DNA of 64,000 nt from a virus. This document shows positions 1 to 64,000 of the stretch, piece by piece (positions within the stretch are counted from its first letter, which is position 1; each line of letters starts with the position of its first letter). The notes under the pieces are model-generated. The model did no database searches and had not been told where the DNA came from. It saw only the letters and a program-made list of their open reading frames with translations. Both the position numbers and the translations under genes were made by a program. The stretch spans positions 1 to 64,000 of IMG/VR virus record IMGVR_UViG_3300024243_000011, one strand, 5' to 3'.

Positions 1-38
1 TTTTTTCAAGTATAATAATATTATTAAACTTGAAAAAA
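1..38. terminator. A/T-only hairpin at window start
   Basis: Positions 1-11 (TTTTTTCAAGT) and 28-38 (ACTTGAAAAAA) are perfect inverted arms around an A/T loop that is itself palindromic. The stem carries T and A tails on its outer sides, so it could act as a weak bidirectional terminator or as an RNA-end hairpin. It lies immediately before the first gene. No upstream gene is visible to test this. Confidence 0.4.
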
Positions 39-44
39 TAGAAG

Positions 45-296
45 ATGTATAGATCTGAAAAAATATGGATTAAAAAAAGCTTTAAAGCTGATAATATAGA
101 ATATTATTATATTGGTCCAGCATTGATGGAACAAAAGAGCAGTACAGCCATTATATTGTTTCCAAATAAAATATTTATGAAAAACAATGCTAGTGGGTTA
201 TTTTTTAAGTCAGAAATTCCTGCTACAAAATATTTCCATTCAAACACAGTGAGAAGGTTGATTAGGTCTAACATAATAGAAAAACTGGAGGAATAA
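45..296 (+). CDS. VWV-family small barrel protein (IWIKK / YIGPA subtype)
   Basis: 83 residues. Function is unknown. It opens with K-I-W-I-K-K (residues 6-11), followed by YYYIGPALM (22-30) and the ILFPNKIFMK segment (37-46). This IWI/YIGPA/LFPKKI subtype recurs on the minus strand at 18149-19293 and at 16650. The short beta-rich layout suggests an SH3/KOW-like barrel, which is inference. It is followed two bases later by the zinc-ribbon gene and is probably co-transcribed with it. Confidence 0.75.
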   Translation: MYRSEKIWIKKSFKADNIEYYYIGPALMEQKSSTAIILFPNKIFMKNNASGLFFKSEIPATKYFHSNTVRRLIRSNIIEKLEE

Positions 297-298
297 AA

Positions 299-769
299 AT
301 GAAAGAAGAACTAGAAAAAAAGTTATATGAAAAATATCCTAAGATTTTTGCACAAAAAGATTTATCTCCACAAGAAACTTGTATGTGTTGGGGGTTGCCT
401 GGGGATGGGTGGTATGATTTAATTGATTGTTTGTGCGGTGTTGTTCAAAATATAGTTAATAATGCTGAGAGAACTAATAAGGTTGTTGATGATTGTATTG
501 CAAAGGGTGAAAAGCCACCATATGAAAAGGTCCATATTCCTTATGTGGAAGCTGGACAAGTTAAAGAAAAGTTTGGAACGTTGCGTTTTTATATTGATGG
601 TGGAAATGATGTGATCAACGGTGCAATTTGGATGGCAGAAAATATGTCAGCTTATATTTGTGAGAATTGTGGTGACTCAGGAAAACTTCGTGGTCGGGGT
701 TGGGTAAAAACATTATGTGATGGTTGTGCAAAAGAAAGTGACTCTAATGAGGGAAAGAAGGATGATTGA
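299..769 (+). CDS. Phage protein with C-terminal zinc ribbon
   Basis: 156 residues. The N-terminal half is rich in Trp and Cys (CMCWGLPGDGWYDLIDCLCG, about residues 28-47). The C-terminal half has the pattern VKEKFGTLRFYI, then CENCG...GRGWVKTLCDGC (about 121-144). This four-Cys cluster should bind one zinc ion. The combination of KEKFGTLRFY with a ribbon is one I recall from uncharacterised proteins of many tailed phages. No enzymatic motif is visible. A GGAG site precedes the ATG. Confidence 0.75.
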   Translation: MKEELEKKLYEKYPKIFAQKDLSPQETCMCWGLPGDGWYDLIDCLCGVVQNIVNNAERTNKVVDDCIAKGEKPPYEKVHIPYVEAGQVKEKFGTLRFYIDGGNDVINGAIWMAENMSAYICENCGDSGKLRGRGWVKTLCDGCAKESDSNEGKKDD

Positions 770-968
770 GGGAGTTTTATCGCTAGTTGTTGGGTTTGTT
801 TTAATTGGCATTGGGTTTTTTGTTGGGACAAATGTTAAAATGTTCAAAGAGATTAATTTTGTTCAAAAATATTTGCCAGGAAAAGATGCTGAAGAGTATC
901 TTGAACTATATGATAAAATGATAGCTAATTACAAAAAAGATATAATTGAAAATGCAAGTAAAAAATAA
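762..968 (+). CDS. Small single-pass membrane protein
   Basis: 68 residues from ATG 762, chosen because GAGGG lies about 7 bases upstream; in-frame ATGs at 717 and 747 are alternatives buried in the previous gene. One strong hydrophobic segment covers residues 4-23 (GVLSLVVGFVLIGIGFFVG), followed by a charged cytoplasmic or periplasmic tail. It overlaps the zinc-ribbon gene at the start and the next gene at the end. Function is unknown. Confidence 0.65.
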   Translation: MIEGVLSLVVGFVLIGIGFFVGTNVKMFKEINFVQKYLPGKDAEEYLELYDKMIANYKKDIIENASKK

Positions 969-1206
969 TTATGCTTCTGGAGATCTTGTATGGGTTAAGA
1001 TTCCAAATATGGAAGATTTTCTTCCACATTATCATATTGTTTCTAATCATGGTGGGTATGTTGGGCTTGCTATAATCAGCTATAAGATTGGGATAGGAAA
1101 AGAAAATCCTATAAAATATAATTACGCTTGCAAGCTGCCAGTGAAATTTGAGTCTTTTTATGGTTTTAATGTTAGGGATGAATGGATCATTAGAAAGGTA
1201 AAATGA
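952..1206 (+). CDS. VWV-family small barrel protein
   Basis: 84 residues from ATG 952; a TTG at 946 is the alternative. GDLVWVKI near residue 11 is followed by GYVGLAIISY and a C-terminal DEWIIRKVK. It overlaps both neighbours by a few bases. It is the first of four consecutive family members (952-2080), so the cluster probably arose by tandem duplication. Confidence 0.7.
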   Translation: MQVKNNYASGDLVWVKIPNMEDFLPHYHIVSNHGGYVGLAIISYKIGIGKENPIKYNYACKLPVKFESFYGFNVRDEWIIRKVK

Positions 1207-1442
1207 GCAAATATAAAATAGGTGATGTTGTTTGGGTTGATGGAAAGTTTTCAAATTGGGAATATAAATTGATCGGGCCAGTTGTTATTATGGGAGATGA
1301 AGTTGATATTATGTCAGGGCTTTATCGTTCTGATGCGGATTATATTGTTAATAGAGTTAATTATCATTTTGAACTTCTGGGATCAATAGTGAGATCTACA
1401 ATCAGAGAAGAGTGGATTAAATATAGGGTTAAAAATGCTTAA
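1203..1442 (+). CDS. VWV-family small barrel protein
   Basis: 79 residues. It shows YKIGDVVWVDG at residues 4-14, LIGPVVIMG about 24-32, and EEWIKYRVK at the C-terminus. The ATGA overlap with the preceding gene suggests translational coupling. The C-terminal E/D-E-W-I element is shared with the gene just upstream, which supports recent duplication. Confidence 0.75.
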   Translation: MSKYKIGDVVWVDGKFSNWEYKLIGPVVIMGDEVDIMSGLYRSDADYIVNRVNYHFELLGSIVRSTIREEWIKYRVKNA

Positions 1443-1770
1443 AAATTTAAGAGATATTAAAAAGGGTGATATAGTTTGGGTTAATAATTTAGAATATACT
1501 CCGTCGTGGATGCCTTCAAAATTAAAACTTTATAAACATAACTATGTTGGCTTTGGCATTGTTAGCTATAATCATTCAAGTAATTTTTCTATATTATTAA
1601 ATGTTTCACATATGGATGTAGATATTTTTTCTATTAATAAAAATAAAACAAAAAAATGGCTTGGAAAAAACACTAGTGTTACTATATTTGAACGTAAAGA
1701 GATTTGTTCAATTAGAAAGAATAAACACACTGCAAAATATGTTACAATAATAGGAAATATTAATGATTAG
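1435..1770 (+). CDS. VWV-family small barrel protein, extended
   Basis: 111 residues, longer than most members. KKGDIVWVNN lies at residues 9-18 and NYVGFGIVSY at about 36-45. A Lys/Asn-rich middle is followed by the KEICSIRKN tail element. It overlaps the genes on both sides by 8 bases. The extra length is in the loop between the second and third predicted strands. Confidence 0.7.
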   Translation: MLKNLRDIKKGDIVWVNNLEYTPSWMPSKLKLYKHNYVGFGIVSYNHSSNFSILLNVSHMDVDIFSINKNKTKKWLGKNTSVTIFERKEICSIRKNKHTAKYVTIIGNIND

Positions 1771-2080
1771 CTTAAACATTAATAAAGGAGACTTGTTATG
1801 GTTTAACAATGTTGAAATGCATGGTAATTTAGTTGAAGGAAATAAATATATACAAATTATTAAATATGTTGGGCCAGGGATTGTTAAGGAGGTTTTTGCA
1901 TATAATAATTGTTTCAAAGTTAAGCCATTAAATAATGTAGGGGTAGGGGAGATAATATATAAAATTATTGATGGAGAGGGGTTGGTGTATGATCAACATA
2001 ACACTAAAGGCGAGCGTTATTGTTTTCTTGTAGACAAGCGACAAGTTAAAAATCTAAATCAGATGATAAAAAGGATATAA
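1763..2080 (+). CDS. VWV-family small barrel protein
   Basis: 105 residues. It shows NKGDLLWFNN (residues 7-16), YVGPGIVKEV (about 36-45) and the tail DKRQVKNL. The second W of the usual VWV motif is replaced by F. It is the last gene of the tandem set and ends one base before the polymerase gene, so the polymerase is probably translated from the same message. Confidence 0.7.
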   Translation: MISLNINKGDLLWFNNVEMHGNLVEGNKYIQIIKYVGPGIVKEVFAYNNCFKVKPLNNVGVGEIIYKIIDGEGLVYDQHNTKGERYCFLVDKRQVKNLNQMIKRI

Positions 2081-2081
2081 A

Positions 2082-5000
2082 ATGAAATATGCTTTAGTTC
2101 ACATTCACTCCAATTTTTCGACATTGGATGCACCTTCTAAGATAAAAAACATCGTCAAAAAGGCAAAAGATATTGGATGTCCTGGCGTATCAATTTCTGA
2201 TCATGGTGTTGCTGGCGGATTGTTGCAAGCATATAATGAATGTAAGTCGCAGGATATCAACTTTATTCCAGGTGTTGAATTTTATGTAAATAACAATAGA
2301 GACTTTAAAGACAAAACAAATAGAAAGAATTTTCACTTATGTTTATTTGCAAAAAACTATGAGGGTTATAAAGATTTAATTTGGTTACAAGGAGAGTCAA
2401 CATATAATTTTTATGGCAAGCCAAGGACAACAAATGAACTTATTTTACAAAAAGCAAAAAAAGGAAATCTTATATGCACAACCGCTTGTCTTGGTTCTGA
2501 ATTACATCATTATTTTAAAAACAATGAAATATGCTCAGCAAAAGAGTGGATAAAGAAGTATTACAATGTTTTTGGTGATGATCTTTACTTAGAACTACAA
2601 ATAAACGAACTTACAAAAGAACAAAAAGCTTATAATGATAAACTAATTCAGATTTCCAATAAGACAGGCATAAGTTTAACCCTGGGTTTAGACTCTCATT
2701 ATGTTGAAAAGGAAGATTGGTTTCTTCAACAGTTAACATTTCTCATTAGGGACAAAAAGACAGTAAAGAGCTTGGAAAGTAATGATGACTCTGGGGAGGA
2801 AAAGGGAAAGAAAGATGAGGCATGGCAATTTGAAACAAAAAGTCTTTGGATAAAAACACCTGAAGAAGTTATAGAGTGTAATAAGGAGTTTGGTTATAAT
2901 TATTCAATAGACTTTATTAAGAGGTTGTTTAGTTCAACTTTAGAAATCAACTCTAAGGTAGATGTTGAAATTCCTTTTTATGACTATAAGTTTCCTAAAC
3001 ACAAACATCAGGGTGACATATCTTCAAAACAATTATTGATCAACAAGGCTAAGAGTGGGTTAAAACAAAAGTTAAGTGAAGGTAAGGTTAAAGAAAAAGA
3101 CATACCTACTTATGTTGATAGAATAAAAGAAGAGATTGATGTCTTAACTAACCATGGAAGAGATTTCTCAGACTATTTTTTGTTTTTTGATGATATCAAG
3201 AACTTTGTATATGAACAAGGTGGTATGTTGGGTGCTGGTCGAGGTTCTGCTTGCGCCAGCTTGCTATTGTGGTTGCTTGATATAACGAAGCTAGATCCAA
3301 TAAAGGATGGTTTGATTTTCGAAAGGTTTATTAATAAAGCAAGGCTGGAGACAGATGCAGCAGATCTTGACATTGATATTAGTAGTGATGAGTTGCCGTT
3401 GGTCGAAGAGTGGCTAAAGAAAAGATATGGTGAACGCTCTGTTTGTTCTGTGGGCAATTACACTAAGTTCAGTATAAAAAATACAATAAAAGATGTTGCA
3501 AGGGCCTTGGCAGTTGATGATGACTTAAAAGTGATTAACAACATCACTAAAACATTAAATGATAAAAGTGAGGATGTCAATGAGGAGTGGGCATTAGCAG
3601 CAAAAAGGTTTAAAAAGAATTCTAGGGAATACAAATGGCTAGAAAAACATGAGAGAGATGTTCTTAAGTGGAGTAGCAAGTTGGTTGGCTGTATTAGAAA
3701 TGTGGGCCAACACGCTTCAGGGCTTGTTGTTGTGCCTGGAGAATTGTATGATCATGTTCCATTGTTGTATCATAAGAAAAAGACGTTGACAGCCTATGTA
3801 GAGGGCGTTGAATATCGAGAACTTCCACAAGTAGGGGTGTTAAAGTTAGATTTGCTTGGATTGTCAACAGCAGCTATTATTAACAATACAATAAAGTTGA
3901 TTAAAGAGAGACATGATGACTTTCCCTATGATCAAAAAACAATATTTGATATTGATAGAGAAGACAAGAATATTTTAGATGAGTTTGCAAAAGGGAACAC
4001 TGATAATTGTTTTCAGTTTGAGTCTGATGGCATGAAAAGCTTATTACAAAATATTTGTGTTAGTAGTTTTAGTGATGTTGTTTTGTGCAATGCATTATAT
4101 CGTCCTGGGGCTTTAGGTGCTAATATGCATAATGTGGCTGTTGAAAATAAATTTAAGGGTGATGATATTACATATGTGCATCCGAAAGTCAAAGGTATTG
4201 TAGAAAAGACCTACGGAGTTCCAGCATTTCAGGAGCAAGTTTTGTTCACATTGCAAAAAATTGGCAACTTAAGTTTAAGTGAGAGTGATTTGGCTAGAAA
4301 AACAATCAAAGCTTTAGGTAAGGCAAAGAAGAGTCCAGAAGAGTTAGAAAAGCTTAATGCATTTTTAAAAACATTTGCAAAGGGTGCAAAAGAAAATGGC
4401 CTTAATGATAAGGAGGTTAGCAAGATTTTAGAGTGGTTAAGAGCAAGCAGTGATTATTCATTCAACAAGTCACACTCAGCAGCATATTCATTAAACTCAT
4501 ATATTACGTTATGGTTAAAAAAGAATTATCCAATTGAATTCTTTACTGCTGTTTTAGCGAATGTACAATCTAACGAAGAAAAATTATATACAACTTTAAG
4601 TGAGGCAAGAAAAAATAATGTAAAAATAAATTATATCGATATTAATGAATCTGGTTGGGATTTTTTTATTGTTGATAATGAGATTTATTGTGGCTTTGGT
4701 TTTCTTAAGGGTACAAGTAAAAAAGATATTAACAAGGTGCTAGCTCTAAGGCCATTTACATCTATAAATGATTTTATACAAAAGGCATTGGAACATGGCA
4801 TATCAAAGAAAACAGTTTATCCATTGATTCAAACAGGTATTACGAGAAATATACATTCTAATGGTAGAGAATTAATAGAGATATATGAGAGAACAAAAAA
4901 GATTTGCAAAAGGAAAAGTTTTGAGTGGGATCAAATTGATGATATAATTACTGAAGTTAGCTTAGAAGATCTTAAGCCATACAACAAACAAGAACTTGTT

Positions 5001-5486
5001 GACTTTGAACTGAAGTATATTGGGTTTTATTTGCAATCAGATGTTTTGGCTATGTATGATAAATATATTCAAATGTTTGGTGCAATGCTAGTAAGTGAAA
5101 TGAATATAATGCCAAAACAAGTTTGTGTTAATAAGTATACCCAAAAAGAATCAACTGAATACAAATATCATATTTGCGGCATTATTGTTAACTCAGTGAT
5201 TAAGAAAACTAAAAAAGGAAAAGAATATAGAATTGTTGAAGTTTCAGATTATACAGGCAAGGCTAGCTCTGGGTTGTCATTTAAAATATGGGAGCCAAAG
5301 TTAATAGAAAAGTGTTATAATTCTGAAGCCAAGGATTTGCTGAGTAAGGGTTCTGTTGTTTTGGCTAAACTCTCAAAGAATGATTTTGGATATTCATTGC
5401 AAAAGTTTGATGTTAATAATATTGAAAACATGGATATATCAAAATTCCCATTTATTAACTTGAACATTTTAAGTTTGGAGGTTTAA
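2082..5486 (+). CDS. dnaE: DNA polymerase III alpha subunit (DnaE-type)
   Basis: 1134 residues; this is the replicative C-family polymerase that adds dNTPs at the phage fork. An N-terminal PHP domain shows H7-I-H-S, SDHG at 39-42 and D-S-H near 204. These metal-ligand-like residues could support a PHP exonuclease. The polymerase core has GAGRGSACASLLLWLLD (about 384-400), DLDIDIS with two catalytic Asp (about 428), LKLDLLGL with the third Asp (about 586), FQEQVLFT (about 716) and FNKSHSAAYS (about 793). A C-terminal OB-like segment begins near 1025. Bacterial DnaE is about 1160 residues, so it looks complete. No separate DnaQ exonuclease or clamp gene is in the window. C-family polymerases are uncommon in tailed phages compared with families A and B. 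Confidence 0.95.
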   Translation: MKYALVHIHSNFSTLDAPSKIKNIVKKAKDIGCPGVSISDHGVAGGLLQAYNECKSQDINFIPGVEFYVNNNRDFKDKTNRKNFHLCLFAKNYEGYKDLIWLQGESTYNFYGKPRTTNELILQKAKKGNLICTTACLGSELHHYFKNNEICSAKEWIKKYYNVFGDDLYLELQINELTKEQKAYNDKLIQISNKTGISLTLGLDSHYVEKEDWFLQQLTFLIRDKKTVKSLESNDDSGEEKGKKDEAWQFETKSLWIKTPEEVIECNKEFGYNYSIDFIKRLFSSTLEINSKVDVEIPFYDYKFPKHKHQGDISSKQLLINKAKSGLKQKLSEGKVKEKDIPTYVDRIKEEIDVLTNHGRDFSDYFLFFDDIKNFVYEQGGMLGAGRGSACASLLLWLLDITKLDPIKDGLIFERFINKARLETDAADLDIDISSDELPLVEEWLKKRYGERSVCSVGNYTKFSIKNTIKDVARALAVDDDLKVINNITKTLNDKSEDVNEEWALAAKRFKKNSREYKWLEKHERDVLKWSSKLVGCIRNVGQHASGLVVVPGELYDHVPLLYHKKKTLTAYVEGVEYRELPQVGVLKLDLLGLSTAAIINNTIKLIKERHDDFPYDQKTIFDIDREDKNILDEFAKGNTDNCFQFESDGMKSLLQNICVSSFSDVVLCNALYRPGALGANMHNVAVENKFKGDDITYVHPKVKGIVEKTYGVPAFQEQVLFTLQKIGNLSLSESDLARKTIKALGKAKKSPEELEKLNAFLKTFAKGAKENGLNDKEVSKILEWLRASSDYSFNKSHSAAYSLNSYITLWLKKNYPIEFFTAVLANVQSNEEKLYTTLSEARKNNVKINYIDINESGWDFFIVDNEIYCGFGFLKGTSKKDINKVLALRPFTSINDFIQKALEHGISKKTVYPLIQTGITRNIHSNGRELIEIYERTKKICKRKSFEWDQIDDIITEVSLEDLKPYNKQELVDFELKYIGFYLQSDVLAMYDKYIQMFGAMLVSEMNIMPKQVCVNKYTQKESTEYKYHICGIIVNSVIKKTKKGKEYRIVEVSDYTGKASSGLSFKIWEPKLIEKCYNSEAKDLLSKGSVVLAKLSKNDFGYSLQKFDVNNIENMDISKFPFINLNILSLEV

Positions 5487-5521
5487 AAAAATGAAAAGTT
5501 TTTTTTATTGGCTGGTACTGG

Positions 5522-5550
5522 TTAACAGAATGTTTTGTTTGTGCTATAAT
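5522..5550 (+). promoter_or_regulatory. TTAACA-type sigma70 promoter
   Basis: TTAACA at 5522-5527, a 17-bp spacer and a consensus TATAAT at 5545-5550. It has the TGGTTAACA context shared by about 19 promoters in the window. It lies just after the polymerase gene and should drive the leader ORF at 5572 and the run of genes behind it. Confidence 0.85.
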
Positions 5551-5571
5551 ATGGTCTAAGGAGATCAAAAT

Positions 5572-5619
5572 ATGAAACAGTTGATGATTGGATGGCTTAA
5601 TGAAAAACAAAAAATATAA
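5572..5619 (+). CDS. Possible 15-residue leader peptide
   Basis: This short ORF encodes MKQLMIGWLNEKQKI and then stops. Its ATG is about 16 bases after the expected transcription start and follows a strong AAGGAG by 7 bases, which is the best ribosome site in this stretch. The real downstream ATG (5600) lies inside it in another frame without its own clear site. Translation of the leader may therefore feed re-initiation at 5600. Function is otherwise unknown. Confidence 0.4.
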   Translation: MKQLMIGWLNEKQKI

Positions 5620-5797
5620 AGTTGGTGAACATGTTTGGATTGATATAGGATTTTATTGTGGCCCTGCAATTATAGAGAAAGAGGACGTTGATGAAAAGTG
5701 GTTATTTGGCTATAATGTTAAAATTATGGGTGCAATGAAGGATAATATTTGGATTTCTAGAAAAGAAATTAAAGGGTTAAACAATGACAATGCCTAG
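5600..5797 (+). CDS. VWV-family small barrel protein
   Basis: 65 residues from ATG 5600; an in-frame TTG at 5588 is weaker. It is one of the most compact members: YKVGEHVWIDIGFYCGPAIIE, then a short strand and VKIMG, then WISRKEIKGL. It shows the minimal core of the family without insertions. It overlaps the leader peptide and the next gene. Confidence 0.75.
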   Translation: MKNKKYKVGEHVWIDIGFYCGPAIIEKEDVDEKWLFGYNVKIMGAMKDNIWISRKEIKGLNNDNA

Positions 5798-6029
5798 ATT
5801 GGTATTAGGGCAAAGGGTTAACTTGAAGGGTGATGTCGCATGGCTCTCTAGTTGTAGAGAAAGTGGTTATTATGAAGGGCCAGTTAGGTTAATATCTAAG
5901 TTTCATAATTTATATTTATGTGAAGTTCCAATGGAGGTTTTTATCGAATTTAGTTCAACAAGAAGAAAAAATAAAACTAGAAGCTTTTGGATTATGGAAG
6001 ATAAAATTAAAATGATTAAAAGGGCATAA
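5784..6029 (+). CDS. Divergent VWV-family protein
   Basis: 81 residues. LGQRVNLKGDVAWLSS (residues 8-23) and YYEGPVRLIS (31-40) match the family pattern. A longer basic loop (TRRKNKTRS) precedes FWIMEDKIKMI. The ATG overlaps the end of the previous gene. The G-D-V-A-W variant and extra basic residues mark it as an outlying member. Confidence 0.65.
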   Translation: MTMPRLVLGQRVNLKGDVAWLSSCRESGYYEGPVRLISKFHNLYLCEVPMEVFIEFSSTRRKNKTRSFWIMEDKIKMIKRA

Positions 6030-6033
6030 TAAA

Positions 6034-6387
6034 ATGACTTATATACATAAAGATAAAAAGGAATGGGGTAGTTATAATAAAAATGATATTAATTATGGAA
6101 AATGGATTAAAAGATATAAAAATAACAAGATATATGAAATTTCTAAGTTATTAACTACAACAAAAAACTTATTAAATGGAACAAATAAATTATATGGTTT
6201 TAAAGTTGGTGAATTAGTTTGGGTTAATCATGAATTATATAGAGGGGTCGGGATAATAAAGCATTTTAGGTTTTTAGAACTGCAAAAGAGAGTTGTTGTT
6301 ACTAGCTCTTATCCTTTTGCGATTATAGCTAACAAATATGGCAAGAAAGATTTAGAATGTACAAAAGAAATGATAAGAAAAGCATGA
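6034..6387 (+). CDS. VWV-family protein with N-terminal extension
   Basis: 117 residues. About 55 Lys/Asn/Tyr-rich residues precede the family core (FKVGELVWVNHELYRGVGII, about residues 56-75). A short basic C-terminus follows. The extension has no motif I recognise; one member at 8863 instead carries its extra residues at the C-terminal end. It overlaps the next gene by four bases. Confidence 0.65.
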   Translation: MTYIHKDKKEWGSYNKNDINYGKWIKRYKNNKIYEISKLLTTTKNLLNGTNKLYGFKVGELVWVNHELYRGVGIIKHFRFLELQKRVVVTSSYPFAIIANKYGKKDLECTKEMIRKA

Positions 6388-6737
6388 GCAAGCAAAAATC
6401 ACAACAAGTAGTGACATATAAATATGATTCTAAAATCACAAAAAACGATCTCAATGATTGCAATTTAGATACAATTATTAATTATGTTGAATTGTATTTG
6501 AAATCGAAAGCATTAAAAAAACACTTATTTGATTCAAATAAGTTAATTCAAGATAAAATATATGATAAAATAGAAAACAAAGTGAGCCAATCTACAAACA
6601 AAAGATTGTCTATTTGGAAAAAAGCAACAACAAATGAAAAAATTGTTATTAATAAGTTTGTTTGTCAAATTGATAGTCTTGGTAACAATAAATCCATAAG
6701 AAGTGTAAATATGGTTTTTGATTTTGCCGAAGAGTAA
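6384..6737 (+). CDS. Uncharacterised small protein, tandem paralogue 1
   Basis: 117 residues from ATG 6384, where ATGA overlaps the previous stop; an in-frame ATG lies at 6357. It is basic and helical, with YVELYLKSKALKKHLF and RLSIWKKATTNEKIVINKF. The same layout (Y-I/V-x-L-x-L-K, then IW/LW, then a T-x-x-E/K helix) recurs in the next two genes, so the three look like tandem paralogues. Function is unknown. Confidence 0.6.
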   Translation: MSKQKSQQVVTYKYDSKITKNDLNDCNLDTIINYVELYLKSKALKKHLFDSNKLIQDKIYDKIENKVSQSTNKRLSIWKKATTNEKIVINKFVCQIDSLGNNKSIRSVNMVFDFAEE

Positions 6738-6740
6738 ATT

Positions 6741-6989
6741 ATGTTAAAGACAACTAAAGAGTTTCAAGAATATATTGATCTAGTTTTGAAGGTATATGTG
6801 TTGAGGCTTTTTAGTAGGGATAAAGTATGTACAACAACAACTAAGGATCGCTGTAAGTTGAAAAAGTTGAAAAGGCTTTACGACCTTACATTTAGATCAT
6901 CTATATTGTGGGATAATTACTTGACTGATAACCAAAAAGAAAAAGGTCGGTTGTTAATAGGGAAAATATATAAAAAATATATGAATTAA
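6741..6989 (+). CDS. Uncharacterised small protein, tandem paralogue 2
   Basis: 82 residues, all-helical in appearance and very basic. YIDLVLKVYVLRLF (residues 11-24) and ILWDNYLTDNQKEKGRLLI (about 55-73) align with the third gene's YIDLLIKI and ELWYRLTDKERKAI. No known domain is recognised. It sits 3 bases after its paralogue and 7 bases before the next one. Confidence 0.6.
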   Translation: MLKTTKEFQEYIDLVLKVYVLRLFSRDKVCTTTTKDRCKLKKLKRLYDLTFRSSILWDNYLTDNQKEKGRLLIGKIYKKYMN

Positions 6990-6996
6990 ATAAAAA

Positions 6997-7236
6997 ATGA
7001 GTAACATAAAAAAATATATTGATTTATTAATTAAAATAAATATGTTTATTATTATAGAAGATAAGCTTTTTGAGTCTGGTAATGATATAAACAAACAAAA
7101 GAAGCTAAATTTAATTATTAGTAATAAACAAAACAATATGAGTGAGTTATGGTATAGATTAACAGATAAAGAAAGAAAGGCAATTAGAATTAGTTTAGAC
7201 GAAATTAGCTTTGATAAAAAATTTGGTATCGTTTAG
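6997..7236 (+). CDS. Uncharacterised small protein, tandem paralogue 3
   Basis: 79 residues. YIDLLIKINMFIIIEDKLF followed by ELWYRLTDKERKAIRISLDEI repeats the pattern of the two genes upstream. This suggests a small alpha-helical domain copied twice. It has no metal or catalytic motif. It ends 25 bases before the thymidylate synthase gene. Confidence 0.6.
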   Translation: MSNIKKYIDLLIKINMFIIIEDKLFESGNDINKQKKLNLIISNKQNNMSELWYRLTDKERKAIRISLDEISFDKKFGIV

Positions 7237-7261
7237 TTGTAATTAATAACAGGAGGGCGCT

Positions 7262-7987
7262 TTGAAGAAGGAAAAAGTTTATATTTATCCAAATGAAAAA
7301 GAAAAAATTGGTTGTGTTGAATATGTCGATCACATGGGATCAGATAAAGATATTGTTAATGCGGCAAGAGCAAGTGTTGGTAAAGAAAGTAAAAAGCCAT
7401 TCTCAGAAAAAGATAGAGAGTTAATGAAATATCTTATAGAAAATAAACACACCAGTCCTTTTGAACATGTTAAGCTTAAGTGTAGGTTTACTGTTCCATT
7501 GTTTGTTAGAAGTCAACATATGAGGCACAGATTATGGAATTTCAATGAATTAAGTCGGAGATTCACAGACAAAGATATCCAATTTTATTTACCGAAATCA
7601 TTTAGGACACAACATGAAAATAATATACAAGCAAGTAACAATGACTCAATTAATCCAAAAATTCATACTTGTGTTTCTATGGGTGAAAGCAAATTAGCAG
7701 ATTTGTTAGTTGAGTCCACTACAAATAAATGTTTTATTGCATATCAAAAGTTATTAGATGCAAATATTACAAGAGAGCAAGCAAGAATGATTCTTCCTCA
7801 AAACTTATATACAACTTATATTGGAACCTGTGATCTTCATAATTTATTTCATTTTTTATCATTAAGGCTTGGTGAACATGCTCAATATGAAATTAGAGTT
7901 GTTGCTGAGGCATTATTGTATTATTGTGAACAGTTATTCCCGGAAGCGACAAGCTTATTTAAGGAGGTTAGGTTAGATGACATATAG
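7262..7987 (+). CDS. thyX: FAD-dependent thymidylate synthase ThyX
   Basis: 241 residues from a TTG start behind GGAGGG. ThyX converts dUMP to dTMP using FAD, NADPH and methylene-tetrahydrofolate, which feeds DNA synthesis in an AT-rich phage. The diagnostic RHRX7S motif is present as RHRLWNFNELS (about residues 88-98), followed by RRF. TSPFEHVKLKCRF (about 63-75) and the C-terminal LRLGEHAQYEIR also match the family. Length is typical. It works with the dUTPase at 10158, which supplies dUMP. Confidence 0.95.
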   Translation: MKKEKVYIYPNEKEKIGCVEYVDHMGSDKDIVNAARASVGKESKKPFSEKDRELMKYLIENKHTSPFEHVKLKCRFTVPLFVRSQHMRHRLWNFNELSRRFTDKDIQFYLPKSFRTQHENNIQASNNDSINPKIHTCVSMGESKLADLLVESTTNKCFIAYQKLLDANITREQARMILPQNLYTTYIGTCDLHNLFHFLSLRLGEHAQYEIRVVAEALLYYCEQLFPEATSLFKEVRLDDI

Positions 7988-8228
7988 AGCTTTTGAATCA
8001 CATAGTTGTTGTAGACTGAAAGATGGGTTTTTAGTTGAAGTGGGTGGGTCATATTGGGTTAATATCTGTGCTGATAGGGTTAGAAATTATAAAGGGCCAA
8101 TTGTTGTTGATAGTATTGAAGCTGTAGTTTTTGATGGTGATTATACTTTTAGCATAGGCGTAAAAAAGTCTATAGGTGGTTTTTGTTTTGTGACGTTCGA
8201 TGAGATAACGGTTATTTGTGAAATTTGA
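7977..8228 (+). CDS. Divergent VWV-family protein
   Basis: 83 residues. VGGSYWVNI (about residues 22-30) replaces GDVVWV, and NYKGPIVVDSI (about 37-47) supplies the GPA motif. A VTFDEITVI element closes the protein. It overlaps the end of thyX by 11 bases and the following gene by 11 bases. Confidence 0.6.
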   Translation: MTYRAFESHSCCRLKDGFLVEVGGSYWVNICADRVRNYKGPIVVDSIEAVVFDGDYTFSIGVKKSIGGFCFVTFDEITVICEI

Positions 8229-8514
8229 TCCAAAAAGACTCGAAAAAAGGCAATATCTTCAACAAGTAAAGTGGGGTGATAATGTCAATATTAAGACAAA
8301 TAAAACATATTGGATAGCTGTTAACTTAGGTAAAAAACATTATAAATATTATTATGGGTTAGTATATATTATTAACATTAATGAAAATATTTTGTTTTAT
8401 GATGGTAAAAAACAGTGTTTAGACATAGTAATCATTGCAAAGTCACCAACAACAATTAATTGGGTAGTTTTCACATTAAACGATATAACTGATATAAAGG
8501 AGGTTAAATGTTAA
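8218..8514 (+). CDS. Divergent VWV-family protein
   Basis: 98 residues from a GTG start inside the previous gene. NKTYWIAV (about residues 28-35) and YYYGLVYIIN (about 44-53) fill the two conserved positions. FTLNDITDIKEV ends the protein like its upstream neighbour's VTFDEITVI. The two genes are probably a diverged tandem pair. Confidence 0.55.
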   Translation: MKFDPKRLEKRQYLQQVKWGDNVNIKTNKTYWIAVNLGKKHYKYYYGLVYIININENILFYDGKKQCLDIVIIAKSPTTINWVVFTLNDITDIKEVKC

Positions 8515-8855
8515 CATTAATTAAGCCAGATCAAATTGAAACCATTAAAAAACAAATGGCATCACAAAAGGTTGTTAACATTCACTCTTACAAAAACATA
8601 AAAACAGTTTATGATTTTTATGAAAACAATTTACGAAAAATTGATTCTAAGTTTGACAATGTATACCAATGTAGGCTTGACAGTATTTTTGTTTTGTATG
8701 TCGATAAAGAAACTGGGGAGTTGACTTTACATAATGATGAGATTAAAAAAGATGCAACAACTGTTTTAGTGAGAGAAAACAACTTGGCATTTCTTTCAAA
8801 GGATGGCAAAAAGGCCATTGATTTTCCTTTAGAAATTGAAGAACTTGAATTATAA
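8508..8855 (+). CDS. Uncharacterised 115-residue protein
   Basis: It starts at ATG 8508 with AAGGAGG upstream, overlapping the previous gene by 7 bases. The protein is mixed alpha/beta with FVLYVDKETGELTLHNDE (about residues 64-81) and an acidic end. It lacks Cys clusters, membrane segments and the VWV motif. I do not recognise it. Confidence 0.55.
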   Translation: MLTLIKPDQIETIKKQMASQKVVNIHSYKNIKTVYDFYENNLRKIDSKFDNVYQCRLDSIFVLYVDKETGELTLHNDEIKKDATTVLVRENNLAFLSKDGKKAIDFPLEIEELEL

Positions 8856-8862
8856 TTAAATT

Positions 8863-9282
8863 ATGAACGATATTACTATAAATATACCCAATAAAAGCTA
8901 TCAGTTTAAAGAAGGTGATTATGTTTGGGTTAACAATGCTGACTACAAGGGCTTAGGATTTGTTGATAGGGTTTCCAAATGGGATATTGAGAAAAGCCAA
9001 TATAAAATTTGTATAATTTCAAAAACTGACCAAAAAAAAATTAATGAAAGTTGGTACGCACCAGCATCAGCACCAACAGCAAAAAAAATAAAAGACATTA
9101 ATGTTAATGTTTATTCTACGATTCAAGGAGATATCCAAGGAGAGATCAGCAAAGAAATCTTTAATATGATGATGCACAATGTATATAACAATGAAAAAAT
9201 ATATTTAATAAACACTATGTTTAGCAAATATGAGGTTTTTAAAGAAATAGAAATAGAGTTGATGGAGGAAAAAAATGAGTGA
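8863..9282 (+). CDS. VWV-family protein with C-terminal extension
   Basis: 139 residues, the longest soluble member here. FKEGDYVWVNNADYKGLGFVD (about residues 18-37) is a clear core. Roughly 85 residues follow, including an Ala/Pro/Ser linker and a helical segment. A GGAGG near its end serves as ribosome site for the next gene, which overlaps by 8 bases. Confidence 0.7.
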   Translation: MNDITINIPNKSYQFKEGDYVWVNNADYKGLGFVDRVSKWDIEKSQYKICIISKTDQKKINESWYAPASAPTAKKIKDINVNVYSTIQGDIQGEISKEIFNMMMHNVYNNEKIYLINTMFSKYEVFKEIEIELMEEKNE

Positions 9283-9604
9283 GCAAAAAAAGGTTGAAGA
9301 AACACGAGGCCTTTCAGATTATGAAAAGCTTGGCAAAAAAATTGGTGAAATTGTAACTAAGAAGCAAGAATCTTATGGTAATGCATTCGAAAAGTCAAGT
9401 GAGGTAGTAAAAGTACTTTACCCTAATGGGATCAACCCAAATCAATATGTTGAAATGTTAACAGTTTTAAGAATTATTGACAAACTGTTTAGGGTGGCAA
9501 CAGATAAAGATAACCACAATGAAGATCCATTTCTTGACATTGCAGGTTATGGCCTCTTAATGACAAAATATAAGTTAGATAAGAAGCGACAAGAAAAAAA
9601 ATAG
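9275..9604 (+). CDS. Nmad1-like protein (DUF1599, nucleotide modification associated)
   Basis: 109 residues. SYGNAFEKSSEVVKVLYP (about residues 35-52), NQYVEMLTVLRIIDKLFRVAT and EDPFLDIAGYGLL match the DUF1599/Nmad1 helical family, which is associated with phage loci for modified DNA bases. The conserved Asp/Glu/Arg pattern suggests an all-alpha NTP-pyrophosphohydrolase-like fold, which is inference. It lies among dUTPase, Nudix and ThyX genes, so a role in the nucleotide pool or in base modification fits. Confidence 0.7.
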   Translation: MSEQKKVEETRGLSDYEKLGKKIGEIVTKKQESYGNAFEKSSEVVKVLYPNGINPNQYVEMLTVLRIIDKLFRVATDKDNHNEDPFLDIAGYGLLMTKYKLDKKRQEKK

Positions 9605-9637
9605 GTATTTTATTAGAAGTTTAAAATAATTATAATT

Positions 9638-10129
9638 ATGAACAAAAATTATTTTTTAAATGAGGTCTTTAATATGGTGGATAAAGATTATAAAATAAAA
9701 TATAAGAATGAATCTTTATTAATGAAGATTCTTGGGTTTATTACAAAACCATTTTGCCCTAAATTTATGACTACATATACAACAACAGTGGGGAAAACAA
9801 TATATTTGCCAACAAAGTTTGAAAGCTTTGCAAAAAGATATCAAATTATGATAATAATGCATGAAAAAAAGCATATTGAGCAATATAAAAAATATTTTCC
9901 ATTTTATGGATTAATGTATTTGTTTTTACCATTTCCAATACTGTTTGCTTATTTTAGGTTAAAATTTGAATGTGAAGCATATGCTATTAACATTGATGCT
10001 AAATTAATTACATATGATGAAGTTATTGAGTCGTTATCTGGACCCACCTATTTTTGGACATGGTATTCTAAAGAAAAGATAAAGAAACTTTTAGAGCATT
10101 ATGTTGAAGAGCTTCGCTCAAAAAGATAA
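9638..10129 (+). CDS. Putative zincin-type metalloprotein (HEKKH)
   Basis: 163 residues. HEKKH (about residues 80-84) fits HExxH, and FECEAYA (about 109-115) downstream could provide the third zinc ligand. A hydrophobic stretch between them (YGLMYLFLPFPILFAYF) suggests membrane contact or a buried helix. It is the first of three HExxH proteins between 9638 and 14412. The substrate is unknown; peptidase activity is inferred from motifs only. Confidence 0.6.
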   Translation: MNKNYFLNEVFNMVDKDYKIKYKNESLLMKILGFITKPFCPKFMTTYTTTVGKTIYLPTKFESFAKRYQIMIIMHEKKHIEQYKKYFPFYGLMYLFLPFPILFAYFRLKFECEAYAINIDAKLITYDEVIESLSGPTYFWTWYSKEKIKKLLEHYVEELRSKR

Positions 10130-10157
10130 TAAAAAAACAAGATAGGAGAATTTTCAT

Positions 10158-10607
10158 ATGAATATTATTACTATTCCAATCAAAAAAAACAAAGTAAGCG
10201 CAGTAACCCCTGCAAAATCTTCAGACACGGCTGTTGGATATGACTTATATAGTCTTGAAGATGTTAATATTTTTGCTGGAGAAACTCATTTGATTAAATG
10301 TGGGTTTGCAGTGGCAGTACCAGAAGGCTATTGTATGATGATTGTGCCAAGGAGTGGGTTAGCTTTGAAAGAAAGCATTACTGTTTTAAATTCGCCAGGG
10401 ATTGTTGATCCTGATTATCGTGGTGAAATTGGCGTTATTTTGCATAAAGTGTATAACAAAATACAACAAACTCCAACAAAAGTTATTCGTGGTGATAAAA
10501 TTGCACAAGCTGTTTTTGTTAAATATTGTGAGGCCAAGTTTATTGAAGTTCCAGACCTTGAAGAAACTAAGCGTGGGGTGGGCGGTTTTGGAAGTACGGG
10601 GAAATAA
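10158..10607 (+). CDS. dut: dUTP diphosphatase
   Basis: 149 residues. It hydrolyses dUTP to dUMP and pyrophosphate, keeping uracil out of DNA and supplying ThyX. The trimeric dUTPase motifs are visible in order: AVGYDLYS (motif 1, about residues 25-32), PRSGLALK (motif 2, about 61-68), GIVDPDYRGEIGV (motif 3, about 77-89), RGDKIAQAVF (motif 4) and RGVGGFGSTG (motif 5, C-terminus). Length is typical. AGGAGA precedes the ATG. The Nudix gene follows with a TAATG overlap. Confidence 0.96.
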   Translation: MNIITIPIKKNKVSAVTPAKSSDTAVGYDLYSLEDVNIFAGETHLIKCGFAVAVPEGYCMMIVPRSGLALKESITVLNSPGIVDPDYRGEIGVILHKVYNKIQQTPTKVIRGDKIAQAVFVKYCEAKFIEVPDLEETKRGVGGFGSTGK

Positions 10608-11095
10608 TGGAAGGTTGTAATTATAAGAAGATATTAAATAGCTGGAATATTTTGGCTGAAAGTAAGGTTAGTGAAAAAGTTCAAGCTGCTGGCATCATTG
10701 CTGTTGCTGAAGATACTGGGGATATATTGTTGGCATTACGAAGTGAATATGTTGATGAGCCTGGAACGTGGGGAACAATTGGTGGTAAGGTTACAGAAGG
10801 AGATGGTTCACTAGGCTTGGGGGCACAAAGAGAGTTTTATGAGGAAACAGGTTATATGGGGCCAATGAAGTTAATTCCAGTTTACAACTACTCAAGTAAT
10901 AACTTTGAATATCAAAACTTTATTGGCTTTGTTCCAAATAAGATAACAAGCTTTGTAAAGAACTGGGAAAATAAGCAGCTTAAATGGATGACATATGAGC
11001 AGTTATTAAAGGTAGGCCCAAAACACTCTGGACTGGCGCTGTTATTAAGTGATAATAACACTTTAGAAAAAATCAAAAAATATTCAAGTAACTGA
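10607..11095 (+). CDS. Nudix hydrolase
   Basis: 162 residues. Nudix enzymes cleave nucleoside diphosphates linked to another moiety. The box is GGKVTEGDGS...AQREFYEETGY (about residues 60-84). Compared with GX5EX7REUXEEXGU it carries one extra residue before the R-E pair, so the alignment is not exact, but the REFYEETG part is intact. WGTIGGKV and the flanking strands fit the fold. The substrate is unknown. It is coupled by overlap to dUTPase, which supports nucleotide clean-up. Confidence 0.8.
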   Translation: MEGCNYKKILNSWNILAESKVSEKVQAAGIIAVAEDTGDILLALRSEYVDEPGTWGTIGGKVTEGDGSLGLGAQREFYEETGYMGPMKLIPVYNYSSNNFEYQNFIGFVPNKITSFVKNWENKQLKWMTYEQLLKVGPKHSGLALLLSDNNTLEKIKKYSSN

Positions 11096-11166
11096 AAATA
11101 TAAGTTCTTTTTATATAAAAAAATAATAATTATAATATTGAAACATTAATTGTTTAGGATAAATTT

Positions 11167-13572
11167 ATGCGAAAAGATGAAACGAAAAATATTGTAAGCT
11201 TTGATTTTGACTCTACTTTGTTAAAATATAAATATGATACAGATTATGGCCAAGTTGTTGAAGGGCCTTCTGAACAGATGATAAAAAAACTTAAGAGTTA
11301 TAAAAACAAAGGATATAAAGTATATATTGTTACTGCAAGAATTGATTGGGGTGATCAAAACTTTAACTATGGTGTCTCAATGGATCATCCAAATTACAAT
11401 CCAACACCAGAAGAGTTTGTTGAACAATATAAATTGCCTGTTGATGGTATTTATTATACAAACAATGAGCTTAAGGTTGACACATTAAAAGAATTAGGAG
11501 TTCAAATTCATTATGATGATGATGAAGAAGAAATAGAGGCTGCAAAGGATGGTGGCATTAATGCTGTTCAAGTCGACATATATAAAGAGGGTAAAGATAA
11601 AAAAATAGATAATATAAGCCACATAATCAATGAAGGAAAGTTTGAAAAAGAAACAACAGATATGTCCAGGTTTATTATCAATGAACTGATTAATAACATA
11701 AAAGGCAATTATTTTCTAAAAGGATCAGCAACTGAAGAAAATTATTTTGCAATACCAGAAAAACATTATAAATCTATACCTGGGATAAGTTTGGCTGCAT
11801 ATATCGTGACTCCTGATACTAAAGAAGTAAAGGTGCCAAAAGATACAATATTAATGAGTGGAGAATACATTCCTGATAATGGGGCGTTGTTTGTAGATAT
11901 AACTTTGGGTAAAGATATGGTTCGGTGGGAGAACGCTAAGGAAAAAATGAGCCTTATTGTAGCGAACCTTAAAGACACAATAAGGCATGAATTAGAACAT
12001 AGCTCTCAAGATGCTAAAAGGTTTGAAAAGTTCATAAAAGTTGGCTATGAGTCCAACAATGAAAACATAGAAGAGTATTATTTAGATAGTACTGAAGTTG
12101 AAGCATATGTTGCTGGCTTATATAAGATGGCTAAGATGCAAAAGAGATCATTTATTAAACTAATTAATATATATCTTAAAGCTATTATAAAACCCCAAGC
12201 TCAAGAGGCTAAAATCAAAGATGTTGATGGGTTTTTGGAGAAAATTAAAAACAAATGGGTTTTGTATGCGAAAAAGAGGTTTCCAAGAGCACAGCTAAGC
12301 GAAGCCAGGACTGGCGAAGACCCAAGAATTAGCATTGTTGATCAATTAAAACCATACTCTGATGATCCGTATGCAATGTTACATATGTCAGACTCAACTA
12401 AGGTGGGAATTAATGTTAAATCAGCGGGTAAATTTGACACTCCAGTAGGAATTTATTTTTATCCCATCAAGTTAATGTGGGCAGACATTTCTAAGTGGAG
12501 CCTCCCATATGCAGGTGAGCGTAAAAATGTATTTATTGCTAAGTTAGATAAAGATATTAAGTTATTAAGGTTTGATAATTATTTTGAAAAAAGTTACAAT
12601 GAAGACATTAAAAGGCTAAAGAGTTTTTGGGAAGGCTTGTCTTTAGATAGGAAAAGGAAAGTTGTATATGCATTTGATGCAAACAAATTTAGTCTTGCAG
12701 ACAAAAACATTAATGAGTTTATAGATAAAATTATTAATGAGTTCAGCCGACATAGAGATTCAAGGCTTTCATATGATGCGTTTAAAATATATAAATTGTG
12801 TTTGATTTTGGCTGAGGGAGGTCGGAACACTACTCGATGGTCTGTCATAATAAACAAAATATTAGGTTATGACGGGGTTTATGACCCCGGCCTGGGCTTT
12901 ATTCATGACAATGAGCCAGAGCAAGTTCTTGTATTTAGTAGCAATAAATTTAAAGTTAAAAAGTTGTTTAAGAATAAACAATATCATGTAATTACAATTA
13001 TGAGTGAGTTGTTTAAAAATCATGACTTAGATAATCATAAATATATGTTAGATTATTTTCATACATTTGCTAAATTGCATAAGTTTATAAGTACAATTAA
13101 GGTTATCAAAAACAATAGGCTTCCTAAAGAAATAAAACATTTATCAAAACATAAAGAGCAAGTTTGGAAAAATATTATATATTTTATAACAAACATATTG
13201 CCAAAAGAAAAAGTTCTTATTAATTATAATAAATTTAATTTTATTAAACATGCTTATTTTAGTGAAAAACTTTTTGACAATGAGGTCTTTTTAGAATTTT
13301 TGGTTAATTTATATGATAAAGATAGTTTATATCACTATCTTTCAGAACAAAATATATTTGAAATTGTTAAACAACTGTTATCTAACAATAAGCTTAAAAA
13401 TAGTGATGGTGTATTTAATCTTTTAAAAGATTTTTACTTGGATCACAACGTAAAGGTTCGAGTGAAACATGACATATTTGTGGATGTTGTAAAGTTGATA
13501 GAAGAAAACAACATAACAAACCAAGATCTTATTCAGTGGCTAAAAAGTAAGAACATTATTAAAGATAAATAA
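11167..13572 (+). CDS. HAD-zincin fusion protein with third unknown domain
   Basis: 801 residues with at least three parts. Residues 9-140 are HAD-like: DFDST at 13-17 (nucleophile Asp and acid Asp), then IVTAR and HYDDDEEE for the later motifs, as in small phosphatases. Residues about 170-345 look like a zincin: RHELEHSSQ with HELEH at 274-278 and a downstream STEVEAYV Glu. From about 400, YAMLHMSDSTKVGIN and TPVGIYFYP mark a domain I recall from large phage proteins but cannot name. A Lys-rich helical C-terminus follows. Fusion suggests a multi-activity, perhaps injected or virion-associated, protein; this is inference. Confidence 0.7.
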   Translation: MRKDETKNIVSFDFDSTLLKYKYDTDYGQVVEGPSEQMIKKLKSYKNKGYKVYIVTARIDWGDQNFNYGVSMDHPNYNPTPEEFVEQYKLPVDGIYYTNNELKVDTLKELGVQIHYDDDEEEIEAAKDGGINAVQVDIYKEGKDKKIDNISHIINEGKFEKETTDMSRFIINELINNIKGNYFLKGSATEENYFAIPEKHYKSIPGISLAAYIVTPDTKEVKVPKDTILMSGEYIPDNGALFVDITLGKDMVRWENAKEKMSLIVANLKDTIRHELEHSSQDAKRFEKFIKVGYESNNENIEEYYLDSTEVEAYVAGLYKMAKMQKRSFIKLINIYLKAIIKPQAQEAKIKDVDGFLEKIKNKWVLYAKKRFPRAQLSEARTGEDPRISIVDQLKPYSDDPYAMLHMSDSTKVGINVKSAGKFDTPVGIYFYPIKLMWADISKWSLPYAGERKNVFIAKLDKDIKLLRFDNYFEKSYNEDIKRLKSFWEGLSLDRKRKVVYAFDANKFSLADKNINEFIDKIINEFSRHRDSRLSYDAFKIYKLCLILAEGGRNTTRWSVIINKILGYDGVYDPGLGFIHDNEPEQVLVFSSNKFKVKKLFKNKQYHVITIMSELFKNHDLDNHKYMLDYFHTFAKLHKFISTIKVIKNNRLPKEIKHLSKHKEQVWKNIIYFITNILPKEKVLINYNKFNFIKHAYFSEKLFDNEVFLEFLVNLYDKDSLYHYLSEQNIFEIVKQLLSNNKLKNSDGVFNLLKDFYLDHNVKVRVKHDIFVDVVKLIEENNITNQDLIQWLKSKNIIKDK

Positions 13573-14039
13573 TGAAAAAGCTGTTAAAAAAAATAATAAT
13601 AGAAGAAACAAAAGAATTATACTATAATGAGTTTAAAGAGAGGTTGAAGAGGGTTAAAGCAAAAAATTCATTAATGTTAGATGATTACGATAGCTTAGAG
13701 GTTGTTCCAATTCGCATATTAGACTTAGCTGCATTTGGAATATCTGATGGGGAATATAAGGTTCCATTAAATATGATAAATATTGTTTACAATGATCTTG
13801 AAATTGCAGAAGGTGAGATTGATCTTAAAGTAAAAAGCGGACAATTTAATAATAACATAGAATGGGCAAAAACTGTTTTATTTAAAGAGCCAATTGAGAT
13901 AAAATATAAGAGTGGAGGGTTTCAGTTGGAAGATGGTCATCACAGATATTATGCAGCAAAACTATTAAACAAACCTTGGCTTTTATCTGAAATTACAATT
14001 GATGATAGCCCAATTAAAGAGTTAGAAAGAAATGAATAG
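13572..14039 (+). CDS. ParB/sulfiredoxin-fold protein
   Basis: 155 residues. The C-terminal LEDGHHRYYAAKLLNKPW (about residues 119-136) is the DGxHR-x3-AA-x-L signature of the ParB/Srx nucleotide-binding fold. The N-terminus (KKLLKKIIIEETKEL) is a basic amphipathic helix also seen at 14399 and 27631. It overlaps the 801-residue gene (TAATG) and the next gene. DNA nuclease or NTPase activity is possible but no other catalytic motif is seen. Confidence 0.7.
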   Translation: MKKLLKKIIIEETKELYYNEFKERLKRVKAKNSLMLDDYDSLEVVPIRILDLAAFGISDGEYKVPLNMINIVYNDLEIAEGEIDLKVKSGQFNNNIEWAKTVLFKEPIEIKYKSGGFQLEDGHHRYYAAKLLNKPWLLSEITIDDSPIKELERNE

Positions 14040-14412
14040 CGGTCTTATAGTTTCGAAATGTTTATTTTGTGGTGAATTAAATGTAATGATCATTTATCCT
14101 AAGCATGAAAATTATTCTTGGTTTAAAGTTGCATTTGAAAACACTAATGCTTTTTTAATGGCAAAAGATAAAATGATTGTTATTGATGGCAACAAGGTAA
14201 GTCAAAGTTGGTTTAAAAGAAAACATATGCTAATTATTCAAGCTCATGAAGCAGCACATTATTTGATGGGACATACGAAAGAAACTGATTGTACCGATGA
14301 GTTGGAACATGAAGTGGATCTGTTTGCAATAGAATTGTTAAAAAAACATAATTATGAAAAAGTAATTGAGTTTTACAAAGACTTTATAGGGGAAAAAAAT
14401 GAAACTAAATAA
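14032..14412 (+). CDS. ImmA/IrrE-like zincin metallopeptidase
   Basis: 126 residues. AHEAAHYLMGH (about residues 73-83) supplies HExxH. ELEHEVDLFAIELL (about 92-105) carries the downstream Glu/Asp typical of M78 (ImmA/IrrE) peptidases, which cut repressors. An N-terminal CLFC pair may bind metal. The small size matches stand-alone phage M78 proteins. It overlaps both neighbours. Attack on a host regulator is an attractive but unproven role. Confidence 0.65.
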   Translation: MNSGLIVSKCLFCGELNVMIIYPKHENYSWFKVAFENTNAFLMAKDKMIVIDGNKVSQSWFKRKHMLIIQAHEAAHYLMGHTKETDCTDELEHEVDLFAIELLKKHNYEKVIEFYKDFIGEKNETK

Positions 14413-14863
14413 GAAAATTATTAACAAAATTATTAAAGAAATCAAAGAGGATAACAAACAAAAGTATGAAAGTTTCTTAAGTGAACTTAAAAATGTTGGT
14501 TTCGATGTCAAAAATACTTATTATGCAAAGTTAGCAAGTAGCAAAAATGTTATATTTTTTGATTTTGATAGCAGCTTGTTTATGGAGTGGAATGGAAAAG
14601 AGTACGAAAATCTTTCACCTAAAAAAATAACATATAAAGAACTTAAACTAGGAATGATGGGGATGAAGTTAAGAAGTTGGGAGAATATATATTTCACAGA
14701 GTTAGAAAGGGGAACAAATCTAATTTTCAACCTTAATAGTTATGACGAAGTTGTAGAAGATGTTGGTGGTAGTGGTGACAGGTTAAAATTTTTAGACTTA
14801 TTGAAGGTCACAAGCAATTATGGTTTTGAAGACTTCGGGACAGGAGAACATTTTAAAGGTTAA
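14399..14863 (+). CDS. Uncharacterised protein with IIKEI helix
   Basis: 154 residues. The N-terminus KKIINKIIKEIKEDN is the same kind of basic helix found in the ParB-like gene at 13572 and at 27631. A NVIFFDFDSSLF segment (about residues 50-61) resembles HAD motif I but the rest of that fold is not evident. The C-terminus is Gly/Asp-rich. It starts inside the metallopeptidase gene. Confidence 0.55.
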   Translation: MKLNKKIINKIIKEIKEDNKQKYESFLSELKNVGFDVKNTYYAKLASSKNVIFFDFDSSLFMEWNGKEYENLSPKKITYKELKLGMMGMKLRSWENIYFTELERGTNLIFNLNSYDEVVEDVGGSGDRLKFLDLLKVTSNYGFEDFGTGEHFKG

Positions 14864-14865
14864 TA

Positions 14866-15609
14866 ATGGAAGAACCACAACAAAAAAAGAGAAACATAGT
14901 AAGAAAGGATAGGGTTTGCCCTATTTGCAAGCGTGTGTTTAAAAATGCTCCCCCTCAAGCTTTACAAATGCATATTTTCAGAGCACATAAAAAAGAAGGG
15001 CAATATGATACATGGTCAGAGAAAACTAAAAAAAGGTGGGAAGACAAAAAGGAAAGAAAGAAGACTGGCAGAAAGCCAGGAAGAAAAAAGAATCCTGAAA
15101 ATTATATCAACTTTAATTGTGCTGAATGTGGGAAAGAGGAAGAGATACGAATAAGGATATATGAAAAGAGAAAGAAGAAAAATAAAGGTGGGTTAATGTT
15201 TTGTAGTATTCAATGCTCTTTAAAGTATTATAGAAGAGATGACATAACAAGAAGTCTGCTACAAGAAAGTTTAATGAGGGCTGAGCTTGCTTGTGAAAAT
15301 TGTGGGTTTGATGACATTATTATGATGTATTATATTGTATACCCAGGTCAAAAAGGATTTAAGTTTAATGTAAATAATACAATTGTTTTGTGTCCTAATT
15401 GTAGGGTGTTGTGGAGAATGGGTAAGGCAAAAATAGACTCAGAAACAAGAGAGTACAAAAGAACTGACATTGCTACTGAAGAAGAAGAATTATATGACAT
15501 TGATACAGATAAAATATTTGATAGTATCGGTGATATTGATACAATTATGGAAGAACATAAAGAAAAAAAGCAAAATAAGGAACAATTGACATGGGAACAA
15601 GTAGATTAG
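14866..15609 (+). CDS. Multi-zinc-finger HNH-like protein
   Basis: 247 residues. A C2H2 finger (CPICKRVFKNAPPQALQMHI, about residues 18-37, ending in H-x3-H) is followed by a Lys/Arg-rich linker, a CAEC...CSIQC ribbon and CENCG...VLCPNCRVLW. The last part resembles the zinc core of HNH endonucleases, but the usual catalytic His is not obvious. DNA binding is likely; nuclease activity is uncertain. The end overlaps the next gene by 19 bases. Confidence 0.65.
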   Translation: MEEPQQKKRNIVRKDRVCPICKRVFKNAPPQALQMHIFRAHKKEGQYDTWSEKTKKRWEDKKERKKTGRKPGRKKNPENYINFNCAECGKEEEIRIRIYEKRKKKNKGGLMFCSIQCSLKYYRRDDITRSLLQESLMRAELACENCGFDDIIMMYYIVYPGQKGFKFNVNNTIVLCPNCRVLWRMGKAKIDSETREYKRTDIATEEEELYDIDTDKIFDSIGDIDTIMEEHKEKKQNKEQLTWEQVD

Positions 15610-16085
15610 TTAAAGAATGGCAAGGAAGTCTTCAAGAGCAAAATGGAAATGTTAATTTTACAAACTGGGTAAGGCCTGATCATGATGCAATTAGGTTAGA
15701 ATATGATGTTGAGTATAAAAACCATATTGTATATTCTTTTGGAGATATTTTTCCAACTTTGGAGGACTTTGAAAGGGCTGTAAAGGATGGTGAAATAGTT
15801 AGCTTAACTAAAAGCTTAGACTCAATGGTTGATAACAGAAGTAGAACGAAAAATATGAAGCAATTAACTAGCTTGTTAAAATCATATAGATCATGGCCAG
15901 AGTTTAGAAACGAAAAAACTACCCAAGCAATTGTTGACGGTTTTAAAAACAATGAACCAATGAAAATGCCATTTATCTTGGAATACGCACCTGATGATTG
16001 GTGGATAATGTCTGGTAACACAAGGCTAGACATTGCATATATGATGGGAATTATCCCAAAAGTTATTATTATAAAAGGATATTAA
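15591..16085 (+). CDS. ParB/sulfiredoxin-fold protein
   Basis: 164 residues. WWIMSGNTRLDIAYMMGIIP (about residues 137-156) matches the G-N/H-x-R-L-x-A signature of the ParB/Srx fold, followed by KVIIIKGY at the very end. The N-terminal two-thirds is unassigned. It is one of three proteins with this C-terminal signature in the window (13572, 15591, 56132). Confidence 0.65.
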   Translation: MGTSRLVKEWQGSLQEQNGNVNFTNWVRPDHDAIRLEYDVEYKNHIVYSFGDIFPTLEDFERAVKDGEIVSLTKSLDSMVDNRSRTKNMKQLTSLLKSYRSWPEFRNEKTTQAIVDGFKNNEPMKMPFILEYAPDDWWIMSGNTRLDIAYMMGIIPKVIIIKGY

Positions 16086-16087
16086 AC

Positions 16088-16318
16088 ATGAGAAGAAAAA
16101 AAAGAGTACAGTTTAATGTGGCAGAAAAAATTTGGGTATGTATTGAGAACATCATAGAAAGGTATGAGGGGGTGGGCAAAATAGTCGGGTCAGAATATAA
16201 AAAATATGGTTATTATTATGTTAAAATTCCGAAACCAATAAATCAAACATATGATCATTTAGTTTATTGGGATAAAATAAAGAAAATAAAAAATGGAGAA
16301 CCGATTGAGCATGAATAA
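16088..16318 (+). CDS. VWV-family small barrel protein
   Basis: 76 residues. NVAEKIWVCIENIIERYEGVG contains the KIWV and YEGVG elements. YYVKIPKPIN supplies the central strand and YWDKIKKIKNG the tail element. The Pro of GPA is missing. It overlaps the next gene by 8 bases. Confidence 0.65.
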   Translation: MRRKKRVQFNVAEKIWVCIENIIERYEGVGKIVGSEYKKYGYYYVKIPKPINQTYDHLVYWDKIKKIKNGEPIEHE

Positions 16319-16649
16319 CACTAAAAAACAAATAGAAAAATATATATTAGAACACATTAATGATGTAGAGAAACAAAAGATTATAAATGAATTCATGGGG
16401 AGATTGCAAAATAAAATGATGTCAATAAAAACAGCAGAAACTCCAATGTCCGTTGCACAAGATATTGATAAAACTGTTGATGTAAATGTAATCAAACAAA
16501 AATATGGTGACAAATTTGTTAAAAAGATTATTGATCTTTATCTTTCTAGGGCAGAAGTCGAAGAGAGTGAAAAGAAAAAATGGGAAGAGGAAGTTAGACG
16601 ACAGTTAGCTAACAGAAAGAAGCTTTGGGGAGAAAGTGAGGGGGTTTAA
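16311..16649 (+). CDS. Uncharacterised coiled-coil-like protein
   Basis: 112 residues from ATG 16311; ATG 16293 is an in-frame alternative. The protein is almost entirely charged helix, with E/K-rich ends (EKQKIINEFMGRLQNKM; EESEKKKWEEEVRRQL). It has no membrane segment, Cys cluster or catalytic motif. Function is unknown; a scaffold or oligomerisation role is only a guess. Confidence 0.55.
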   Translation: MNNTKKQIEKYILEHINDVEKQKIINEFMGRLQNKMMSIKTAETPMSVAQDIDKTVDVNVIKQKYGDKFVKKIIDLYLSRAEVEESEKKKWEEEVRRQLANRKKLWGESEGV

Positions 16650-16979
16650 TTGAAGTCAGGCAGCAAGCTTGGAGAATTAAATCTTTATTTTCTTAATTTA
16701 GATCAAAAAACATTAGCAGATATGATTTGGAAAGTTAACATCCACCAAGCTCTTTACAAGGGAATAACAATTCCAGATCAAACTTATTATGGCCCAGTCA
16801 TTCTAGATAGAAGAAAAATTGGTTGGGATATATTATTATTTCCAAAAAAAATTAAAATGATTAAAACAAGTGAGTACTACATTGGCGTAGTAAGATCATC
16901 AGCTAACTTTAAAAGCGATAGCCTAGATCTTAATTATGCTATTCATTCAGAAGTGGTTAACAAACTAATAGAAATATGA
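16650..16979 (+). CDS. VWV-family protein (LFPKKI subtype)
   Basis: 109 residues from a TTG start. ADMIWKVNIHQAL (about residues 23-35) and TYYGPVILDRR (about 46-56) precede DILLFPKKIKMIK (about 61-73). The last segment matches the minus-strand cluster at 18736 (NILFPKKINVI) and the first gene of the window. The N-terminal 22 residues are extra. Confidence 0.65.
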   Translation: MKSGSKLGELNLYFLNLDQKTLADMIWKVNIHQALYKGITIPDQTYYGPVILDRRKIGWDILLFPKKIKMIKTSEYYIGVVRSSANFKSDSLDLNYAIHSEVVNKLIEI

Positions 16980-16992
16980 TATAATGTTTTTC

Positions 16993-17273
16993 ATGAAAAG
17001 AAAAAGCTATAAGGTTGGAGATACAATTTGGATTAAATCAGGATTACAAATGGAAAGTTTCATCGAACTGATGGTCCTGCTGCTGAATATCATGATGGAT
17101 TAAAATATTGGTATCTAAATGATCAGTTTTATGATCACATCAAAGGAAAGTTGCACAACAACAACTTCCTGATATCAGACAAATATACAGGACCAGTAAT
17201 AATAACGGGAGGAAAAAATAAAACAAAGTTCATGAGAACAATGAACAACAAACACTTGGTAATTGAACCATAA
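16993..17273 (+). pseudogene. Broken hybrid: VWV 5' end joined to MORN-repeat 3' end
   Basis: From ATG 16993 the sequence encodes a normal family start, KRKSYKVGDTIWIKSG. It then runs out of frame into DNA that, read in the +2 frame, encodes GKFHRTDGPAAEYHDGLKYW, LHNNNFLISDKYTGPVII and a NNKHLVIEP end, all typical of the MORN-like genes. The first frame stops at about 17104. A deletion or recombination apparently joined the two gene types, leaving both broken. The 3' frame stays intact to 17273, so it may have decayed recently. Confidence 0.75.
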
Positions 17274-17571
17274 AAGCAAATTTATACAACAAACAATATC
17301 AGATAAAATTTATATAACTAACAAAATAAATAATATCAATTTTTATTGCACACATAAGGCCCCAAACTGATACCTAAAAAACCAAACTTGACCTGTAATC
17401 AACTTGAATGTAAAGCCTATATACAACCATTGATTAATACTAGAATGATTTATAAGGGAAGTGAGAAACATTTCTGTTAAAATAAGGACGAAAGTTATAT
17501 AAGAAAATTGTCTGACTTAAATGGTTAACAAAGTGAATGGTTTGTGGTATTGTATTTAAAAGGGAGGGTTC
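17274..17571 (+). other. Intergenic stretch with one promoter
   Basis: About 298 bases without a supportable gene. It is A/C-rich at first, then holds a GGGAAGTGAGAAACATT segment near 17457. A similar GGGGGATAAGAAACATTTTAG lies near 20522. The TTAACA-type promoter is at 17525-17553. No tRNA or strong hairpin was seen. Confidence 0.5.
17525..17553 (+). promoter_or_regulatory. TTAACA-type sigma70 promoter
   Basis: TTAACA 17525-17530, 17-bp spacer ending TTTGTGG, and -10 TATTGT at 17548-17553. Its expected start is about 15 bases before the GGGAGGG ribosome site of the MORN-repeat gene at 17572. Confidence 0.8.
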
Positions 17572-17925
17572 ATGAACAACAAGCCAACAATGAAAGAATA
17601 TTCTGATGGGACAAAAGAATGGTGGTTGAATGGAGCGTTGCACAGAGAGGATGGTCCGGCTGGAGAATATCCTAGTGGATCAAAACGTTGGTATTTAAAT
17701 GGGCTTCTATATCGAGAAGATGGCCCTGCTGTTGAATGGGCTAATGGAGAGAAATTTTGGTGGTTAAATAGTCAAGATTATGAATATACCAAAGGAAAGC
17801 TGCACAACAATAACTTCTTAACATCAGATCAATATACAGGGCCAATAATAATAATGGGGGGAAAGAATAAAATAAGGTTCATGAAGGCAACAAACAATAA
17901 ACATTATGTTATTAAAGGCTATTAA
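17572..17925 (+). CDS. MORN-like (HREDGPA) repeat protein
   Basis: 117 residues. Three repeats of about 20 residues follow the pattern W-W/Y-L-N-G-x-L-H/Y-R-E-D-G-P-A (HREDGPAGEY near 24-33, then YREDGPAVEW). This is a MORN_2/YwqK-type repeat. The C-terminal 45 residues (KGKLHNNNF, SDQYTGPIIIMGGKNKI) are nearly identical in all four intact paralogues. That tail resembles the VWV family's YIGPA...NKIFMK segment. GGGAGGG precedes ATG. The binding partner is unknown. Confidence 0.8.
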   Translation: MNNKPTMKEYSDGTKEWWLNGALHREDGPAGEYPSGSKRWYLNGLLYREDGPAVEWANGEKFWWLNSQDYEYTKGKLHNNNFLTSDQYTGPIIIMGGKNKIRFMKATNNKHYVIKGY

Positions 17926-17928
17926 ATA

Positions 17929-18156
17929 ATGAACATCCAATATAAAGATATAAAAATCAATGATGTGGTCTGGTTTAAAACAATAAATAATGAATATGGT
18001 TCTGGAATTGGAATTGTCATAGATAAACGGTGTGAAGAGGTAAATAAAATATATGTTAAAATTCCAACCATCCACTTAAATGAAGAAGGCTATAAACTTC
18101 ATTATATATTTCCCTTTGAGATTAAAAAGATAATTAAAAAAGGTAAAACTAAATAA
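17929..18156 (+). CDS. VWV-family small barrel protein
   Basis: 75 residues. INDVVWFKTINNEYGSGIGIV (about residues 9-29) and VKIPTIHLNEE are followed by FPFEIKKIIKKGK. It lies 3 bases behind the MORN-like gene, the same order as on the minus strand at 21656-21034. Its 3' end overlaps the convergent minus-strand gene by 8 bases. Confidence 0.7.
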   Translation: MNIQYKDIKINDVVWFKTINNEYGSGIGIVIDKRCEEVNKIYVKIPTIHLNEEGYKLHYIFPFEIKKIIKKGKTK

Positions 18157-18424
18157 ATTCAAGAAGTTTATGCATTTTAAAATAATTAAAATGATGAATG
18201 GATATTGTAATTGACTTGTTATATCTTGGCACAAGCCTGCCAATATTAACAGGATATAGATAATTTAAAACCTTGTGTGGAAAATAAATAATAACAAGAT
18301 CAGTATTGTTGCCACAAGAACAAACAATTGCAGGTCCAATATATAAACAATCAACACAGGCGTTGTTCGAATGATATATGTTAAGCAAATGCCTGTTAAT
18401 CCATATGTTGTGTTTGTTGGTCAA
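18149..18424 (-). CDS. VWV-family protein (IWI / YIGPA subtype)
   Basis: 91 residues. HNIWINRHLLNIYHS at the N-terminus and CLYIGPAIVCS (about residues 26-36) are followed by LVIIYFPHKVLNYLY. It is the last gene of a four-gene minus-strand run of the same subtype. It overlaps its upstream neighbour by 4 bases. Confidence 0.7.
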   Translation of the reverse strand: MTNKHNIWINRHLLNIYHSNNACVDCLYIGPAIVCSCGNNTDLVIIYFPHKVLNYLYPVNIGRLVPRYNKSITISIHHFNYFKMHKLLEFI

Positions 18425-18678
18425 TCCAAAACCTCAATACATCCTTCAGATATTAAATAATCTAACTCAAGACCATTATAATAACCAAGTATGTCAGAAG
18501 ATTGAACACGATTGTTAACTTTAATGTTAATCTTATAAGTAAAAGAAATGTAATAATCTGTTGAGCCAAACCTTGTTGTTGGCTTTATAATACAAGGACC
18601 AATATAATTATAATAGAAGTTTGGAGGACTCGAACCCTCGATATGTTTATGAATCCATATTTTCCTTAATTTGTTCAT
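18421..18678 (-). CDS. VWV-family protein (IWIHKH subtype) with odd insertion
   Basis: 85 residues. RKIWIHKHI is followed by EGSSPPN, then FYYNYIGPCII. Compared with the gene at 18736, the EGSSPPN region is replaced and lengthened by one codon. Its DNA (18623-18640) reads like a tRNA T-arm on the minus strand (GGTTCGAGTCC). The rest aligns well with its paralogues. Confidence 0.7.
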   Translation of the reverse strand: MNKLRKIWIHKHIEGSSPPNFYYNYIGPCIIKPTTRFGSTDYYISFTYKINIKVNNRVQSSDILGYYNGLELDYLISEGCIEVLD

Positions 18679-18735
18679 GATTTATATATCCTTTCTAATT
18701 GTAAACCCTTATTCATATGAGATAAAAAATAATAA

Positions 18736-18993
18736 TCAAACATAACTGATTGCACCTTTAGATACCAAATTAATAAATAATTCATTGTTAATAACAGCAA
18801 CATTATCCTTACAAAGAATACCAATTGCAGGAGGATAATTAATAACGTTTATCTTTTTAGGAAATAAAATATTATGATAATCAAAATTATATTTCCTTAT
18901 CCTTAATATTGCTGGGCCAATATAATCATAATAATAGTTTAGATTTGTACTTATGATATGTTTATGAATCCATATGTTTTTTAGTTTGTTCAT
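18736..18993 (-). CDS. VWV-family protein (IWIHKH subtype)
   Basis: 85 residues. KNIWIHKHIISTNLNYYYDY, IGPAILRIRK and NILFPKKINVI are the best-preserved example of this subtype. The C-terminal half (NELFINLVSKGAISYV) is shared with the next gene at 19030 (LERLLSEGYISYV), so the two are close paralogues. Confidence 0.7.
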   Translation of the reverse strand: MNKLKNIWIHKHIISTNLNYYYDYIGPAILRIRKYNFDYHNILFPKKINVINYPPAIGILCKDNVAVINNELFINLVSKGAISYV

Positions 18994-19029
18994 GTGATCC
19001 TTTTATTCATATGAGATAAAAAATAATAA

Positions 19030-19293
19030 TCAAACATAACTAATATAACCTTCAGATAACAATCTTTCTAATTGTACATGTTCAAATGGTTGACCAAATT
19101 TAATATTATATTTATAATATATGCTTTTACTATTGTTGAATTTTGTTAATGTTACCTTTCTAGGAAATATAATATTATAATAACCAGAATCAAATCGGCT
19201 TGTTGTCAATAAAGCAAAACCAATGTATTTATAATGATAATCTACATGATATGCAGTAGGCATTGTAATATTCTTATGAATCCATATAACCAT
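19030..19293 (-). CDS. VWV-family protein (IWIHKN subtype)
   Basis: 87 residues. VIWIHKNI, YHYKYIGFALLTT and YYNIIFPRKVTLT keep the subtype pattern, with Phe in place of Pro in GPA. It is the first gene of the minus run 19293-18149. Its ribosome site is AAAAGGATATAAAAA. No TTAACA-type promoter is visible upstream on the minus strand. Confidence 0.7.
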   Translation of the reverse strand: MVIWIHKNITMPTAYHVDYHYKYIGFALLTTSRFDSGYYNIIFPRKVTLTKFNNSKSIYYKYNIKFGQPFEHVQLERLLSEGYISYV

Positions 19294-19636
19294 TTTTTTT
19301 ATATCCTTTTTAATTGTGTATTATTGTTAATAACTTGTGAGTTATATAATTAATTGTTATGTAAAATAATAATTGTCAGTTTAATAGGCTTGATTGATGA
19401 TTGCTTAAAGGGGGGTATAAATTTGACAACAATAACCAACAAATTCTCCACAAGTTTTCCACAATCAAATAACAATAAACTTACAATAAACAACAAATAC
19501 AATAATAACAATAAAACCAACAATCAGCAATATTTTTAACAAACCTTTTATCAACCGTATATATTGGCACGGTTATTGATTAGGTTTATTTTATCAAGCA
19601 TATGTCAAAGAGCTTATTTATTCTTTTGACTTCTAA
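19294..19636. other. A/C-skewed intergenic region, possible origin
   Basis: This 343-base gene-free stretch between two minus-strand runs is almost devoid of G on the + strand from about 19420 to 19545, with AACAATAAAC-like low-complexity sequence. It contains DnaA-box-like sites at 19444-19463. A T-rich left part and the A-rich right part could melt easily. No gene or promoter is supported. Confidence 0.35.
19444..19463 (+). promoter_or_regulatory. Two DnaA-box-like sites
   Basis: TTTTCCACA at 19455-19463 matches TTWTNCACA exactly. TTCTCCACA at 19444-19452 differs at one position. They are in the same orientation, two bases apart, next to easily melted A/C-rich DNA. Such pairs occur at origins, but two sites could also arise by chance. 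Confidence 0.35.
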
Positions 19637-19960
19637 CTACATTATAGCACAAGATGGTGTATTTGTTAACCTATTTGGGGGATTTATTTTATATAAAATG
19701 CTTTTTTTGCAAACTGAGAAGGCTTCGTATTTACTTATGAGAGCAAGGGAATTTATGGTATATGCAGTGCATGAGAAGTTTTTTAAGCTAAAAAATGTTC
19801 TTAAGCTAGGGTTTTCTGTTATTATTGCCAACCCCATATAGATTAATTTATTTTTTTTGATCTCATGATTATTTTCATGTTCAAAGTAAGCTATGACATG
19901 TTCATATACTTTAACCCAAACTATGTCACCTTTTTTATATTTTGGTTTGCTGTTATTCAT
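19637..19960 (-). CDS. VWV-family small barrel protein
   Basis: 107 residues. KPKYKKGDIVWVKVYEHVIAY at the N-terminus and LIYMGLAIITEN (about residues 39-50) define the core; a 50-residue tail without clear motif follows. ATGA overlap couples it to the MORN-like gene upstream (20310-19957), repeating the MORN-then-VWV order. Confidence 0.7.
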   Translation of the reverse strand: MNNSKPKYKKGDIVWVKVYEHVIAYFEHENNHEIKKNKLIYMGLAIITENPSLRTFFSLKNFSCTAYTINSLALISKYEAFSVCKKSILYKINPPNRLTNTPSCAIM

Positions 19961-20310
19961 TGTTCCTTAATTACCAAGTATGTATTGTTTGTTGTTTTCA
20001 TGAATCTTATTTTATTTTTCCCCCCCATTATTATTATTGGCCCTGTATATTGATCTGATATCAGGAAGTTATTATTGTGCAGTTTTCCTTTGATGTGACT
20101 ATAATGTTGATCATTGAGAAACCATTCTTTATATCCATCAAAACAATCATATGCAGGACCATTTTCACGATGACGTTCTCCACTTAGATACCATATTTTT
20201 GTTCCGTTGGAATGTTCAATAGCAGGCCCATCAGTTCGATGACACTCTCCATTTAGATACCATCGTTTTGATCCATCAGGATATTCTTTCATTATTGGCT
20301 TGTTGCTCAT
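19957..20310 (-). CDS. MORN-like (HREDGPA) repeat protein
   Basis: 117 residues. It has repeats with W-Y-L-N-G-E-C-H-R-T-D-G-P-A and W-Y-L-S-G-E-R-H-R-E-N-G-P-A, then the shared C-terminal tail (KGKLHNNNFLISDQYTGP, then KIRFMK). The N-terminus SNKPIMKEYPDGSKRW is almost identical to the copy at 21656. Its leader and promoter are part of a 58-bp exact repeat with that copy. Confidence 0.8.
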   Translation of the reverse strand: MSNKPIMKEYPDGSKRWYLNGECHRTDGPAIEHSNGTKIWYLSGERHRENGPAYDCFDGYKEWFLNDQHYSHIKGKLHNNNFLISDQYTGPIIIMGGKNKIRFMKTTNNTYLVIKEQ

Positions 20311-20347
20311 GATTCCTCCCTTTCAACTGACAACAATATACCACAAC
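20290..20347 (-). repeat. 58-bp direct repeat, copy 1 (MORN-gene start and leader)
   Basis: An exact match to 21636-21693. It spans the first codons, the ribosome site (GGGAGG on the minus strand) and the -10 region of a MORN-like gene. The identity breaks inside the promoter spacer. It indicates recent duplication or gene conversion between the two minus-strand operons. Confidence 0.85.
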
Positions 20348-20363
20348 AAGGTTGATTTGTTAA
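20335..20363 (-). promoter_or_regulatory. TTAACA-type sigma70 promoter (minus strand)
   Basis: On the minus strand TTAACA (20363-20358), a 17-bp spacer ending TTGTGG, and TATATT (20340-20335). It drives the MORN-like gene starting at 20310. Confidence 0.85.
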
Positions 20364-20598
20364 CCAAATTAGGCATTTATTTTCTTTTTTATTGATGGTT
20401 TTTATATAAGCCAAAAAGCGTGCCAAAAAGTTATATAACTTGGGTTTTTTTTGTACTTTTTGCTCCTATTGATTTAAGGTATTGCAAGTGGAATTCTATA
20501 TATTTTTGTTTCAATTTCCTATAGGGGGATAAGAAACATTTTAGTTAATTTTCTAATTGTGTTATACTGACATAAATGGGGTAGAAATAATCATTGAT

Positions 20599-20799
20599 TT
20601 ACGGGCTTATATGGTAAGCGGAAGAGAAGGTTGAGACAGGAAAGTGTACACAACTAGTTGTTGGTGTTAATCCTGGCCAAATTACTTTATAATAAATTGG
20701 TTTAGATTTTTTATAAATATAGCCAATAACAATTATTGGTCCAACATAGTTTTTATGGGTAATCCACACAACATTATTTATTTTATATTCTGGTTTCAT
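20599..20799 (-). CDS. VWV-family small barrel protein
   Basis: 66 residues. KPEYKINNVVWITHKNYVGPIIV contains the whole core in 23 positions. YYKVIWPGLTPTTSCVHFPVS closely matches the gene just upstream (YYKLTWPGLKSSIRYVHLPM), so they are tandem duplicates. It ends the minus operon that starts at 21656. The 288 bases beyond it (to 20310) hold only a promoter and AT-rich DNA. Confidence 0.7.
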   Translation of the reverse strand: MKPEYKINNVVWITHKNYVGPIIVIGYIYKKSKPIYYKVIWPGLTPTTSCVHFPVSTFSSAYHISP

Positions 20800-20803
20800 A
20801 TAG

Positions 20804-21037
20804 TTATTTTATGTCACAAAACAAATAATGTTTATGCATAGGCAAGTGTACATATCTAATTGATGATTTTAATCCTGGCCAAGTTAGTTTATAGTATTGC
20901 AGTTCTATATCTTGATCATCAAAATATGGTTTGTGTGTGGTATAGCCAACAATAATAGCTAGTCCTTTATATGGTGGGTATTGATCATAGTTAATCCATA
21001 TTACATCTCCAGGTTTATATTCTAGTTTTGGTTTCAT
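20804..21037 (-). CDS. VWV-family small barrel protein
   Basis: 77 residues from the minus-strand ATG at 21037, which has AAGGAG upstream; a longer in-frame start at 21082 is unlikely. YKPGDVIWINYDQY, YKGLAIIVGY and YYKLTWPGLK give the core. Its ATGA overlaps the previous gene's stop. It is paralogous to the gene that follows at 20799. Confidence 0.7.
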   Translation of the reverse strand: MKPKLEYKPGDVIWINYDQYPPYKGLAIIVGYTTHKPYFDDQDIELQYYKLTWPGLKSSIRYVHLPMHKHYLFCDIK

Positions 21038-21237
21038 GTAGTTACTTCTCCTTTTATATGGTGGTTGCCTATGCACCAACAATCTGAATCCATTGTTTTT
21101 ATATCATAAGCGCCATATGGTAAAACATTTGTTATTATTGCAATACCATAATATTTATATCTAATTGGATTTATTGGTGATTGAACATGTATCCATATGG
21201 CATCACCTATTTTATATTTTGGTTTGTTGTTATTCAT
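21034..21237 (-). CDS. VWV-family small barrel protein
   Basis: 67 residues. KPKYKIGDAIWIHV and YKYYGIAIITNV form the core, followed by YDIKTMDSDCW. The ATG overlaps the stop of the MORN-like gene upstream. The order MORN, VWV, VWV, VWV forms one minus-strand operon behind the promoter at 21681-21709. Confidence 0.7.
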   Translation of the reverse strand: MNNNKPKYKIGDAIWIHVQSPINPIRYKYYGIAIITNVLPYGAYDIKTMDSDCWCIGNHHIKGEVTT

Positions 21238-21656
21238 TGTTCCTCAATTACCAAATATTTATTGTTTATTGTTCTCATGAACTTTATTTTATTTTTTCCT
21301 CCCATTATTATTACTGGACCTGTATACTGATCTGATACTAAGAAATTGTTGTTGTGCAGCTTCCCTTTGATATGATAATAAAGTATGTCATTTAGATACC
21401 ATACAAATGTTCCATCAGAATATTCAACAGCAGGACCATCTTCTCTATGATGGTTCCCATTTAGATACCATGATTTTGTTCCATCAGGATATTCAACAGC
21501 AGGACCATCAATTCGATGATGCTTTCCATTTAACCACCATTCTTTATGGCCATTAGAATCTTCAACAGCAGGGCCATCAGTTCGATGAAAATAGCCATTT
21601 AGGTGCCATGATTTTGTTCCATTAGGATGTTCTGTCATTATTGGCTTGTTGCTCAT
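21234..21656 (-). CDS. MORN-like (HREDGPA) repeat protein, four repeats
   Basis: 140 residues, the longest copy. Four W-x-L-N-G-x-x-H-R-x-D-G-P-A-V-E units occupy roughly residues 12-95 (HRTDGPAVED, HRIDGPAVEY, HREDGPAVEY and a partial one). The conserved LHNNNFLVSDQYTGPVIIMG tail follows. Copies in the window have two to four repeats, so repeat number varies by unequal exchange. It overlaps the next gene by 4 bases. Confidence 0.8.
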   Translation of the reverse strand: MSNKPIMTEHPNGTKSWHLNGYFHRTDGPAVEDSNGHKEWWLNGKHHRIDGPAVEYPDGTKSWYLNGNHHREDGPAVEYSDGTFVWYLNDILYYHIKGKLHNNNFLVSDQYTGPVIIMGGKNKIKFMRTINNKYLVIEEQ

Positions 21657-21693
21657 GATTCCTCCCTTTCAACTGACAACAATATACCACAAC
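21636..21693 (-). repeat. 58-bp direct repeat, copy 2
   Basis: This is the second exact copy of the block at 20290-20347, covering the start codon region, ribosome site and -10 of the MORN-like gene at 21656. The two copies diverge within the promoter spacer while keeping its 17-bp length. Confidence 0.85.
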
Positions 21694-21709
21694 CAACTTC
21701 ATTTGTTAA
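21681..21709 (-). promoter_or_regulatory. TTAACA-type sigma70 promoter (minus strand)
   Basis: Minus-strand TTAACA (21709-21704), 17-bp spacer, TATATT (21686-21681). It is back-to-back with the + strand promoter at 21754, with 44 bases between them, so this is a divergent promoter pair. Confidence 0.85.
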
Positions 21710-21753
21710 CCTATTTCAAGAAATATTTTATTAAAAAAAGTTTATTTATGGGG

Positions 21754-21782
21754 TTAACAAACGGGATAGTTTGTGGTATAAG
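21754..21782 (+). promoter_or_regulatory. TTAACA-type sigma70 promoter
   Basis: TTAACA 21754-21759, 17-bp spacer ending TTTGTGG, TATAAG 21777-21782, followed by GGTGTTGAAGGAGGG. It drives the + strand genes from 21808 and has an extended -10 (TG-G before TATAAG). Confidence 0.85.
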
Positions 21783-21807
21783 GGTGTTGAAGGAGGGAGA
21801 AAATAAA

Positions 21808-22062
21808 ATGAGCCAACCAAAATATAAGTTAGGAGACATAGTTTGGGTTAAAACGGATAATACTAATTATCCTGAAGATCTTACTGATCATAACAATAAC
21901 AATAAGATATATTATCAATTAGCAAGGATACAAAATTGGTATTTAAGGGAAAAGGAAGTTTCAGATAAATCTTTTACTATATATACAGTTAAATATTGTT
22001 GCAATACTTTTTTGTTGAACAATGTTTCAGAGATGGAAATACTGAGGAAGGAGGACATTTAA
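21808..22062 (+). CDS. VWV-family small barrel protein
   Basis: 84 residues from ATG 21808, which follows AGGAGGG. Longer in-frame starts would cross the promoter. QPKYKLGDIVWVKTDNTNY is a clear core start. The GPA position is YQLARIQNWY, so the second motif is lost. VKYCCNTF and SEMEILRKED close the barrel. Confidence 0.7.
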   Translation: MSQPKYKLGDIVWVKTDNTNYPEDLTDHNNNNKIYYQLARIQNWYLREKEVSDKSFTIYTVKYCCNTFLLNNVSEMEILRKEDI

Positions 22063-22326
22063 ATGCTAACACAGAAGATTTTTAATCCTGTTGATTATTA
22101 TTTTGAATGGACTGATGATGGATGGTATGAGTGGGATCGAAGGGCGGCTCACACAATGGCTCTTAAGGATCGGAACAAGAAAGTAAGGGAGCTAAGAGGG
22201 AAAGGACACAAGGTTTCAGTCTTCAGTCTTTCAGGCCAGTTAATTACAAAGGGTGGAATTGGAACTGGGAAGCCTCAAGTAGAGTTTGTTGTTAATTGTT
22301 ATGGTTACAATATGTGGGGAAAATAA
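22063..22326 (+). CDS. Conserved small phage protein
   Basis: 87 residues. FEWTDDGWYEWDRRAAHTMA (about residues 14-33) leads into KKVRELRGKGHKVSVFSLSG, QLITKGGIGTGKP and VVNCYGYN. I recall this Trp-rich N-terminus with SGQL...GGIG...P as a recurrent uncharacterised phage protein. No function is known. It begins directly after the previous stop, and GGAGG of that gene is its ribosome site. Confidence 0.65.
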   Translation: MLTQKIFNPVDYYFEWTDDGWYEWDRRAAHTMALKDRNKKVRELRGKGHKVSVFSLSGQLITKGGIGTGKPQVEFVVNCYGYNMWGK

Positions 22327-22327
22327 A

Positions 22328-22678
22328 ATGATTATTAATGGAAAAGAGTATCCAACAGTGTACCCAACTAAGGAAGATGTTGTTTATAATTATAAGGTGG
22401 GTGACATTATTTATTTTAAGGTATTAAATGACAGTATTTATATTGAAGTGGTTAACCTTGTTAATGATAAGATATTATCTCCTGGCAGAAGAATTAGTAG
22501 AGAAGGAGATTTTTATGTTTTAGATTCTCCTCGTTGTCTCATAGGTATAATTGATTTTTGTGATTATGTTAATGAATGTGATTATTATTATCCTGTTTAC
22601 ACTGTTGTTACGCTTAATGATAAGCAATCAATCAATGTTTCAGAATTAGAGATTGTAGAAAGGGTTGAGGCTTCATGA
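22328..22678 (+). CDS. Divergent VWV-family protein
   Basis: 116 residues from ATG 22328. NYKVGDIIYFKVLNDSIY (about residues 21-38) matches the first motif with Y-F in place of W-V. A long insertion follows before YYPVYTVVTLNDK and the SELEIVE closing element. The GPA motif is not evident. It overlaps the MORN-like gene by 4 bases. Confidence 0.6.
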   Translation: MIINGKEYPTVYPTKEDVVYNYKVGDIIYFKVLNDSIYIEVVNLVNDKILSPGRRISREGDFYVLDSPRCLIGIIDFCDYVNECDYYYPVYTVVTLNDKQSINVSELEIVERVEAS

Positions 22679-23061
22679 ACAACAAGCCAACAATGACAGA
22701 ACATTCTAATGGAACAAAACATTGGCTTTTAAATGAAAAACTTCATCGAGAAGATGGTCCTGCAATAGTTCGGCCTAATGGAACAAAGGCATGGTATCTA
22801 AATGGAAAACGTCATCGAGAAGATGGGCCTGCTATTGAAAGTCTATATAAAAGAAAAGAATGGTGGTTGAATGGAAAGTGTTATTGTGATATTATCAAAG
22901 GAAAGTTGCATAACAACAATTTCCTGGTATCAGATCGATATATAGGACTAGTAATAATAATGGGGGGAAAAGAAAGAGTAAGGTTCATGAAGACAACAAA
23001 CAACAAATATTTTGTAATTGAGGAAAATAATACTTCAGAAGTGGTTAACAAACAGGGTTGA
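22675..23061 (+). CDS. MORN-like (HREDGPA) repeat protein
   Basis: 128 residues. Two full repeats (LHREDGPAIVR, RHREDGPAIES) and one degenerate unit precede IIKGKLHNNNFLVSDRYIG and IIMGGKERVRFMK. The Pro of the tail's GP is Leu here. The last residues (EVVNKQG) are encoded by the promoter at 23045, so the gene runs into the next regulatory block. Confidence 0.8.
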   Translation: MNNKPTMTEHSNGTKHWLLNEKLHREDGPAIVRPNGTKAWYLNGKRHREDGPAIESLYKRKEWWLNGKCYCDIIKGKLHNNNFLVSDRYIGLVIIMGGKERVRFMKTTNNKYFVIEENNTSEVVNKQG

Positions 23062-23073
23062 TTGTGTTATAGT
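23045..23073 (+). promoter_or_regulatory. TTAACA-type sigma70 promoter
   Basis: TTAACA 23045-23050, 17-bp spacer, TATAGT 23068-23073. It overlaps the 3' end of the MORN-like gene. No gene follows closely; about 90 bases later another such promoter appears. Confidence 0.8.
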
Positions 23074-23163
23074 GGTTTCAGAGATTGACAGAAAGAGAGT
23101 TCTTTGACAATAAGGGGGGAAAGAAAAAGAGACAAAAAAAATAAAATTAATTTCAAAAAGTGG

Positions 23164-23192
23164 TTAACAGAATGGTCAAAGTGTGTTATAGT
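23164..23192 (+). promoter_or_regulatory. TTAACA-type sigma70 promoter
   Basis: TTAACA 23164-23169, 17-bp spacer, TATAGT 23187-23192, followed by GGTTTTGTTGATAACGGAGG. A ribosome-site-like GGAGG is present, but only very short ORFs follow. Confidence 0.8.
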
Positions 23193-23303
23193 GGTTTTGT
23201 TGATAACGGAGGCCGTCGCTCATTGATAATTTAAAAACGTTAATAATAAAACAAAGAAGGAGGGATATTTATTTTGATTGTTTAAAATTTTATTATAAAG
23301 ACT

Positions 23304-23332
23304 TGACAGACTTGGTATTAGCATTATATTAA
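23304..23332 (+). promoter_or_regulatory. Consensus -35 sigma70 promoter
   Basis: TTGACA 23304-23309 is a perfect -35, followed by a 17-bp spacer and TATTAA 23327-23332. It differs from the TTAACA set. It lies 18 bases before the first of three tiny related ORFs. Confidence 0.65.
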
Positions 23333-23350
23333 ACAGAAGGGAAACATTAG

Positions 23351-23377
23351 ATGAATAGAATTCGAGATCAGACTTAA
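23351..23377 (+). other. Tiny ORF 1 (MNRIRDQT)
   Basis: Eight codons and a stop encode M-N-R-I-R-D-Q-T. The DNA AATAGAATTCGAGAT is repeated at the next tiny ORF. AGAAGG lies about 10 bases upstream. It is unclear whether it is translated; the repeat may be functional as DNA or RNA instead. Confidence 0.3.
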
Positions 23378-23479
23378 AAGGTAAATTATATTTAAATTTA
23401 ATTAGATGTTTGATTTGATTGTTAGTTGTTTGATAATAAAATATATAAATAATAATTTAAAATAAAAGGTTAAAACATA

Positions 23480-23512
23480 ATGATTAATAATAGAATTCGA
23501 GATGGCCCTTGA
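23480..23512 (+). other. Tiny ORF 2 (MINNRIRDGP)
   Basis: Ten codons encode M-I-N-N-R-I-R-D-G-P and end at TGA, which is itself part of a CTTGACAATAAA motif. AAAAGG is present upstream. It shares AATAGAATTCGAGAT with tiny ORF 1 and the CCTTGACAATAAA end with tiny ORF 3. Confidence 0.3.
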
Positions 23513-23568
23513 CAATAAATAAACCGAAAGTTTGATTATATAAAATTTAGCATGGAGAAAATAAATTA

Positions 23569-23601
23569 ATGAGTAATATTAGAATTAGAGATGTGCCTTG
23601 A
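23569..23601 (+). other. Tiny ORF 3 (MSNIRIRDVP)
   Basis: Ten codons encode M-S-N-I-R-I-R-D-V-P. The stop again overlaps CCTTGACAATAAA. GGAG lies 11 bases upstream of the ATG. Substitutions relative to ORF 2 (R-I-R-D-G-P to R-I-R-D-V-P) keep the reading frame and the start and stop positions. Confidence 0.3.
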
Positions 23602-23639
23602 CAATAAAATAAAAGTTCTTGGTTGGCTGTAATAGTAAA

Positions 23640-23835
23640 GTGAGCATGTGTTCATGACACCAACAAGAAGATCCTCTATGTGTTGTTCATTGTTAATGTA
23701 TTATTGTCACTGTTTTTCTGAAAATTTAGGGGAGTTTTTAGAAGTGACAAAAGTGATGTCAATAGCTTTCCTCCTTTCGTTATTGACATCTAGTTCTTAT
23801 CAGGGGCCAACGTTCATTGTTGGCCCTTTTTTTTA
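23640..23835 (+). ncRNA. Candidate small RNA ending at a strong terminator
   Basis: This gene-free stretch ends in a textbook terminator. It contains a hairpin with 10-bp arms (GATGTCAATA 23755-23764 and TATTGACATC 23781-23790). Its 16-base loop shows CCTCCTTT, complementary to Shine-Dalgarno sequences. A second short hairpin (GTGTTCATGACAC) is near 23648. A promoter was not located with confidence. An ORF open through here crosses the terminator and next promoter, so it is unlikely to be coding. Confidence 0.4.
23803..23835 (+). terminator. Rho-independent terminator
   Basis: GGGCCAAC and GTTGGCCC form an 8-bp GC-rich stem around a 7-base loop, followed by a run of eight or more T. It is the strongest terminator in the window. 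It isolates the promoter at 23873 from upstream transcription. Confidence 0.9.
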
Positions 23836-23872
23836 TAAGGGAGATAAAAATAAAATTAATCTTCAAAAATGG

Positions 23873-23901
23873 TTAACAAGCAGAGTTGTTTATGATATAG
23901 T
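23873..23901 (+). promoter_or_regulatory. TTAACA-type sigma70 promoter
   Basis: TTAACA 23873-23878, 17-bp spacer, TATAGT 23896-23901. The A-rich AAAATAAAATTAAT upstream resembles an UP element. It drives the small gene at 23939. Confidence 0.85.
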
Positions 23902-23938
23902 GTGGTTATGTTCAGTTGATAACAACAAAAGGGAGGTC

Positions 23939-24088
23939 ATGATGATTGGAAAGGAAGTAAGGGCAATTGTGGGTTCTTCATTTACTTCTTATCGATCTGT
24001 GATGGTTGATCGTGCAACGAAGGGAAAGGTCAAACTAACCTTCCAGTATGTGAGTACGTTTGGCAAGGATAAAAGGGGAGAGGAATAA
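23939..24088 (+). CDS. Uncharacterised 49-residue protein
   Basis: Starts at ATG 23939 or the adjacent ATG 23942 behind GGGAGG. The small, basic protein (KEVRAIVGSSFTSYRSVMVD, then TKGKVKLTFQYVSTF) looks like a few beta strands. It is the only gene between the promoters at 23873 and 24114, so it is a single-gene unit. Function is unknown. Confidence 0.6.
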   Translation: MMIGKEVRAIVGSSFTSYRSVMVDRATKGKVKLTFQYVSTFGKDKRGEE

Positions 24089-24113
24089 AAAATAAAAAAC
24101 TTTCAAAAAGTGG

Positions 24114-24142
24114 TTAACAAACAAAGTTGTTTATGATATAGT
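24114..24142 (+). promoter_or_regulatory. TTAACA-type sigma70 promoter
   Basis: TTAACA 24114-24119, 17-bp spacer, TATAGT 24137-24142. The spacer and downstream GTGGTTATGTTC match the promoter at 23873 almost base for base, so this is a recent duplicate. It drives the gene at 24189. Confidence 0.85.
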
Positions 24143-24188
24143 GTGGTTATGTTCGGTTGCAGTTGACAACAACAAGAAGGAGAAACCG

Positions 24189-24461
24189 ATGGAAAGCATA
24201 ACTGAGAAAGAGAGGAAAGTTCTTCAGGGTATTATTACTAATGATTTTCAGGATGCCGCAACTGGAACTGAGGCTGTGATTATGAATGATATTTGGGTTG
24301 ATTGCCTGGAAGATTCCACAGGAGATATTCGGGGAAAAATTTTGTCTGGTGTGGTTTCTAGCCTTTCTAAAAAAGGCCTTGTCTGGACTGATGGGGAAGG
24401 TATCGCAATAACTAAGGAGGGATGGACCGTTCTGAACTCAACGAATAGCGAAGAGGAATAA
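24189..24461 (+). CDS. Small winged-helix-like protein
   Basis: 90 residues from ATG 24189. ITEKERKVLQGIITND, then IRGKILSGVVSSLSKKGLVW and IAITKEGWTVL give the helix-turn-helix-plus-wing pattern common in small DNA-binding or replication-linked proteins. An acidic insert separates the first helices. It is a single-gene unit between two TTAACA-type promoters. A regulatory role is inferred. Confidence 0.55.
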   Translation: MESITEKERKVLQGIITNDFQDAATGTEAVIMNDIWVDCLEDSTGDIRGKILSGVVSSLSKKGLVWTDGEGIAITKEGWTVLNSTNSEEE

Positions 24462-24486
24462 AAAATAAAAAACTTTCAAAAAGTGG

Positions 24487-24515
24487 TTAACAAACAGGAG
24501 GAAGTGTGATATAAA
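24487..24515 (+). promoter_or_regulatory. TTAACA-type sigma70 promoter
   Basis: TTAACA 24487-24492, 17-bp spacer, TATAAA 24510-24515. It lies 58 bases before the MoxR ATPase start and is the only visible promoter for that gene. Confidence 0.85.
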
Positions 24516-24572
24516 GGTTTCGAAATAAAGGTTGGTAAGTTTAAATTCTAGACGGTTAAAAGGAGGTTTATT

Positions 24573-25718
24573 GTGGCAAAGCTTAACGTAAAATCAGCAC
24601 TGAAGGTTCTTGATAATCTGCCGAAAGAGCAGGCCGTTCTCGTTGATGGCCCTCATGGTATTGGCAAGAGTACTATCTTTAGAGATCTTGCAAAGAAGAG
24701 AAATGCACATTTTATCGATATGCGGCTCTCACAGGTTGAGTATGTAGATCTGATTGGTATGCCTCAGTCTGTTAATGGAGAAATGATCTACTCGTCCCCT
24801 TGGTGGCGACGGGAGATTGAGGCATGTGCAGAGAGAGGACAGAACGTTGTTCTCCTTCTTGATGAGATTAACCGTGCTCATCGTGATGTTCTCCAGTCAG
24901 TGTTTCAGTTGATTCTGGATCGTCGTATCCAGGATTGGGCACTTCCATCCAACGTTGACGTGTGGGTGTATGGTGCAGTCAACATGGGTGATGACTATGA
25001 CGTGTCTATGATGGACCCTGCACTGTTGGATCGTTTCTATCGGTTTACCCTTGAGCCATCACCGGCAGAGTGGCTGAGGTGGTCAAAGAGCGTTGGTATC
25101 CATCGTGCAATTCACATGTTCATTGAAAAGAACCATAACTATTTGTATTTCACTGGCACGCCTGAAGAGGGCCGGATTTATCCTTCTCCTCGTTCATGGG
25201 CTATGCTTTCTAATTGTATGAATCTAAACAAAAAACTTGTTGACGATCATCATGCTCTTACTCTTCTCTCAATGGGTTTTGTTGGTGAAGAAGGGGCAAC
25301 TAGGTTTGTTGACTTTGTAAAGAAGGAGTTTAATCAAATGACAGCAAAAGACATTCTTGAAAAATGGAAGGACCGGGGGCAGGATATTACTGAACTGGTA
25401 ACTGATGATGTGGTTGAGGCTTCAACTCTCATGGATCAGTGCATTGAGTTTTTCCGTGCAAAGGGAGAGGATGGGGTTAAGCCTCGTCACATTAAGAACT
25501 TTACTGAGTATATGTTGATTGTCCCACTGGATGTGATCAACTATGCATGGCAGGCTCTCCAGGAGTACACTGAGGATGGTGGTGACGTAAAGAACATCAA
25601 CTTTGTGGCCTCAAAGCTTGGTGATGATGAGCGGATCAGGACTAGGGTGGTGGAAGCCAATAGCGAGTGGATCAGGGAAGAGCAGGAGAAAGTAAAGAAG
25701 GGTGCCGAGGGCGAATAA
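24573..25718 (+). CDS. MoxR-family AAA+ ATPase
   Basis: 381 residues from a GTG start behind AAGGAGG. MoxR ATPases use ATP to remodel partner proteins and pair with VWA-domain proteins. Walker A GPHGIGKST is at residues 26-34, Walker B VVLLLDEINRA at 92-102, sensor 1 GAVNMG near 136, and the arginine-finger segment MDPALLDRF near 148. The likely partner is the VWA metallopeptidase at 48766, which has the same promoter type. Base composition is far less AT-rich than its neighbours (29 of 60 G/C at 24901-24960). A terminator follows. Confidence 0.9.
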   Translation: MAKLNVKSALKVLDNLPKEQAVLVDGPHGIGKSTIFRDLAKKRNAHFIDMRLSQVEYVDLIGMPQSVNGEMIYSSPWWRREIEACAERGQNVVLLLDEINRAHRDVLQSVFQLILDRRIQDWALPSNVDVWVYGAVNMGDDYDVSMMDPALLDRFYRFTLEPSPAEWLRWSKSVGIHRAIHMFIEKNHNYLYFTGTPEEGRIYPSPRSWAMLSNCMNLNKKLVDDHHALTLLSMGFVGEEGATRFVDFVKKEFNQMTAKDILEKWKDRGQDITELVTDDVVEASTLMDQCIEFFRAKGEDGVKPRHIKNFTEYMLIVPLDVINYAWQALQEYTEDGGDVKNINFVASKLGDDERIRTRVVEANSEWIREEQEKVKKGAEGE

Positions 25719-25735
25719 ACAACAAGCAGTTCTTT

Positions 25736-25760
25736 GGGGGGCGCAATGCCCCCTTACTTA
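25736..25760 (+). terminator. GC-rich terminator-like hairpin
   Basis: GGGGGC (25737-25742) and GCCCCC (25748-25753) flank a 5-base loop, followed by TTACTTATTTCTTT. The stem is strong but the T run is interrupted. It directly follows the MoxR gene. Confidence 0.7.
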
Positions 25761-25797
25761 TTTCTTTGGTAATAACAATCAACAATGAGGTTGTCTT

Positions 25798-26322
25798 ATG
25801 GGAAGACTAAAAGGTACAATTAACAAAAAGACTCTTGCAAAGAAAGCAATTGCATATTCTTTAGGGGACATAAAAAAGCTTTCAGAAAGCATATTGAATA
25901 AAATGTATCGCAATAATATTATTGATGAGAACACAGACAAGCCAACCAGTGATTGTTATAAGTTAATGTCACTTGAAGAATATAAGAATATTAAATCAGG
26001 CAAGAAGAAGAAAAAGCAACAAGAGGCAACGGAAACAACAAACATCACAAAGTACTTCTTTTATAAAACAAGCAATCTAAAGAAGTTTGGCACAAAAAAA
26101 TATATTTGGAAAATGGTTGATCGAGACTATGGACTTCAGGTTCATGGCATCAATGAGATAGAAGCAAAGTTATTTGCAAAGCATATTAATTGCATAATAT
26201 ACGCTGAAGAGCTTATGGGTAATAAAAAAGAAAAGTTTTATTGTTTCAAAAAACAGTATTCAAATATGATATCAGCAAGAAAGTGGGCGAAGCAATCAGG
26301 CTTTGAGTTTATAAAGGAGTGA
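25798..26322 (+). CDS. Uncharacterised basic protein
   Basis: 174 residues. The N-terminus GRLKGTINKKTLAKKA resembles a short DNA-contact arm. A KSGKKKKKQQ linker separates two halves; the second (KYFFYKTSNLKKFGTKKYIW, then FYCFKKQYSNMISARKWAK) looks alpha/beta. Cys and metal motifs are absent. A DNA-binding role is only suggested by charge. Composition here is A-rich with more C than G on the + strand. Confidence 0.5.
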   Translation: MGRLKGTINKKTLAKKAIAYSLGDIKKLSESILNKMYRNNIIDENTDKPTSDCYKLMSLEEYKNIKSGKKKKKQQEATETTNITKYFFYKTSNLKKFGTKKYIWKMVDRDYGLQVHGINEIEAKLFAKHINCIIYAEELMGNKKEKFYCFKKQYSNMISARKWAKQSGFEFIKE

Positions 26323-26522
26323 GACAACAAGCAACAAACACTTGGTAATATCTAAACCTAAAAAACGATCTAACAATTAAGGCCCATTGACATCAATACC
26401 CTTGACAATCAATTTATTTTACAATCAAATGTCGGAAACTAGTTTATAGACAGCAAAATCCATGCTACCATTAAAAACAACTTAACAGACACAGCAACCC
26501 AGGGGGTAGACAAAAAAACATT

Positions 26523-27005
26523 ATGGGAAAAATAAAAAGAAATACAACAAAGAATAAAGAAAAAGAATTACAAAATAACAATAAACAACATATAGAAGAT
26601 ACACAAAAAGAATCAACAAAGAATAAAGAAAAAGATTCTGTTGAACAAGAAGATTGCAATAAGAACAACAAAGAGAAAGGGGATCAAAAAAAAGATATTA
26701 ATACTTTAGATAATATCCAACATGAACTACAAAATGCAATAGGCCTTGTCAAATCATTAGAATCAAAATATAAAGAAGCAAGGTATAAAGAAGATGAACC
26801 AAAAAGATTACTATTCAGTTATATTATAGATAACTTGCTCCCAGAAGAAAATAGAACAAAAGAAAAGTTACATGATGAACTTAGTACTTATGGACAAGAA
26901 GTATTCTATAAAAAAGATACATTACATAATAAGCTATTCATGGTCGCAGAAAACCTATTAAGCTTTATTAAGTTAAATAAAGAAAGAATATTTAAGGATA
27001 ATTAA
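26523..27005 (+). CDS. Highly charged protein, disordered N-terminus
   Basis: 160 residues. The first 60 are Lys/Asn/Glu/Gln-only sequence, surely disordered. Residues about 62-158 form helices (IQHELQNAIGLVKSLESKYK, then KLHDELSTYGQEVFYKK). No domain is recognised. The 200 bases upstream (26323-26522) hold no gene; they include a NNKHLVI-like relic of a MORN-gene 3' end near 26332. Confidence 0.5.
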   Translation: MGKIKRNTTKNKEKELQNNNKQHIEDTQKESTKNKEKDSVEQEDCNKNNKEKGDQKKDINTLDNIQHELQNAIGLVKSLESKYKEARYKEDEPKRLLFSYIIDNLLPEENRTKEKLHDELSTYGQEVFYKKDTLHNKLFMVAENLLSFIKLNKERIFKDN

Positions 27006-27007
27006 TC

Positions 27008-27286
27008 ATGAGCACTATCTTATGGCTATTATTAATATTGTTTGTTGCGTTCTTAGGAACATTTCAATTATTAGCATTAATGTTTATTATAATGTTCTTA
27101 GTAGCATGTACACCAGCAATTGTTGTGTTGACTATTGGAATATACTTAACAATAAAGATAGGTGGGTTCATTGGTGCATTGTTGGTAATATTAACATTGT
27201 TTGGTGCAGGGTTTGTAACTTATCATTGGTTCGAAAGTGGAGCAGTTGATGCAATTACAAAGACCCTTGGTATGGACAATTGGTAA
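27008..27286 (+). CDS. Small integral membrane protein
   Basis: 92 residues, nearly all hydrophobic, with three likely transmembrane segments (about residues 3-25, 27-48, 54-73) and a short polar end (DAITKTLGMDNW). It is holin-like in size, but charge pattern and context give no proof of a lysis role. It is coupled to the next gene by a 7-base overlap. Confidence 0.6.
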   Translation: MSTILWLLLILFVAFLGTFQLLALMFIIMFLVACTPAIVVLTIGIYLTIKIGGFIGALLVILTLFGAGFVTYHWFESGAVDAITKTLGMDNW

Positions 27287-27540
27287 AAGAAATAAAAAAA
27301 TGGAACAAAGGTGATATTGTTTGGGTCAAAGTAAATACTTATATGTGTGGATCAGAAAGCGAAAAGAGATATGATAACCCTCCTCTATATAAAGGACCAG
27401 CAATTATTGTCAGTGTTAATTACAATTTAAGTTATAGGCCTATATATAGAATCAAAACAATGTATGATCGCAATGTCTTGTACAATTATAATTATAGAAT
27501 AACAGAAGAAAATATATTGTACAAGATACCCCAAGGTTAA
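27280..27540 (+). CDS. VWV-family small barrel protein
   Basis: 86 residues from a TTG start inside the membrane-protein gene; no ATG is available nearby. KWNKGDIVWVKVNTYM and PPLYKGPAIIVSV form a textbook core, with YRIKTMYDRN and TEENILYKI closing it. It is an isolated member of the family in this stretch. Confidence 0.7.
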   Translation: MVKEIKKWNKGDIVWVKVNTYMCGSESEKRYDNPPLYKGPAIIVSVNYNLSYRPIYRIKTMYDRNVLYNYNYRITEENILYKIPQG

Positions 27541-27574
27541 CATTGTAGTAATAATAGTAAAAAAAAATGTATTT

Positions 27575-27612
27575 AATGTTATATATAATATATATATTAT
27601 TATATTAACATT
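27575..27612. other. AT palindrome upstream of 27631 gene
   Basis: AATGTTA (27575-27581) and TAACATT (27606-27612) flank an alternating TA stretch that is itself self-complementary. It may be a hairpin, an operator or an easily melted promoter region. It lies 18 bases before the start of the gene at 27631. Confidence 0.4.
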
Positions 27613-27630
27613 TTCAACGGAGGTTAAGCA

Positions 27631-28041
27631 ATGAAAAACAAATTTAAATCTATAGTAAAGAATATTATTAAAGAAGAGACTAGAAAGCTTATAAAGGAGG
27701 CTAGCTATAAAGATTTAACAGATGAAGAGAAAGACTTTTACAACACAACAAAAGGCCTTAATCGTGGTAAAGTTATTAAAGTTAACTTTCCCGCAACTAC
27801 CATTAAAACTAAACTTGGCTGGGGATCAGGCACCACACCATCTATACCAGACATGTCTAACCTGTTAGATTTATATTGGAATAACGTTAAAGATGAGGTG
27901 CTTAATAGCATATTAAATTCATCTGAGTATTTAAATTATGAAGATCAACTTAAAGATATATCTAGAGAAGTAGGAGATAATGAAAGGTTCTGGGATTTTG
28001 TTAATAAGACTGGCCCTTGTCCTTCTGGCAATTGTGGCTAA
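27631..28041 (+). CDS. Uncharacterised protein with IIKEETRK N-terminus
   Basis: 136 residues behind GGAGG. The N-terminus KNKFKSIVKNIIKEETRKLI matches the basic amphipathic helix of the genes at 13572 and 14399. The middle has GWGSGTTPSIPD; the C-terminus GPCPSGNCG has two Cys. Comparable short N-terminal helices precede virion-packaged proteins in some phages, so a targeting tag is possible but unproven. Confidence 0.55.
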   Translation: MKNKFKSIVKNIIKEETRKLIKEASYKDLTDEEKDFYNTTKGLNRGKVIKVNFPATTIKTKLGWGSGTTPSIPDMSNLLDLYWNNVKDEVLNSILNSSEYLNYEDQLKDISREVGDNERFWDFVNKTGPCPSGNCG

Positions 28042-28097
28042 CCAACCCTTCCTTCCAATATATCTGCATATACAATAAAATTAATTCTTAAAAATGG

Positions 28098-28126
28098 TTA
28101 ACAAATCAAGGTACTTATGGTATAGT
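28098..28126 (+). promoter_or_regulatory. TTAACA-type sigma70 promoter
   Basis: TTAACA 28098-28103, 17-bp spacer, TATAGT 28121-28126. A TACTTGACAATAAAAG element follows, then the G-rich ribosome site of the gene at 28187. Confidence 0.85.
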
Positions 28127-28186
28127 ATGATTGCAAGTCAGGGATAAGTACTTGACAATAAAAGAAAGGGGGGGGAAAAAAAGAAA

Positions 28187-28492
28187 ATGATAACTGAAGG
28201 AACCATGCTGTGGGTTAGTGAAGTTGCATTGTATTCTTATGTTACTCCTCCAGGTTGTTATAAAGGTGCCTATAAGAAAGTAATGGACTATTCAGGACCA
28301 GTTAATGTTGTTGTTGTTGAACCATTAATGAATGAAGAAGACAGAGGGAAGCTGGTTAGTCATGATTATGAACGTGTAGTGTCCGTTGAGATATGTGTGA
28401 TTACTAAAGTAGATAGTAATGATTATCATGACAATACGTTTATTATGATAGTTGATGATGAGGATAAGAGTGTGAAGAGGATGAACGGATAA
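28187..28492 (+). CDS. Divergent VWV-family protein
   Basis: 101 residues. TEGTMLWVSEVALY (residues 3-16) and MDYSGPVNVVVVE (about 35-47) fit the two motifs. The tail is acidic (DDEDKSVKR), unlike the basic tails of most members. It is the sole gene of its transcription unit. Confidence 0.6.
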   Translation: MITEGTMLWVSEVALYSYVTPPGCYKGAYKKVMDYSGPVNVVVVEPLMNEEDRGKLVSHDYERVVSVEICVITKVDSNDYHDNTFIMIVDDEDKSVKRMNG

Positions 28493-28525
28493 AAGATATA
28501 TATATAAATTAATGATTGTAGGTGG

Positions 28526-28554
28526 TTAACAGATGAGGTTGATTGTGGTATATT
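28526..28554 (+). promoter_or_regulatory. TTAACA-type sigma70 promoter
   Basis: TTAACA 28526-28531, 17-bp spacer, TATATT 28549-28554. Transcription from here would begin about 20 bases before the structured element at 28582. Confidence 0.85.
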
Positions 28555-28581
28555 GTGTGTAGGTGGATGGTTGGATTGTTA

Positions 28582-28650
28582 TGTCCTGGAGACAGGACAC
28601 CGCAGACTTAAAGTTAGCGTATATGCGGGTTGACCCATTTTTATTGGACA
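28582..28650 (+). ncRNA. Compact structured element in 5' leader
   Basis: A perfect hairpin TGTCCTG-GAGA-CAGGACA (28582-28599) is followed by CCGCA...TGCGG arms (28600-28627) and GGGT...ACCC. The whole 69-base unit starts TGTCC and ends GGACA. It is the most G/C-rich noncoding sequence in the area. It sits at the start of a promoter-driven leader of about 220 bases. It could be a cis-regulatory RNA, a stable small RNA or the end of a mobile element. Confidence 0.4.
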
Positions 28651-28786
28651 GATAATTTTTTTGATATTGGAATTGTTGATTTAAGGGGTTAAACAACAAT
28701 AACCAACAATAAAGACGATCAACAATATGTTTAATATAATAAAATTCAAAAGACATGTTTAAATATTAATAAAAGGAGATATGGTT

Positions 28787-29059
28787 ATGAGGAAAATCAT
28801 TGGTGGCATGTCATTTAGAAATAAGATGATTTTAAAGACAGAAGATGCAATGTCTATTTCTACAGTTGACAAAAATGGAATCTATAATTCGAAAGCATAT
28901 TTCAGATATAATAAAAAAGAAAACAAAAGGGACACATTATACAAAAGGAATAGGCTTGACAATCTAATTAAAATTTTAAGCTTAATAGTACTTTCTCAAA
29001 TATTTTACATGATATTTGGCTCATTAATTGGTGTGATATTATTAATACTAAAGTCATGA
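28787..29059 (+). CDS. Small protein with C-terminal membrane segment
   Basis: 90 residues from ATG 28787, 8 bases after GGAG; ATG 28781 is too close to it. The first 60 residues are soluble and basic (GGMSFRNKMILKTEDAMSI). Residues about 61-88 are hydrophobic (IKILSLIVLSQIFYMIFGSL), giving one or two membrane passes. It overlaps the next ORF by 4 bases (ATGA). Function is unknown. Confidence 0.6.
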   Translation: MRKIIGGMSFRNKMILKTEDAMSISTVDKNGIYNSKAYFRYNKKENKRDTLYKRNRLDNLIKILSLIVLSQIFYMIFGSLIGVILLILKS

Positions 29060-29202
29060 CAAATTTATTAAGTTATTGTGATGGCAGTTTATCTTTACTT
29101 GAGGTTGCTGAGAAAATTAATGTTCCAATGTGGCAACTTTTTGATGTTATCGATATTTTATTAAAAAATAAATTATTGAAAGTGGTTAACAAACAGAGTT
29201 GA
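29056..29202 (+). CDS. 48-residue winged-helix-like protein
   Basis: M-T-N-L-L-S-Y-C-D-G at the start, then LSLLEVAEKINVPMWQLFD and a V-I-D-I-L-L-K-N-K-L-L end. This resembles the small C-terminal winged helix of some aminopeptidase-like proteins (YCDG...I-A-E...W-x-L...L). ATGA overlap couples it to the upstream gene. Its last codons (VVNKQS) coincide with the promoter at 29186. Confidence 0.5.
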   Translation: MTNLLSYCDGSLSLLEVAEKINVPMWQLFDVIDILLKNKLLKVVNKQS

Positions 29203-29214
29203 TTGTGGTATAAG
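29186..29214 (+). promoter_or_regulatory. TTAACA-type sigma70 promoter
   Basis: TTAACA 29186-29191, 17-bp spacer, TATAAG 29209-29214. The predicted start site is at about 29221, directly at the next gene's ATG (29222), so that message would have almost no leader. Confidence 0.85.
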
Positions 29215-29221
29215 GGTATTC

Positions 29222-29545
29222 ATGAAAATGGAAAAAATACAACTTAGTGATCTTAGGGCTGCAAGCAAACCATATATATGTTGGCTTAAGATTGATAGGG
29301 AACTGGCTATAAATTTAGGTTGGCATTTTTATTATAATCATAATGGTCTAGTTACTATATATTGTGATTGTAATGAGCGATTAACAATTAAATTTCTGCA
29401 TATGTTTAAACAAATATCTTCTTATACTTATAGGTCAGGGATAGCATTTAATCGGATTAATTTAAATGACAATTTAAACATTAATAAGTTTTTTGATTAT
29501 TGTTATAATAACGATAGGTTATTTATTGTTAATAAGGGAGGTTAA
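29222..29545 (+). CDS. Divergent VWV-family protein, probably leaderless
   Basis: 107 residues. YICWLKIDRELAINLGW (about residues 18-34), YYNHNGLVTIY (about 37-47) and IKFLHMFKQI fit the family loosely. No ribosome site precedes ATG 29222 (or ATG 29228). With the promoter ending at 29214, translation would be leaderless or fed from upstream. Confidence 0.55.
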   Translation: MKMEKIQLSDLRAASKPYICWLKIDRELAINLGWHFYYNHNGLVTIYCDCNERLTIKFLHMFKQISSYTYRSGIAFNRINLNDNLNINKFFDYCYNNDRLFIVNKGG

Positions 29546-29547
29546 AA

Positions 29548-29787
29548 ATGAAAGTATTGGAAAGCATGGTTTATGTTGGTAATCGTATTTTGTTTAGCAT
29601 GGTATTGCTTATGCTTATGTGTGTCTATGCATATCTTGCGCCATGGGGTATTGGGAATGTTGCAATGAATTTATTTGTGTTATGTGTTTCAGCATTTCTT
29701 TATGTTGTGGTTTGGGTTCCATATGCGAAGCTGAGCCTTCGTTATGAGCTTGTAAGAATTAAGAATAAGTATAGAAATGAGCAATAA
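29548..29787 (+). CDS. Small membrane protein, two segments
   Basis: 79 residues behind GGGAGG. Hydrophobic segments at about residues 14-33 (ILFSMVLLMLMCVYAYLA) and 39-60 (AMNLFVLCVSAFLYVVVWVP) are followed by a basic tail (RIKNKYRNEQ), so both ends should be cytoplasmic. Function is unknown. It overlaps the next gene by 11 bases. Confidence 0.6.
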   Translation: MKVLESMVYVGNRILFSMVLLMLMCVYAYLAPWGIGNVAMNLFVLCVSAFLYVVVWVPYAKLSLRYELVRIKNKYRNEQ

Positions 29788-30067
29788 TAAAAACAATACG
29801 TTTAATGCTGGTGATGTTGTTTGTGTACAATTACCAAGTGATCCTAAAGAATGTGGTTGGACAAATGGAAAGTCTACTTATACTGGATATAATGGAATTG
29901 TTTTAATAATGGAAGAGTGTGACTTTACATACACTTCTTTTGATTATAAAATTAAAATACTTGGAACAAAAAAACAACGTGATCAGTTTTTTGTAAGAAC
30001 CAATTGGATCACACACAAATTAAGCAATGGAGGAAACAATGAGGTCAAATGGATTAAGTGTAAATGA
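29777..30067 (+). CDS. VWV-family small barrel protein
   Basis: 96 residues. FNAGDVVCVQLPSD (residues 9-22) replaces W with C; YTGYNGIVLIMEE (about 35-47) lacks the Pro. YKIKILGTKK and NWITHKL match the closing strands. It overlaps the following gene by 29 bases, unusually long for this genome. Confidence 0.6.
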   Translation: MSNNKNNTFNAGDVVCVQLPSDPKECGWTNGKSTYTGYNGIVLIMEECDFTYTSFDYKIKILGTKKQRDQFFVRTNWITHKLSNGGNNEVKWIKCK

Positions 30068-30266
30068 GTTATTCAATTTGATGCAGACTTTAAAATCTGC
30101 TGGTCATGGTGATTGCGAGGTATTGATTCGTTCTATTGATGAGATTACATGCAATGTTTTTACAGATAAGTACACAATGTATATTTTGGGTGATAATAAT
30201 TGTCTCTCTAAGATCGACCCAGAATCGACTGGCGAGAAGCCTAATGTCATTGTATTAGAATATTGA
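30039..30266 (+). CDS. Uncharacterised 75-residue protein
   Basis: It starts at ATG 30039, five bases after GGAGG. SVNELFNLMQTLKSAGHGDC (about residues 7-26) leads into EVLIRSIDEITCNVF and a C-terminal NVIVLEY. The layout resembles small alpha/beta phage proteins with the L-x3-G-x-G-D-x-x-V start (helix then strand). No function is known. Confidence 0.55.
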   Translation: MRSNGLSVNELFNLMQTLKSAGHGDCEVLIRSIDEITCNVFTDKYTMYILGDNNCLSKIDPESTGEKPNVIVLEY

Positions 30267-30320
30267 CAGGATTGATTGTGGGCTAAATTTGGTTTTATTG
30301 GTATTGATTTGGGGCTTTAT

Positions 30321-30446
30321 ATGTGCAATAAAAAAGTGATAAAAATAAAGGCTGGACAATGGCATAACTTAGGTTTAAAAGAGGGGAAGAAATATCTTAT
30401 ATGGTTGGTTGTTAATGGTGATCTTAATAATAAAGAGTTAAATTGA
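30321..30446 (+). CDS. 41-residue VWV-like fragment
   Basis: M-C-N-K-K-V-I-K-I-K-A-G-Q at the start, then LKEGKKYLIWLVVNGDLNN. The second part resembles the G-D-x-V-W-V start of the family with an inverted order. TGATG overlap couples it to the next, complete family member. It may be a truncated relic or a real microprotein. Confidence 0.4.
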   Translation: MCNKKVIKIKAGQWHNLGLKEGKKYLIWLVVNGDLNNKELN

Positions 30447-30736
30447 TGGACAATAAATATAAAGTAGGTGATGTTATATTTTGCAAAGCATATTATTATA
30501 ATTATAGAAAAGATGTTTATTATAATAAAAAAGATATTGATAATAAATATTACTATATGGCTGATGATGCAGGTGATATTTATTATTATGGTGTTGGCAT
30601 AATAGCTGGTTATAGAACTAGTGGTATGTATCATGATCATGATGCTATATATTTAGTTAATGGCATTGCCAGTGGTATTAATAATTATGATCATGATTCA
30701 ATGGTGGTTCGAGAGAGGGATATAATGCAAGGTTGA
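30446..30736 (+). CDS. Divergent VWV-family protein
   Basis: 96 residues from ATG 30446. NKYKVGDVIFCKAYYY (residues 3-18) and YYYGVGIIAGY (about 50-60) are the motif positions. The gap between them is a Tyr/Asp/Asn-rich stretch. HDSMVVRERDIM forms the closing element. Confidence 0.65.
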   Translation: MDNKYKVGDVIFCKAYYYNYRKDVYYNKKDIDNKYYYMADDAGDIYYYGVGIIAGYRTSGMYHDHDAIYLVNGIASGINNYDHDSMVVRERDIMQG

Positions 30737-30792
30737 TTTTTGCAGAGCTTTGGATTTTCTAGAAAATAATATTAAATAATTTTCAAAAGTGG

Positions 30793-30821
30793 TTAACAAA
30801 CAGGAGTGATTATGGTATAAG
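30793..30821 (+). promoter_or_regulatory. TTAACA-type sigma70 promoter
   Basis: TTAACA 30793-30798, 17-bp spacer, TATAAG 30816-30821, then GGGTTTTGTTGACAAG. It drives the gene at 30864. Confidence 0.85.
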
Positions 30822-30863
30822 GGTTTTGTTGACAAGTTATAACTTTTAAAGGGGAGGCAAAAA

Positions 30864-31946
30864 ATGTCAAAGAAAATTCTTGTTAAAGAGACAAAAAAGA
30901 TTCTTGCTGACATGGTAACAAAAGATATTAATAAATACATTCGAATTGCTTATAAAGCGAGAGACATTTTAAATGATAAGGTTCGTGATTGTTGTGAGAG
31001 ATCTATTAATCATACTAACACAATTGATATTGATTGGAATCGTTTTATTTCTAATATGTATTCCGGAATGCATATCAGTAATAAAAACACATCAAAAGAC
31101 ATAAGTTGGCTTCGTAAACAAAATAACTTTAATGATTCAGTTGATAGTTTTATGTGTAATGATAAGTTTAAAGCCAACGTAAATTATTTTGAAACAAGGG
31201 TTAATGCGTCAAAGTTACACAAAGAACACAAACAATTAGATGTTGATGGCAATGATTGTACTGTTTCTATTTTTACTTTTGATATTTACAGTGAAGATTT
31301 AAAGTCTCGTCGATCATTTTCAGACTTACTGTCTGACAGTTGTTATTTGTCTGACAATTATTTTTGTCGCATTGAATTTGTTGTGGTTTATAACAAAGAA
31401 CAAACAGAGATTAAGTATATTTATGTTTGCGATAATAATTATGGCAACATTACTTATCATAATTATGGTGATTTTATTAATAATACTTATATGCCTATTG
31501 ATAATGTTGTTTCTACTGCTGAGGATTGTTTTTATTATAGGTATGATTTAAGCAACAATACTGAGAAAGTTAATAATGAGAATGATATTGCAAATACTTT
31601 TTATGTATCATTTCTTGAGCGCAAGCTTAATAGGTTTAACAATTGTATTTGCGAATATGGAAATGAAGTTAAAAAGTCTAAAGCTTCTGTTGTTGATATG
31701 CAGAAAAAGGAGGCTGACAATTATAATTTGATTAACATCATTAAGGGTGTGATTGGTAAAGAAAAGTTTGATTTAATCAAAAAGGTTTCAACTGTTTGTT
31801 CTGCCAAAGGCTCTAATGTTTCAATTAATGATATTGTTAGTTTGGGTAAGTTGTTCTGTAGCACCAATGAAAATAAGAGTAATAAAAGGGAAGATGGAGT
31901 AATTTACTTTAATGGTATGCCTTGCAACTATCCGCCTTATAAATAA
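30864..31946 (+). CDS. Uncharacterised 360-residue protein
   Basis: It follows GGGGAGG. The N-terminus (ILVKETKKILADMVTKDINK) is helical. The middle has several Cys, Tyr and Asp-rich strands (FCRIEFVVVYNKEQTE, IKYIYVCDNNYG). The C-terminal 90 residues are helical and basic, ending in MPCNYPPYK. No catalytic motif or membrane segment is seen. It is the largest unknown protein of the 28-38 kb region and heads a transcription unit with its own strong promoter. Confidence 0.6.
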   Translation: MSKKILVKETKKILADMVTKDINKYIRIAYKARDILNDKVRDCCERSINHTNTIDIDWNRFISNMYSGMHISNKNTSKDISWLRKQNNFNDSVDSFMCNDKFKANVNYFETRVNASKLHKEHKQLDVDGNDCTVSIFTFDIYSEDLKSRRSFSDLLSDSCYLSDNYFCRIEFVVVYNKEQTEIKYIYVCDNNYGNITYHNYGDFINNTYMPIDNVVSTAEDCFYYRYDLSNNTEKVNNENDIANTFYVSFLERKLNRFNNCICEYGNEVKKSKASVVDMQKKEADNYNLINIIKGVIGKEKFDLIKKVSTVCSAKGSNVSINDIVSLGKLFCSTNENKSNKREDGVIYFNGMPCNYPPYK

Positions 31947-31980
31947 TTGACAAACTAGTTTTTTAAAAAAGGAGGTTATC

Positions 31981-32208
31981 ATGTCTTCTAATTCTTATTC
32001 TAAGGTTTATATTCCTATAAAAATTGGTCGTTCTAGTTATTGCTATGGTTGTGACGTTGATTATTATAACCAGAATGAGATTAATGTGGCAGATCGTATT
32101 TCTATTGTTCTCCAAGTTGAGGGTATTCTTAATGTTAAAAATATTATTAATTGGCATGTACACATGAACAATATTAAAAATGATGTTAATAGAAAGGTTA
32201 AAGGGTAA
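31981..32208 (+). CDS. Uncharacterised 75-residue protein
   Basis: The ATG follows a perfect AAAGGAGG. The sequence (YIPIKIGRSSYCYGCDVDYY, then ISIVLQVEGILNVKNIINWH) has a CYGC pair and two beta-rich parts. It may be a distant relative of the neighbouring small barrels, but lacks the W-V and G-P motifs. It sits between the 360-residue gene and two family members. Confidence 0.5.
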   Translation: MSSNSYSKVYIPIKIGRSSYCYGCDVDYYNQNEINVADRISIVLQVEGILNVKNIINWHVHMNNIKNDVNRKVKG

Positions 32209-32216
32209 AGGTTTCA

Positions 32217-32462
32217 ATGATATGTCCTATTAATCCTGGTGTTTATTTTTTGAGACAAAGCCAAACAAGTGACTTTTTAAACATTAATGATATTCTTCCT
32301 TTGTCAATTAAATATAAGGACTATTCAGGTTTAGTTTTTATTAAAGGTTTTGTTTGTAATGCTAAGAAGGGCCGAGTAGTTTTTAAGGTTAAGGTTTTGG
32401 GTTATGATAGGTCATGTTATCTGAGATGTTTTATTGGTAATTTAATAAAGGTTGAGTGTTAA
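32217..32462 (+). CDS. Divergent VWV-family protein
   Basis: 81 residues. INPGVYFLRQSQ (residues 5-16) and YKDYSGLVFIKGF (about 37-49) take the motif positions; VVFKVKVLGYDR follows. Start near AAAGGTTTCA. It is followed directly by another member. Confidence 0.6.
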   Translation: MICPINPGVYFLRQSQTSDFLNINDILPLSIKYKDYSGLVFIKGFVCNAKKGRVVFKVKVLGYDRSCYLRCFIGNLIKVEC

Positions 32463-32732
32463 ATGAGTTATTCTGATCAGTTTTATATGGGAAGAGGCTT
32501 TTATTGGATTGATGGGCTATCAATATATAATTCAGATATTGGGTATCCAATTAGATATTATGGCTTGGCTTTAATTAATGATTTTTTTCAAAACACAAAA
32601 GGACAAAATTTTGTTAAGTTTCATGTTTTAATGGGTGGCGCAATAAAGAAGAGAGAGTTTTATTATCAGGTTTGGGGTGATGATTTTAAAAAAATAAAGT
32701 TTATTGAAAAAACAGGAGGGCAAGATGAATGA
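32463..32732 (+). CDS. Divergent VWV-family protein
   Basis: 89 residues. MGRGFYWIDGLS (residues 9-20) and IRYYGLALIND (about 32-42) mark the core. YYQVWGDDFKKIKFIEK is the closing strand and tail. It overlaps the next gene by 8 bases and supplies its GGAGGG ribosome site. Confidence 0.6.
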   Translation: MSYSDQFYMGRGFYWIDGLSIYNSDIGYPIRYYGLALINDFFQNTKGQNFVKFHVLMGGAIKKREFYYQVWGDDFKKIKFIEKTGGQDE

Positions 32733-33120
32733 GTTTAGTGAAGGTAGTGATTTGATAACCTTAAAAGAGGCAAAGGTTATTTTAGCTAAAATTTTCTTAG
32801 GAATTATTGTGTTAGTTTTTATTGTTGGTGCTATTGGTGTTGGTTATAAATATGTATTCGCTCCGATTGACAAGAAGATTGAGCGAAAGGTAGCTGTTGA
32901 GTCTCATCAATATCAAGAATCAGCACAAAATGCATTGGTACAACTTGCGGAACAATATAGACGCCTTGAAGTTGACGTGGCAAAAAATATAAATAATCAA
33001 GTTGTGGTTGATGCATTAAATAGTCAGATGTCTGCTATTAAAAGTCAAATGAGACTTAAGGTTAAAAATGTTCCTGGTGATATGGTTCCAATTGGAGTTC
33101 GTTCTATTATTAATAATTAA
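32725..33120 (+). CDS. Membrane-anchored coiled-coil protein
   Basis: 131 residues from ATG 32725. One transmembrane segment at about residues 20-46 (KIFLGIIVLVFIVGAIGVGY) is followed by a periplasmic or cytoplasmic helix with QYQESAQNALVQLAEQYRRL. The size and topology resemble inner-membrane spanins or sieve-like proteins, but no partner is evident. It ends just before the promoter at 33134 and a lipoprotein gene. Confidence 0.6.
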   Translation: MNEFSEGSDLITLKEAKVILAKIFLGIIVLVFIVGAIGVGYKYVFAPIDKKIERKVAVESHQYQESAQNALVQLAEQYRRLEVDVAKNINNQVVVDALNSQMSAIKSQMRLKVKNVPGDMVPIGVRSIINN

Positions 33121-33133
33121 TTTTCAAAACTGG

Positions 33134-33162
33134 TTAACAAATGTGATAGTTTGTGGTATAAG
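33134..33162 (+). promoter_or_regulatory. TTAACA-type sigma70 promoter
   Basis: TTAACA 33134-33139, 17-bp spacer ending TTTGTGG, TATAAG 33157-33162, then GGGTCTTGTTGATAACGGGAG. It drives the lipoprotein gene at 33218. Confidence 0.85.
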
Positions 33163-33217
33163 GGTCTTGTTGATAACGGGAGATAATATTTTTAAACAAA
33201 AAAATGGAGGTTTTGTT

Positions 33218-33802
33218 ATGAGAAGGTTTTTTGTATATTTTATGGTTGTTGTCTTTGTTATGGTTGGCATGGTTGGCTGCAAAGACTTTAATAATAATTC
33301 TAATAATAAAGAAAACGAAGCTGTTGAACAGCAACAGGCTCATTATCTTGCTGCACAACCAATTCCATTTTTTGAATGGAGTTTTGAAAGAGATCTTGTG
33401 GTTAAGTTATATGAGTTAAGGAATAAAAAGGTTGCAACATATTCTGTTTGGAGGTCTTTAAGTGGTGTGATTGAAGATCATTGCCCAAGTATTGGGTTTG
33501 GAATTCCTTATGATACTTCACTTACTAATCCACTTACTGCTACTAATATGGCTGATAATGGTCAGCGACGAGGCCGGGGAGCACTTACTTCAGTTGGCAA
33601 GGCTGAGCCTAATGGAATATATCAGTCTCAGAATACTAATGCTACATGGGTGATGTGTGTTGGTGATGATGGTAATATTGAGCCAGTTTATGTGGAAAGC
33701 AAGGTGACTACATATCCTTATATGGTAACGGTAGACATGGATAAAAACAGAGTTAAACGTATTGGAAAGTCAAGTGTTGTTTTTTCTTTAAATGAAAAAT
33801 AA
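33218..33802 (+). CDS. Phage-encoded lipoprotein
   Basis: 194 residues from ATG 33218 behind TGGAGG. A signal peptide (RRFFVYFMVVVFVMVGMVGC) ends in a lipobox with Cys at about residue 21, so the mature protein should be acylated and anchored. The rest is secreted, with NGQRRGRG and conserved Trp/Tyr. Phage lipoproteins often block superinfection at the envelope; no motif confirms that here. It is alone behind a strong promoter, as expected for an early envelope-acting protein. Confidence 0.75.
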   Translation: MRRFFVYFMVVVFVMVGMVGCKDFNNNSNNKENEAVEQQQAHYLAAQPIPFFEWSFERDLVVKLYELRNKKVATYSVWRSLSGVIEDHCPSIGFGIPYDTSLTNPLTATNMADNGQRRGRGALTSVGKAEPNGIYQSQNTNATWVMCVGDDGNIEPVYVESKVTTYPYMVTVDMDKNRVKRIGKSSVVFSLNEK

Positions 33803-33820
33803 AGTTAATTTCAAAAAGTG

Positions 33821-33849
33821 GTTAACAAACGGACTTGTTTATGGTATAA
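33821..33849 (+). promoter_or_regulatory. TTAACA-type sigma70 promoter
   Basis: TTAACA 33821-33826, 17-bp spacer, TATAAG 33844-33849, then GGGTCTTGTTGACAGG. It drives the gene at 33912. Confidence 0.85.
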
Positions 33850-33911
33850 GGGTCTTGTTGACAGGTTGATTGATTGTTTTAATTGTTTTAATTGATGAAA
33901 TGGAGGTTAGC

Positions 33912-34304
33912 ATGTTTAATTTTGGTGGAAATGATGTTCTTGGTCTTACGGATATGGCTGAGCTTCTTGGTGAGGCTGGCGTAACAATGGATGATGTTGC
34001 TCGTCGTTATGCCGAGAAGCGCCCTGGTTGGGATAATTATGATAGGGCGGTTGTTACTATTAGTGGAATTGCTATGATGCTTGGTCTTGAGGGTAATCTT
34101 GGTTTTGCTCTGGGAGTTCTTGAGACTGCATATGTGGAGCAGGAGAAGCGAAACGTTGTTGACGATGTTATTGCTACTCGTCAGGCCGATCTTCTTGCCC
34201 GTCGTGATGAAATTGATGCAGAGCTTAGTGAGCTTGAGAATGATGAAGTAATTCGGGATCTGAATGCTGATTCTTGTCCTTGTCCTCATTGTGGTGGTTG
34301 TTAA
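33912..34304 (+). CDS. Uncharacterised protein with Cys-rich C-terminus
   Basis: 130 residues from ATG 33912 behind TGGAGG. It is helical, with GLTDMAELLGEAGVTMDDVA and ADLLARRDEIDAELSELE, and ends in CPCPHCGGC, which should bind a metal. Its codons are much richer in G/C than its neighbours (30 of 60 at 34141-34200), a trait shared with the MoxR and VWA genes. Function is unknown. Confidence 0.65.
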   Translation: MFNFGGNDVLGLTDMAELLGEAGVTMDDVARRYAEKRPGWDNYDRAVVTISGIAMMLGLEGNLGFALGVLETAYVEQEKRNVVDDVIATRQADLLARRDEIDAELSELENDEVIRDLNADSCPCPHCGGC

Positions 34305-34326
34305 TTTTAAGAGAGTGTGGTGTAGG
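34298..34326 (+). promoter_or_regulatory. Degenerate member of the repeated promoter set
   Basis: TTGTTA 34298-34303, 17-bp spacer ending GTGTGG, TGTAGG 34321-34326, then GTGTTTTGGTGTTGATAAC. The layout and the following element match the family, but both hexamers are weak. It would drive the deaminase gene. Confidence 0.45.
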
Positions 34327-34359
34327 TGTTTTGGTGTTGATAACAAGGAGGTAGTTAAA

Positions 34360-34770
34360 ATGAACCTTCCCTTGTCGTTGTCTAATAAGGATCGTTCTTA
34401 TATGGAAATGGCGATACAAGAAGCATTTAATGCAGACCGATTTTTTCGGGCTAGACATGGTGCTGTTCTTATTAAGGGAGGTTCGTTAATTTCAAGGGGA
34501 TATAATAAAAACTCTCATTGCTCTTTTGGTGGTCGATTTCGTAATTTGTTTGTAAAGGGTGAGCCAACACTTCATGCAGAGCTTGCTTGTGTACTTGGCA
34601 TTTCTAGGGGTAAAACAAGCGGTGCTACTATTTATGTTGTTAGGCTCGACAAGGACGATCATCTTCGTATGAGCAAGCCTTGTCCTATGTGTATGGCGGC
34701 TCTTAGGTTTGTTGGTGTAAATAAGGTTGTTTTTACGACGAATGATGGTGTGGATATTATTAGGATTTAG
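34360..34770 (+). CDS. dCMP/cytidine deaminase-family protein
   Basis: 136 residues from ATG 34360 behind AAGGAGG. The zinc-site motifs are LHAELACVLG (HAE, about residues 69-78) and PCPMCMAAL (PCxxC, about 107-115). They bind zinc and activate water for deamination of a cytosine base. ARHGAVLIKGG near residue 28 fits the first strand. Deamination of dCMP to dUMP would feed ThyX, although tRNA-type or other nucleotide substrates are also possible. Confidence 0.85.
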   Translation: MNLPLSLSNKDRSYMEMAIQEAFNADRFFRARHGAVLIKGGSLISRGYNKNSHCSFGGRFRNLFVKGEPTLHAELACVLGISRGKTSGATIYVVRLDKDDHLRMSKPCPMCMAALRFVGVNKVVFTTNDGVDIIRI

Positions 34771-34783
34771 GGTTTATAATATA

Positions 34784-35008
34784 ATGGGCAAAAACAAGAA
34801 AAAAAGAAAAAAAGGTAACAAGAAAATGAAAGGCAACAAGAAAGACAATGCTTATATGAATTACAAAAAGATCATGCGTGATCAAATGGTTAACGATGGT
34901 TTTTTTGATGGTCGTTTTAAAGAGAGGAGTGTTCCAAACAAAAAGAAGAAGGCATATGACAAGAAGGGACAGAGAAAGTGGGATTGGAGAAAAGAAGTTG
35001 ATTGTTGA
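34784..35008 (+). CDS. Very basic small protein
   Basis: 74 residues from ATG 34784. The N-terminus is almost pure Lys/Arg/Gly (GKNKKKRKKGNKKMKGNKK). The C-terminal KKKAYDKKGQRKWDWRKE is aromatic and charged. Nucleic acid binding is likely from charge alone. It overlaps the phosphoesterase gene by 11 bases. Confidence 0.55.
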   Translation: MGKNKKKRKKGNKKMKGNKKDNAYMNYKKIMRDQMVNDGFFDGRFKERSVPNKKKKAYDKKGQRKWDWRKEVDC

Positions 35009-35507
35009 TAAGAAAACATACCTCACGTCAGATTTTCATTTTGGCCATGAGAACATTATAAAGTTTTGCAATAGGCCATTTAAAAATCGACATCAAATGG
35101 ACTCAGCTATGATTGACAATTACAATTCAATAGTTGCTGATGATGATATTGTTTTCATTCTTGGTGATTTTTCTATGTCAAATAATAGAGAGGTCATTTC
35201 TTCTTATTGCAATAAACTTAAGGGACAAAAACATTTAATACTTGGCAATCATGATAGGATGAGGCCTTTTGCATATGTTGACTGTGGCTTTGCATCTGTT
35301 CATACATCTTATGTTTTAGAAAAATATAATTTATTTATGGTTCATGATCCTGCTGTTTGTGTTGTTGGTAAACAGATGGGATACAATTGTGTTTGTGGTC
35401 ATATCCATAATTTATTTAAGTTTCATAATGGTGTTCTTAATGTTGGCGTTGATGTTAGTGATTTTAAACCGATATCAATTGACAAGGTAATGGAACATTA
35501 TGTTTGA
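34998..35507 (+). CDS. Calcineurin-like metallophosphoesterase
   Basis: 169 residues, most likely from TTG 34998 with GGAG and AAGAAG upstream. The dimetal motifs are in order: TSDFHFGHEN (D-x-H-x-G-H), FILGDFS (GD), LILGNHDR (GNHD), and VCGHIHN (GHxH near the end). It should cleave phosphoester bonds in nucleotides or nucleic acids. The compact form is common in phages. It overlaps the basic protein upstream and the family member downstream. Confidence 0.88.
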   Translation: MIVDKKTYLTSDFHFGHENIIKFCNRPFKNRHQMDSAMIDNYNSIVADDDIVFILGDFSMSNNREVISSYCNKLKGQKHLILGNHDRMRPFAYVDCGFASVHTSYVLEKYNLFMVHDPAVCVVGKQMGYNCVCGHIHNLFKFHNGVLNVGVDVSDFKPISIDKVMEHYV

Positions 35508-35784
35508 TGTTGGAGATGTAGTTTGGATTGGTGAGGCTAATGTAGTAAAAAGTCATTTAATGAACTTATATATTGCCAACAAAGTTAAAGATAAGTTTGG
35601 TATTGTTGTTGGCTTTAATGGCTCGTTTAATAAAAATAATGCAGATGTTTATGTCAAAGTTAAAATTAATTATAATGCAAAAAGAGATTCTTGGAATTTT
35701 ATAGGAATAGAAGACAATACATCTATTGTGTTTCTTTTTGATCATGATTGTGATTGTTTATCATTGGTAAAGAAAAATGGCTGA
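35500..35784 (+). CDS. VWV-family small barrel protein
   Basis: 94 residues. FDVGDVVWIGEANVV (residues 2-16) and DKFGIVVGFNGS (about 36-47) are the core, followed by VYVKVKINYNAKRD. It overlaps both neighbours by 8 bases. It starts a run of proteins with family-like features extending to 38716. Confidence 0.7.
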   Translation: MFDVGDVVWIGEANVVKSHLMNLYIANKVKDKFGIVVGFNGSFNKNNADVYVKVKINYNAKRDSWNFIGIEDNTSIVFLFDHDCDCLSLVKKNG

Positions 35785-36094
35785 TAAAAATAAAAAACTT
35801 AACATAGTTCCAAACTATAAAATTGGTGATGTTGTGTGGGTTAAGTGTGCCCTTGAAGAATCTAATTATTATGAAATTTATTTATATAATAATAATATTG
35901 ATCAATATAAAAATGATTTTAATGAGAATTCATTTGTTGGTGTTGCAATTATTAATTATGTTGAATTATATTTAGGCGCTGACAAATATGATTTTGAAAG
36001 TCCAGAATTAAACTTTATTACATATGAAGTTTATTTATCTAACGGGGTGTTCCACTCCATATCGGAACATGAGATATTATATAAAATAGGATAA
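35777..36094 (+). CDS. VWV-family small barrel protein
   Basis: 105 residues. NYKIGDVVWVKCALEES (about residues 13-29) and SFVGVAIINYVELY (about 53-66) are clear. FITYEVYLSN and SEHEILYKIG close it. The core is separated by a Tyr/Asn-rich loop. Confidence 0.7.
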   Translation: MADKNKKLNIVPNYKIGDVVWVKCALEESNYYEIYLYNNNIDQYKNDFNENSFVGVAIINYVELYLGADKYDFESPELNFITYEVYLSNGVFHSISEHEILYKIG

Positions 36095-36097
36095 CAA

Positions 36098-36760
36098 ATG
36101 GTTATTAACAATAAAGGTAAGTGTAAAAAGTTAAGTTTATATCAGAGGATAAAGATTATTAATTATAATCAATCTGCGTTCTTTTATATGTTTATACTTA
36201 ATTTTATATTGTTTAATATTTTTGCTTTGTTTTTTTTGGCATTTAATGTTTATTCTTGTGGTTTTATTGTTATTTCATATTCAATATCATCTGTATTATA
36301 TTTATTGTTTGATTTTTTTAAATTTCATTCTATTGATAACATTATAAGAAATTGGAATAATTATTTTTCAATTGAAGATAATAATTTATTTTTTGTATCA
36401 TTTAAGATGGAGCCATTTATGTTTGATGTTGATTATATTGCTAAAAAATATTTTAAAGATAGTGGTCCTTATCATTTTTCTTGTCGATTAAATGCGTATG
36501 ATTATTTAGATAATAATGTTAAAAATAGACAATATAATGGGCTGATTAAGATTGATTTTAAAAACTCTAAATTATATAGTAATAATGACATTGTGTTTTT
36601 TAGTGAAAGTAAGAAAGGTTTTAACGGAATTAATAATAGGTTTATTGATGATATGTTTTTAGAGTTATCTTTTTATGTTTTTACTGATAATAAAATGTTG
36701 TATTTAAATCATTTTGTAGGTAGTTTTGATAAATTTTATATAGTAGAAAATCATGATTAA
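36098..36760 (+). CDS. Membrane protein with VWV-like soluble domain
   Basis: 220 residues. Two transmembrane segments at about residues 27-50 and 52-72 are followed by a soluble part. NNLFFVSFKMEPF (about 94-106) and RQYNGLIKIDFKN (about 144-156) occupy the motif positions of the small barrel family. This gene and the next have the same layout and overlap by 8 bases. Confidence 0.55.
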   Translation: MVINNKGKCKKLSLYQRIKIINYNQSAFFYMFILNFILFNIFALFFLAFNVYSCGFIVISYSISSVLYLLFDFFKFHSIDNIIRNWNNYFSIEDNNLFFVSFKMEPFMFDVDYIAKKYFKDSGPYHFSCRLNAYDYLDNNVKNRQYNGLIKIDFKNSKLYSNNDIVFFSESKKGFNGINNRFIDDMFLELSFYVFTDNKMLYLNHFVGSFDKFYIVENHD

Positions 36761-37409
36761 TTTTTTTAAACAATTTAAGCTTGATTTTAAAAAGTTAAGT
36801 TATATTTATAAAATGTTGTTTTGTTCTATTTATGGAAATGATGCTTATTTTGTTGTATTTGCTTTACCTGCTATTTGTCTTGTGTTGTCTGCTGTTTGTT
36901 TAAGCATAAGCAGTCTCCCTTCCCTTTATTATCTAATGGTTATTTTTTGTTGCATTTTTATGTTTGTGTGTGTTATATTTTCTATTGTTTGTAGAGTACT
37001 TGATGATAAATATATATCTGAAATATTTGATAATTTAGTTTATTTGGAAAGTGGTAAAATTTATTGGGTTGATAACTTTTGTTATAATAAAATAGACTTT
37101 ATTGATAGTAATAAAAATAAATTTATTAATAATTTTTTTGGTATTGTTAAAGTTTGTTATATTGGCGAATGTTCATACTCTTTTGAGAGATGTAGTCATG
37201 ATAATTTTTTCATATTAAAAGATCGATATCGTTTAAATGGTAATAAATATATTAAAGGATTTAATAGGTATTATGAGTTGGTTCTTAGATTAAGTGGGAA
37301 TAATAATGAAGATATAAAGCTTGGTTTTTCTGGATCTTCTTTTCTTGAGCGAACTGATTATAGTTTTGATGGTATAAAAGAAATTAATATGGAGGAGACA
37401 AATGGCTAG
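36753..37409 (+). CDS. Membrane protein with VWV-like soluble domain
   Basis: 218 residues. Two transmembrane segments (about residues 31-52 and 58-80) precede LESGKIYWVDNFCYN (about 98-112) and NFFGIVKVCYIGE (about 127-139), a good match to the G-x-I-Y-W-V / G-I-V pattern. The protein therefore looks like a family barrel tethered to the inner membrane. The paralogue upstream is more diverged. Confidence 0.6.
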   Translation: MINFFKQFKLDFKKLSYIYKMLFCSIYGNDAYFVVFALPAICLVLSAVCLSISSLPSLYYLMVIFCCIFMFVCVIFSIVCRVLDDKYISEIFDNLVYLESGKIYWVDNFCYNKIDFIDSNKNKFINNFFGIVKVCYIGECSYSFERCSHDNFFILKDRYRLNGNKYIKGFNRYYELVLRLSGNNNEDIKLGFSGSSFLERTDYSFDGIKEINMEETNG

Positions 37410-38166
37410 TTATGATTCACATTATTATTTTTGTGCTTGTATGTGCAAAGAGCTAGGTTTATCTGAGAAAGCAATAAAAAATGTTGCTTGGGCAAATCAG
37501 GCAATTGATGAAATGACTCCAAGAAAATTGCAACAGCATATTGGTTCGTCTGCGAAGAAAATGGTTTCGACACAGTGTTATGATTTTGATTGGTGGAAGA
37601 GTTCTGATTATCCTGATCCAAGAACAATAATTTGGAAGAAGTTTCATTTTCCTGATATTATTACATGTCATATAAAAGATATTTGTAAGCTTATTTCTGA
37701 TGATCGAATGAATATCGATCATGATTTATATAATCAGTTATTGTTGGGCAGGTATTTTCATACATATATGGATAGTTTTACTCATCAAGGATTTTTACCT
37801 TATTGTTCTGACAAGAATAAAAATAATTTGAAGGGTAGACCATGGAAAGAATTTTGGAAGAAAGTCCCACCTTCAATTGGTCATGCTGAGTTTGGAAATG
37901 AGCCAGATGAAATAGATATGGTATGGTATAATCAACTTGGTGATGTTGTCGATAATAAGAAAAGGTGGATTCAAATAGTTCAAACTGCAAGAGAACATTT
38001 AATGAAGTTTTTTCCTGATTGTATTGATTTGATTGTTGGCTATTATGATAAGGGTTCTAGGGTCAAGGCGATGAAAGAATATTCTGGAATTGGGGAGTCT
38101 TGGAAATGGAGTGATAAAAAAATAATGGTAATGCAGAATATTGTTAAGAGGGAGTTTTTTGGATAA
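37402..38166 (+). CDS. DUF6765-like protein (phospholipase C/P1-like helical fold)
   Basis: 254 residues behind GGAGG. DSHYYFCACMCKELGLSEKA at the start, AWANQAIDEM, LGRYFHTYMDSFTHQGF (about residues 115-131) and PPSIGHAEFGNEPD (about 155-168) match a family of zinc-binding helical proteins I recall as DUF6765. Repeated His and Asp residues are consistent with several metals. Enzymatic activity is not established for that family. It is unusual to find it in a phage. Confidence 0.6.
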   Translation: MASYDSHYYFCACMCKELGLSEKAIKNVAWANQAIDEMTPRKLQQHIGSSAKKMVSTQCYDFDWWKSSDYPDPRTIIWKKFHFPDIITCHIKDICKLISDDRMNIDHDLYNQLLLGRYFHTYMDSFTHQGFLPYCSDKNKNNLKGRPWKEFWKKVPPSIGHAEFGNEPDEIDMVWYNQLGDVVDNKKRWIQIVQTAREHLMKFFPDCIDLIVGYYDKGSRVKAMKEYSGIGESWKWSDKKIMVMQNIVKREFFG

Positions 38167-38716
38167 ATTTAAGAATGTTATATATGATGATCAAGTTGTG
38201 CTTAAGAGACATATTATAGATAGGTTTATTGAGAATTATAATAATGGTTTAAAGCTTGGTAATGTTGTTTGGACTAAAGTATATGAATTTATGTGTAATG
38301 ACAATCGTTTAAGTTTTGAAGAGTATGACAAGAAATATGTAGAAAATAATTGTTTGTCTGATTGTATAGTTTATGATGGGTTAGCGATTGTCAGTAATCA
38401 GGATTGTGATGGTGAAATTGATGATGACTTAAGATATGAAAATGTATGTGGGTTGAGTCTTGATAGTTTCGATAAATATTTTGTTGATTTAGAGTTTTTG
38501 GATGGTGTTGGAGAAGTTTGCCGTAAAATAAATCGTGATATTTTAACTCAAAGGCTTTTCTTTATGAATGATTATTGTTATTATGATGCAAAGATAGATA
38601 AGTTTTTTTATTATGTTAGCTTTCCTTTTGATATTGCCGTTAAAAGTATTATGGGTAAGTCTGTTTTTAGGTGTAATTATTTTGATGTTCTTGAAGATAA
38701 CATTAAGGCAATTTAA
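38159..38716 (+). CDS. Large VWV-family protein
   Basis: 185 residues, starting at TTG 38159 behind GAGGGAG; a TTG at 38141 is the alternative. LKLGNVVWTKVYEFM (about residues 31-45) and IVYDGLAIVSNQD (about 72-84) are the core motifs. The remaining sequence is Asp/Tyr-rich with FFYYVSFPFDIAVKS near the end. It is the last member of the family in the window. Confidence 0.6.
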   Translation: MDKFKNVIYDDQVVLKRHIIDRFIENYNNGLKLGNVVWTKVYEFMCNDNRLSFEEYDKKYVENNCLSDCIVYDGLAIVSNQDCDGEIDDDLRYENVCGLSLDSFDKYFVDLEFLDGVGEVCRKINRDILTQRLFFMNDYCYYDAKIDKFFYYVSFPFDIAVKSIMGKSVFRCNYFDVLEDNIKAI

Positions 38717-38738
38717 TTAAAAAAAATAGCTATTATGG

Positions 38739-38767
38739 TTAACAGATGTTGTTTAATATGTTATAGT
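38739..38767 (+). promoter_or_regulatory. TTAACA-type sigma70 promoter
   Basis: TTAACA 38739-38744, 17-bp spacer, TATAGT 38762-38767, then GTCTTTGTTGACAATGAAGG. It drives the CCA-adding enzyme gene. Confidence 0.85.
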
Positions 38768-38801
38768 GTCTTTGTTGACAATGAAGGAAGGGGGCTTTTT
38801 A

Positions 38802-39983
38802 ATGAAGATATATCAAGTAGGTGGTAGCATTAGAGATGAGGTTCTTGGTATAGAGGCCAAGGATTTTGATTATGTTGTAGTTGGCGCTACTGTTGCTGAG
38901 TTTAAGGATAAATATCCTGAAGCTGAGTTGGTTGGTAAATCTTTTCCTGTTTTTATTGTTGATGGTGATGAATATGCTTTTGCAAGGATTGAAAGAAAGA
39001 TTGGTGTTGGTCATTGTGGGTTTGATGTTGATTATGAACCTACTGTAACCATTGAAGAGGATTTGATGAGAAGGGATCTTACGATTAACGCAATTGCAAG
39101 AGATGTTGAAACTGGCGAAGTGGTTTATGTTGATGGTGCTTATGAAGATATTAAAAGTGGTGTTCTTCGTCATGTATCTGATGCTTTTTGTGAAGACCCT
39201 TTGAGGGTTTATAGGCTTGCAAGATTTGCTGCTAAGTTTCCTGAGTTTGTTGTTTGTGACAAAACCAAAAAGCTCTGCGAAGGCATGAAGCGTGAGCTTT
39301 CTCACCTCCCGACTGAGCGTGTTTTTGCCGAACTTTGCAAGGCGCTTAATTGCGAAATGCCGAGTAGGTTTTTTACTGTCCTTGATGAATGTGGTGTGCT
39401 CGATGTTCATTTTAGTGAGATTGTTAAAATGAAAATTATCCCCGCAGGCCCAATTGAACACCATCCAGAGGGAGATCTTTTTAGTCATACTATGCAAGTG
39501 GTTGATGGTACTGTTAAGGATAGTGTGGCTAGGTTTGGAGCTTTGGTTCATGATTTTGGTAAGCTTGTTACTGACTCTAATAATTATCCTTGCCATTACC
39601 GTCATGATAGCGAAGGTGTTTTTAGTAGTGTCGTTATGGCTTTTTGTGATAAGTTTAAGGTAGGTGTAGAATATTCTAGGATGGCAACGTTTTGTGCGAG
39701 GCATCATATGAGGGTTGGAAAGTTTTTTGAAATGAAGCCTGGGAAGCTTGTTTCTATGTTTGAGTATATGTCTAGGTTTGTTATTGATTCTGATAAGTTT
39801 TTGTCTGTTGTTAATGCTGACGGTCAGAATGTTTGTAAAAAAGCTTTTGATTGTTGCTTAAAAAGTGTTATGATGGTAAAGCTTCCGGTGGAATATCATG
39901 ATCGTGGAACTAAGTGTAAAGATATTCTTATGAATCTTAGATGTCATAAACTTAACAATTGTAGGAATTTTTATAGTAAATAA
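38802..39983 (+). CDS. cca: CCA-adding tRNA nucleotidyltransferase with HD domain
   Basis: 393 residues from ATG 38802 behind GAAGGGGGC. The enzyme builds or repairs the CCA end of tRNA. VGGSIRDEVLG (about residues 6-16), FDYVVVGAT with catalytic Asp, ARIERKIGVGHCGF and RRDLTINAIA (about 90-99) match the gammaproteobacterial type closely. The HD phosphohydrolase half has HHPEGDLFSHT (about 218) and LVHDFGK (about 247). Being this close to a bacterial enzyme suggests acquisition from a host. No tRNA gene is visible in the window, so its substrates are host tRNAs or phage tRNAs elsewhere. Confidence 0.92.
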   Translation: MKIYQVGGSIRDEVLGIEAKDFDYVVVGATVAEFKDKYPEAELVGKSFPVFIVDGDEYAFARIERKIGVGHCGFDVDYEPTVTIEEDLMRRDLTINAIARDVETGEVVYVDGAYEDIKSGVLRHVSDAFCEDPLRVYRLARFAAKFPEFVVCDKTKKLCEGMKRELSHLPTERVFAELCKALNCEMPSRFFTVLDECGVLDVHFSEIVKMKIIPAGPIEHHPEGDLFSHTMQVVDGTVKDSVARFGALVHDFGKLVTDSNNYPCHYRHDSEGVFSSVVMAFCDKFKVGVEYSRMATFCARHHMRVGKFFEMKPGKLVSMFEYMSRFVIDSDKFLSVVNADGQNVCKKAFDCCLKSVMMVKLPVEYHDRGTKCKDILMNLRCHKLNNCRNFYSK

Positions 39984-40004
39984 TTTGAATGGGGGAAGTT
40001 AATA

Positions 40005-40322
40005 TTGTCTGATTTAAATAATGATAAAAAATATGAAATAAATGATTTGTTGGATAGTGACGAAGTAAAACATTGCTTTCTTTATTGCAACCATTTAGGT
40101 CAAAAAACTAATACTAGGTGTTGTATATCTTATTGTTGTGATAAGAGTCAAAAATTTTCTGAGAAGTGGCGAATAAAGAGAATGGTCAAGTGTAATGTTT
40201 TTTTAAGTTGGCTACCATTGGTGTACAAAGAATCATTTTTAGAGGAAAATAAACCAAAGAAAAAAAAGAGGCAAGAAAGTAAGCCAAGGAAGAGGGTAAC
40301 TAATAGAAAGAAAAAGAAATGA
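40005..40322 (+). CDS. Cys-rich protein with basic tail
   Basis: 105 residues from a TTG start behind GGGGGAAG. Six Cys lie within CFLYCNHLG and CCISYCCDKS (about residues 22-48), probably a metal site. The last 25 residues are Lys/Arg-rich (KPKKKKRQESKPRKR). Nucleic acid binding is plausible. Function is unknown. Confidence 0.5.
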   Translation: MSDLNNDKKYEINDLLDSDEVKHCFLYCNHLGQKTNTRCCISYCCDKSQKFSEKWRIKRMVKCNVFLSWLPLVYKESFLEENKPKKKKRQESKPRKRVTNRKKKK

Positions 40323-40392
40323 TTTTATAAATATTGTAATGTTTGCTAAGCTATATATAACTGTTAACATATTAAAAAAGGACTTTTAATTA

Positions 40393-41490
40393 ATGAATAT
40401 GAAAAGTGTTTGTGTTGTTGAAGATGGTTTAACTTTTGATGATGTTTCAATTATTCCAAAATATTCAGATATAAAAACGAGAGCTAATGTTGACTTGTCT
40501 GTTGATTTGGGTGTTGGCATTAAACTGAATGTTCCCATTATTGCTAGTCCTATGAAAAGTGTCTGCGAAGTTGATATGGCAGTCGCTATGGCAAGGTTAG
40601 GTGGCATTGGTATTATACATAGATTTTGCACTATTGATGAACAGGTAAAAATGGTTAAGGATGCTAAGGATATTTTGTGTAGGGATAATGCTATTGGAAA
40701 TATTAATTGTTATGTTGGTGCTGCTATTGGTGTTAATGAATATGAATATAAAGAAAGAATGGCTGCTTTAGTTGATGCGGGAGTTGATTTGATTAATTTG
40801 GATGTTGCTCATGGTCATCATGTTTTATCTAAAATTGCGTTAAAATATATTAAAAATAATTTATCAAGGCCGGTTCATATTATGGGCGGTGCAGTTTGTA
40901 CTTCTGAAGCAGTTAGGGATTTAGCTAAATGGGGTGTTGATAGTGTTCGTTGTGGCATTGGCCCAGGTTCTGGATGTACTACTAGGTTGATGGCTGGTAT
41001 TGGTGTTCCTCAAGTTACAGCAATTAGCAATTGTTCATGGGCTGCTGATGAGTTTGGTATAAAAGTAATTGCTGATGGTGGTATAAGAATTCCTGGCGAT
41101 GTTTGTAAGGCAATTGCTCTTGGCTCTGATGTTTGTATGCTTGGAGGTTTGTTGGCAGCAACCATGGAATCTCCAGGTATAATTATTAAAGAGGGAATGT
41201 GGCCTAATGAGAAAAAGTATAAGACTTATTCTGGTTCAGCGTCGTATGCTGCAAAAGCTGAGCGTGGGGAATCAGATAGCAATGTTGAGGGAGCTTCTAT
41301 GAGATTACCATACAAGGGCAATGTTGATCATATTGTTAATAGTATATGTGATGGCTTAAAGAGTTCGTTATCGTATGTTGGTGTTGATAACATTAGGGCA
41401 TTTCAGATTAAGTCTACGTTTGTTAAGGTTAGTGCATCTAGTATTGTTGAAAGTAAGCCGCATGGCTTGTTTAATAGTTTTGGGGGGTAA
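40393..41490 (+). CDS. IMP dehydrogenase / GMP reductase family enzyme
   Basis: 365 residues without CBS domains. LTFDDVSIIPKYSDI (about residues 13-27), SPMKSVC (about 53-59) and the catalytic loop GIGPGSGCTTRLMAGIGVPQ with the active Cys (about 196) are clear. So are ADGGIR and LPYKGNVDHI. GIGVPQ favours IMPDH (IMP to XMP), while the KKYKTYSGSAS flap and lack of CBS domains also allow GMP reductase (GMP to IMP). Both act at the purine branch point. It directly precedes adenylosuccinate synthetase, so the two were likely kept together. Confidence 0.85.
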   Translation: MNMKSVCVVEDGLTFDDVSIIPKYSDIKTRANVDLSVDLGVGIKLNVPIIASPMKSVCEVDMAVAMARLGGIGIIHRFCTIDEQVKMVKDAKDILCRDNAIGNINCYVGAAIGVNEYEYKERMAALVDAGVDLINLDVAHGHHVLSKIALKYIKNNLSRPVHIMGGAVCTSEAVRDLAKWGVDSVRCGIGPGSGCTTRLMAGIGVPQVTAISNCSWAADEFGIKVIADGGIRIPGDVCKAIALGSDVCMLGGLLAATMESPGIIIKEGMWPNEKKYKTYSGSASYAAKAERGESDSNVEGASMRLPYKGNVDHIVNSICDGLKSSLSYVGVDNIRAFQIKSTFVKVSASSIVESKPHGLFNSFGG

Positions 41491-42576
41491 ATGCGAAATT
41501 TTAATTTTAATGACAATGGTGTTGATGGTGTTGATAGGGATATTTTAAACTTTGGCTTAAAAGAAATTTCTTCTGACGTAATTGTTGGTTTACAATATGG
41601 TGATTGTGCTAAAGGCAAAGTTACTAAATGGTTGTTAGATAAATATTTTTATGATTATTGTGTTAGGTATAATGGTGGTGATAATGCTGGCCATACTATT
41701 TATAAAAAAGGTAAGAAGTTGGTTACTCATTTTGTTCCAGCAGGTGCTTTTAGTGATTTACGAACTGTTTCGGTAATTGGTCCCAATTGTTTGCTTCATG
41801 TTAATAAGTTCTTTAAGGAACTCAAATATTTAAATGATAATGGTATTAATGTTAATAGTGATAATATTAAAATTTCTTATAATACTCACATTATTACTGA
41901 TGATAATATTCTTGAGGATGAGGAAATGGATTATATTGGTAGTACAAAAAGAGGCATTACTTTTGCGTATAGAGATCGTGTTCTTAAGAATTCTAGTAGG
42001 GCAGAAGACATACCTGAATTAGATGATTTTATTTGTGATCCTGTACAGTTGTTTAATAAGTCTGATAAGCATAGTGGTACAACACGCATATTATTTGAAG
42101 GCGCACAAGGTTTTGGCTTAGATTTATCTTTTGGTGATTATCCATATGTTACTTCCTCTAATTGTATTGCTAGTTCTGCGTTTTTAAATGGTGTTTCTCC
42201 GAAAACATTGCGTAAAGTTTATGGTTGTGCAAAAATTTATGAGACATATGTTGGAACAAAGGATTTTCATGGTGATGGTGATATTTTTAATGAGTTGCAA
42301 AAGCTAGGAAATGAATATGGCGCAACTACTGGCAGATCTAGACAATGTAATTGGTTGGATTTGGGCTTGTTAGTTCGTGCTATTATTGTCAATGGTGTTG
42401 ATGTTGTCATTTTTTCTAAAGTTGATGTAATAAAAGAGTTGAATCATTTTGAAATAAGAAACCCAAATATTAAGTTTTCTAATTATGATGATATGGAATA
42501 CTTTATTTCTGAGCGCCTTCATCGAGCTTTTCCTAATATTGAATTGATTTTTTCTGATGTTCCTCACACTGTTTAA
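41491..42576 (+). CDS. purA: Adenylosuccinate synthetase (PurA-like)
   Basis: 361 residues, shorter than the usual bacterial 430 and nearer to archaeal or viral forms. It joins IMP and Asp using GTP. VGLQYGDCAKGK (about residues 32-43) keeps the catalytic Asp of GDEGKGK. NGGDNAGHT (about 61-69) holds the catalytic His. GSTKRGITFAYRDR, FEGAQGFGLDL, YPYVTSSN and ATTGRSRQCNWLD complete the active site. Viral PurZ enzymes, which make 2-aminoadenine precursors, are reported to replace that Asp, so this argues for ordinary PurA. It starts at the base after the previous stop. Confidence 0.88.
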   Translation: MRNFNFNDNGVDGVDRDILNFGLKEISSDVIVGLQYGDCAKGKVTKWLLDKYFYDYCVRYNGGDNAGHTIYKKGKKLVTHFVPAGAFSDLRTVSVIGPNCLLHVNKFFKELKYLNDNGINVNSDNIKISYNTHIITDDNILEDEEMDYIGSTKRGITFAYRDRVLKNSSRAEDIPELDDFICDPVQLFNKSDKHSGTTRILFEGAQGFGLDLSFGDYPYVTSSNCIASSAFLNGVSPKTLRKVYGCAKIYETYVGTKDFHGDGDIFNELQKLGNEYGATTGRSRQCNWLDLGLLVRAIIVNGVDVVIFSKVDVIKELNHFEIRNPNIKFSNYDDMEYFISERLHRAFPNIELIFSDVPHTV

Positions 42577-42650
42577 AAATATTTTTGTTTTTTTTGGTTT
42601 TAGCAATATACTTATAGTTGTGTAATGTTTTTTATGTTGGATAGGTGTGT

Positions 42651-43007
42651 ATGAGTAAAGACAACAAAGAAGATAATATAGAACAAAAGCAACCTGATGT
42701 AGATGTTGATATGCTATATAAGGGCTTAAAAGATGGTACAAATATAATTGTTGACAAAAAAGAGCATGAGTTTTTAATTAGCTATTTTGCCGATACTATT
42801 GATGTTATTGAAAAAATGGAAAAACATACAGATGAGGAAGATTCAGAAGAAGAGTGCGATTGTGAGGTTTGTCAGAGTGCTGATGTCTCTGACGATCCTT
42901 TCGTTTACATGTACTTCTCTGATAATTTAAATGGTATTTTTTATAATATGAAAATGCCTGTATCTATTACTGATCAACAAATTGATAAAATATTGGAGGA
43001 AGAATAA
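42651..43007 (+). CDS. Acidic protein with CxC/C cluster
   Basis: 118 residues from ATG 42651 (GTG 42645 possible). It is strongly acidic, with HTDEEDSEEECDCEVC near residues 64-79 and a hydrophobic VYMYFSDNLNGIFY segment later. Three Cys in a row of seven may hold a metal. It overlaps the Lys-rich gene by one base; opposite charges could allow the two to pair. Function is unknown. Confidence 0.5.
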   Translation: MSKDNKEDNIEQKQPDVDVDMLYKGLKDGTNIIVDKKEHEFLISYFADTIDVIEKMEKHTDEEDSEEECDCEVCQSADVSDDPFVYMYFSDNLNGIFYNMKMPVSITDQQIDKILEEE

Positions 43008-43258
43008 TGGGTCAAACGTTAGCTAACATTAAGCGTGCTAAGATTAAAAAGAAAGTAATTAAAGGGTCAAGGCCAAAGCCCAAGCTAGAAGTTAAGACTA
43101 AAAGGGAAGAAGATGTTGTTGAAGATGTTGTTGAAGATGTTGTTGAAGATGTTGTTGATGTTGAAAAAAACATTGTTAAGAAGAAGTATGGTGGTAGTAG
43201 GAAAGTTAAGGGTAGTAAGGGTAGTAAGGGTAAAAAAAAGAACTTTAAGAAAGATTAA
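43007..43258 (+). CDS. Basic/acidic low-complexity protein
   Basis: 83 residues. A basic N-terminus (RAKIKKKVIKGSRPKPK) leads into four E-D-V-V repeats (about residues 35-50) and a Lys/Gly/Ser-rich end (KKYGGSRKVKGSKGSKGKKK). It is disordered in all likelihood. The composition suggests DNA or RNA binding. The repeat DNA can vary in copy number. Confidence 0.5.
   Translation: MGQTLANIKRAKIKKKVIKGSRPKPKLEVKTKREEDVVEDVVEDVVEDVVDVEKNIVKKKYGGSRKVKGSKGSKGKKKNFKKD
43109..43156 (+). repeat. 12-bp tandem repeat, four perfect copies
   Basis: GAAGATGTTGTT repeats four times without a mismatch inside the gene at 43007 and encodes E-D-V-V each time. Perfect identity implies recent expansion by slippage. 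The frame is kept at any copy number. Confidence 0.9.
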
Positions 43259-43275
43259 TATAGGAAATTTATTTT

Positions 43276-43827
43276 ATGAATAACAAAGTATTATTATTAG
43301 AAAAAAAGCTTGCGGATTCTTCTGCCGATTCGCAAATTGACTCCTTTATTATTGATGCAGAAAAAAACGCAGCACAGATCAAGCCTTCTATTGGGGATGA
43401 TTTAGATTTATCTGGTGCGCCACCAACATCAGACATTGACAGTTCTGTACAAAAGACTGAGAGCGTTAAGTTTTTTGGAAATGATTATGTGTCTAGTGTT
43501 TTAAGGGAAAATATTGATATATTAAATGAAGAGGGTGAGGATGACAAGGGCATTAAAAATAATTTAAAGCTAAAAGTCAATGTTGACTCTCCTTCTAAGC
43601 CCGATAGGAAGTTAGACAAAATTGATGTTGATGTTTTTGTTGCTAATATGGCAAGGTTAATGCAACATACTGAAGACTTGTTGTCTATTAAAAAGGTTGT
43701 TTATAATAGGAGTTTAAACTTTCTTGAAAAAAATTATGGTTTAGATTCTAAAAGGTTAGCTAAGATTTCATTTAATGTAAATTTTGATGTAAAAGAAGAA
43801 GATTTTGAATTTGATAATGGAGAATAA
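43276..43827 (+). CDS. Uncharacterised protein, possible structural
   Basis: 183 residues. An acidic, probably disordered N-terminal 70 residues (GDDLDLSGAPPTSDIDSSVQ) is followed by a Lys-rich helical part and a C-terminal VDVFVANMARLMQHTEDLL helix. No motif is recognised. It is followed by a gene of similar style 5 bases later. A virion or assembly role is only a guess from position. Confidence 0.5.
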   Translation: MNNKVLLLEKKLADSSADSQIDSFIIDAEKNAAQIKPSIGDDLDLSGAPPTSDIDSSVQKTESVKFFGNDYVSSVLRENIDILNEEGEDDKGIKNNLKLKVNVDSPSKPDRKLDKIDVDVFVANMARLMQHTEDLLSIKKVVYNRSLNFLEKNYGLDSKRLAKISFNVNFDVKEEDFEFDNGE

Positions 43828-43832
43828 ATAAC

Positions 43833-44432
43833 ATGTCTTTAATTAATGATATTTTTGATAGAGATTTAGATAGTAAATTTGACAAGCTTGTTTCAGAGGC
43901 AATCACAGGTCAAACAATTCCAGCAGATATTTTGCAAAAGGTAAAAGATAAGTGTAATGAAATTATTATAAAAGCTGATCAAGCTTCTAAGCTTGGTGTT
44001 AATGGTTGTGAGGAACTTATTAAAGTTGTCAATGATCTATATCCATTGATGGATGCTTTAAAGGCCAGCTTTTCAGAGTTTGAACGATTACCTTATATTG
44101 AAAATGTTGTAGATAAGTTTGTTACGGCAGTGTCTGATATGTTGAGATCTGATGTTGAAGAAGGAATTATTGATGTTGGGACTAATTATTCCAACATTAA
44201 CGTTATGGAATATATTAATGATATTATAGCAAACAATATTAATGGCTTAGGTGACGTTGTAGATAAGATTTTTATGGACAAAGATGCGTCTGAGTTGGAT
44301 GATAATGTTGTTTATGATGATTTTGTTGGAAAGGTTTTAAGAGTTGTTGGCGCTAATTCGGATGGGTTTTTATCAACCTTAGATAGAGTTAACCTATCAG
44401 ATATGTTTAATAGTGATGGTAATGCTGTTTAA
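43833..44432 (+). CDS. Uncharacterised helical protein
   Basis: 199 residues, all-helical and acidic (ADILQKVKDKCNEIIIKADQ; LIKVVNDLYPLMDALKASF; VEYI-like helices later). No membrane segment or metal site. Together with its neighbours at 43276 and 44435 it may form an assembly cluster. Function is unknown. Confidence 0.5.
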   Translation: MSLINDIFDRDLDSKFDKLVSEAITGQTIPADILQKVKDKCNEIIIKADQASKLGVNGCEELIKVVNDLYPLMDALKASFSEFERLPYIENVVDKFVTAVSDMLRSDVEEGIIDVGTNYSNINVMEYINDIIANNINGLGDVVDKIFMDKDASELDDNVVYDDFVGKVLRVVGANSDGFLSTLDRVNLSDMFNSDGNAV

Positions 44433-44434
44433 TA

Positions 44435-44851
44435 ATGTTTACTTTTAAAAAGTTTTTATTGTTCATTAAGAATTATTGGTATGTTCCAGTGTTAGCTTTA
44501 GGTTTGTTTGCTTTATTTTTTTTGACAATGTTTATTAAGGACAAAGTTAAAGGCAAAAAGGTTAGAGATAACAATAAAAATGTTTTGAATATGTATAATG
44601 ATATAATTTCTAAAATATCTGATAGTAGTAAAAAATATGTGGAAGATTGTAAGAAGCTTAATAAAAAATATGATAACAATATTGAAGAAGTTGACAAGAA
44701 GTTACATGATGATATAAAAGATATAGATAATAAATATGATGTTAAAAAAGAAGAAGTTAAAAATGAAATAAAGAATAAAATTGATAATCAAACTGAACAT
44801 TATGAAAAGAATCCTGAAGATTTGGAAGGATGGTTTAATGATAGGCTGTGA
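44435..44851 (+). CDS. Membrane-anchored coiled-coil protein
   Basis: 138 residues. One N-terminal transmembrane segment (about residues 15-34, YVPVLALGLFALFFLTMF) is followed by about 90 residues of charged heptad-like helix (SDSSKKYVEDCKKLNKKYD). This topology matches inner-membrane spanin-type proteins, which span the periplasm during lysis. No lipoprotein partner overlaps it, so the assignment is tentative. Confidence 0.5.
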   Translation: MFTFKKFLLFIKNYWYVPVLALGLFALFFLTMFIKDKVKGKKVRDNNKNVLNMYNDIISKISDSSKKYVEDCKKLNKKYDNNIEEVDKKLHDDIKDIDNKYDVKKEEVKNEIKNKIDNQTEHYEKNPEDLEGWFNDRL

Positions 44852-44883
44852 TTGTTGTATTTAGCTTATGGAGAAATAATTAA

Positions 44884-45192
44884 TTGGAAGTTAAAATTAT
44901 AGCGACTATTTGTGCTGCTGTTTTCTCTTTGTTGTCTGGTGTTATATTATTGCTTATAAAAAAAGTTTTTGATTTTATAACTATGAAAAAATCTGTTGTG
45001 GAAAAGCTTGATGAGCTTAAGTGTTCAATTAATGATCTTAATAATAATGTTGAGGATCATAATAATAGCTCTAAAGAGTTTTTTTTGACTGGAAAATTGC
45101 ACACAGAGTTTCAGAATAAAGAAGTCGATAAAATAACTGGATTGTTGGGTGATATTAGGGATCAGTTAATTAATAATAACAATAGGAAGTAA
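44884..45192 (+). CDS. Small membrane protein with coiled coil
   Basis: 102 residues from a TTG start behind GGAG. A transmembrane segment (about residues 5-27, IATICAAVFSLLSGVILLLI) precedes an amphipathic helical tail (LDELKCSINDLNNNVED). Holin or spanin-like function is possible given its neighbours, but nothing is diagnostic. Confidence 0.5.
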   Translation: MEVKIIATICAAVFSLLSGVILLLIKKVFDFITMKKSVVEKLDELKCSINDLNNNVEDHNNSSKEFFLTGKLHTEFQNKEVDKITGLLGDIRDQLINNNNRK

Positions 45193-45216
45193 AAAGTAAA
45201 ATGGGAGTTTTAACTT

Positions 45217-45345
45217 ATGAATAAATTGAAAGTTTTTTATGATTCTAATAGGTGTTTTAAAGTATTTATTGACAATGGGTATAAGGTTTTTTTTGGTTTA
45301 AGTATTATGATTTTTATTTTGACATTTGCAGTTGCTTGTTTGTAA
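45217..45345 (+). CDS. 42-residue membrane peptide
   Basis: Starts at ATG 45217 behind GGGAG (about 10 bases). M-N-K-L-K-V-F-Y-D-S begins it; the second half, YKVFFGLSIMIFILTFAVAC, is a single transmembrane span with a near-terminal Cys. It sits in a run of four membrane-associated genes (44435-45867). Confidence 0.5.
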   Translation: MNKLKVFYDSNRCFKVFIDNGYKVFFGLSIMIFILTFAVACL

Positions 45346-45369
45346 TTTGTAAAGTAATAAGGTTTTATT

Positions 45370-45867
45370 ATGATTAAAATATTTAGATTTATTATTGTGG
45401 TATTTATTTGCATTGGTTTTTCTTTTAACGTTTTGGCTGATGAGATTATTAAGGGCGCTACATATGTTTCTTATGGTGAAAAGGTTTTAGTAGATTCAAT
45501 GTGTTTTACTATTCCTTATGCGACTAGGTTAAAGGTAGAGTTAGAGTATTGTGATAATAAAATTTCTTATATTGAATTAGATAGAATTGCTGAAAAGTTG
45601 CGTGCTGAACATTTAGCATTTGTTGTAAAAGTTAAATTAAAGTATCAGTTGGATTTGGATAAATGTAATTTATTAGTTGAAAAGGAGAGGAATGATTTTA
45701 TTGTTGTTAACGATAAGTTTCAAAAGCTTTCTAATGATTATATTAATTTGAACAATTCAACAAATGACTTTAGTTCTGGTAAAAAGATAGTTTGGTTTTC
45801 TGTTGGTGTTGGTACAGCGGCAGTTATTATATTTGGTTCAATATATTTTGTAAGTTTATTAAAATAA
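45370..45867 (+). CDS. Exported coiled-coil protein with C-terminal anchor
   Basis: 165 residues. A signal peptide (about residues 1-23, ending FNVLADE) directs export. The exported part has Cys pairs and a long helical region (KLRAEHLAFVVKVKLKYQLD). A C-terminal transmembrane segment lies at about 142-162 (VGTAAVIIFGSIYFVS). It should lie in the periplasm attached to the inner membrane. Lysis or envelope remodelling is plausible from context. Confidence 0.55.
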   Translation: MIKIFRFIIVVFICIGFSFNVLADEIIKGATYVSYGEKVLVDSMCFTIPYATRLKVELEYCDNKISYIELDRIAEKLRAEHLAFVVKVKLKYQLDLDKCNLLVEKERNDFIVVNDKFQKLSNDYINLNNSTNDFSSGKKIVWFSVGVGTAAVIIFGSIYFVSLLK

Positions 45868-45879
45868 AGTGGAGGTATT

Positions 45880-46224
45880 ATGGGTAATAATTTAACTAGT
45901 TTGCAGACTGAAAGGATTAGTGATTGTGTTAGCAAGTTGTTGTCATTAGCAGATCCTAATAAGTGGAAGAATGATCCAGGGTTTTTGCCGTTAGTAAGAA
46001 GTATAGTTATTTCGGTTAAGAATGGCTTGGAGAATGTTGGCGTTAAAAACATTGATTTAATAAAGGCTATCGAGTGTATTGATTATGCAAGGCCTGATTT
46101 GGCGTATAAGTATTTATTTGAGTCTTCATCCGTTATTGATGTTATGTCAGGCCAGTTATCTAGCAAGTACGGTGACGGCTATAAAGATGGTGCTTATAAG
46201 GATTTGCATAGTTTGATAGTTTAA
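45880..46224 (+). CDS. Uncharacterised helical protein
   Basis: 114 residues behind GGAGG. It is compact and all-helical (DCVSKLLSLADPNKWKNDPG; LVRSIVISVKNGLENVG; YARPDLAYKYLFESSSVID). No motif is recognised. It lies between the membrane cluster and a second small unknown gene. Confidence 0.5.
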   Translation: MGNNLTSLQTERISDCVSKLLSLADPNKWKNDPGFLPLVRSIVISVKNGLENVGVKNIDLIKAIECIDYARPDLAYKYLFESSSVIDVMSGQLSSKYGDGYKDGAYKDLHSLIV

Positions 46225-46243
46225 TTTTTATGGAGAACTTTTA

Positions 46244-46606
46244 GTGTTAATGAAAAAGCATTTAAATATTTTACTGGAAGGCATTTCTGATGTTTTTAAT
46301 AACAAAGAAGTGGAGGTGATTGATGATGAACATATTGATGCCTTAAATGAGAATATCTTTTTTGATGGTGATTTGTTTACTAAATTTTTTGATGATAACG
46401 TTGTTTTATCTTCTCTAGAAAAATGTATAATGTTGGCTTTAAAGTCTGGAGAGAGCATTCCTACTTCTTCACAAACTATGGATAAGTGTGGGTTTTATGA
46501 AGAAGTTAATTTGTATATGAATGGAGTGGGGGAGTCTGAGGCAACTATAAAAGATATTAAAGATTGTTTGTTGGCTATGATTTTAAATGGTTCTATGGAG
46601 AAGTAA
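46244..46606 (+). CDS. Uncharacterised acidic protein
   Basis: 120 residues from a GTG start 8 bases after GGAG; ATG 46250 is an in-frame alternative. It starts MLMKKHLNILLEGISDVF, with a leucine-rich helix. The body is acidic (EVEVIDDEHIDALNENIFFD). Its 3' end overlaps the ribosome site of the large fusion gene. Confidence 0.5.
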   Translation: MLMKKHLNILLEGISDVFNNKEVEVIDDEHIDALNENIFFDGDLFTKFFDDNVVLSSLEKCIMLALKSGESIPTSSQTMDKCGFYEEVNLYMNGVGESEATIKDIKDCLLAMILNGSMEK

Positions 46607-46610
46607 TGGT

Positions 46611-48674
46611 TTGTCTGACAAGAAAAAGAAGGTAATCCAGGAAATTAGTTTAGTGCCGAATGTAGATCGTCCTGCAATTGAATTTTCTTCTTATCGTGGT
46701 GCTAGCTCTTCTGATTGTCTTGTTGGTAGTGGTAGTTATTATGATTTCAATGGCCTCCCTTATGAAGAATATGATTTATATGACATTTGTTTAAGTGAAG
46801 AAGGGGGTGTTGTTGACAAACCTAACGTTGGTGTTGTTGGGTATTTCATTGGTGGTTTCCGGCCCCCTCACTTAGCTCATTTTAATCATATTATTGAAGC
46901 AGCTAGCAAGTGTGACAAGCTGTTTGTCGTTTCTTCTACTAAATCTAAAAGAACATGTTTTTCTAATTTGTATAACAAAGAGTTGATTTTTGATTTTGAT
47001 ATCACTGAGCACATTTTTAATGTATTTAAAGGGTACGTTAACAGTGGCGTGGTTAAATTTATTTATGTTGATGAAAGTCCCTTTAAGTATGTTTGGGATT
47101 CTATTGACGGTTATTTAAATAATGGTTTTGATTTTAAGGAGGTTAAATTGTTTGTTGGAAGTAAAGATTCAGGTAGGTTTGATTATTTTATTAATAACTT
47201 TGGTGATAAATATGGTTGTGATTGTATTAATGTAGAACAATTCGAGTCTCCAGCCTTTCCAAACTCTACTGATGTTCGGCAGGCTATATGTGATGGGGAT
47301 ATAAAGAAATTTTACATGTCAATGCCACAAGTAGTTAAGTATGGTAAGGTTAGAGATATAATTGGACATATATATGATCATAATGGTATTGATGTTAATG
47401 GTATTAATGAGGTTAATAAAAGAGATTTTTTAGGTGGCAGGCTGCTGTTGTGTGGAGGTCTGGGTGGTCATATAATGCACCCATATGAGAATGTTAATTT
47501 AAAGTTCTCAGATTTGGCTGACTTAGTTGATGACTTTAAGTTTGGCAAAATTGATAATGTGGTTGAGAAGACAGATGGTGTAAATATTTTTGTATCTTGG
47601 GATGACGATAGAAATGTTGTGGTATTTGCTAGAAATGTTGGAGAAGTTGTTCGAGGGGGGTTAACAAAAGACGAATTGTGTGGTAAGTTTGCTGGTAGGG
47701 GAAGTTTGTATGATTTGTTTAAGCATTCTTCTGATGTCATAAGTGATGTGTTTGTTAGGGTTGGCAATGATATTAAAGAGGTGCTAAGTGATAACAAGTG
47801 GGTGAGCGTTGAAATTATTTATAACGATCACAACAATGTAATAAGATATGGTAAGAATTATATTGTTTTTCATAATGTTGTGAGTTTTGATAATGATAAA
47901 AGGGAGTTTATTGGTTGTAATGAGTATCTTTGTAACGACAATTTGTTTGATAGGTTAAATGTGGTTGTAAAAAAATCACAAAAGTTGTGGAATGTTATGT
48001 CAGATGTAAAACATAATATTGACAATGTTAGTTTTGACGATGGATTTATTGGCGAGGTTAAGGGTATGATTAAATCGATTACTAATAGTTCTGAAAATTT
48101 AAGTAATGATAGTACTATTTCTGATTATTTGTATGATAAGTTTTATAAGGCTCTAGGTAAGTTGTTTGATAAATATGATTTAAATGATGATAGCTTAGTT
48201 GATTTACTTGCTAAGAGAATGGCATTTAATGACAAAAAGGCAATAACTATTAATCAACTTAAAAAGAAGATTAGTGATGTTGATTTGTTTAATGAGCTTA
48301 AGGTGTTCTTGTCTGACCCTAATACTAGTAAACTGAAGAATCAATACTTAAGGCCATTAATGGTGATATTTATAAAATTTGGTATACATGTTTTACAGCA
48401 GATAGAGTCTGGTTTGCTTAACAATAAGGATGATGAGGCTAAGCGTTTGGCTAAGCTTATTGATAATGAAATTAACTCTATATTATCTTCTAATGATGAT
48501 GATAAGGTTAGTAGGTTAAATAGGGCGCTTGAATTATTATCAGATAGCGGCAGTGATGATATTGATCTTTCTAGTGTTATTGAGGGCATTGTGTTTAATT
48601 GGAAAGGTAGTGTGTATAAATTAACTGGAATTTTTTCACAACTTAATAAAATTTTGTGGCTCAATAAAAAATAA
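46611..48674 (+). CDS. Nucleotidylyltransferase-ligase fusion protein
   Basis: 687 residues from TTG 46611 (ATG 46587 is an alternative without a ribosome site). The N-terminal half is a HIGH-superfamily nucleotidylyltransferase: GYFIGGFRPPHLAHF (about residues 76-90) holds the ATP-binding His pair, and SPAFPNSTDVRQAI resembles the closing S/T-x-x-R signature. The second half is ligase-like: HIMHPYENVNLKF, then EKTDGVNIFVS with the candidate adenylated Lys (about 320), ARNVGEVVRGG, VSVEIIY, and EGIVFNW...YKLTG (about 657-670) for motifs IV-V. I recall this arrangement from T4-like cyanophage proteins of unknown role. It may make or seal a modified nucleotide or RNA end. Confidence 0.75.
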   Translation: MSDKKKKVIQEISLVPNVDRPAIEFSSYRGASSSDCLVGSGSYYDFNGLPYEEYDLYDICLSEEGGVVDKPNVGVVGYFIGGFRPPHLAHFNHIIEAASKCDKLFVVSSTKSKRTCFSNLYNKELIFDFDITEHIFNVFKGYVNSGVVKFIYVDESPFKYVWDSIDGYLNNGFDFKEVKLFVGSKDSGRFDYFINNFGDKYGCDCINVEQFESPAFPNSTDVRQAICDGDIKKFYMSMPQVVKYGKVRDIIGHIYDHNGIDVNGINEVNKRDFLGGRLLLCGGLGGHIMHPYENVNLKFSDLADLVDDFKFGKIDNVVEKTDGVNIFVSWDDDRNVVVFARNVGEVVRGGLTKDELCGKFAGRGSLYDLFKHSSDVISDVFVRVGNDIKEVLSDNKWVSVEIIYNDHNNVIRYGKNYIVFHNVVSFDNDKREFIGCNEYLCNDNLFDRLNVVVKKSQKLWNVMSDVKHNIDNVSFDDGFIGEVKGMIKSITNSSENLSNDSTISDYLYDKFYKALGKLFDKYDLNDDSLVDLLAKRMAFNDKKAITINQLKKKISDVDLFNELKVFLSDPNTSKLKNQYLRPLMVIFIKFGIHVLQQIESGLLNNKDDEAKRLAKLIDNEINSILSSNDDDKVSRLNRALELLSDSGSDDIDLSSVIEGIVFNWKGSVYKLTGIFSQLNKILWLNKK

Positions 48675-48687
48675 TTTTCAAAAGTGG

Positions 48688-48716
48688 TTAACAAATGGGT
48701 GCCAATGTGGTACAGT
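48688..48716 (+). promoter_or_regulatory. TTAACA-type sigma70 promoter
   Basis: TTAACA 48688-48693, 17-bp spacer ending AATGTGG, TACAGT 48711-48716. It is the only TTAACA-type promoter right of 39 kb. It drives the VWA metallopeptidase gene, partner of the MoxR gene that carries the same promoter. Confidence 0.8.
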
Positions 48717-48765
48717 GTGTCTGCGTCTTGATGATTTTCACATTTTGACTGGAATGGAGGGTTTG

Positions 48766-50310
48766 ATGAAGGTTTATGATTTTAAAAATCTTGACGAGAA
48801 TGACAAGCCAAAAGAGATTGATGTTCCTTATAGGGATTTGATGGATAAGCTTGAGCTTACTATCTCAACTCTTTTGTCTAGGAATGCTCTTTATGGTGAT
48901 GTTTTTATTCGTTTGGATCGAAGGTTGCAGAATTTTATGCCACCTACTGCTGCTGTTGCTCCTCGCAATGACAAATGCTATGATATTATTGATGGTGATA
49001 ATGGCAAGAATCGTAAGTTTAAACTTCGCAAGAATAAAAGTGGCAAGGTCAGTGACATCTCTCTTATTTTTGCTCCCCAAATGCTCCATGATAATGATAT
49101 TAATCAGTTGGTTGAGATCTTGTCTCATGAGGCAATGCATATTTTGTTGAGACATATTGAACGTTCTGATTTTATTTTTTCTGATTCTGACAATGATTCT
49201 AGTTCTGGTGGAGGCAACTTCATTCGGCGGAAGTGGAATCTTGCATGTGACTGCGTTGTCAACAGTTATCTAAATAAGGATCTCCTTGATAGCTGTATGG
49301 TAATGGGTAAAAATTTGGATGGAATTTTTCCTGAAAAATTTAAGCTTGAATCTAAGCAGTCCGCTGAATATTACTATGCTAATCTTAAGGATGATGATGT
49401 CGGCGTTTGTAAAAGTTGTGATGGTACTGGAATCGTAAAAAATGGTGATGGTAATCAGTCTTCCCCAGGCGACGGCTCTGATTCTGCTGATAGTGATGGC
49501 GATGGTAATCCAGGTGGCAGCGGCACATCAGGGGATAAGGAGTCTGATAACGACAGTAATGGCTCAGGCGGCAGTATTGATGTTGGTGATGGATATGAGC
49601 TTTGTCCTGACTGTTGTGGCTCTGGCCATTCTGGTGTTGACTCTCACGATTTTTGGGAGCAGATTTCACAAGATCCCGTTTTGAAAGAAAAGATTGCTAG
49701 GGCTGCTCAGTCGGCACTTCGTAATGCTGGAAATAAGGTAGCTGGCTCTATGCCTGGAGATCTTTATGCTGCGATCATTAAGGCTAATGAAACAAAGGTA
49801 GACTGGCGATCTGCTCTTCGTTTCTTTATAAAGAAGAATATTTTTATGGGTAGAAACTTTACTCGAAAGCGCCCTGATCGTCGCCTTGGTTATGTGAACC
49901 CTGGTAAGAAGCGTGAGTATGAGACTGACCTTGTTTTGGCAATTGATACAAGCGGGAGTATTTCAGATGTCGATTTGTCTCAGTTCTTGGCAGAAATGAA
50001 CGACATTGTTGATCGTGTTGCAGAACTTACAGTTGTGGAGTTTGATTCAAGAGTTACTAAGGTTACTGAGAAGGTTAAAAAGGTTAGGAATACATGGAGC
50101 TTTTCCGGTCGGGGCGGCACATGTTTTCAGCCAGTGATCGAACTACTCCAGGACCGCCGTTCAGATGCTTGTATTTTCCTTACAGACCTTTATCCTTGTG
50201 ATGATGTGCATAAGCCTAAGAATAGTTGTCAGATTATGTGGTGTGGCACTGCTGATGCATCTAAGGACTTTAACCCTGGCTTTGGCAAGACTATTTATAT
50301 GGAGGATTGA
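48766..50310 (+). CDS. VWA-domain metallopeptidase (DUF2201 type), MoxR partner
   Basis: 514 residues from ATG 48766 behind GGAGGG. The N-terminal half is a putative metallopeptidase with SHEAMHILLRH (HEAMH at 121-125). A disordered Asp/Gly/Ser-rich insert carries two DnaJ-type zinc motifs, CKSCDGTG (about 215) and CPDCCGSG (about 280). The C-terminal VWA domain has DTSGSIS (D394-S400), the metal site for partner binding, and GRGGTCFQP later. Proteins of this type work with MoxR AAA+ ATPases. G/C content is high (35 of 60 at 50101-50160). Confidence 0.88.
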   Translation: MKVYDFKNLDENDKPKEIDVPYRDLMDKLELTISTLLSRNALYGDVFIRLDRRLQNFMPPTAAVAPRNDKCYDIIDGDNGKNRKFKLRKNKSGKVSDISLIFAPQMLHDNDINQLVEILSHEAMHILLRHIERSDFIFSDSDNDSSSGGGNFIRRKWNLACDCVVNSYLNKDLLDSCMVMGKNLDGIFPEKFKLESKQSAEYYYANLKDDDVGVCKSCDGTGIVKNGDGNQSSPGDGSDSADSDGDGNPGGSGTSGDKESDNDSNGSGGSIDVGDGYELCPDCCGSGHSGVDSHDFWEQISQDPVLKEKIARAAQSALRNAGNKVAGSMPGDLYAAIIKANETKVDWRSALRFFIKKNIFMGRNFTRKRPDRRLGYVNPGKKREYETDLVLAIDTSGSISDVDLSQFLAEMNDIVDRVAELTVVEFDSRVTKVTEKVKKVRNTWSFSGRGGTCFQPVIELLQDRRSDACIFLTDLYPCDDVHKPKNSCQIMWCGTADASKDFNPGFGKTIYMED

Positions 50311-50312
50311 TT

Positions 50313-50495
50313 ATGGAAGGTTATATTTTTTGTAAAAAATGTGGTGTTAAATATATGCCAACAGTTTGTGTGAATGAGGATTTTGAGTCTGACGAAGACA
50401 AAGGCAAATGCCTTATAAACTATTGTTGTCCTCAATGTGGTGAGATTAATGAATCATCTGCTGCCGTAGATAATAAGAAGCTTCTTCTAGATTAG
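50313..50495 (+). CDS. Small zinc-ribbon protein
   Basis: 60 residues from ATG 50313 after GGAGG. FCKKCGVKYMP (CxxC, residues 6-16) and YCCPQCGEI (CPxC, about 38-46) form a four-Cys zinc ribbon. It follows the VWA gene by 2 bases and is probably co-transcribed. Function is unknown; a protein or nucleic acid adaptor is likely. Confidence 0.65.
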   Translation: MEGYIFCKKCGVKYMPTVCVNEDFESDEDKGKCLINYCCPQCGEINESSAAVDNKKLLLD

Positions 50496-50522
50496 ATTGT
50501 TAGTTTAAAATTGGAGTTTTTA

Positions 50523-51239
50523 ATGAGTAATAGACTTACTATATTTGCATTATTTTTTGTAATAACATTTGCTATTTTGTTTTGGGTTACTACTGTTTCT
50601 GTATATGCTTTTGATTTGAGTAAAAGTAATTTTAGGGTCTTGCATATTGGTGACTCACATGTTTGTGGGTGCTATGGTGAAGAGGTACATAAGGGCCTTG
50701 TTAATGTTTTTGGCAAGGACAATGTTGTTACTGTTGGTATAGGTGGGGCTATTTTAAATAACTTTTTTAATGGTAAGAGGCATTGCAATATTAGGTGTCT
50801 TGGTTGTGATAATAACAACTTGAATGTTGGCGAATGTGATAGGGATGTTTTCAAGTCTTTGAGTAATGGTAATTTTGAGTATGATGTTGTTATTGTGTCT
50901 TTAGGTTCTAATTACAGAGGCAAGAGAAGGGTTGTAAAATATAATAAATATATTGGTAAGTTTTTGGATCTAATGTATAAAGATGGTACAATGTGTTTTT
51001 GGGTAGGTGCAGCTAAATCAAAGCGTGACTATATTGATAGTCGTGTTATTAATAAATATTTGGAGAGATATGTTGGGAACTATTGTTATTTTATTGATCC
51101 GGCTGAAATTGTGCAGTTAAGATGGCTCTCCCCAGATTTACTTCATTTTAGTAGGTATGGTTGTAATGTTTTTTCTAATTTTGTTGTTAGTGAAGTTGCT
51201 GGTTTGTTGAAGTTGTTTTGTAAATATTGGATAAACTGA
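50523..51239 (+). CDS. SGNH/GDSL-type hydrolase, exported
   Basis: 238 residues from ATG 50523. An N-terminal signal or anchor segment (about residues 5-28, IFALFFVITFAILFWVTTV) precedes the SGNH blocks: HIGDSHVCG (block I, nucleophile Ser, about 43), GIGGAI (block II Gly), VSLGSN (block III Asn) and SPDLLHFS (block V Asp and His, near 205). Such esterases remove acyl groups from sugars or lipids. With the next two genes it forms an envelope-acting cluster. Confidence 0.8.
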   Translation: MSNRLTIFALFFVITFAILFWVTTVSVYAFDLSKSNFRVLHIGDSHVCGCYGEEVHKGLVNVFGKDNVVTVGIGGAILNNFFNGKRHCNIRCLGCDNNNLNVGECDRDVFKSLSNGNFEYDVVIVSLGSNYRGKRRVVKYNKYIGKFLDLMYKDGTMCFWVGAAKSKRDYIDSRVINKYLERYVGNYCYFIDPAEIVQLRWLSPDLLHFSRYGCNVFSNFVVSEVAGLLKLFCKYWIN

Positions 51240-51255
51240 GTGGAGAATTAAAATA

Positions 51256-51951
51256 ATGTTTGAATCTTTTTCTTTTTTTGTTGTAGTGCTTAAGTTAATG
51301 TTATATGTTTCTGGAATTTTTGATTGCGTTGGTTATGTTGTCTTGTTTGATGATAATAAACATTTGTCTCAATATTTTGTTAATACATATGTAAAAGAAG
51401 CTTCTTATATAAATGGCTTGGATGAAAGAGATGTTAAAACTATTATATCAATGGAATCAGGTGGTAGATCAGGCGTTGTCGGGAAAAGTGGGGAGTATGG
51501 TATGATGCAAATTATGCCATATAATTTTGAGAACTTTTATGTTGAGGGAGTCAATAAAAAGCTTGCTCAGCGAGGGCGTGAAAAATTGTTTTTTAATAAT
51601 GATTCTGATCGGTTTAACGTTAGGAGTAACATAATTCTTGGTTCTTATATTTTCTACACTAAGGTTAGATATTATAAGAGTTATATTTGGGCGGCTATGT
51701 CATATAACTTAGGCCCAGGTGGAGTTAAAAAGGCGATAAATATTTGGAAGAGTCGTGAAAACGATAATAGGTGGTTTTGTAAAAAAATTAGCAATGTTAG
51801 GTTTGGTAGACAGTTTTCATATAGTTATAAATATGCTAAACGATCTGGTCGCCTGAGAGAGTGGAACAAGATGTTTGGCTCTATACCTAATGATGCTATG
51901 GATGCGTTTTTAAGTAGGAAGGGTGGTAAATATTGTGAAAGAACTAAATAG
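51256..51951 (+). CDS. SLT-type lytic transglycosylase
   Basis: 231 residues. An N-terminal hydrophobic segment (about residues 7-30) suggests export or anchoring. The transglycosylase core has SMESGGRSGVVGKSGEYGMM (catalytic Glu near residue 73), QIMP, and AAMSYNLGPGGV (AYN-x-G motif, about 153-164). It cleaves peptidoglycan to anhydro-muropeptides. It could serve in lysis or as a virion entry enzyme; the membrane signal favours lysis. The 3' end overlaps the next gene by 17 bases. Confidence 0.85.
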   Translation: MFESFSFFVVVLKLMLYVSGIFDCVGYVVLFDDNKHLSQYFVNTYVKEASYINGLDERDVKTIISMESGGRSGVVGKSGEYGMMQIMPYNFENFYVEGVNKKLAQRGREKLFFNNDSDRFNVRSNIILGSYIFYTKVRYYKSYIWAAMSYNLGPGGVKKAINIWKSRENDNRWFCKKISNVRFGRQFSYSYKYAKRSGRLREWNKMFGSIPNDAMDAFLSRKGGKYCERTK

Positions 51952-52591
51952 ATTTTTTTATAAGCTTATTAATTTTATTGTTATTTTCATAGTTGCAATA
52001 TTGTTGTTTTATGTTTTATCTTATTTTGCTCATTGTTTTATTGGGTGTAGTAGTAATAATAATGTTTATGCGAATGGTTTGAAATATAAAACAAACTTCT
52101 CTTATAAAGATGAGTGTGTGAGTTATAAGTCTAATATTTTTATTGTTCTTGGTAACAGGAAAAAGACAGTTAGTATTAAAAGGGTTGATTGTTTGGCTAG
52201 CTTTTTAAAAAATGCAGGCTTTAGTGTTGATGACATTAGGTGTGTTGTATTTTCTGGTAGGGGAACTAGGTTTTATAATAAGTTTTATGAGTCAGAATAT
52301 ATGTTAGATTATTTTGCTGACCATTATTTTCAGTTATATAAAAAGCTTATAGCAAGAGATGTGTGTGTGATTGTTGAAAATAAGTCTGATTGCACTTTTA
52401 ATAATGTTGTCTTCTCTTTAAACATGTTAATGAAAAAAGGTTTTATTTATAAAAGGGGGTGTGTGTTTTTTGTTTCTAATATGGATCATGTTTTTGGTGC
52501 TGTAAAGGTGGCAAAAAAGTTTTTTAAGAAGCTTGGTTATGATAAATATGGATTTATTTCTAACGATGTTTTTTTTATAAAATGTTTTTAG
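51935..52591 (+). CDS. DUF218/YdcF-like membrane protein
   Basis: 218 residues from GTG 51935 behind GGAAGGGTGG. A transmembrane segment (about residues 11-31) is followed by the DUF218 pattern: IFIVLGNRKKT, VVFSGRGTRF, ESEYMLDYF, VIVENKSDCTFNNV (about 147-160) and VSNMDHVFGAVKVAK. The family includes SanA, ElyC and YdcF, which act in envelope integrity. The position after an esterase and a transglycosylase supports a cell-wall role. Confidence 0.7.
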   Translation: MKELNRFFYKLINFIVIFIVAILLFYVLSYFAHCFIGCSSNNNVYANGLKYKTNFSYKDECVSYKSNIFIVLGNRKKTVSIKRVDCLASFLKNAGFSVDDIRCVVFSGRGTRFYNKFYESEYMLDYFADHYFQLYKKLIARDVCVIVENKSDCTFNNVVFSLNMLMKKGFIYKRGCVFFVSNMDHVFGAVKVAKKFFKKLGYDKYGFISNDVFFIKCF

Positions 52592-52602
52592 TTGTCAACT
52601 AT

Positions 52603-52614
52603 ATATGTTATAAT
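52603..52614 (+). promoter_or_regulatory. Extended -10 promoter
   Basis: TATAAT at 52609-52614 preceded by TG-T (extended -10). The -35 position (TTTTAG) is weak. It lies 50 bases before the gene at 52664, in the gap after the DUF218 gene. Confidence 0.5.
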
Positions 52615-52663
52615 TTAATTAATGGTATTGTTTAACTTTAATTGTTCTAATTAGGAGGTTATG

Positions 52664-53119
52664 ATGAAAAATGGCAAAGGTAAGAAAAGTGGTCTGAAGC
52701 AAGTTGATTTTTTTAGGTATTATTTCAATAAAAAAGTTTGTGCGGCAGTTAGTGTAGGTAGTGATAATAACTATTATGTTGGCTTTTCATTTAAACATCC
52801 TTGCGATAATTATGATAAAAGTAGGGCTAGGATGGTTGCTCAATCAAGGTTAAATAACTTTCCAGTTGTAATTGATAAGAAATTAGTAGATAATCTTGGA
52901 AGTATCTTTCTTGCCATTTGTAGCGTTATTGTGAGTTGTAAAAAAGAGGCTCTTCATTATGCTAAGTCTTCATGTAAATTGACTACAGATAGTAAGAAAG
53001 TTCCAAGCAGTGTTTATAGTGAGTATGCTGTGCGTAAAGTTCGTGAAAAATATGATATTCCATATTGGGCAATTAGGAAGTTTATAACATCATCTACTTC
53101 TAATAAAATGATAGGTTGA
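52664..53119 (+). CDS. Uncharacterised protein
   Basis: 151 residues, from ATG 52664, six bases after GGAGG; ATG 52661 is too close. A GKGKKSGLK start, a central part with Cys residues (LAICSVIVSCKKEALHYAKS) and YAVRKVREKYDIPYWAIRKF at the end. No family is recognised. It is placed with the ClpP-like gene, which it nearly abuts. Confidence 0.5.
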   Translation: MKNGKGKKSGLKQVDFFRYYFNKKVCAAVSVGSDNNYYVGFSFKHPCDNYDKSRARMVAQSRLNNFPVVIDKKLVDNLGSIFLAICSVIVSCKKEALHYAKSSCKLTTDSKKVPSSVYSEYAVRKVREKYDIPYWAIRKFITSSTSNKMIG

Positions 53120-53121
53120 TT

Positions 53122-53784
53122 ATGAGTGTGGATAAGTGTGTTTTTAATAATGTTGATATGGTTAGATTGCAACAAAGTAAATCAACTGATGATAATATTG
53201 ATGTAGGTGTTAAATATAGTGATGATTGTTCTTCTGGTTCTGATTATTTAGATGTAAGTGTTGTTAATAATGATATTTATTTATATAGGCCAATAGATAA
53301 AAACGCATCTTTTAATTTAAGGAGAGCTTTTAAAGAATTAGAATGCTCTCTTAATGATGCATGTATTAAATATAACTTAGACACGCTTCCAGATATTAAC
53401 ATACATATTAATAGTTGTGGTGGTCTTTTATTGGAAGGTTTTAATATTGTTGATTTGATATTAGGTTCTAATTTGAACGTAAACACTTATGTTGAAGGCT
53501 CTGCTGCTTCGGCAGCGTCTATTATATCTATTGTTGGCTCTAATAGGTATATGACTAAGAATTCTTTTATTTTGATTCATGAGCTTAGGAGTGCATCTTT
53601 TGGCAAGTATTCTGAGATCAAAGATGACGTTTCTAATTGTGATTTGTTTATGCAGAAAATTAGAGGTTTTTATGAACAATATACAAACATACCTGTTGGT
53701 GAGTTGGATAATATATTAAAGCATGATTTATATTGGGATAGTGATAAGTGTCTAGAGTATGGTTTGGTTGACTTTGTAGTTTGA
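53122..53784 (+). CDS. ClpP-like serine protease
   Basis: 220 residues. The first 70 are an extra Ser/Asp-rich part; then INIHINSCGG (oxyanion strand), VEGSAASAASII with nucleophile S130, MTKNSFILIHEL with H153, and a C-terminal WDSDKCLEYGLVDFV typical of ClpP. The catalytic Asp is presumably near 180-200. In phages such proteins often serve as head-maturation protease; capsid genes are not in view, so regulatory proteolysis is also possible. Confidence 0.85.
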   Translation: MSVDKCVFNNVDMVRLQQSKSTDDNIDVGVKYSDDCSSGSDYLDVSVVNNDIYLYRPIDKNASFNLRRAFKELECSLNDACIKYNLDTLPDINIHINSCGGLLLEGFNIVDLILGSNLNVNTYVEGSAASAASIISIVGSNRYMTKNSFILIHELRSASFGKYSEIKDDVSNCDLFMQKIRGFYEQYTNIPVGELDNILKHDLYWDSDKCLEYGLVDFVV

Positions 53785-54171
53785 ATGATAAAACTAAATA
53801 ATAACTCAAAGAGGGTAAGAAGCTTTATTAATAACTGTATATTAGTTAACAATATGCTTAACATAAAGCTTTTCAGTGATGCAGACAAGGTGGATTCAGA
53901 TATTATTTCTGATCGTATTAATTTTATGTTGTTTAATATATATAAGCAATTAAAAAGTGGTAATAAAATTAATGAATTTAAATTGGGAAAAATTGGTGTC
54001 TGTATTGTTGATAAAGATGAGTTCATGGCCATAAGTAAGGTTTATAGTGTGGATGTTAATGATGATGACTTTATTATTAATAATGATGATAACGTGTTAA
54101 AAAACAAATGTGTTAAACTTTTTTTTAATTTTGATAATTTTTTTGGTGTTAATGACTTTGTTTTTAAGTAA
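53785..54171 (+). CDS. Uncharacterised protein
   Basis: 128 residues starting at the base after the protease stop. A short basic start (NNNSKRVRSFINNC) and FKLGKIGVCIVDKDEFM are followed by an Asp/Asn-rich end. No recognised motif. Tight spacing suggests co-transcription with the ClpP-like gene. Confidence 0.5.
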   Translation: MIKLNNNSKRVRSFINNCILVNNMLNIKLFSDADKVDSDIISDRINFMLFNIYKQLKSGNKINEFKLGKIGVCIVDKDEFMAISKVYSVDVNDDDFIINNDDNVLKNKCVKLFFNFDNFFGVNDFVFK

Positions 54172-54209
54172 TTAGTAATGTAGTTTAATTTAACTTTGGA
54201 ATTATAATA

Positions 54210-55295
54210 ATGTTTGATGTTAAAAAAGATATTTTATTGGAAAGTGTTTATAATAAATACAACTCTGTTGGTAATAAATATTTTTCTTTTAACAAACAAC
54301 GTGAGAAAATGTCAATTAATAGTGGATGCTTGAATTACTTTGTTGACTATGTTAATGAGTGCTTTTCAGGTGTAGGGCTAGATTTGAATGTTATTAGTGA
54401 TATTGCTGTCATTGGTAGTATAATAACTCCCCTTAGTGATGATAATAGTTTTGTTGACATTGTTGTTATTTTAGATAAGGTTAAGTTTTATAATTTTATT
54501 AGAAGTAATTTATACTCTAATGAGTTTATAGACTTTATTATTTCTAACAATGATTCTTTAAAAAACTTTGATTTTAATGAAACATTTAATGATGCTCAAT
54601 ATAATTTAATTTTAAGAAGTGTTAGCAAGAGTATTTGTGATAAAAAAGAGAAGAATGTTAATTTATTTCTAACTGTTGATTCTTTATTTTTAAATGATTA
54701 TAATTATTATATGTTGGTTAAGAGTGGTAATGTTTTTAATAGGTATGTTGAAAATGTTGTTGTTGACTATGTTGACTTTTTAAATGATGTTAATGATAAG
54801 CAGTTTTATAATTTAGTGATTAATGTTTTATATAAATCATTTGAAGATTATAAGTTTTTAATTAAGTGCATTTTAAATAAGAAGGACAATTTTGATGAGT
54901 TGTCTGAAAGTACTAAGTTTTATGAGTCATATAATAGGCTGGTTAAGTTTAAAAATGATTTACATGTTAATAGGTTTAACAATAATTTAAATGTTTTGTG
55001 GCTAGATAAAGATGATAATAATTTGATTGTTGGATATAATAATGTTAATTTAGATTATAAAAAAACTTATTGTTATATGAATATTTTGTATAGTACAATT
55101 AATAAGAATTTATTTTCTAACTTTGAATATAGCTTTAATAGTTTCTTATCTATTGTTAATGCTGTTGTTTTTAATAACAAACATACGAAATCTTTGAAGC
55201 TTAAGGATGCTTGTAGTGTTAGCAATAGTTATTTTGGTGATTTTGTCCCAGGTAGTTTTTTGACTGAAAAGGTTAAAGATAGTATCTTTTTTTAG
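54210..55295 (+). CDS. Uncharacterised protein, possible nucleotidyltransferase relic
   Basis: 361 residues, rich in Asn, Asp and Phe. DIAVIGSIITPLSDD with FVDIVVILDK (about residues 62-87) resembles the G-S...D-x-D start of polymerase-beta-type nucleotidyltransferases, but only part of the acidic pair is clear. The remainder is helical. Function is unknown, and the similarity may be accidental. Confidence 0.45.
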   Translation: MFDVKKDILLESVYNKYNSVGNKYFSFNKQREKMSINSGCLNYFVDYVNECFSGVGLDLNVISDIAVIGSIITPLSDDNSFVDIVVILDKVKFYNFIRSNLYSNEFIDFIISNNDSLKNFDFNETFNDAQYNLILRSVSKSICDKKEKNVNLFLTVDSLFLNDYNYYMLVKSGNVFNRYVENVVVDYVDFLNDVNDKQFYNLVINVLYKSFEDYKFLIKCILNKKDNFDELSESTKFYESYNRLVKFKNDLHVNRFNNNLNVLWLDKDDNNLIVGYNNVNLDYKKTYCYMNILYSTINKNLFSNFEYSFNSFLSIVNAVVFNNKHTKSLKLKDACSVSNSYFGDFVPGSFLTEKVKDSIFF

Positions 55296-55356
55296 TTTTT
55301 TTGTTGTTTGCGATATATTTATTGTTAGAACTTTTAAAATTGGAGACTTTAGTTTA

Positions 55357-55758
55357 ATGAGTAATAAAAATATTAAGGCTATTTATGAAGAGTTAGAAAA
55401 GATTGTTTTAGAATATTCTGATGATGATGAGCATGATGAAGATAGTGATCCTGGTGATGAGGAAGAGGTTGGTATGCGGTCTTCAACTATTGAAATGACT
55501 ACTAGGCAAATTGCTGATGAAGTTGGTGTTTCTCATGTGATGGTTTCTAAGATAGTCAACAAGGCTCTTAAAAAGGCGGCTATTGCTTTTGTTGCAAGCC
55601 AGTTAGAAGATGCTGTTGAGCAATATGAGAATGGCAATATGAAGTTTGTTGACTATAAAAAGAAAGTTGATAGGCTAGTTCCTATTGAAAAGGTTGCAAA
55701 AGAGCTTTATAAGGCTGATCATTTTGTTGAATATTTTATTGCTACTTATTTAAAATAA
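55357..55758 (+). CDS. Sigma-factor-like helix-turn-helix protein
   Basis: 133 residues. An acidic stretch (SDDDEHDEDSDPGDEEE, about residues 21-37) is followed by MTTRQIADEVGVSHVMVSKI (about 48-67), a good helix-turn-helix like sigma region 4, and VNKALKKA. A helical C-terminal part follows. DNA binding is likely. It could redirect host polymerase to later genes, which is inference. A weak site precedes the ATG. Confidence 0.65.
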   Translation: MSNKNIKAIYEELEKIVLEYSDDDEHDEDSDPGDEEEVGMRSSTIEMTTRQIADEVGVSHVMVSKIVNKALKKAAIAFVASQLEDAVEQYENGNMKFVDYKKKVDRLVPIEKVAKELYKADHFVEYFIATYLK

Positions 55759-55774
55759 TTTTTTGGAGGTTTTT

Positions 55775-56131
55775 ATGTTTTGTAAGAATGATTGTAATAA
55801 TAGTTTTACTATAAAACAGAGCGATATAAATATGTTAAAAAACCTTCTTGAGCGTGCTGGCGTTAAAAAGGCTGGAAAATATACTGATGATATGGAAGTT
55901 ATCTTTAAGGCTAGTAATGATGTGCGATTAACTAATTATGAAATTTCGGCATTAAAAAGGTTGCTTGAAACGGCTAGTTTAAATATGATTTTTAATTCAA
56001 TGGGTGAAAAAATAACTAAAAAAGTTAACCTTGTTGACGATGTATTAGATAGGTTCGAGGATAAAATTAAAGATAAAGATGATGGGTTGGGTTGTCTTGG
56101 TGATAATGATGAGAATAAGGATAATGGTTAA
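55775..56131 (+). CDS. Uncharacterised helical protein
   Basis: 118 residues from ATG 55775 behind GGAGG. Two similar stretches, IKQSDINMLKNLLERAGVKK and LTNYEISALKRLLETASLNM, look like an internal duplication. The C-terminus is acidic (EDKIKDKDDGLGCLGDNDE). Function is unknown. Confidence 0.5.
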   Translation: MFCKNDCNNSFTIKQSDINMLKNLLERAGVKKAGKYTDDMEVIFKASNDVRLTNYEISALKRLLETASLNMIFNSMGEKITKKVNLVDDVLDRFEDKIKDKDDGLGCLGDNDENKDNG

Positions 56132-56938
56132 ATGAGCAAAAGCTTTTATGATTATTTGCCCAAAGAGTGGGACGAAAATGAGGTTTTGGCTAATTTATTT
56201 CCAGCCGGGTCGTATGAGGGTATTGTACATATAAAGACAGTGCCTTTGATTTTTGATGGTGGCTTATCTTGTAAAGTTAGAATTGTTGTTAAGCCAAGTA
56301 GCAATCTTGGTTCCTTAAATAGTAATTTTGATTATAGTTATTTGTCTGAAAGTTTACATAATTTTGTTGTAGATTATTTTGATGTAATTGGCTGTAGTTT
56401 TGACATAGAGAGTGTTTCGAATGATGAAAACTATTGTACTTGTGATGTTAACATATTAGACTTTGCTGATTTTTCATGTGAAAAAATAAGTCTTTGTAAG
56501 CATAATTTAAGTATGTTGAAAAATTATATAGCAGAGTTGAAAACTATTGAATATAGCTTTATTGGTGATTCATATCCTGGTTGGAAAGAATTTGTTAATA
56601 GTGGTATGCTTCATTATGATATGATTAATGTTGATGATATTGTTGGTGGCACTAGTGTTCGTAATGATTGGGTGCCAAAAAATGCATTTTCATTTGTTAA
56701 TTTTATTAAGAAATTTTCTTTAGGAATTCCTATTATAGATGGCAATCCGATTTCTATTTTAGTAATTTCAGATCGTAACGGTGGTAATTGTTTTATTAAT
56801 GGTGATGGTATGGCAAGAGTAGCAGCAGCAAAAGTGCTTGATGTAAAATATCTGCCATGTAAGGTTGAATATTGTGATTATTCTGATACTGATGATTATA
56901 GTTATTTGAAGAATAATTATGGTTATAATTTTTGTTAA
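56132..56938 (+). CDS. ParB/sulfiredoxin-fold protein (C-terminal)
   Basis: 268 residues. The C-terminal NGGNCFINGDGMARVAAAKV (about residues 225-244) matches the D-G-x-x-R-x-A-A signature of the ParB/Srx fold, followed by LDVKYLPCKVEY. The His of DGHHR is Met here. The first 200 residues are beta-rich with several Cys and are unassigned. It is the third protein of this type in the window. Confidence 0.55.
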   Translation: MSKSFYDYLPKEWDENEVLANLFPAGSYEGIVHIKTVPLIFDGGLSCKVRIVVKPSSNLGSLNSNFDYSYLSESLHNFVVDYFDVIGCSFDIESVSNDENYCTCDVNILDFADFSCEKISLCKHNLSMLKNYIAELKTIEYSFIGDSYPGWKEFVNSGMLHYDMINVDDIVGGTSVRNDWVPKNAFSFVNFIKKFSLGIPIIDGNPISILVISDRNGGNCFINGDGMARVAAAKVLDVKYLPCKVEYCDYSDTDDYSYLKNNYGYNFC

Positions 56939-56959
56939 GAATTTTTTTTGGGGGTTTTT

Positions 56960-57370
56960 ATGTCTGATAATAAGGATTTTAATATTGTTGATTTGTCTAA
57001 GCCTGGAGAGAGAAATAAAGCCTATGGCTTTAATGATGACAACACTAACATAAAGTCAAAGGATGACTTGCCATTAAGAATGGTAACTGAACAAACTAAA
57101 GATGCTATTATTGCTAGAATGGAGGCTACATATAGAAAAATTCTTAATGTTAATAAAGAGTTAAAGAGACAGGGTAGCTCAGAGGTCTTAAGGGTGGCTG
57201 ATGTGTTAGAAAACATTCCAGTGTCTAATATTTTCAGGTTGGTATTTGCTGAGGCGTGGAATAATGATGAAATGATGTTTAAGCTTAAGGGAAAGGTGGG
57301 TGAGCTAGATTCTAGATTAATTGAAGGTTTGAGTAGGGTTAACTTAAAGGTAGTTAAGGTGGAAAAATAG
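56960..57370 (+). CDS. Uncharacterised phage protein
   Basis: 136 residues from ATG 56960 after GGGGG. NIVDLSKPGERNKAYGFND near the start, then KDAIIARMEATYRKILNVNK and LIEGLSRVNLKVVKVEK. It is helical and charged. No family is recognised, and it is not obviously a DNA-binding protein. Confidence 0.5.
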   Translation: MSDNKDFNIVDLSKPGERNKAYGFNDDNTNIKSKDDLPLRMVTEQTKDAIIARMEATYRKILNVNKELKRQGSSEVLRVADVLENIPVSNIFRLVFAEAWNNDEMMFKLKGKVGELDSRLIEGLSRVNLKVVKVEK

Positions 57371-57382
57371 TTTTTAATTAAA

Positions 57383-57898
57383 ATGTCTAAAAAGAATAAT
57401 AAAAGTAAATATTTTTATGAGAAGCATATTGTAGAATGTGTTTGTACACATCAATTACAAAAAAACAAGAAAGTCTTTATCCCATATGTTATTGAGGTTT
57501 TTTCCTTAATATTGGTTGATGATTTATCTGTTGTCCCGAAGGTAGTTGTTTGTGAAAATTGCGGTAGATTTCATAATGTGTATGAGGTCGGCAAAAGTGA
57601 TATGGTTGATGGCGGTGAATATATAGATTTAAGTGATGTTAAAAAGTCTATAGGTTACGATGACTTGTTAGAGGTTATGGATGATTTAGTTTGTTCTTTT
57701 GCTACATATGAAGAGGTAGAGTTTTGTATTAAAGAAAAGCTGTATGATAGAAAGATTTGTCTGAGTAAGAACATCTCAGATGATAACGAAGATGTGTATG
57801 GCAAGACTTTAGTTTTAAGTAAGTGTACAAAGAAGAAATGTGACTTTTTAGTGAAAAACTATTCTTTTAAGAGGAGAAGTGGTTTACAAATTGTATGA
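57383..57898 (+). CDS. Zinc-binding phage protein
   Basis: 171 residues. CVCTH (about residues 19-23) and VVCENCGRFHNVYEVGKSD (about 55-73) form a split C-x-C-x-H / C-x-x-C zinc site. YVIEVFSLI lies between them. I recall a similar layout in T4-like and cyanophage proteins of unknown function. The C-terminal region is Lys/Asp-rich with a further CTKKKC pair. Confidence 0.6.
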   Translation: MSKKNNKSKYFYEKHIVECVCTHQLQKNKKVFIPYVIEVFSLILVDDLSVVPKVVVCENCGRFHNVYEVGKSDMVDGGEYIDLSDVKKSIGYDDLLEVMDDLVCSFATYEEVEFCIKEKLYDRKICLSKNISDDNEDVYGKTLVLSKCTKKKCDFLVKNYSFKRRSGLQIV

Positions 57899-57911
57899 GT
57901 TGTGTTATAAT
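57883..57911 (+). promoter_or_regulatory. Sigma70 promoter with extended -10
   Basis: TTTACA 57883-57888, 17-bp spacer, TATAAT 57906-57911 with TG-T before it. It overlaps the end of the zinc protein gene and sits 34 bases before the gene at 57945. It lacks the TGGTTAACA context of the left-hand set. Confidence 0.65.
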
Positions 57912-57944
57912 AATATTGTAATATTAAGTTAAAGTGAGTTTTTT

Positions 57945-58229
57945 ATGTCTAAAATAATTAAAAGTATAGATGATGTTGGTTCATCAGGTTTGTTATCTTC
58001 TGTTCCGCTAGTTTTTAATAGCAAAAAAGAGATAGAGGCAGAGCGTCAAACTGAGCGTATGGAAGCTAAGAAGTTAGTTAGGCGGCTTGTTGATGACAAT
58101 AATTTAAATCAAAGACAAATATTATATGTGATCAGAAATCTAGCATTAGAGATCGAGAAATCTTCTTATTCTAGAAGAATGTATGATTTAGCTAAGGAGT
58201 GTATTGAAGAGATTACAATCTCTATTTAA
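57945..58229 (+). CDS. Uncharacterised helical protein
   Basis: 94 residues. A basic helical core (EAERQTERMEAKKLVRRLVD) is followed by LNQRQILYVIRNLALEIEKS. It probably forms a helical bundle. It is the first gene behind its own promoter, followed by the histone H1-like gene. A nucleic acid role is possible but unproven. Confidence 0.5.
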   Translation: MSKIIKSIDDVGSSGLLSSVPLVFNSKKEIEAERQTERMEAKKLVRRLVDDNNLNQRQILYVIRNLALEIEKSSYSRRMYDLAKECIEEITISI

Positions 58230-58253
58230 TTTTTAACTATGGAGGTAGATTTT

Positions 58254-58433
58254 ATGGATTTTACAAACAGGTTTGAAGAGATTAAGGCTTTGGTTGAGGA
58301 ACTGACTGTTGATGCAGCTAAAACTTATGGTAAGAAAAATAAGAGTGCTGGAAAGCGTGTTCGTAAAGGGCTGCTTCAACTCAAGAAGTTGGCAACTGAG
58401 TGTAGAAAGGAAACTCTAGAAATTTGTAAATAA
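58254..58433 (+). CDS. Histone H1-like (Hc1-type) protein
   Basis: 59 residues from ATG 58254 behind GGAGG. The helix NRFEEIKALVEELTVDAAKT, the hinge KKNKSAGKRVRKGLLQLKKL and a final ECRKETLEICK follow the pattern of bacterial Hc1/H1-like proteins (N-K-x-A-x-x-R-V-R-K-x-L-x-x-L-K). Those proteins compact DNA. In a phage it could package or mask DNA, or alter the host nucleoid; both are inference. Confidence 0.75.
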   Translation: MDFTNRFEEIKALVEELTVDAAKTYGKKNKSAGKRVRKGLLQLKKLATECRKETLEICK

Positions 58434-58464
58434 ATTTTTATAGGTATAGGGGAGGGGTTTTAAT

Positions 58465-58761
58465 ATGAATAAGGTTCTTGAAGATAAGTTGTTGTTGGGC
58501 TTTAAGAAAAAGTTTGGTGAATGTTATAGCTTATGTAATAGTTGTGATGTTGAGTGTCCTAATAATGATTGTAGATACTGGGTTGATTGTGATAAATATA
58601 AAAATTGTTCTATCATTGTAGCTAATGATGGACCTAAAACACAGGCTGAGGTTGGTGATATAATAGGGTGTACTGGTATGAGGGTTTGTCAATTGGAAAA
58701 ATCTTCACTAAAAAAGATGGTTAAACGTGGTTGTAAAAGCAGGAAGGACTGGGTTAATTAA
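58465..58761 (+). CDS. Cys-rich helix-turn-helix protein
   Basis: 98 residues behind GGGGAGGGG. Eight Cys between about residues 20 and 49 (CYSLCNSCDVECPNNDC) should bind metal. TQAEVGDIIGCTGMRVCQLE (about 60-79) is a sigma region 4-like helix-turn-helix. A small metal-dependent transcription regulator is the simplest reading. It ends 1 base before the FmdB-like gene. Confidence 0.6.
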   Translation: MNKVLEDKLLLGFKKKFGECYSLCNSCDVECPNNDCRYWVDCDKYKNCSIIVANDGPKTQAEVGDIIGCTGMRVCQLEKSSLKKMVKRGCKSRKDWVN

Positions 58762-58762
58762 T

Positions 58763-59065
58763 ATGCCTATGTATGAATATGTTTGTAAAAGTTGTGGTGA
58801 CTCTTTTGAAGAAATAGTGCCAATGTCTGAACGGGATGCCATGCCAGTATGCCCCAAGTGTAACTCTAGCGAAGGAGTCAAGAGGGCTGTTTCAGCAACT
58901 AATTTTAGGTTAGCAGGTACTGGCTGGGCTAGTGATGGCTATTCTTCTACTAGTATGAATCGTAAAACAAAGCCAGGGCAGGCATTGTCACATGCTGTTG
59001 ATGATGCTAAGGATTCCTTGAGTGAAACTAAAGAAGAACTTAACAAAAAGAGGTTGGGTAAATAA
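58763..59065 (+). CDS. FmdB-family zinc-ribbon protein
   Basis: 100 residues from ATG 58763. PMYEYVCKSCGDSFEEIVPM at the start and VCPKCNSSEGVKRAVSATNF (about residues 30-49) are the FmdB-type zinc ribbon (PxYEYxCxxCG ... CPxC). LAGTGWASDGYSS follows, as in many family members. FmdB proteins are suspected regulators. The last base of its stop is shared with the next ATG. Confidence 0.8.
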   Translation: MPMYEYVCKSCGDSFEEIVPMSERDAMPVCPKCNSSEGVKRAVSATNFRLAGTGWASDGYSSTSMNRKTKPGQALSHAVDDAKDSLSETKEELNKKRLGK

Positions 59066-60999
59066 TGAGTAATTTTAATTATATTAATATTGGTAGTGTT
59101 GATAGTGTTAATGTGCCTGCTGAAACAGACGTAATATTTGTATCAGATTATTTTGATAATGAACATTCTGGTGGTGCGGAGTTAAGTGACAAGGCGTTGA
59201 TAGAGAGTTGTACTGGCAATGTTTTTTGTGTTAAGTCTAGGGATTTAAGTTTGAATTTGCTTAAAAATAACTCATCTAAGTATTGGTTGTTTTCTAATAT
59301 TGGTGAGATTAATTTAGATTTTTTACCTACTATAGCTACAAACCTTAAGTATTCTGTTATTGAATATGATTTTAAGTACTGCAAATATCGTTCGCCAAGA
59401 AAACATCAGATGTCTGAAGGGGTTCCATGTGATTGTGAAAAAACAGAATGGGGTAAGCTTATTGAGTTTTATTTTGGTAGTGCCGATACAGTGTTTTTTA
59501 TGTCTGAGAAACAGCGTGATATTTATTTTGGCAAGCTTCCAGGCTTAGCTAATACTTGTAAATGGAGTGTTTTATCTTCTATTTTTGATGAAAACTTTTT
59601 TAAGAAAATTAACCTCCTTAGAAATTCTGATGAGATTAAAAATAAAAATGATAAATATTTGATTCTTAACTCACCAAGTTGGATTAAGGGTGTTGACGAG
59701 TGTGTTAAATATTGTGAGGAAAACAAACTAGAATATGAATTGGCTTTTGGCCTTTCTTATAGTGACTTTTTAGATAAGATGGTTGAATCTAAGGGCGTTG
59801 TACTTATGCCTATGGATTGGGATACTTGCCCTAGAGTAGCAATTGAAGCCAAGCTGCTTGATTGTGATGTTAGGATGAACAACAATGTTTTGCATCGTGA
59901 TGAAGAGTGGTTTGATACTGATGATATAAATACAATTACTGGTTATTTGTATGCATCTAGAAATAATTTTTGGAAGCTTGTGTATAACAATATGAATTAT
60001 AAGCCAACTATTTCTGGATATACAACCACCTATAATTGTGTTAGTGGTGATTTTCCATACATGTCATGCATTAAATCTATGTTGGATTTTTGTGATGAAG
60101 TTGTCGTTGTTGATGGTGGCAGTGATGATGGTACATATAAACAATTGTTAGAGTGGTCTGAAAAAGAGCCTAAGTTGTGTTTATATAAAAATAAAATTAA
60201 GTGGGGAACTAAAGAATCCTCCTTGGCCGATGGCCAACAAAAAGCGTTGGCTAGATCCTTGTGTACAAAAGACTTTTGTTGGCAAATGGATTCTGACGAG
60301 TGTGTTCATGAAAATGATATTGCTAAGATACATGATATTGTCAGGCATTTCCCGAAGGGTGTTGATATTTTAAGCCTTCCGGTTGTAGAATACTGGGGTT
60401 CTTTAGATAGTGTTAGGATGGACATACAGCCTTGGAAATGGAGGTTGTCTAGAAATAAACCTAATATCACTCATGGAGTTCCAAAGCATTTGTTAGAATA
60501 TGATGATGATGGTAATGTTAAGATTAAATTTGGTCTTTCTGATGGGTGTGATTATATTGATGTTAATAATTTGACTTCAATGCCCCATGCGTCCTTTTAT
60601 GATGCTTCTGCTGAACAGATTAGAACTAATAATATTGTTGAGTTTGCTAAGTTTTATAATTGGGTAGCGAAAAGTTATCCAACTGTATATCATTTTTCTT
60701 GGGCTTCATTGGAAAGAAAGCTTCGAAGTTTTAAAGGTTTTTGGTCAGTACAGTGGGCTGCAACGTTTGGTTGTGATTTGAAAGATACTGCTGAAAATAA
60801 TGTGTTCTTTGATAAGCCTTGGACTAATGTTAATGACGATGATATCAAAGAAACTGCTGAAAAACTTAAGTGCATTGGCCCTAGACTGGCTCATGAAAAA
60901 ATTGATTATAATTTAAATACTAGTCATATGTTGACTGACCTTAGTGTTGATCCACCTAAGTATATGCATTCCTGGTTAATTAAAAACAAGCTGATGTAA
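59065..60999 (+). CDS. Two-domain glycosyltransferase
   Basis: 644 residues. The first 310 look GT-B-like: SGGAELSDKALIESC (about residues 33-47), LNSPSWIKGVDEC and MPMDWDTCPRVAIEAKLLDC, where the Glu of the E-A motif binds the sugar nucleotide. From about 320 a GT-A/GT2 domain follows: VVVDGGSDDGTYKQLLEW and CWQMDSDECVHE with the DxD-like metal site. It likely transfers sugars to DNA, the virion or a surface glycan. It leads a cluster with a GT2 and a carbamoyltransferase. Confidence 0.8.
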   Translation: MSNFNYINIGSVDSVNVPAETDVIFVSDYFDNEHSGGAELSDKALIESCTGNVFCVKSRDLSLNLLKNNSSKYWLFSNIGEINLDFLPTIATNLKYSVIEYDFKYCKYRSPRKHQMSEGVPCDCEKTEWGKLIEFYFGSADTVFFMSEKQRDIYFGKLPGLANTCKWSVLSSIFDENFFKKINLLRNSDEIKNKNDKYLILNSPSWIKGVDECVKYCEENKLEYELAFGLSYSDFLDKMVESKGVVLMPMDWDTCPRVAIEAKLLDCDVRMNNNVLHRDEEWFDTDDINTITGYLYASRNNFWKLVYNNMNYKPTISGYTTTYNCVSGDFPYMSCIKSMLDFCDEVVVVDGGSDDGTYKQLLEWSEKEPKLCLYKNKIKWGTKESSLADGQQKALARSLCTKDFCWQMDSDECVHENDIAKIHDIVRHFPKGVDILSLPVVEYWGSLDSVRMDIQPWKWRLSRNKPNITHGVPKHLLEYDDDGNVKIKFGLSDGCDYIDVNNLTSMPHASFYDASAEQIRTNNIVEFAKFYNWVAKSYPTVYHFSWASLERKLRSFKGFWSVQWAATFGCDLKDTAENNVFFDKPWTNVNDDDIKETAEKLKCIGPRLAHEKIDYNLNTSHMLTDLSVDPPKYMHSWLIKNKLM

Positions 61000-61001
61000 A
61001 A

Positions 61002-61745
61002 ATGGATAACTTTAATTTTGTCATAATAACACCTTGTTATAATGCATCTTCAAATTTATATAATATATACAATAGTTTATTAGAACAGACTTATGATAAG
61101 TGGATCTGGATCATTTCAGATGATTTGTCAACTGATGATACATGCGAGGTGGCTAAAAATATTGTTAATGATGATAAATCTTTGGGTAGGGTTGTATTTT
61201 TATCTAATGGTAGTGATAAGAAATATGCCCTTAAAAATATAGTTGATGTTATCAACGGTTCTTGTTTTAGCAATATTGGTTCTGAAGTAATTATTGGTAT
61301 TATAGATGGCGATGACCAACTGTGTAATAAAAATGCCTTACAGTTGATTCTTGATGAGTATAGTAATGGTAATGATGTCGTTTGGACAGCGCATATGTGG
61401 GATGTTAATAACAATATGAATGTTTCAGGTGATATGCCAAATAATATTAACCCATATTTATATCAATGGTGTTCTTCTCATTTTAGAACGTTTAGGAAAA
61501 GTATTTTTGATAAGATTTCCCATGATAATTTTAAGGACATTAATGGTAATTGGTTTAAACGTGGTTATGATCAAGCGTTAATGTTGCCAATATTAAAGCT
61601 ATCTAAAAAGAGAAAGTATGTTAATGAAGTTTGTTATCTTTATAATATAAACTCTGTGTCAATTGATCGTAATATGGACACCACATCAGATCAATTAAAT
61701 GTTGTTAGGTTTGTTAGGGCTAGGGGTTTTAAAGAAAGTTGTTAG
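61002..61745 (+). CDS. GT2-family glycosyltransferase
   Basis: 247 residues starting 2 bases after the previous stop. VIITPCYNASSNLYNIYNSL (about residues 7-26), IISDDLSTDDTCEVA (about 38-52) and GIIDGDDQLCNKNAL (about 101-115, D-x-D metal motif) are standard GT2 elements. An acceptor-loop with FRTFRKSIFD follows. The product is unknown; it probably works in sequence with the two-domain enzyme. Confidence 0.85.
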   Translation: MDNFNFVIITPCYNASSNLYNIYNSLLEQTYDKWIWIISDDLSTDDTCEVAKNIVNDDKSLGRVVFLSNGSDKKYALKNIVDVINGSCFSNIGSEVIIGIIDGDDQLCNKNALQLILDEYSNGNDVVWTAHMWDVNNNMNVSGDMPNNINPYLYQWCSSHFRTFRKSIFDKISHDNFKDINGNWFKRGYDQALMLPILKLSKKRKYVNEVCYLYNINSVSIDRNMDTTSDQLNVVRFVRARGFKESC

Positions 61746-61800
61746 ATGTTTTGTATTGGTTGTGTTTTTTAAAGTAAGTTTATTTTGGAGGGTAATAATA

Positions 61801-63447
61801 ATGAAAATTGTATCTTTTTGGTCTGGTCATGATTGTTCGTTTTGTGTTTTGGAAAATGGAATGCCTAAGCTTCATGTTGAATATGAAAGATATATTAGAG
61901 AAAAGGAGCCTAAAGGTGATTCCATAAAGTTATTTTTTGATATTTGTGGCGAAGATGAACTAGAGGATGTTACTGATGTTGCTGTTTGTCATCCAATAAA
62001 AGATGTTTTCGATTACGCAGAATCTTGGAAAAAATTATATAAAATTTGTGAAAAAAAGGGAATTAAAGTACATGTGCTTGGCCATCATTTTTCACATGCA
62101 GCACATGCGTTTTATTCTAGTAAATATGATGACTCATTGATATTGGTTGCCGATGGTGGTGGTGTCGAATTTGAAGATAAAAATGAAAGAATCGAAACTG
62201 CAACGTGTACATATGTTGGAAATGGCAAGAGCATTAAAGCTGTAGATGTGTTTTCTATGCAAAGTATAAATATTGGTGGTTTATGGACAAGGGCCACAAG
62301 GTATATTTTTAAGCTACAGTCTGGTTGGCCACATGGCCATCAGGCAGGCACTGTAATGGCCATGTCATCGTTTGGTGACTCAAGTAAATATTACAATGAT
62401 TTTTACAGGATGTTGACTAAAGATATTGCAATGGCGTCAATAAAGCCAATGAGTCAGCCTGTTGGTGCGTATACTGGAAATGATCCAATCCATCCTTATT
62501 TGGATAAATGGGCTAAGATAGGTGAAAAAAGTGAGCAAGAACGTTTTGATTTGGCTGCTGGATTACAATCTGCCACTGAAACAGTGTTAAAAGATATGAT
62601 AGCTAAATTATCTAATGATAACCCAAATATTAGAAATCTTTGTTTGTGTGGTGGTGTTGCTTTAAATTCTGTAGCAATGGGTAAGATTGTTGATTGGGAA
62701 GACAATAATATAGAGGCTGTTTATATACCTCCTTGTCCTCATGATGGTGGGTTGTCGATTGGTGCTGCACAATATGTTTGGCATAGTTATTGTGGGAATG
62801 ATAGGATTGAGTGGAGTGACAATGTTTCTCCATATCTTGGTGAACTTTATGATGAGGAAGGTGTGAGAGGTTCTATTGAGCAATATAGGGACAGATTAAA
62901 AGTTTTGGATTGTGATGATAGATTAGTTATTGATTTTTTAGATAATCAAAAAATTGTTTCTGTGTTTAGGGGTGGATCTGAATCTGGCCGTAGAGCATTG
63001 GGAAATAGAAGTATTCTTGCAGATCCTAGAAGTGATAAAATGAAAAGTATGATTAATGAAAAAGTTAAGCATCGACAATGGTTTAGACCATTTGCACCAT
63101 CAATATTGAGAGAACATGTATCTGATTGGTTTGTTAAGGATGTTGATAGCCCGTACATGTCTTTTGTTGTAAAAATTAGAAAGAATAAGCTAAGCATGAT
63201 CCCAGCAGTTGCACATTATGATGAAACTGCTAGGTTACAAACTGTAACAAAGAATGATAATGTTTGGTATTACAATTTTTTATCGAAATGGAATGAGAAA
63301 ACTAATGTTCCAATATTGTTAAACACAAGCTTTAATGATCGTGAACCAATTTGTGAAACTCCAGTTCATGCAATTAATTGTTTTCTTAGGACTGATATTG
63401 ATTATCTTTATTTTGCAGATTTTGGAATTGTTCTTTCAAAAAAATAA
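61801..63447 (+). CDS. NodU/CmcH-type carbamoyltransferase
   Basis: 548 residues from ATG 61801 behind GGAGGG. It should transfer a carbamoyl group from carbamoyl phosphate (through an adenylate) to a hydroxyl. LGHHFSHAAHAF (about residues 93-104) gives the metal-binding His residues; VADGGG, GWPHGHQAGTVMAMSSFG, LCGGVALNSVAM (about 280-291) and GSESGRRALGNRSILADPRS complete the family. In its place behind two glycosyltransferases, it could carbamoylate a sugar or a modified base. Confidence 0.9.
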   Translation: MKIVSFWSGHDCSFCVLENGMPKLHVEYERYIREKEPKGDSIKLFFDICGEDELEDVTDVAVCHPIKDVFDYAESWKKLYKICEKKGIKVHVLGHHFSHAAHAFYSSKYDDSLILVADGGGVEFEDKNERIETATCTYVGNGKSIKAVDVFSMQSINIGGLWTRATRYIFKLQSGWPHGHQAGTVMAMSSFGDSSKYYNDFYRMLTKDIAMASIKPMSQPVGAYTGNDPIHPYLDKWAKIGEKSEQERFDLAAGLQSATETVLKDMIAKLSNDNPNIRNLCLCGGVALNSVAMGKIVDWEDNNIEAVYIPPCPHDGGLSIGAAQYVWHSYCGNDRIEWSDNVSPYLGELYDEEGVRGSIEQYRDRLKVLDCDDRLVIDFLDNQKIVSVFRGGSESGRRALGNRSILADPRSDKMKSMINEKVKHRQWFRPFAPSILREHVSDWFVKDVDSPYMSFVVKIRKNKLSMIPAVAHYDETARLQTVTKNDNVWYYNFLSKWNEKTNVPILLNTSFNDREPICETPVHAINCFLRTDIDYLYFADFGIVLSKK

Positions 63448-63537
63448 AAATAGTAAAATATTTTATTACTTTTATGGTAGAAATCATAGTTTTATTTTAG
63501 AATAATCAAATGATTAGAGCGAGGGGTTGTTTTTATT

Positions 63538-64000
63538 TTGAATAATGCTAATTATAACTTTGTTGTTTCTGAATGTACTTTTCTTAGATATTTTATGCCT
63601 ATAATAAATGAGTTAGTTAACAATGATATTGGTCATAATATAAATATATTTCTTGGTGATAGTAAAAAGTATAATAGCCCACTTTTAAAAGATAATTTAG
63701 ATTTTATAAAAAAAAGTGTGTCTGATTTAAGTGTTTTTTATCGTGGCTCTATTAACATAGAGAATATTGAAAGGTTGGGTTTGCCTGAGTTTGCTGGCAA
63801 TACATATTTTATTGAAGGTGTTGGTATAGAATATTCATCTAGGCTTAATAATAATATTGTACTTACTTATATGACTGATTTTGTAAGTCTATTTGACAAG
63901 TATGTTGATTTGGCAGATTTTGTTGTTTTTCCTAATAAGAGTTTTGCTAACCATTACAACAAAGATTCGTGTAAAAATGTTTATATTGGTTCTCCTAAAT
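63538..64000 (+). CDS. Partial protein, probable glycosyl- or glycerophosphotransferase
   Basis: The gene runs off the window end. It starts at TTG 63538 behind GAGGGG. The visible 154 residues include NYNFVVSECTFLRYFMPIIN and YFIEGVGIEYSS. The pattern of alternating strands and helices, and FVVFPNKSFANHY, suggest a GT-B fold like CDP-glycerol transferases, but no diagnostic motif is yet in view. It continues the glycan cluster. Confidence 0.4.
   Translation, partial: MNNANYNFVVSECTFLRYFMPIINELVNNDIGHNINIFLGDSKKYNSPLLKDNLDFIKKSVSDLSVFYRGSINIENIERLGLPEFAGNTYFIEGVGIEYSSRLNNNIVLTYMTDFVSLFDKYVDLADFVVFPNKSFANHYNKDSCKNVYIGSPK

Follow-up and report, generated by a model that had tools for sequence, protein, structure and literature searches.

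One gene in the window (the whole 64,000-nucleotide stretch of phage DNA analysed here) encodes a fusion of two enzyme domains, an N-terminal nucleotidyltransferase (NT) of the HIGH type and a C-terminal domain modeled with the fold of an RNA ligase. Both domains, their intact motifs, the ligase fold, a long helical insert within it, and a conserved and repeatedly evolved pairing of the two are results of the computations reported here. The reading we favor, with a probability of roughly 45%, is that the C-terminal domain forms lysyl-AMP on a single lysine (K320 or K328, depending on the start codon) and acts on RNA ends, with an NMN adenylyltransferase (NMNAT)-like domain as its partner. Neither the fold nor either enzyme class is new; in the family libraries and literature searched, we found no description of this insert-bearing domain family, of how abundant it is in uncultured phages, or of its recurrent fusion to NMNAT-like domains.

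The reading frame can begin at either of two codons. The ATG at 46587 lies in a 20-base overlap with the upstream reading frame and has no visible Shine-Dalgarno sequence, and the TTG at 46611 is the more likely start on sequence grounds, since GGAG at 46598 precedes it. Residue numbers follow the 695-aa ATG form, in which the motif I lysine is K328; in the 687-aa TTG form it is K320, exactly the number given in a first-pass annotation made from the sequence alone, and all of the motifs quoted there were found in the translated frame. The features are as follows, all on the plus strand.

46587..48674, +: NT-ligase fusion, whole gene; 695 aa from ATG 46587, reading frame intact
46611, +: alternative start TTG; 687 aa, with a GGAG Shine-Dalgarno-like stretch at 46598-46601
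46821..47384, +: HIGH-type nucleotidyltransferase (putative adenylyltransferase) domain, aa 79-266
46851-46883, +: NT motif GGFRPPHLAHF (aa 89-99), within the NT domain
47262-47279, +: NT motif NSTDVR (STxxR kept), within the NT domain
47454..48671, +: C-terminal covalent nucleotidyltransferase of predicted RNA-ligase fold, aa 290-695
47454..47480, +: signature GGLGGHIMH, aa 290-298; H298 invariant, H295 in 105 of 106 relatives
47565..47579, +: motif I EKTDG (aa 327-331), with candidate adenylated lysine K328 (K320 from TTG)
47625..47636, +: FARN with invariant R349, about 20 residues past motif I, as in RNA and DNA ligases
47802..47873, +: motif III VSVEIIY (E409) and motif IIIa YIVFH (H429)
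47937..48545, +: all-helical insert in the AlphaFold2 model, aa ~451-653, between motifs IIIa and IV
48582..48629, +: motif IV EGIVF (aa 666-670; E666) and motif V YKLTG (aa 677-681; K678)

As judged from sequence comparison, these motifs are not due to chance, because tblastn returns significant matches and the key residues are invariant across 106 relatives.

The ligase-fold domain

No Pfam or PHROG family was found for the C-terminal domain of about 405 aa. In an alignment of 106 relatives, made 80% non-redundant (nr80), the invariant residues are H298, E327, K328, D330, G331, R349, E409, E666, G667, K678 and F683, and with H298 and F683 set aside these are motifs I, (R), III, IV and V of the covalent nucleotidyltransferases. 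Motifs I (KxDG), III, IV and V of that superfamily are thus present in order, with their catalytic residues invariant. An AlphaFold2 model of the domain, made with 19 sequences (mean pLDDT 85, pTM 0.82), was compared with the PDB by Foldseek; T4 RNA ligase 1 (Rnl1) with ATP was the top match (E 7.8e-4, probability 0.97), every one of ranks 1-29 was an RNA or DNA ligase, and a BFVD search with the same model had annotated viral RNA ligases among its matches. TM-scores were low (0.2-0.25), with the core alone matching, and likely stem from the helical insert of about 200 residues. The first-pass annotation had called this part ligase-like and named a model lacking the ligase fold as grounds for dropping the idea; the model has that fold, it matches RNA ligases, and all of the motifs with the candidate lysine are invariant. 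Going by the model, the domain very probably is a ligase fold with an intact active site.

The insert spans model residues 169-371 (about 200 aa); in known ligases the stretch from motif IIIa to motif IV is a few tens of residues long. The C-terminal OB domain with motif VI that characterises ATP-dependent DNA ligases and mRNA capping enzymes is lacking: the model shows no OB domain, and the chain ends 17 residues past the motif V lysine. The nucleotidyltransferase core (by Foldseek), the order I-(R)-III-IIIa-IV-V and the lack of an OB domain are shared with T4 Rnl1 and other RNA ligases of the superfamily, but the window protein differs from T4 Rnl1 in carrying the insert of about 200 aa between IIIa and IV, in having no C-terminal helical domain past motif V, in a GGxxGHxxH element ahead of motif I, in its fused NT, and in giving no significant sequence match. 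Among the 19 members, Pfam RNA_ligase (PF09414) matched 3 weakly (best E 0.005) and the window protein not at all, and DNA_ligase_A_M matched one (E 0.14). A profile of the domain found only chance matches among PDB sequences, mostly to the insert, and no sequence profile ties the domain significantly to any solved ligase.

A domain of this fold could also move AMP to a protein or small molecule, with the helical insert as acceptor site. Such an enzyme would suit the lack of a recognisable OB or nucleic-acid-binding domain, the unusual insert, and the varied genes that the module adjoins; the nearest folds, however, are all polynucleotide ligases, and the OB domain is often missing in RNA ligases too, and we regard a non-ligase as improbable. 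The NAD-type RNA cap that the first-pass annotation thought conceivable gains no support here; an RNA-capping enzyme as first choice was rejected for the missing OB domain and for nearest folds that are RNA ligases.

The nucleotidyltransferase and its repeated pairing

The N-terminal domain of the window protein is matched by PHROG 3462 (nicotinamide-nucleotide adenylyltransferase, E 2.9e-6), and in Pfam by CTP_transf_like only, below the curated cut-off. An HMM of the relatives' NT domains scores it at E 2e-35, with the window row itself among the seeds; the PHROG 3462 match is independent of that circularity. When a profile of 26 NT domains (the window protein and relatives) was searched against the PDB, NMNATs came first, with MJ0541 at E 1.4e-12 and an NMNAT/Nudix protein at 2.4e-9, followed by phosphopantetheine adenylyltransferase (PPAT) at 2.8e-8. 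Features of the NMN adenylyltransferases NadM and NadR (PHROG 3462; PDB 1f9a, 2qjt, 1lw7) are accordingly found in the GxFxPxHxGH-type motif, in the STxxR motif (here NSTDVR) and in the best profile matches, but the window protein reads HLAH for the HxGH that most of its relatives keep, and its partner is a ligase-fold domain instead of a Nudix domain or P-loop kinase. The PHROG match and the PDB profile search thereby bear out the earlier proposal of a nucleotidylyltransferase domain and place it with the HIGH-type, NMN-adenylyltransferase kind. The public label "cytidylyltransferase" on relatives is doubtful, because the NT profile best matches NMN adenylyltransferases; the domain probably transfers adenylyl rather than cytidylyl to a phosphate compound, a specificity that we infer from sequence.

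Relatives were gathered by the ligase domain alone, so that the NT partner was not selected for. Among 54 divergent members (less than 60% identical, full domain), the NT is in the same protein in 40 and elsewhere in the fetched locus in a further 10. Fusion occurs in both orders, the NT standing before the ligase domain in 22 and after it in 18 members of a 56-member set, and LR756500 encodes NT and ligase domain as two adjacent genes. Mapped onto the ligase tree, the "NT before" label requires 5 changes, at least 3 of them forced by starred branches. The nearest ligase kin of the window protein are stand-alone or "NT after" members, and its fusion therefore seems to have arisen apart from the main "NT before" group. 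The NT tree in turn shows NT lineages swapped between fusion orders; both are quick trees, with the window rows on long branches. Taken at the level of sequence, these results indicate that the pairing arose independently more than once and drew on different NT lineages. Since the same pair was re-created repeatedly, the two activities are probably used together, and the NT and ligase-fold steps are probably linked. A P-loop kinase is also present in 6 of the 96 complete nr80 members, with Pfam and PHROG matches to AAA_33, zeta toxin and polynucleotide kinase (PNK), an addition like that in kinase-ligase RNA repair enzymes. Five phage contigs (L013, L020, L022, L041 and L072) carry giant single proteins of 1200-1760 aa, and the three scanned (L013, L022 and L072) join P-loop kinase, NT and ligase-fold domain, with other, unassigned regions between.

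Uncultured phages often carry this family, and sequenced isolates almost never do. A tblastn search of the C-terminal part against 50,697 phage records gave three relatives (E 2e-28, 9e-21 and 7e-19), two in unannotated metagenomic phage genomes (462 and 484 kb) and one in Microcystis phage Mel-JY01, and the same three were confirmed with other family members as queries. IMG/VR scans with ligase-domain alignments yielded at least 573-595 matching stretches per scan. A related-locus search with the full protein alone found nothing and one with the ligase-domain alignment as query succeeded; no relatives were found on plasmids. The Mel-JY01 "cytidylyltransferase like protein" (WWT39297.1) is likewise an NT and ligase-fold fusion, and Mel-JY01 is the only isolated phage found carrying one. 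It differs from the window protein in being only about 25% identical, in its GRFQP-type NT and in an LxE/GG sequence (the slash marking the junction) between the domains; its gene lies about 2.6 kb upstream of the large terminase.

Some relatives are filed under bacteria. In a WOR-3 "chromosome" (CP070664.1; locus L094, 7338-11670), a ligase-NT fusion lies between two N runs of a bacterial MAG, flanked by BirA/CobO/CoaBC- and S41-peptidase-like genes (named by eye); a phage contig has probably been joined to the bin of a bacterium during scaffolding. Two contigs of 410 and 400 kb (L088 and L089), filed as Firmicutes and Erysipelotrichaceae MAGs, have the family adjoining or fused with an NT and may in fact be huge phage genomes placed in bacterial bins by mistake.

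How the two domains may act together

In the favored reading, the N-terminal domain, as a NadM/NadR-like adenylyltransferase of the HIGH superfamily, would transfer AMP from ATP to a phosphate compound p-X to give A-pp-X, which is NAD+ if p-X is NMN. The C-terminal domain, as an ATP-type enzyme of RNA-ligase fold, would form lysine-AMP on K320/K328 and then activate and join RNA ends. What we infer of the RNA substrate, of a repair role and of the coupling of the two reactions is that the likeliest substrate would be RNA ends, of tRNA or other RNA, produced when the host cleaves these molecules during infection, that the helical insert of about 200 aa may replace the C-terminal helical domain on which the tRNA specificity of T4 RNA ligase 1 depends, and that the NT probably keeps NAD+ up during RNA repair or makes or recycles a dinucleotide used by the ligase domain. 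Favoring action on RNA ends, the same phage encodes a tRNA nucleotidyltransferase of CCA-adding type. Against it stand the low TM-scores, the lack of a significant ligase profile link, the kinase in only 6 of 96 members, the HLAH variant and the sub-threshold Pfam match of the NT. No consistent RNA-repair gene neighbourhood was found, a PHROG census of 137 flanking proteins showing no shared context beyond NT genes. The 76-kb record, which is possibly a fragment, lacks NadV (PF04095), a Pfam RNA ligase (PF09414) and an ATP DNA ligase (PF01068).

The pairing might instead reflect joint delivery, in which a "polyvalent" protein would carry two domains that work independently of each other against host defence after injection: the NT would replenish NAD+ and the ligase would mend RNA, with the prohead protease freeing both at LxE. 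T4-type head proteases cut after glutamate in such LxE motifs (PMC5694885). Leaders resembling capsid-targeting sequences (an aromatic-containing helix ending in LxE) are found in 27 of 78 N-extended relatives, compared with 15 of the 513 remaining ORFs at those loci and 3% of shuffled sequences. Of the 105 nr80 members scored, 78 have an LxE/GG site directly ahead of the ligase domain; its glutamate is replaced by M, C or S in 16 members, however, and the element could therefore be structural. The virion proteome of cyanophage S-CREM2 includes an NT homolog, which would suit delivery, although the authors allow for co-purification (PMC10665884). Polyvalent injected phage proteins are a known theme, and in the part of that account considered here they share with this family the joining of unlike enzyme domains in one polypeptide, as in the giant multi-domain fusions among the relatives; an NT-ligase pairing is not described in that part, and the partners here are specific, not mixed (PMC5512222). 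The window protein itself has no leader and reads LLLC/GG at the junction, and the head protease of its phage is ClpP-like. Packaging of the window protein into the capsid in the manner of a T4 capsid-targeting sequence (CTS) was rejected, as it has no N-terminal leader ending in LxE. Overall, we consider joint delivery unlikely.

A closer chemical coupling, in which the NT makes an A-pp-X such as NAD+ and the ligase-fold domain uses it, is suggested over joint delivery by the specific and re-created pairing, in both orders and with different NT lineages, which would fit a substrate-product link. The compound could serve as AMP donor for an NAD+-dependent RNA ligase, with the released NMN recycled by the protein's own NMNAT, or as a pre-activated donor from which p-X is joined to RNA 3' ends as a tag. 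In classical work T4 Rnl1 was found to accept A(5')pp(5')X compounds as donors, and this precedent, with the closest resemblance of the NT being to NMNAT, speaks for the scheme. Against it, the NMN-binding Ia domain of LigA was not recognised (there is no Pfam match, and only about 38 domain residues precede motif I), ATP alone is enough for a ligase, and an enzyme that did no more than transfer p-X from a pre-activated donor would have no need of the invariant motif I lysine. Such coupling seems to us a somewhat long shot.

T4-like cyanophages, which are among the most abundant ocean viruses, offer a parallel to the pairing. In S-PM2 and other Kyanoviridae a DUF6267 gene (PF19782, T4-GC 71) immediately precedes an NT gene (T4-GC 190), and across T4-like cyanophages a "cytidyltransferase" of the same NT family comes directly after DUF6267 or is fused to it. 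In S-PM2 the DUF6267 region is split in two (locus L248, 3025-4801; AJ630128, 103025-104801), between S-PM2p138 and the start of p139. S-PM2p139 combines the C-terminal half, which bears the EGFV and K motifs, with the NT in a single polypeptide. The first-pass annotation had mentioned similar cyanophage proteins, and this was right in kind, the counterpart being DUF6267 beside or fused to an NT. DUF6267 is about 400 aa long and has H-x-x-H-x-x-D, KWDG, EGFV and K motifs in the same order as the window domain, with a helical stretch ahead of motif IV in its model. Pfam finds no DUF6267 in the window protein. Alignment of the two by hhalign (5 against 19 and 54 against 106 sequences) gave P 0.018-0.048, the value of 0.018 falling at motifs IV-V, and Foldseek of a DUF6267 AlphaFold2 model against the PDB gave nothing significant. 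That DUF6267 belongs to the same family as the window domain is plausible but unproven; the pair is a parallel, and DUF6267 possibly a distant relative. A separate candidate, SSM2_160 beside the S-SM2 NT gene, was dropped as DUF6267 because the alignment does not fit.

Extended to these phages, the coupled scheme would describe a self-contained machine widespread in uncultured phages, with DUF6267 plus cytidyltransferase as a second form, in which A-pp-X (NAD+-like) from one domain is used by the other, either in RNA ligation with p-X re-adenylated on the spot or in tagging RNA ends with p-X. We would give this broader proposal slightly longer odds again. The specific, repeatedly evolved pairing suggests that phage infection connects cofactor chemistry with nucleic-acid ends in a way not yet recognised, and a shared function could cover a large set of unannotated genes, including the analogous pair that in T4-like cyanophages stands under the labels DUF6267 and "cytidyltransferase".

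Other genes in the window

The CCA-adding or poly(A) polymerase head-domain tRNA nucleotidyltransferase of this phage lies at 38766-39983 (phrog_2244, E 2e-97), and ARAGORN found no tRNA gene within the window. A DnaE-type polymerase of the same phage is at 2082-5486. At 40393-42576 an IMP dehydrogenase/GMP reductase-like gene stands directly ahead of a PurZ/adenylosuccinate-synthetase-like gene (phrog_1211, E 5e-66; PF00709, E 2e-76), and 2-aminoadenine (Z) DNA chemistry or purine supply are possible roles for the two. Directly downstream of the fusion gene, 48715-50310 encodes a DUF2201 putative metallopeptidase and VWA-like protein, which likely forms an AAA+/VWA pair with the MoxR-like AAA+ ATPase encoded at 24573-25718. 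Finally, a NodU/Nol-like carbamoyltransferase gene at 61699-63447 (phrog_1601, E 2e-107) lies beside glycosyltransferase-like genes, suggesting surface-sugar or nucleotide modification.
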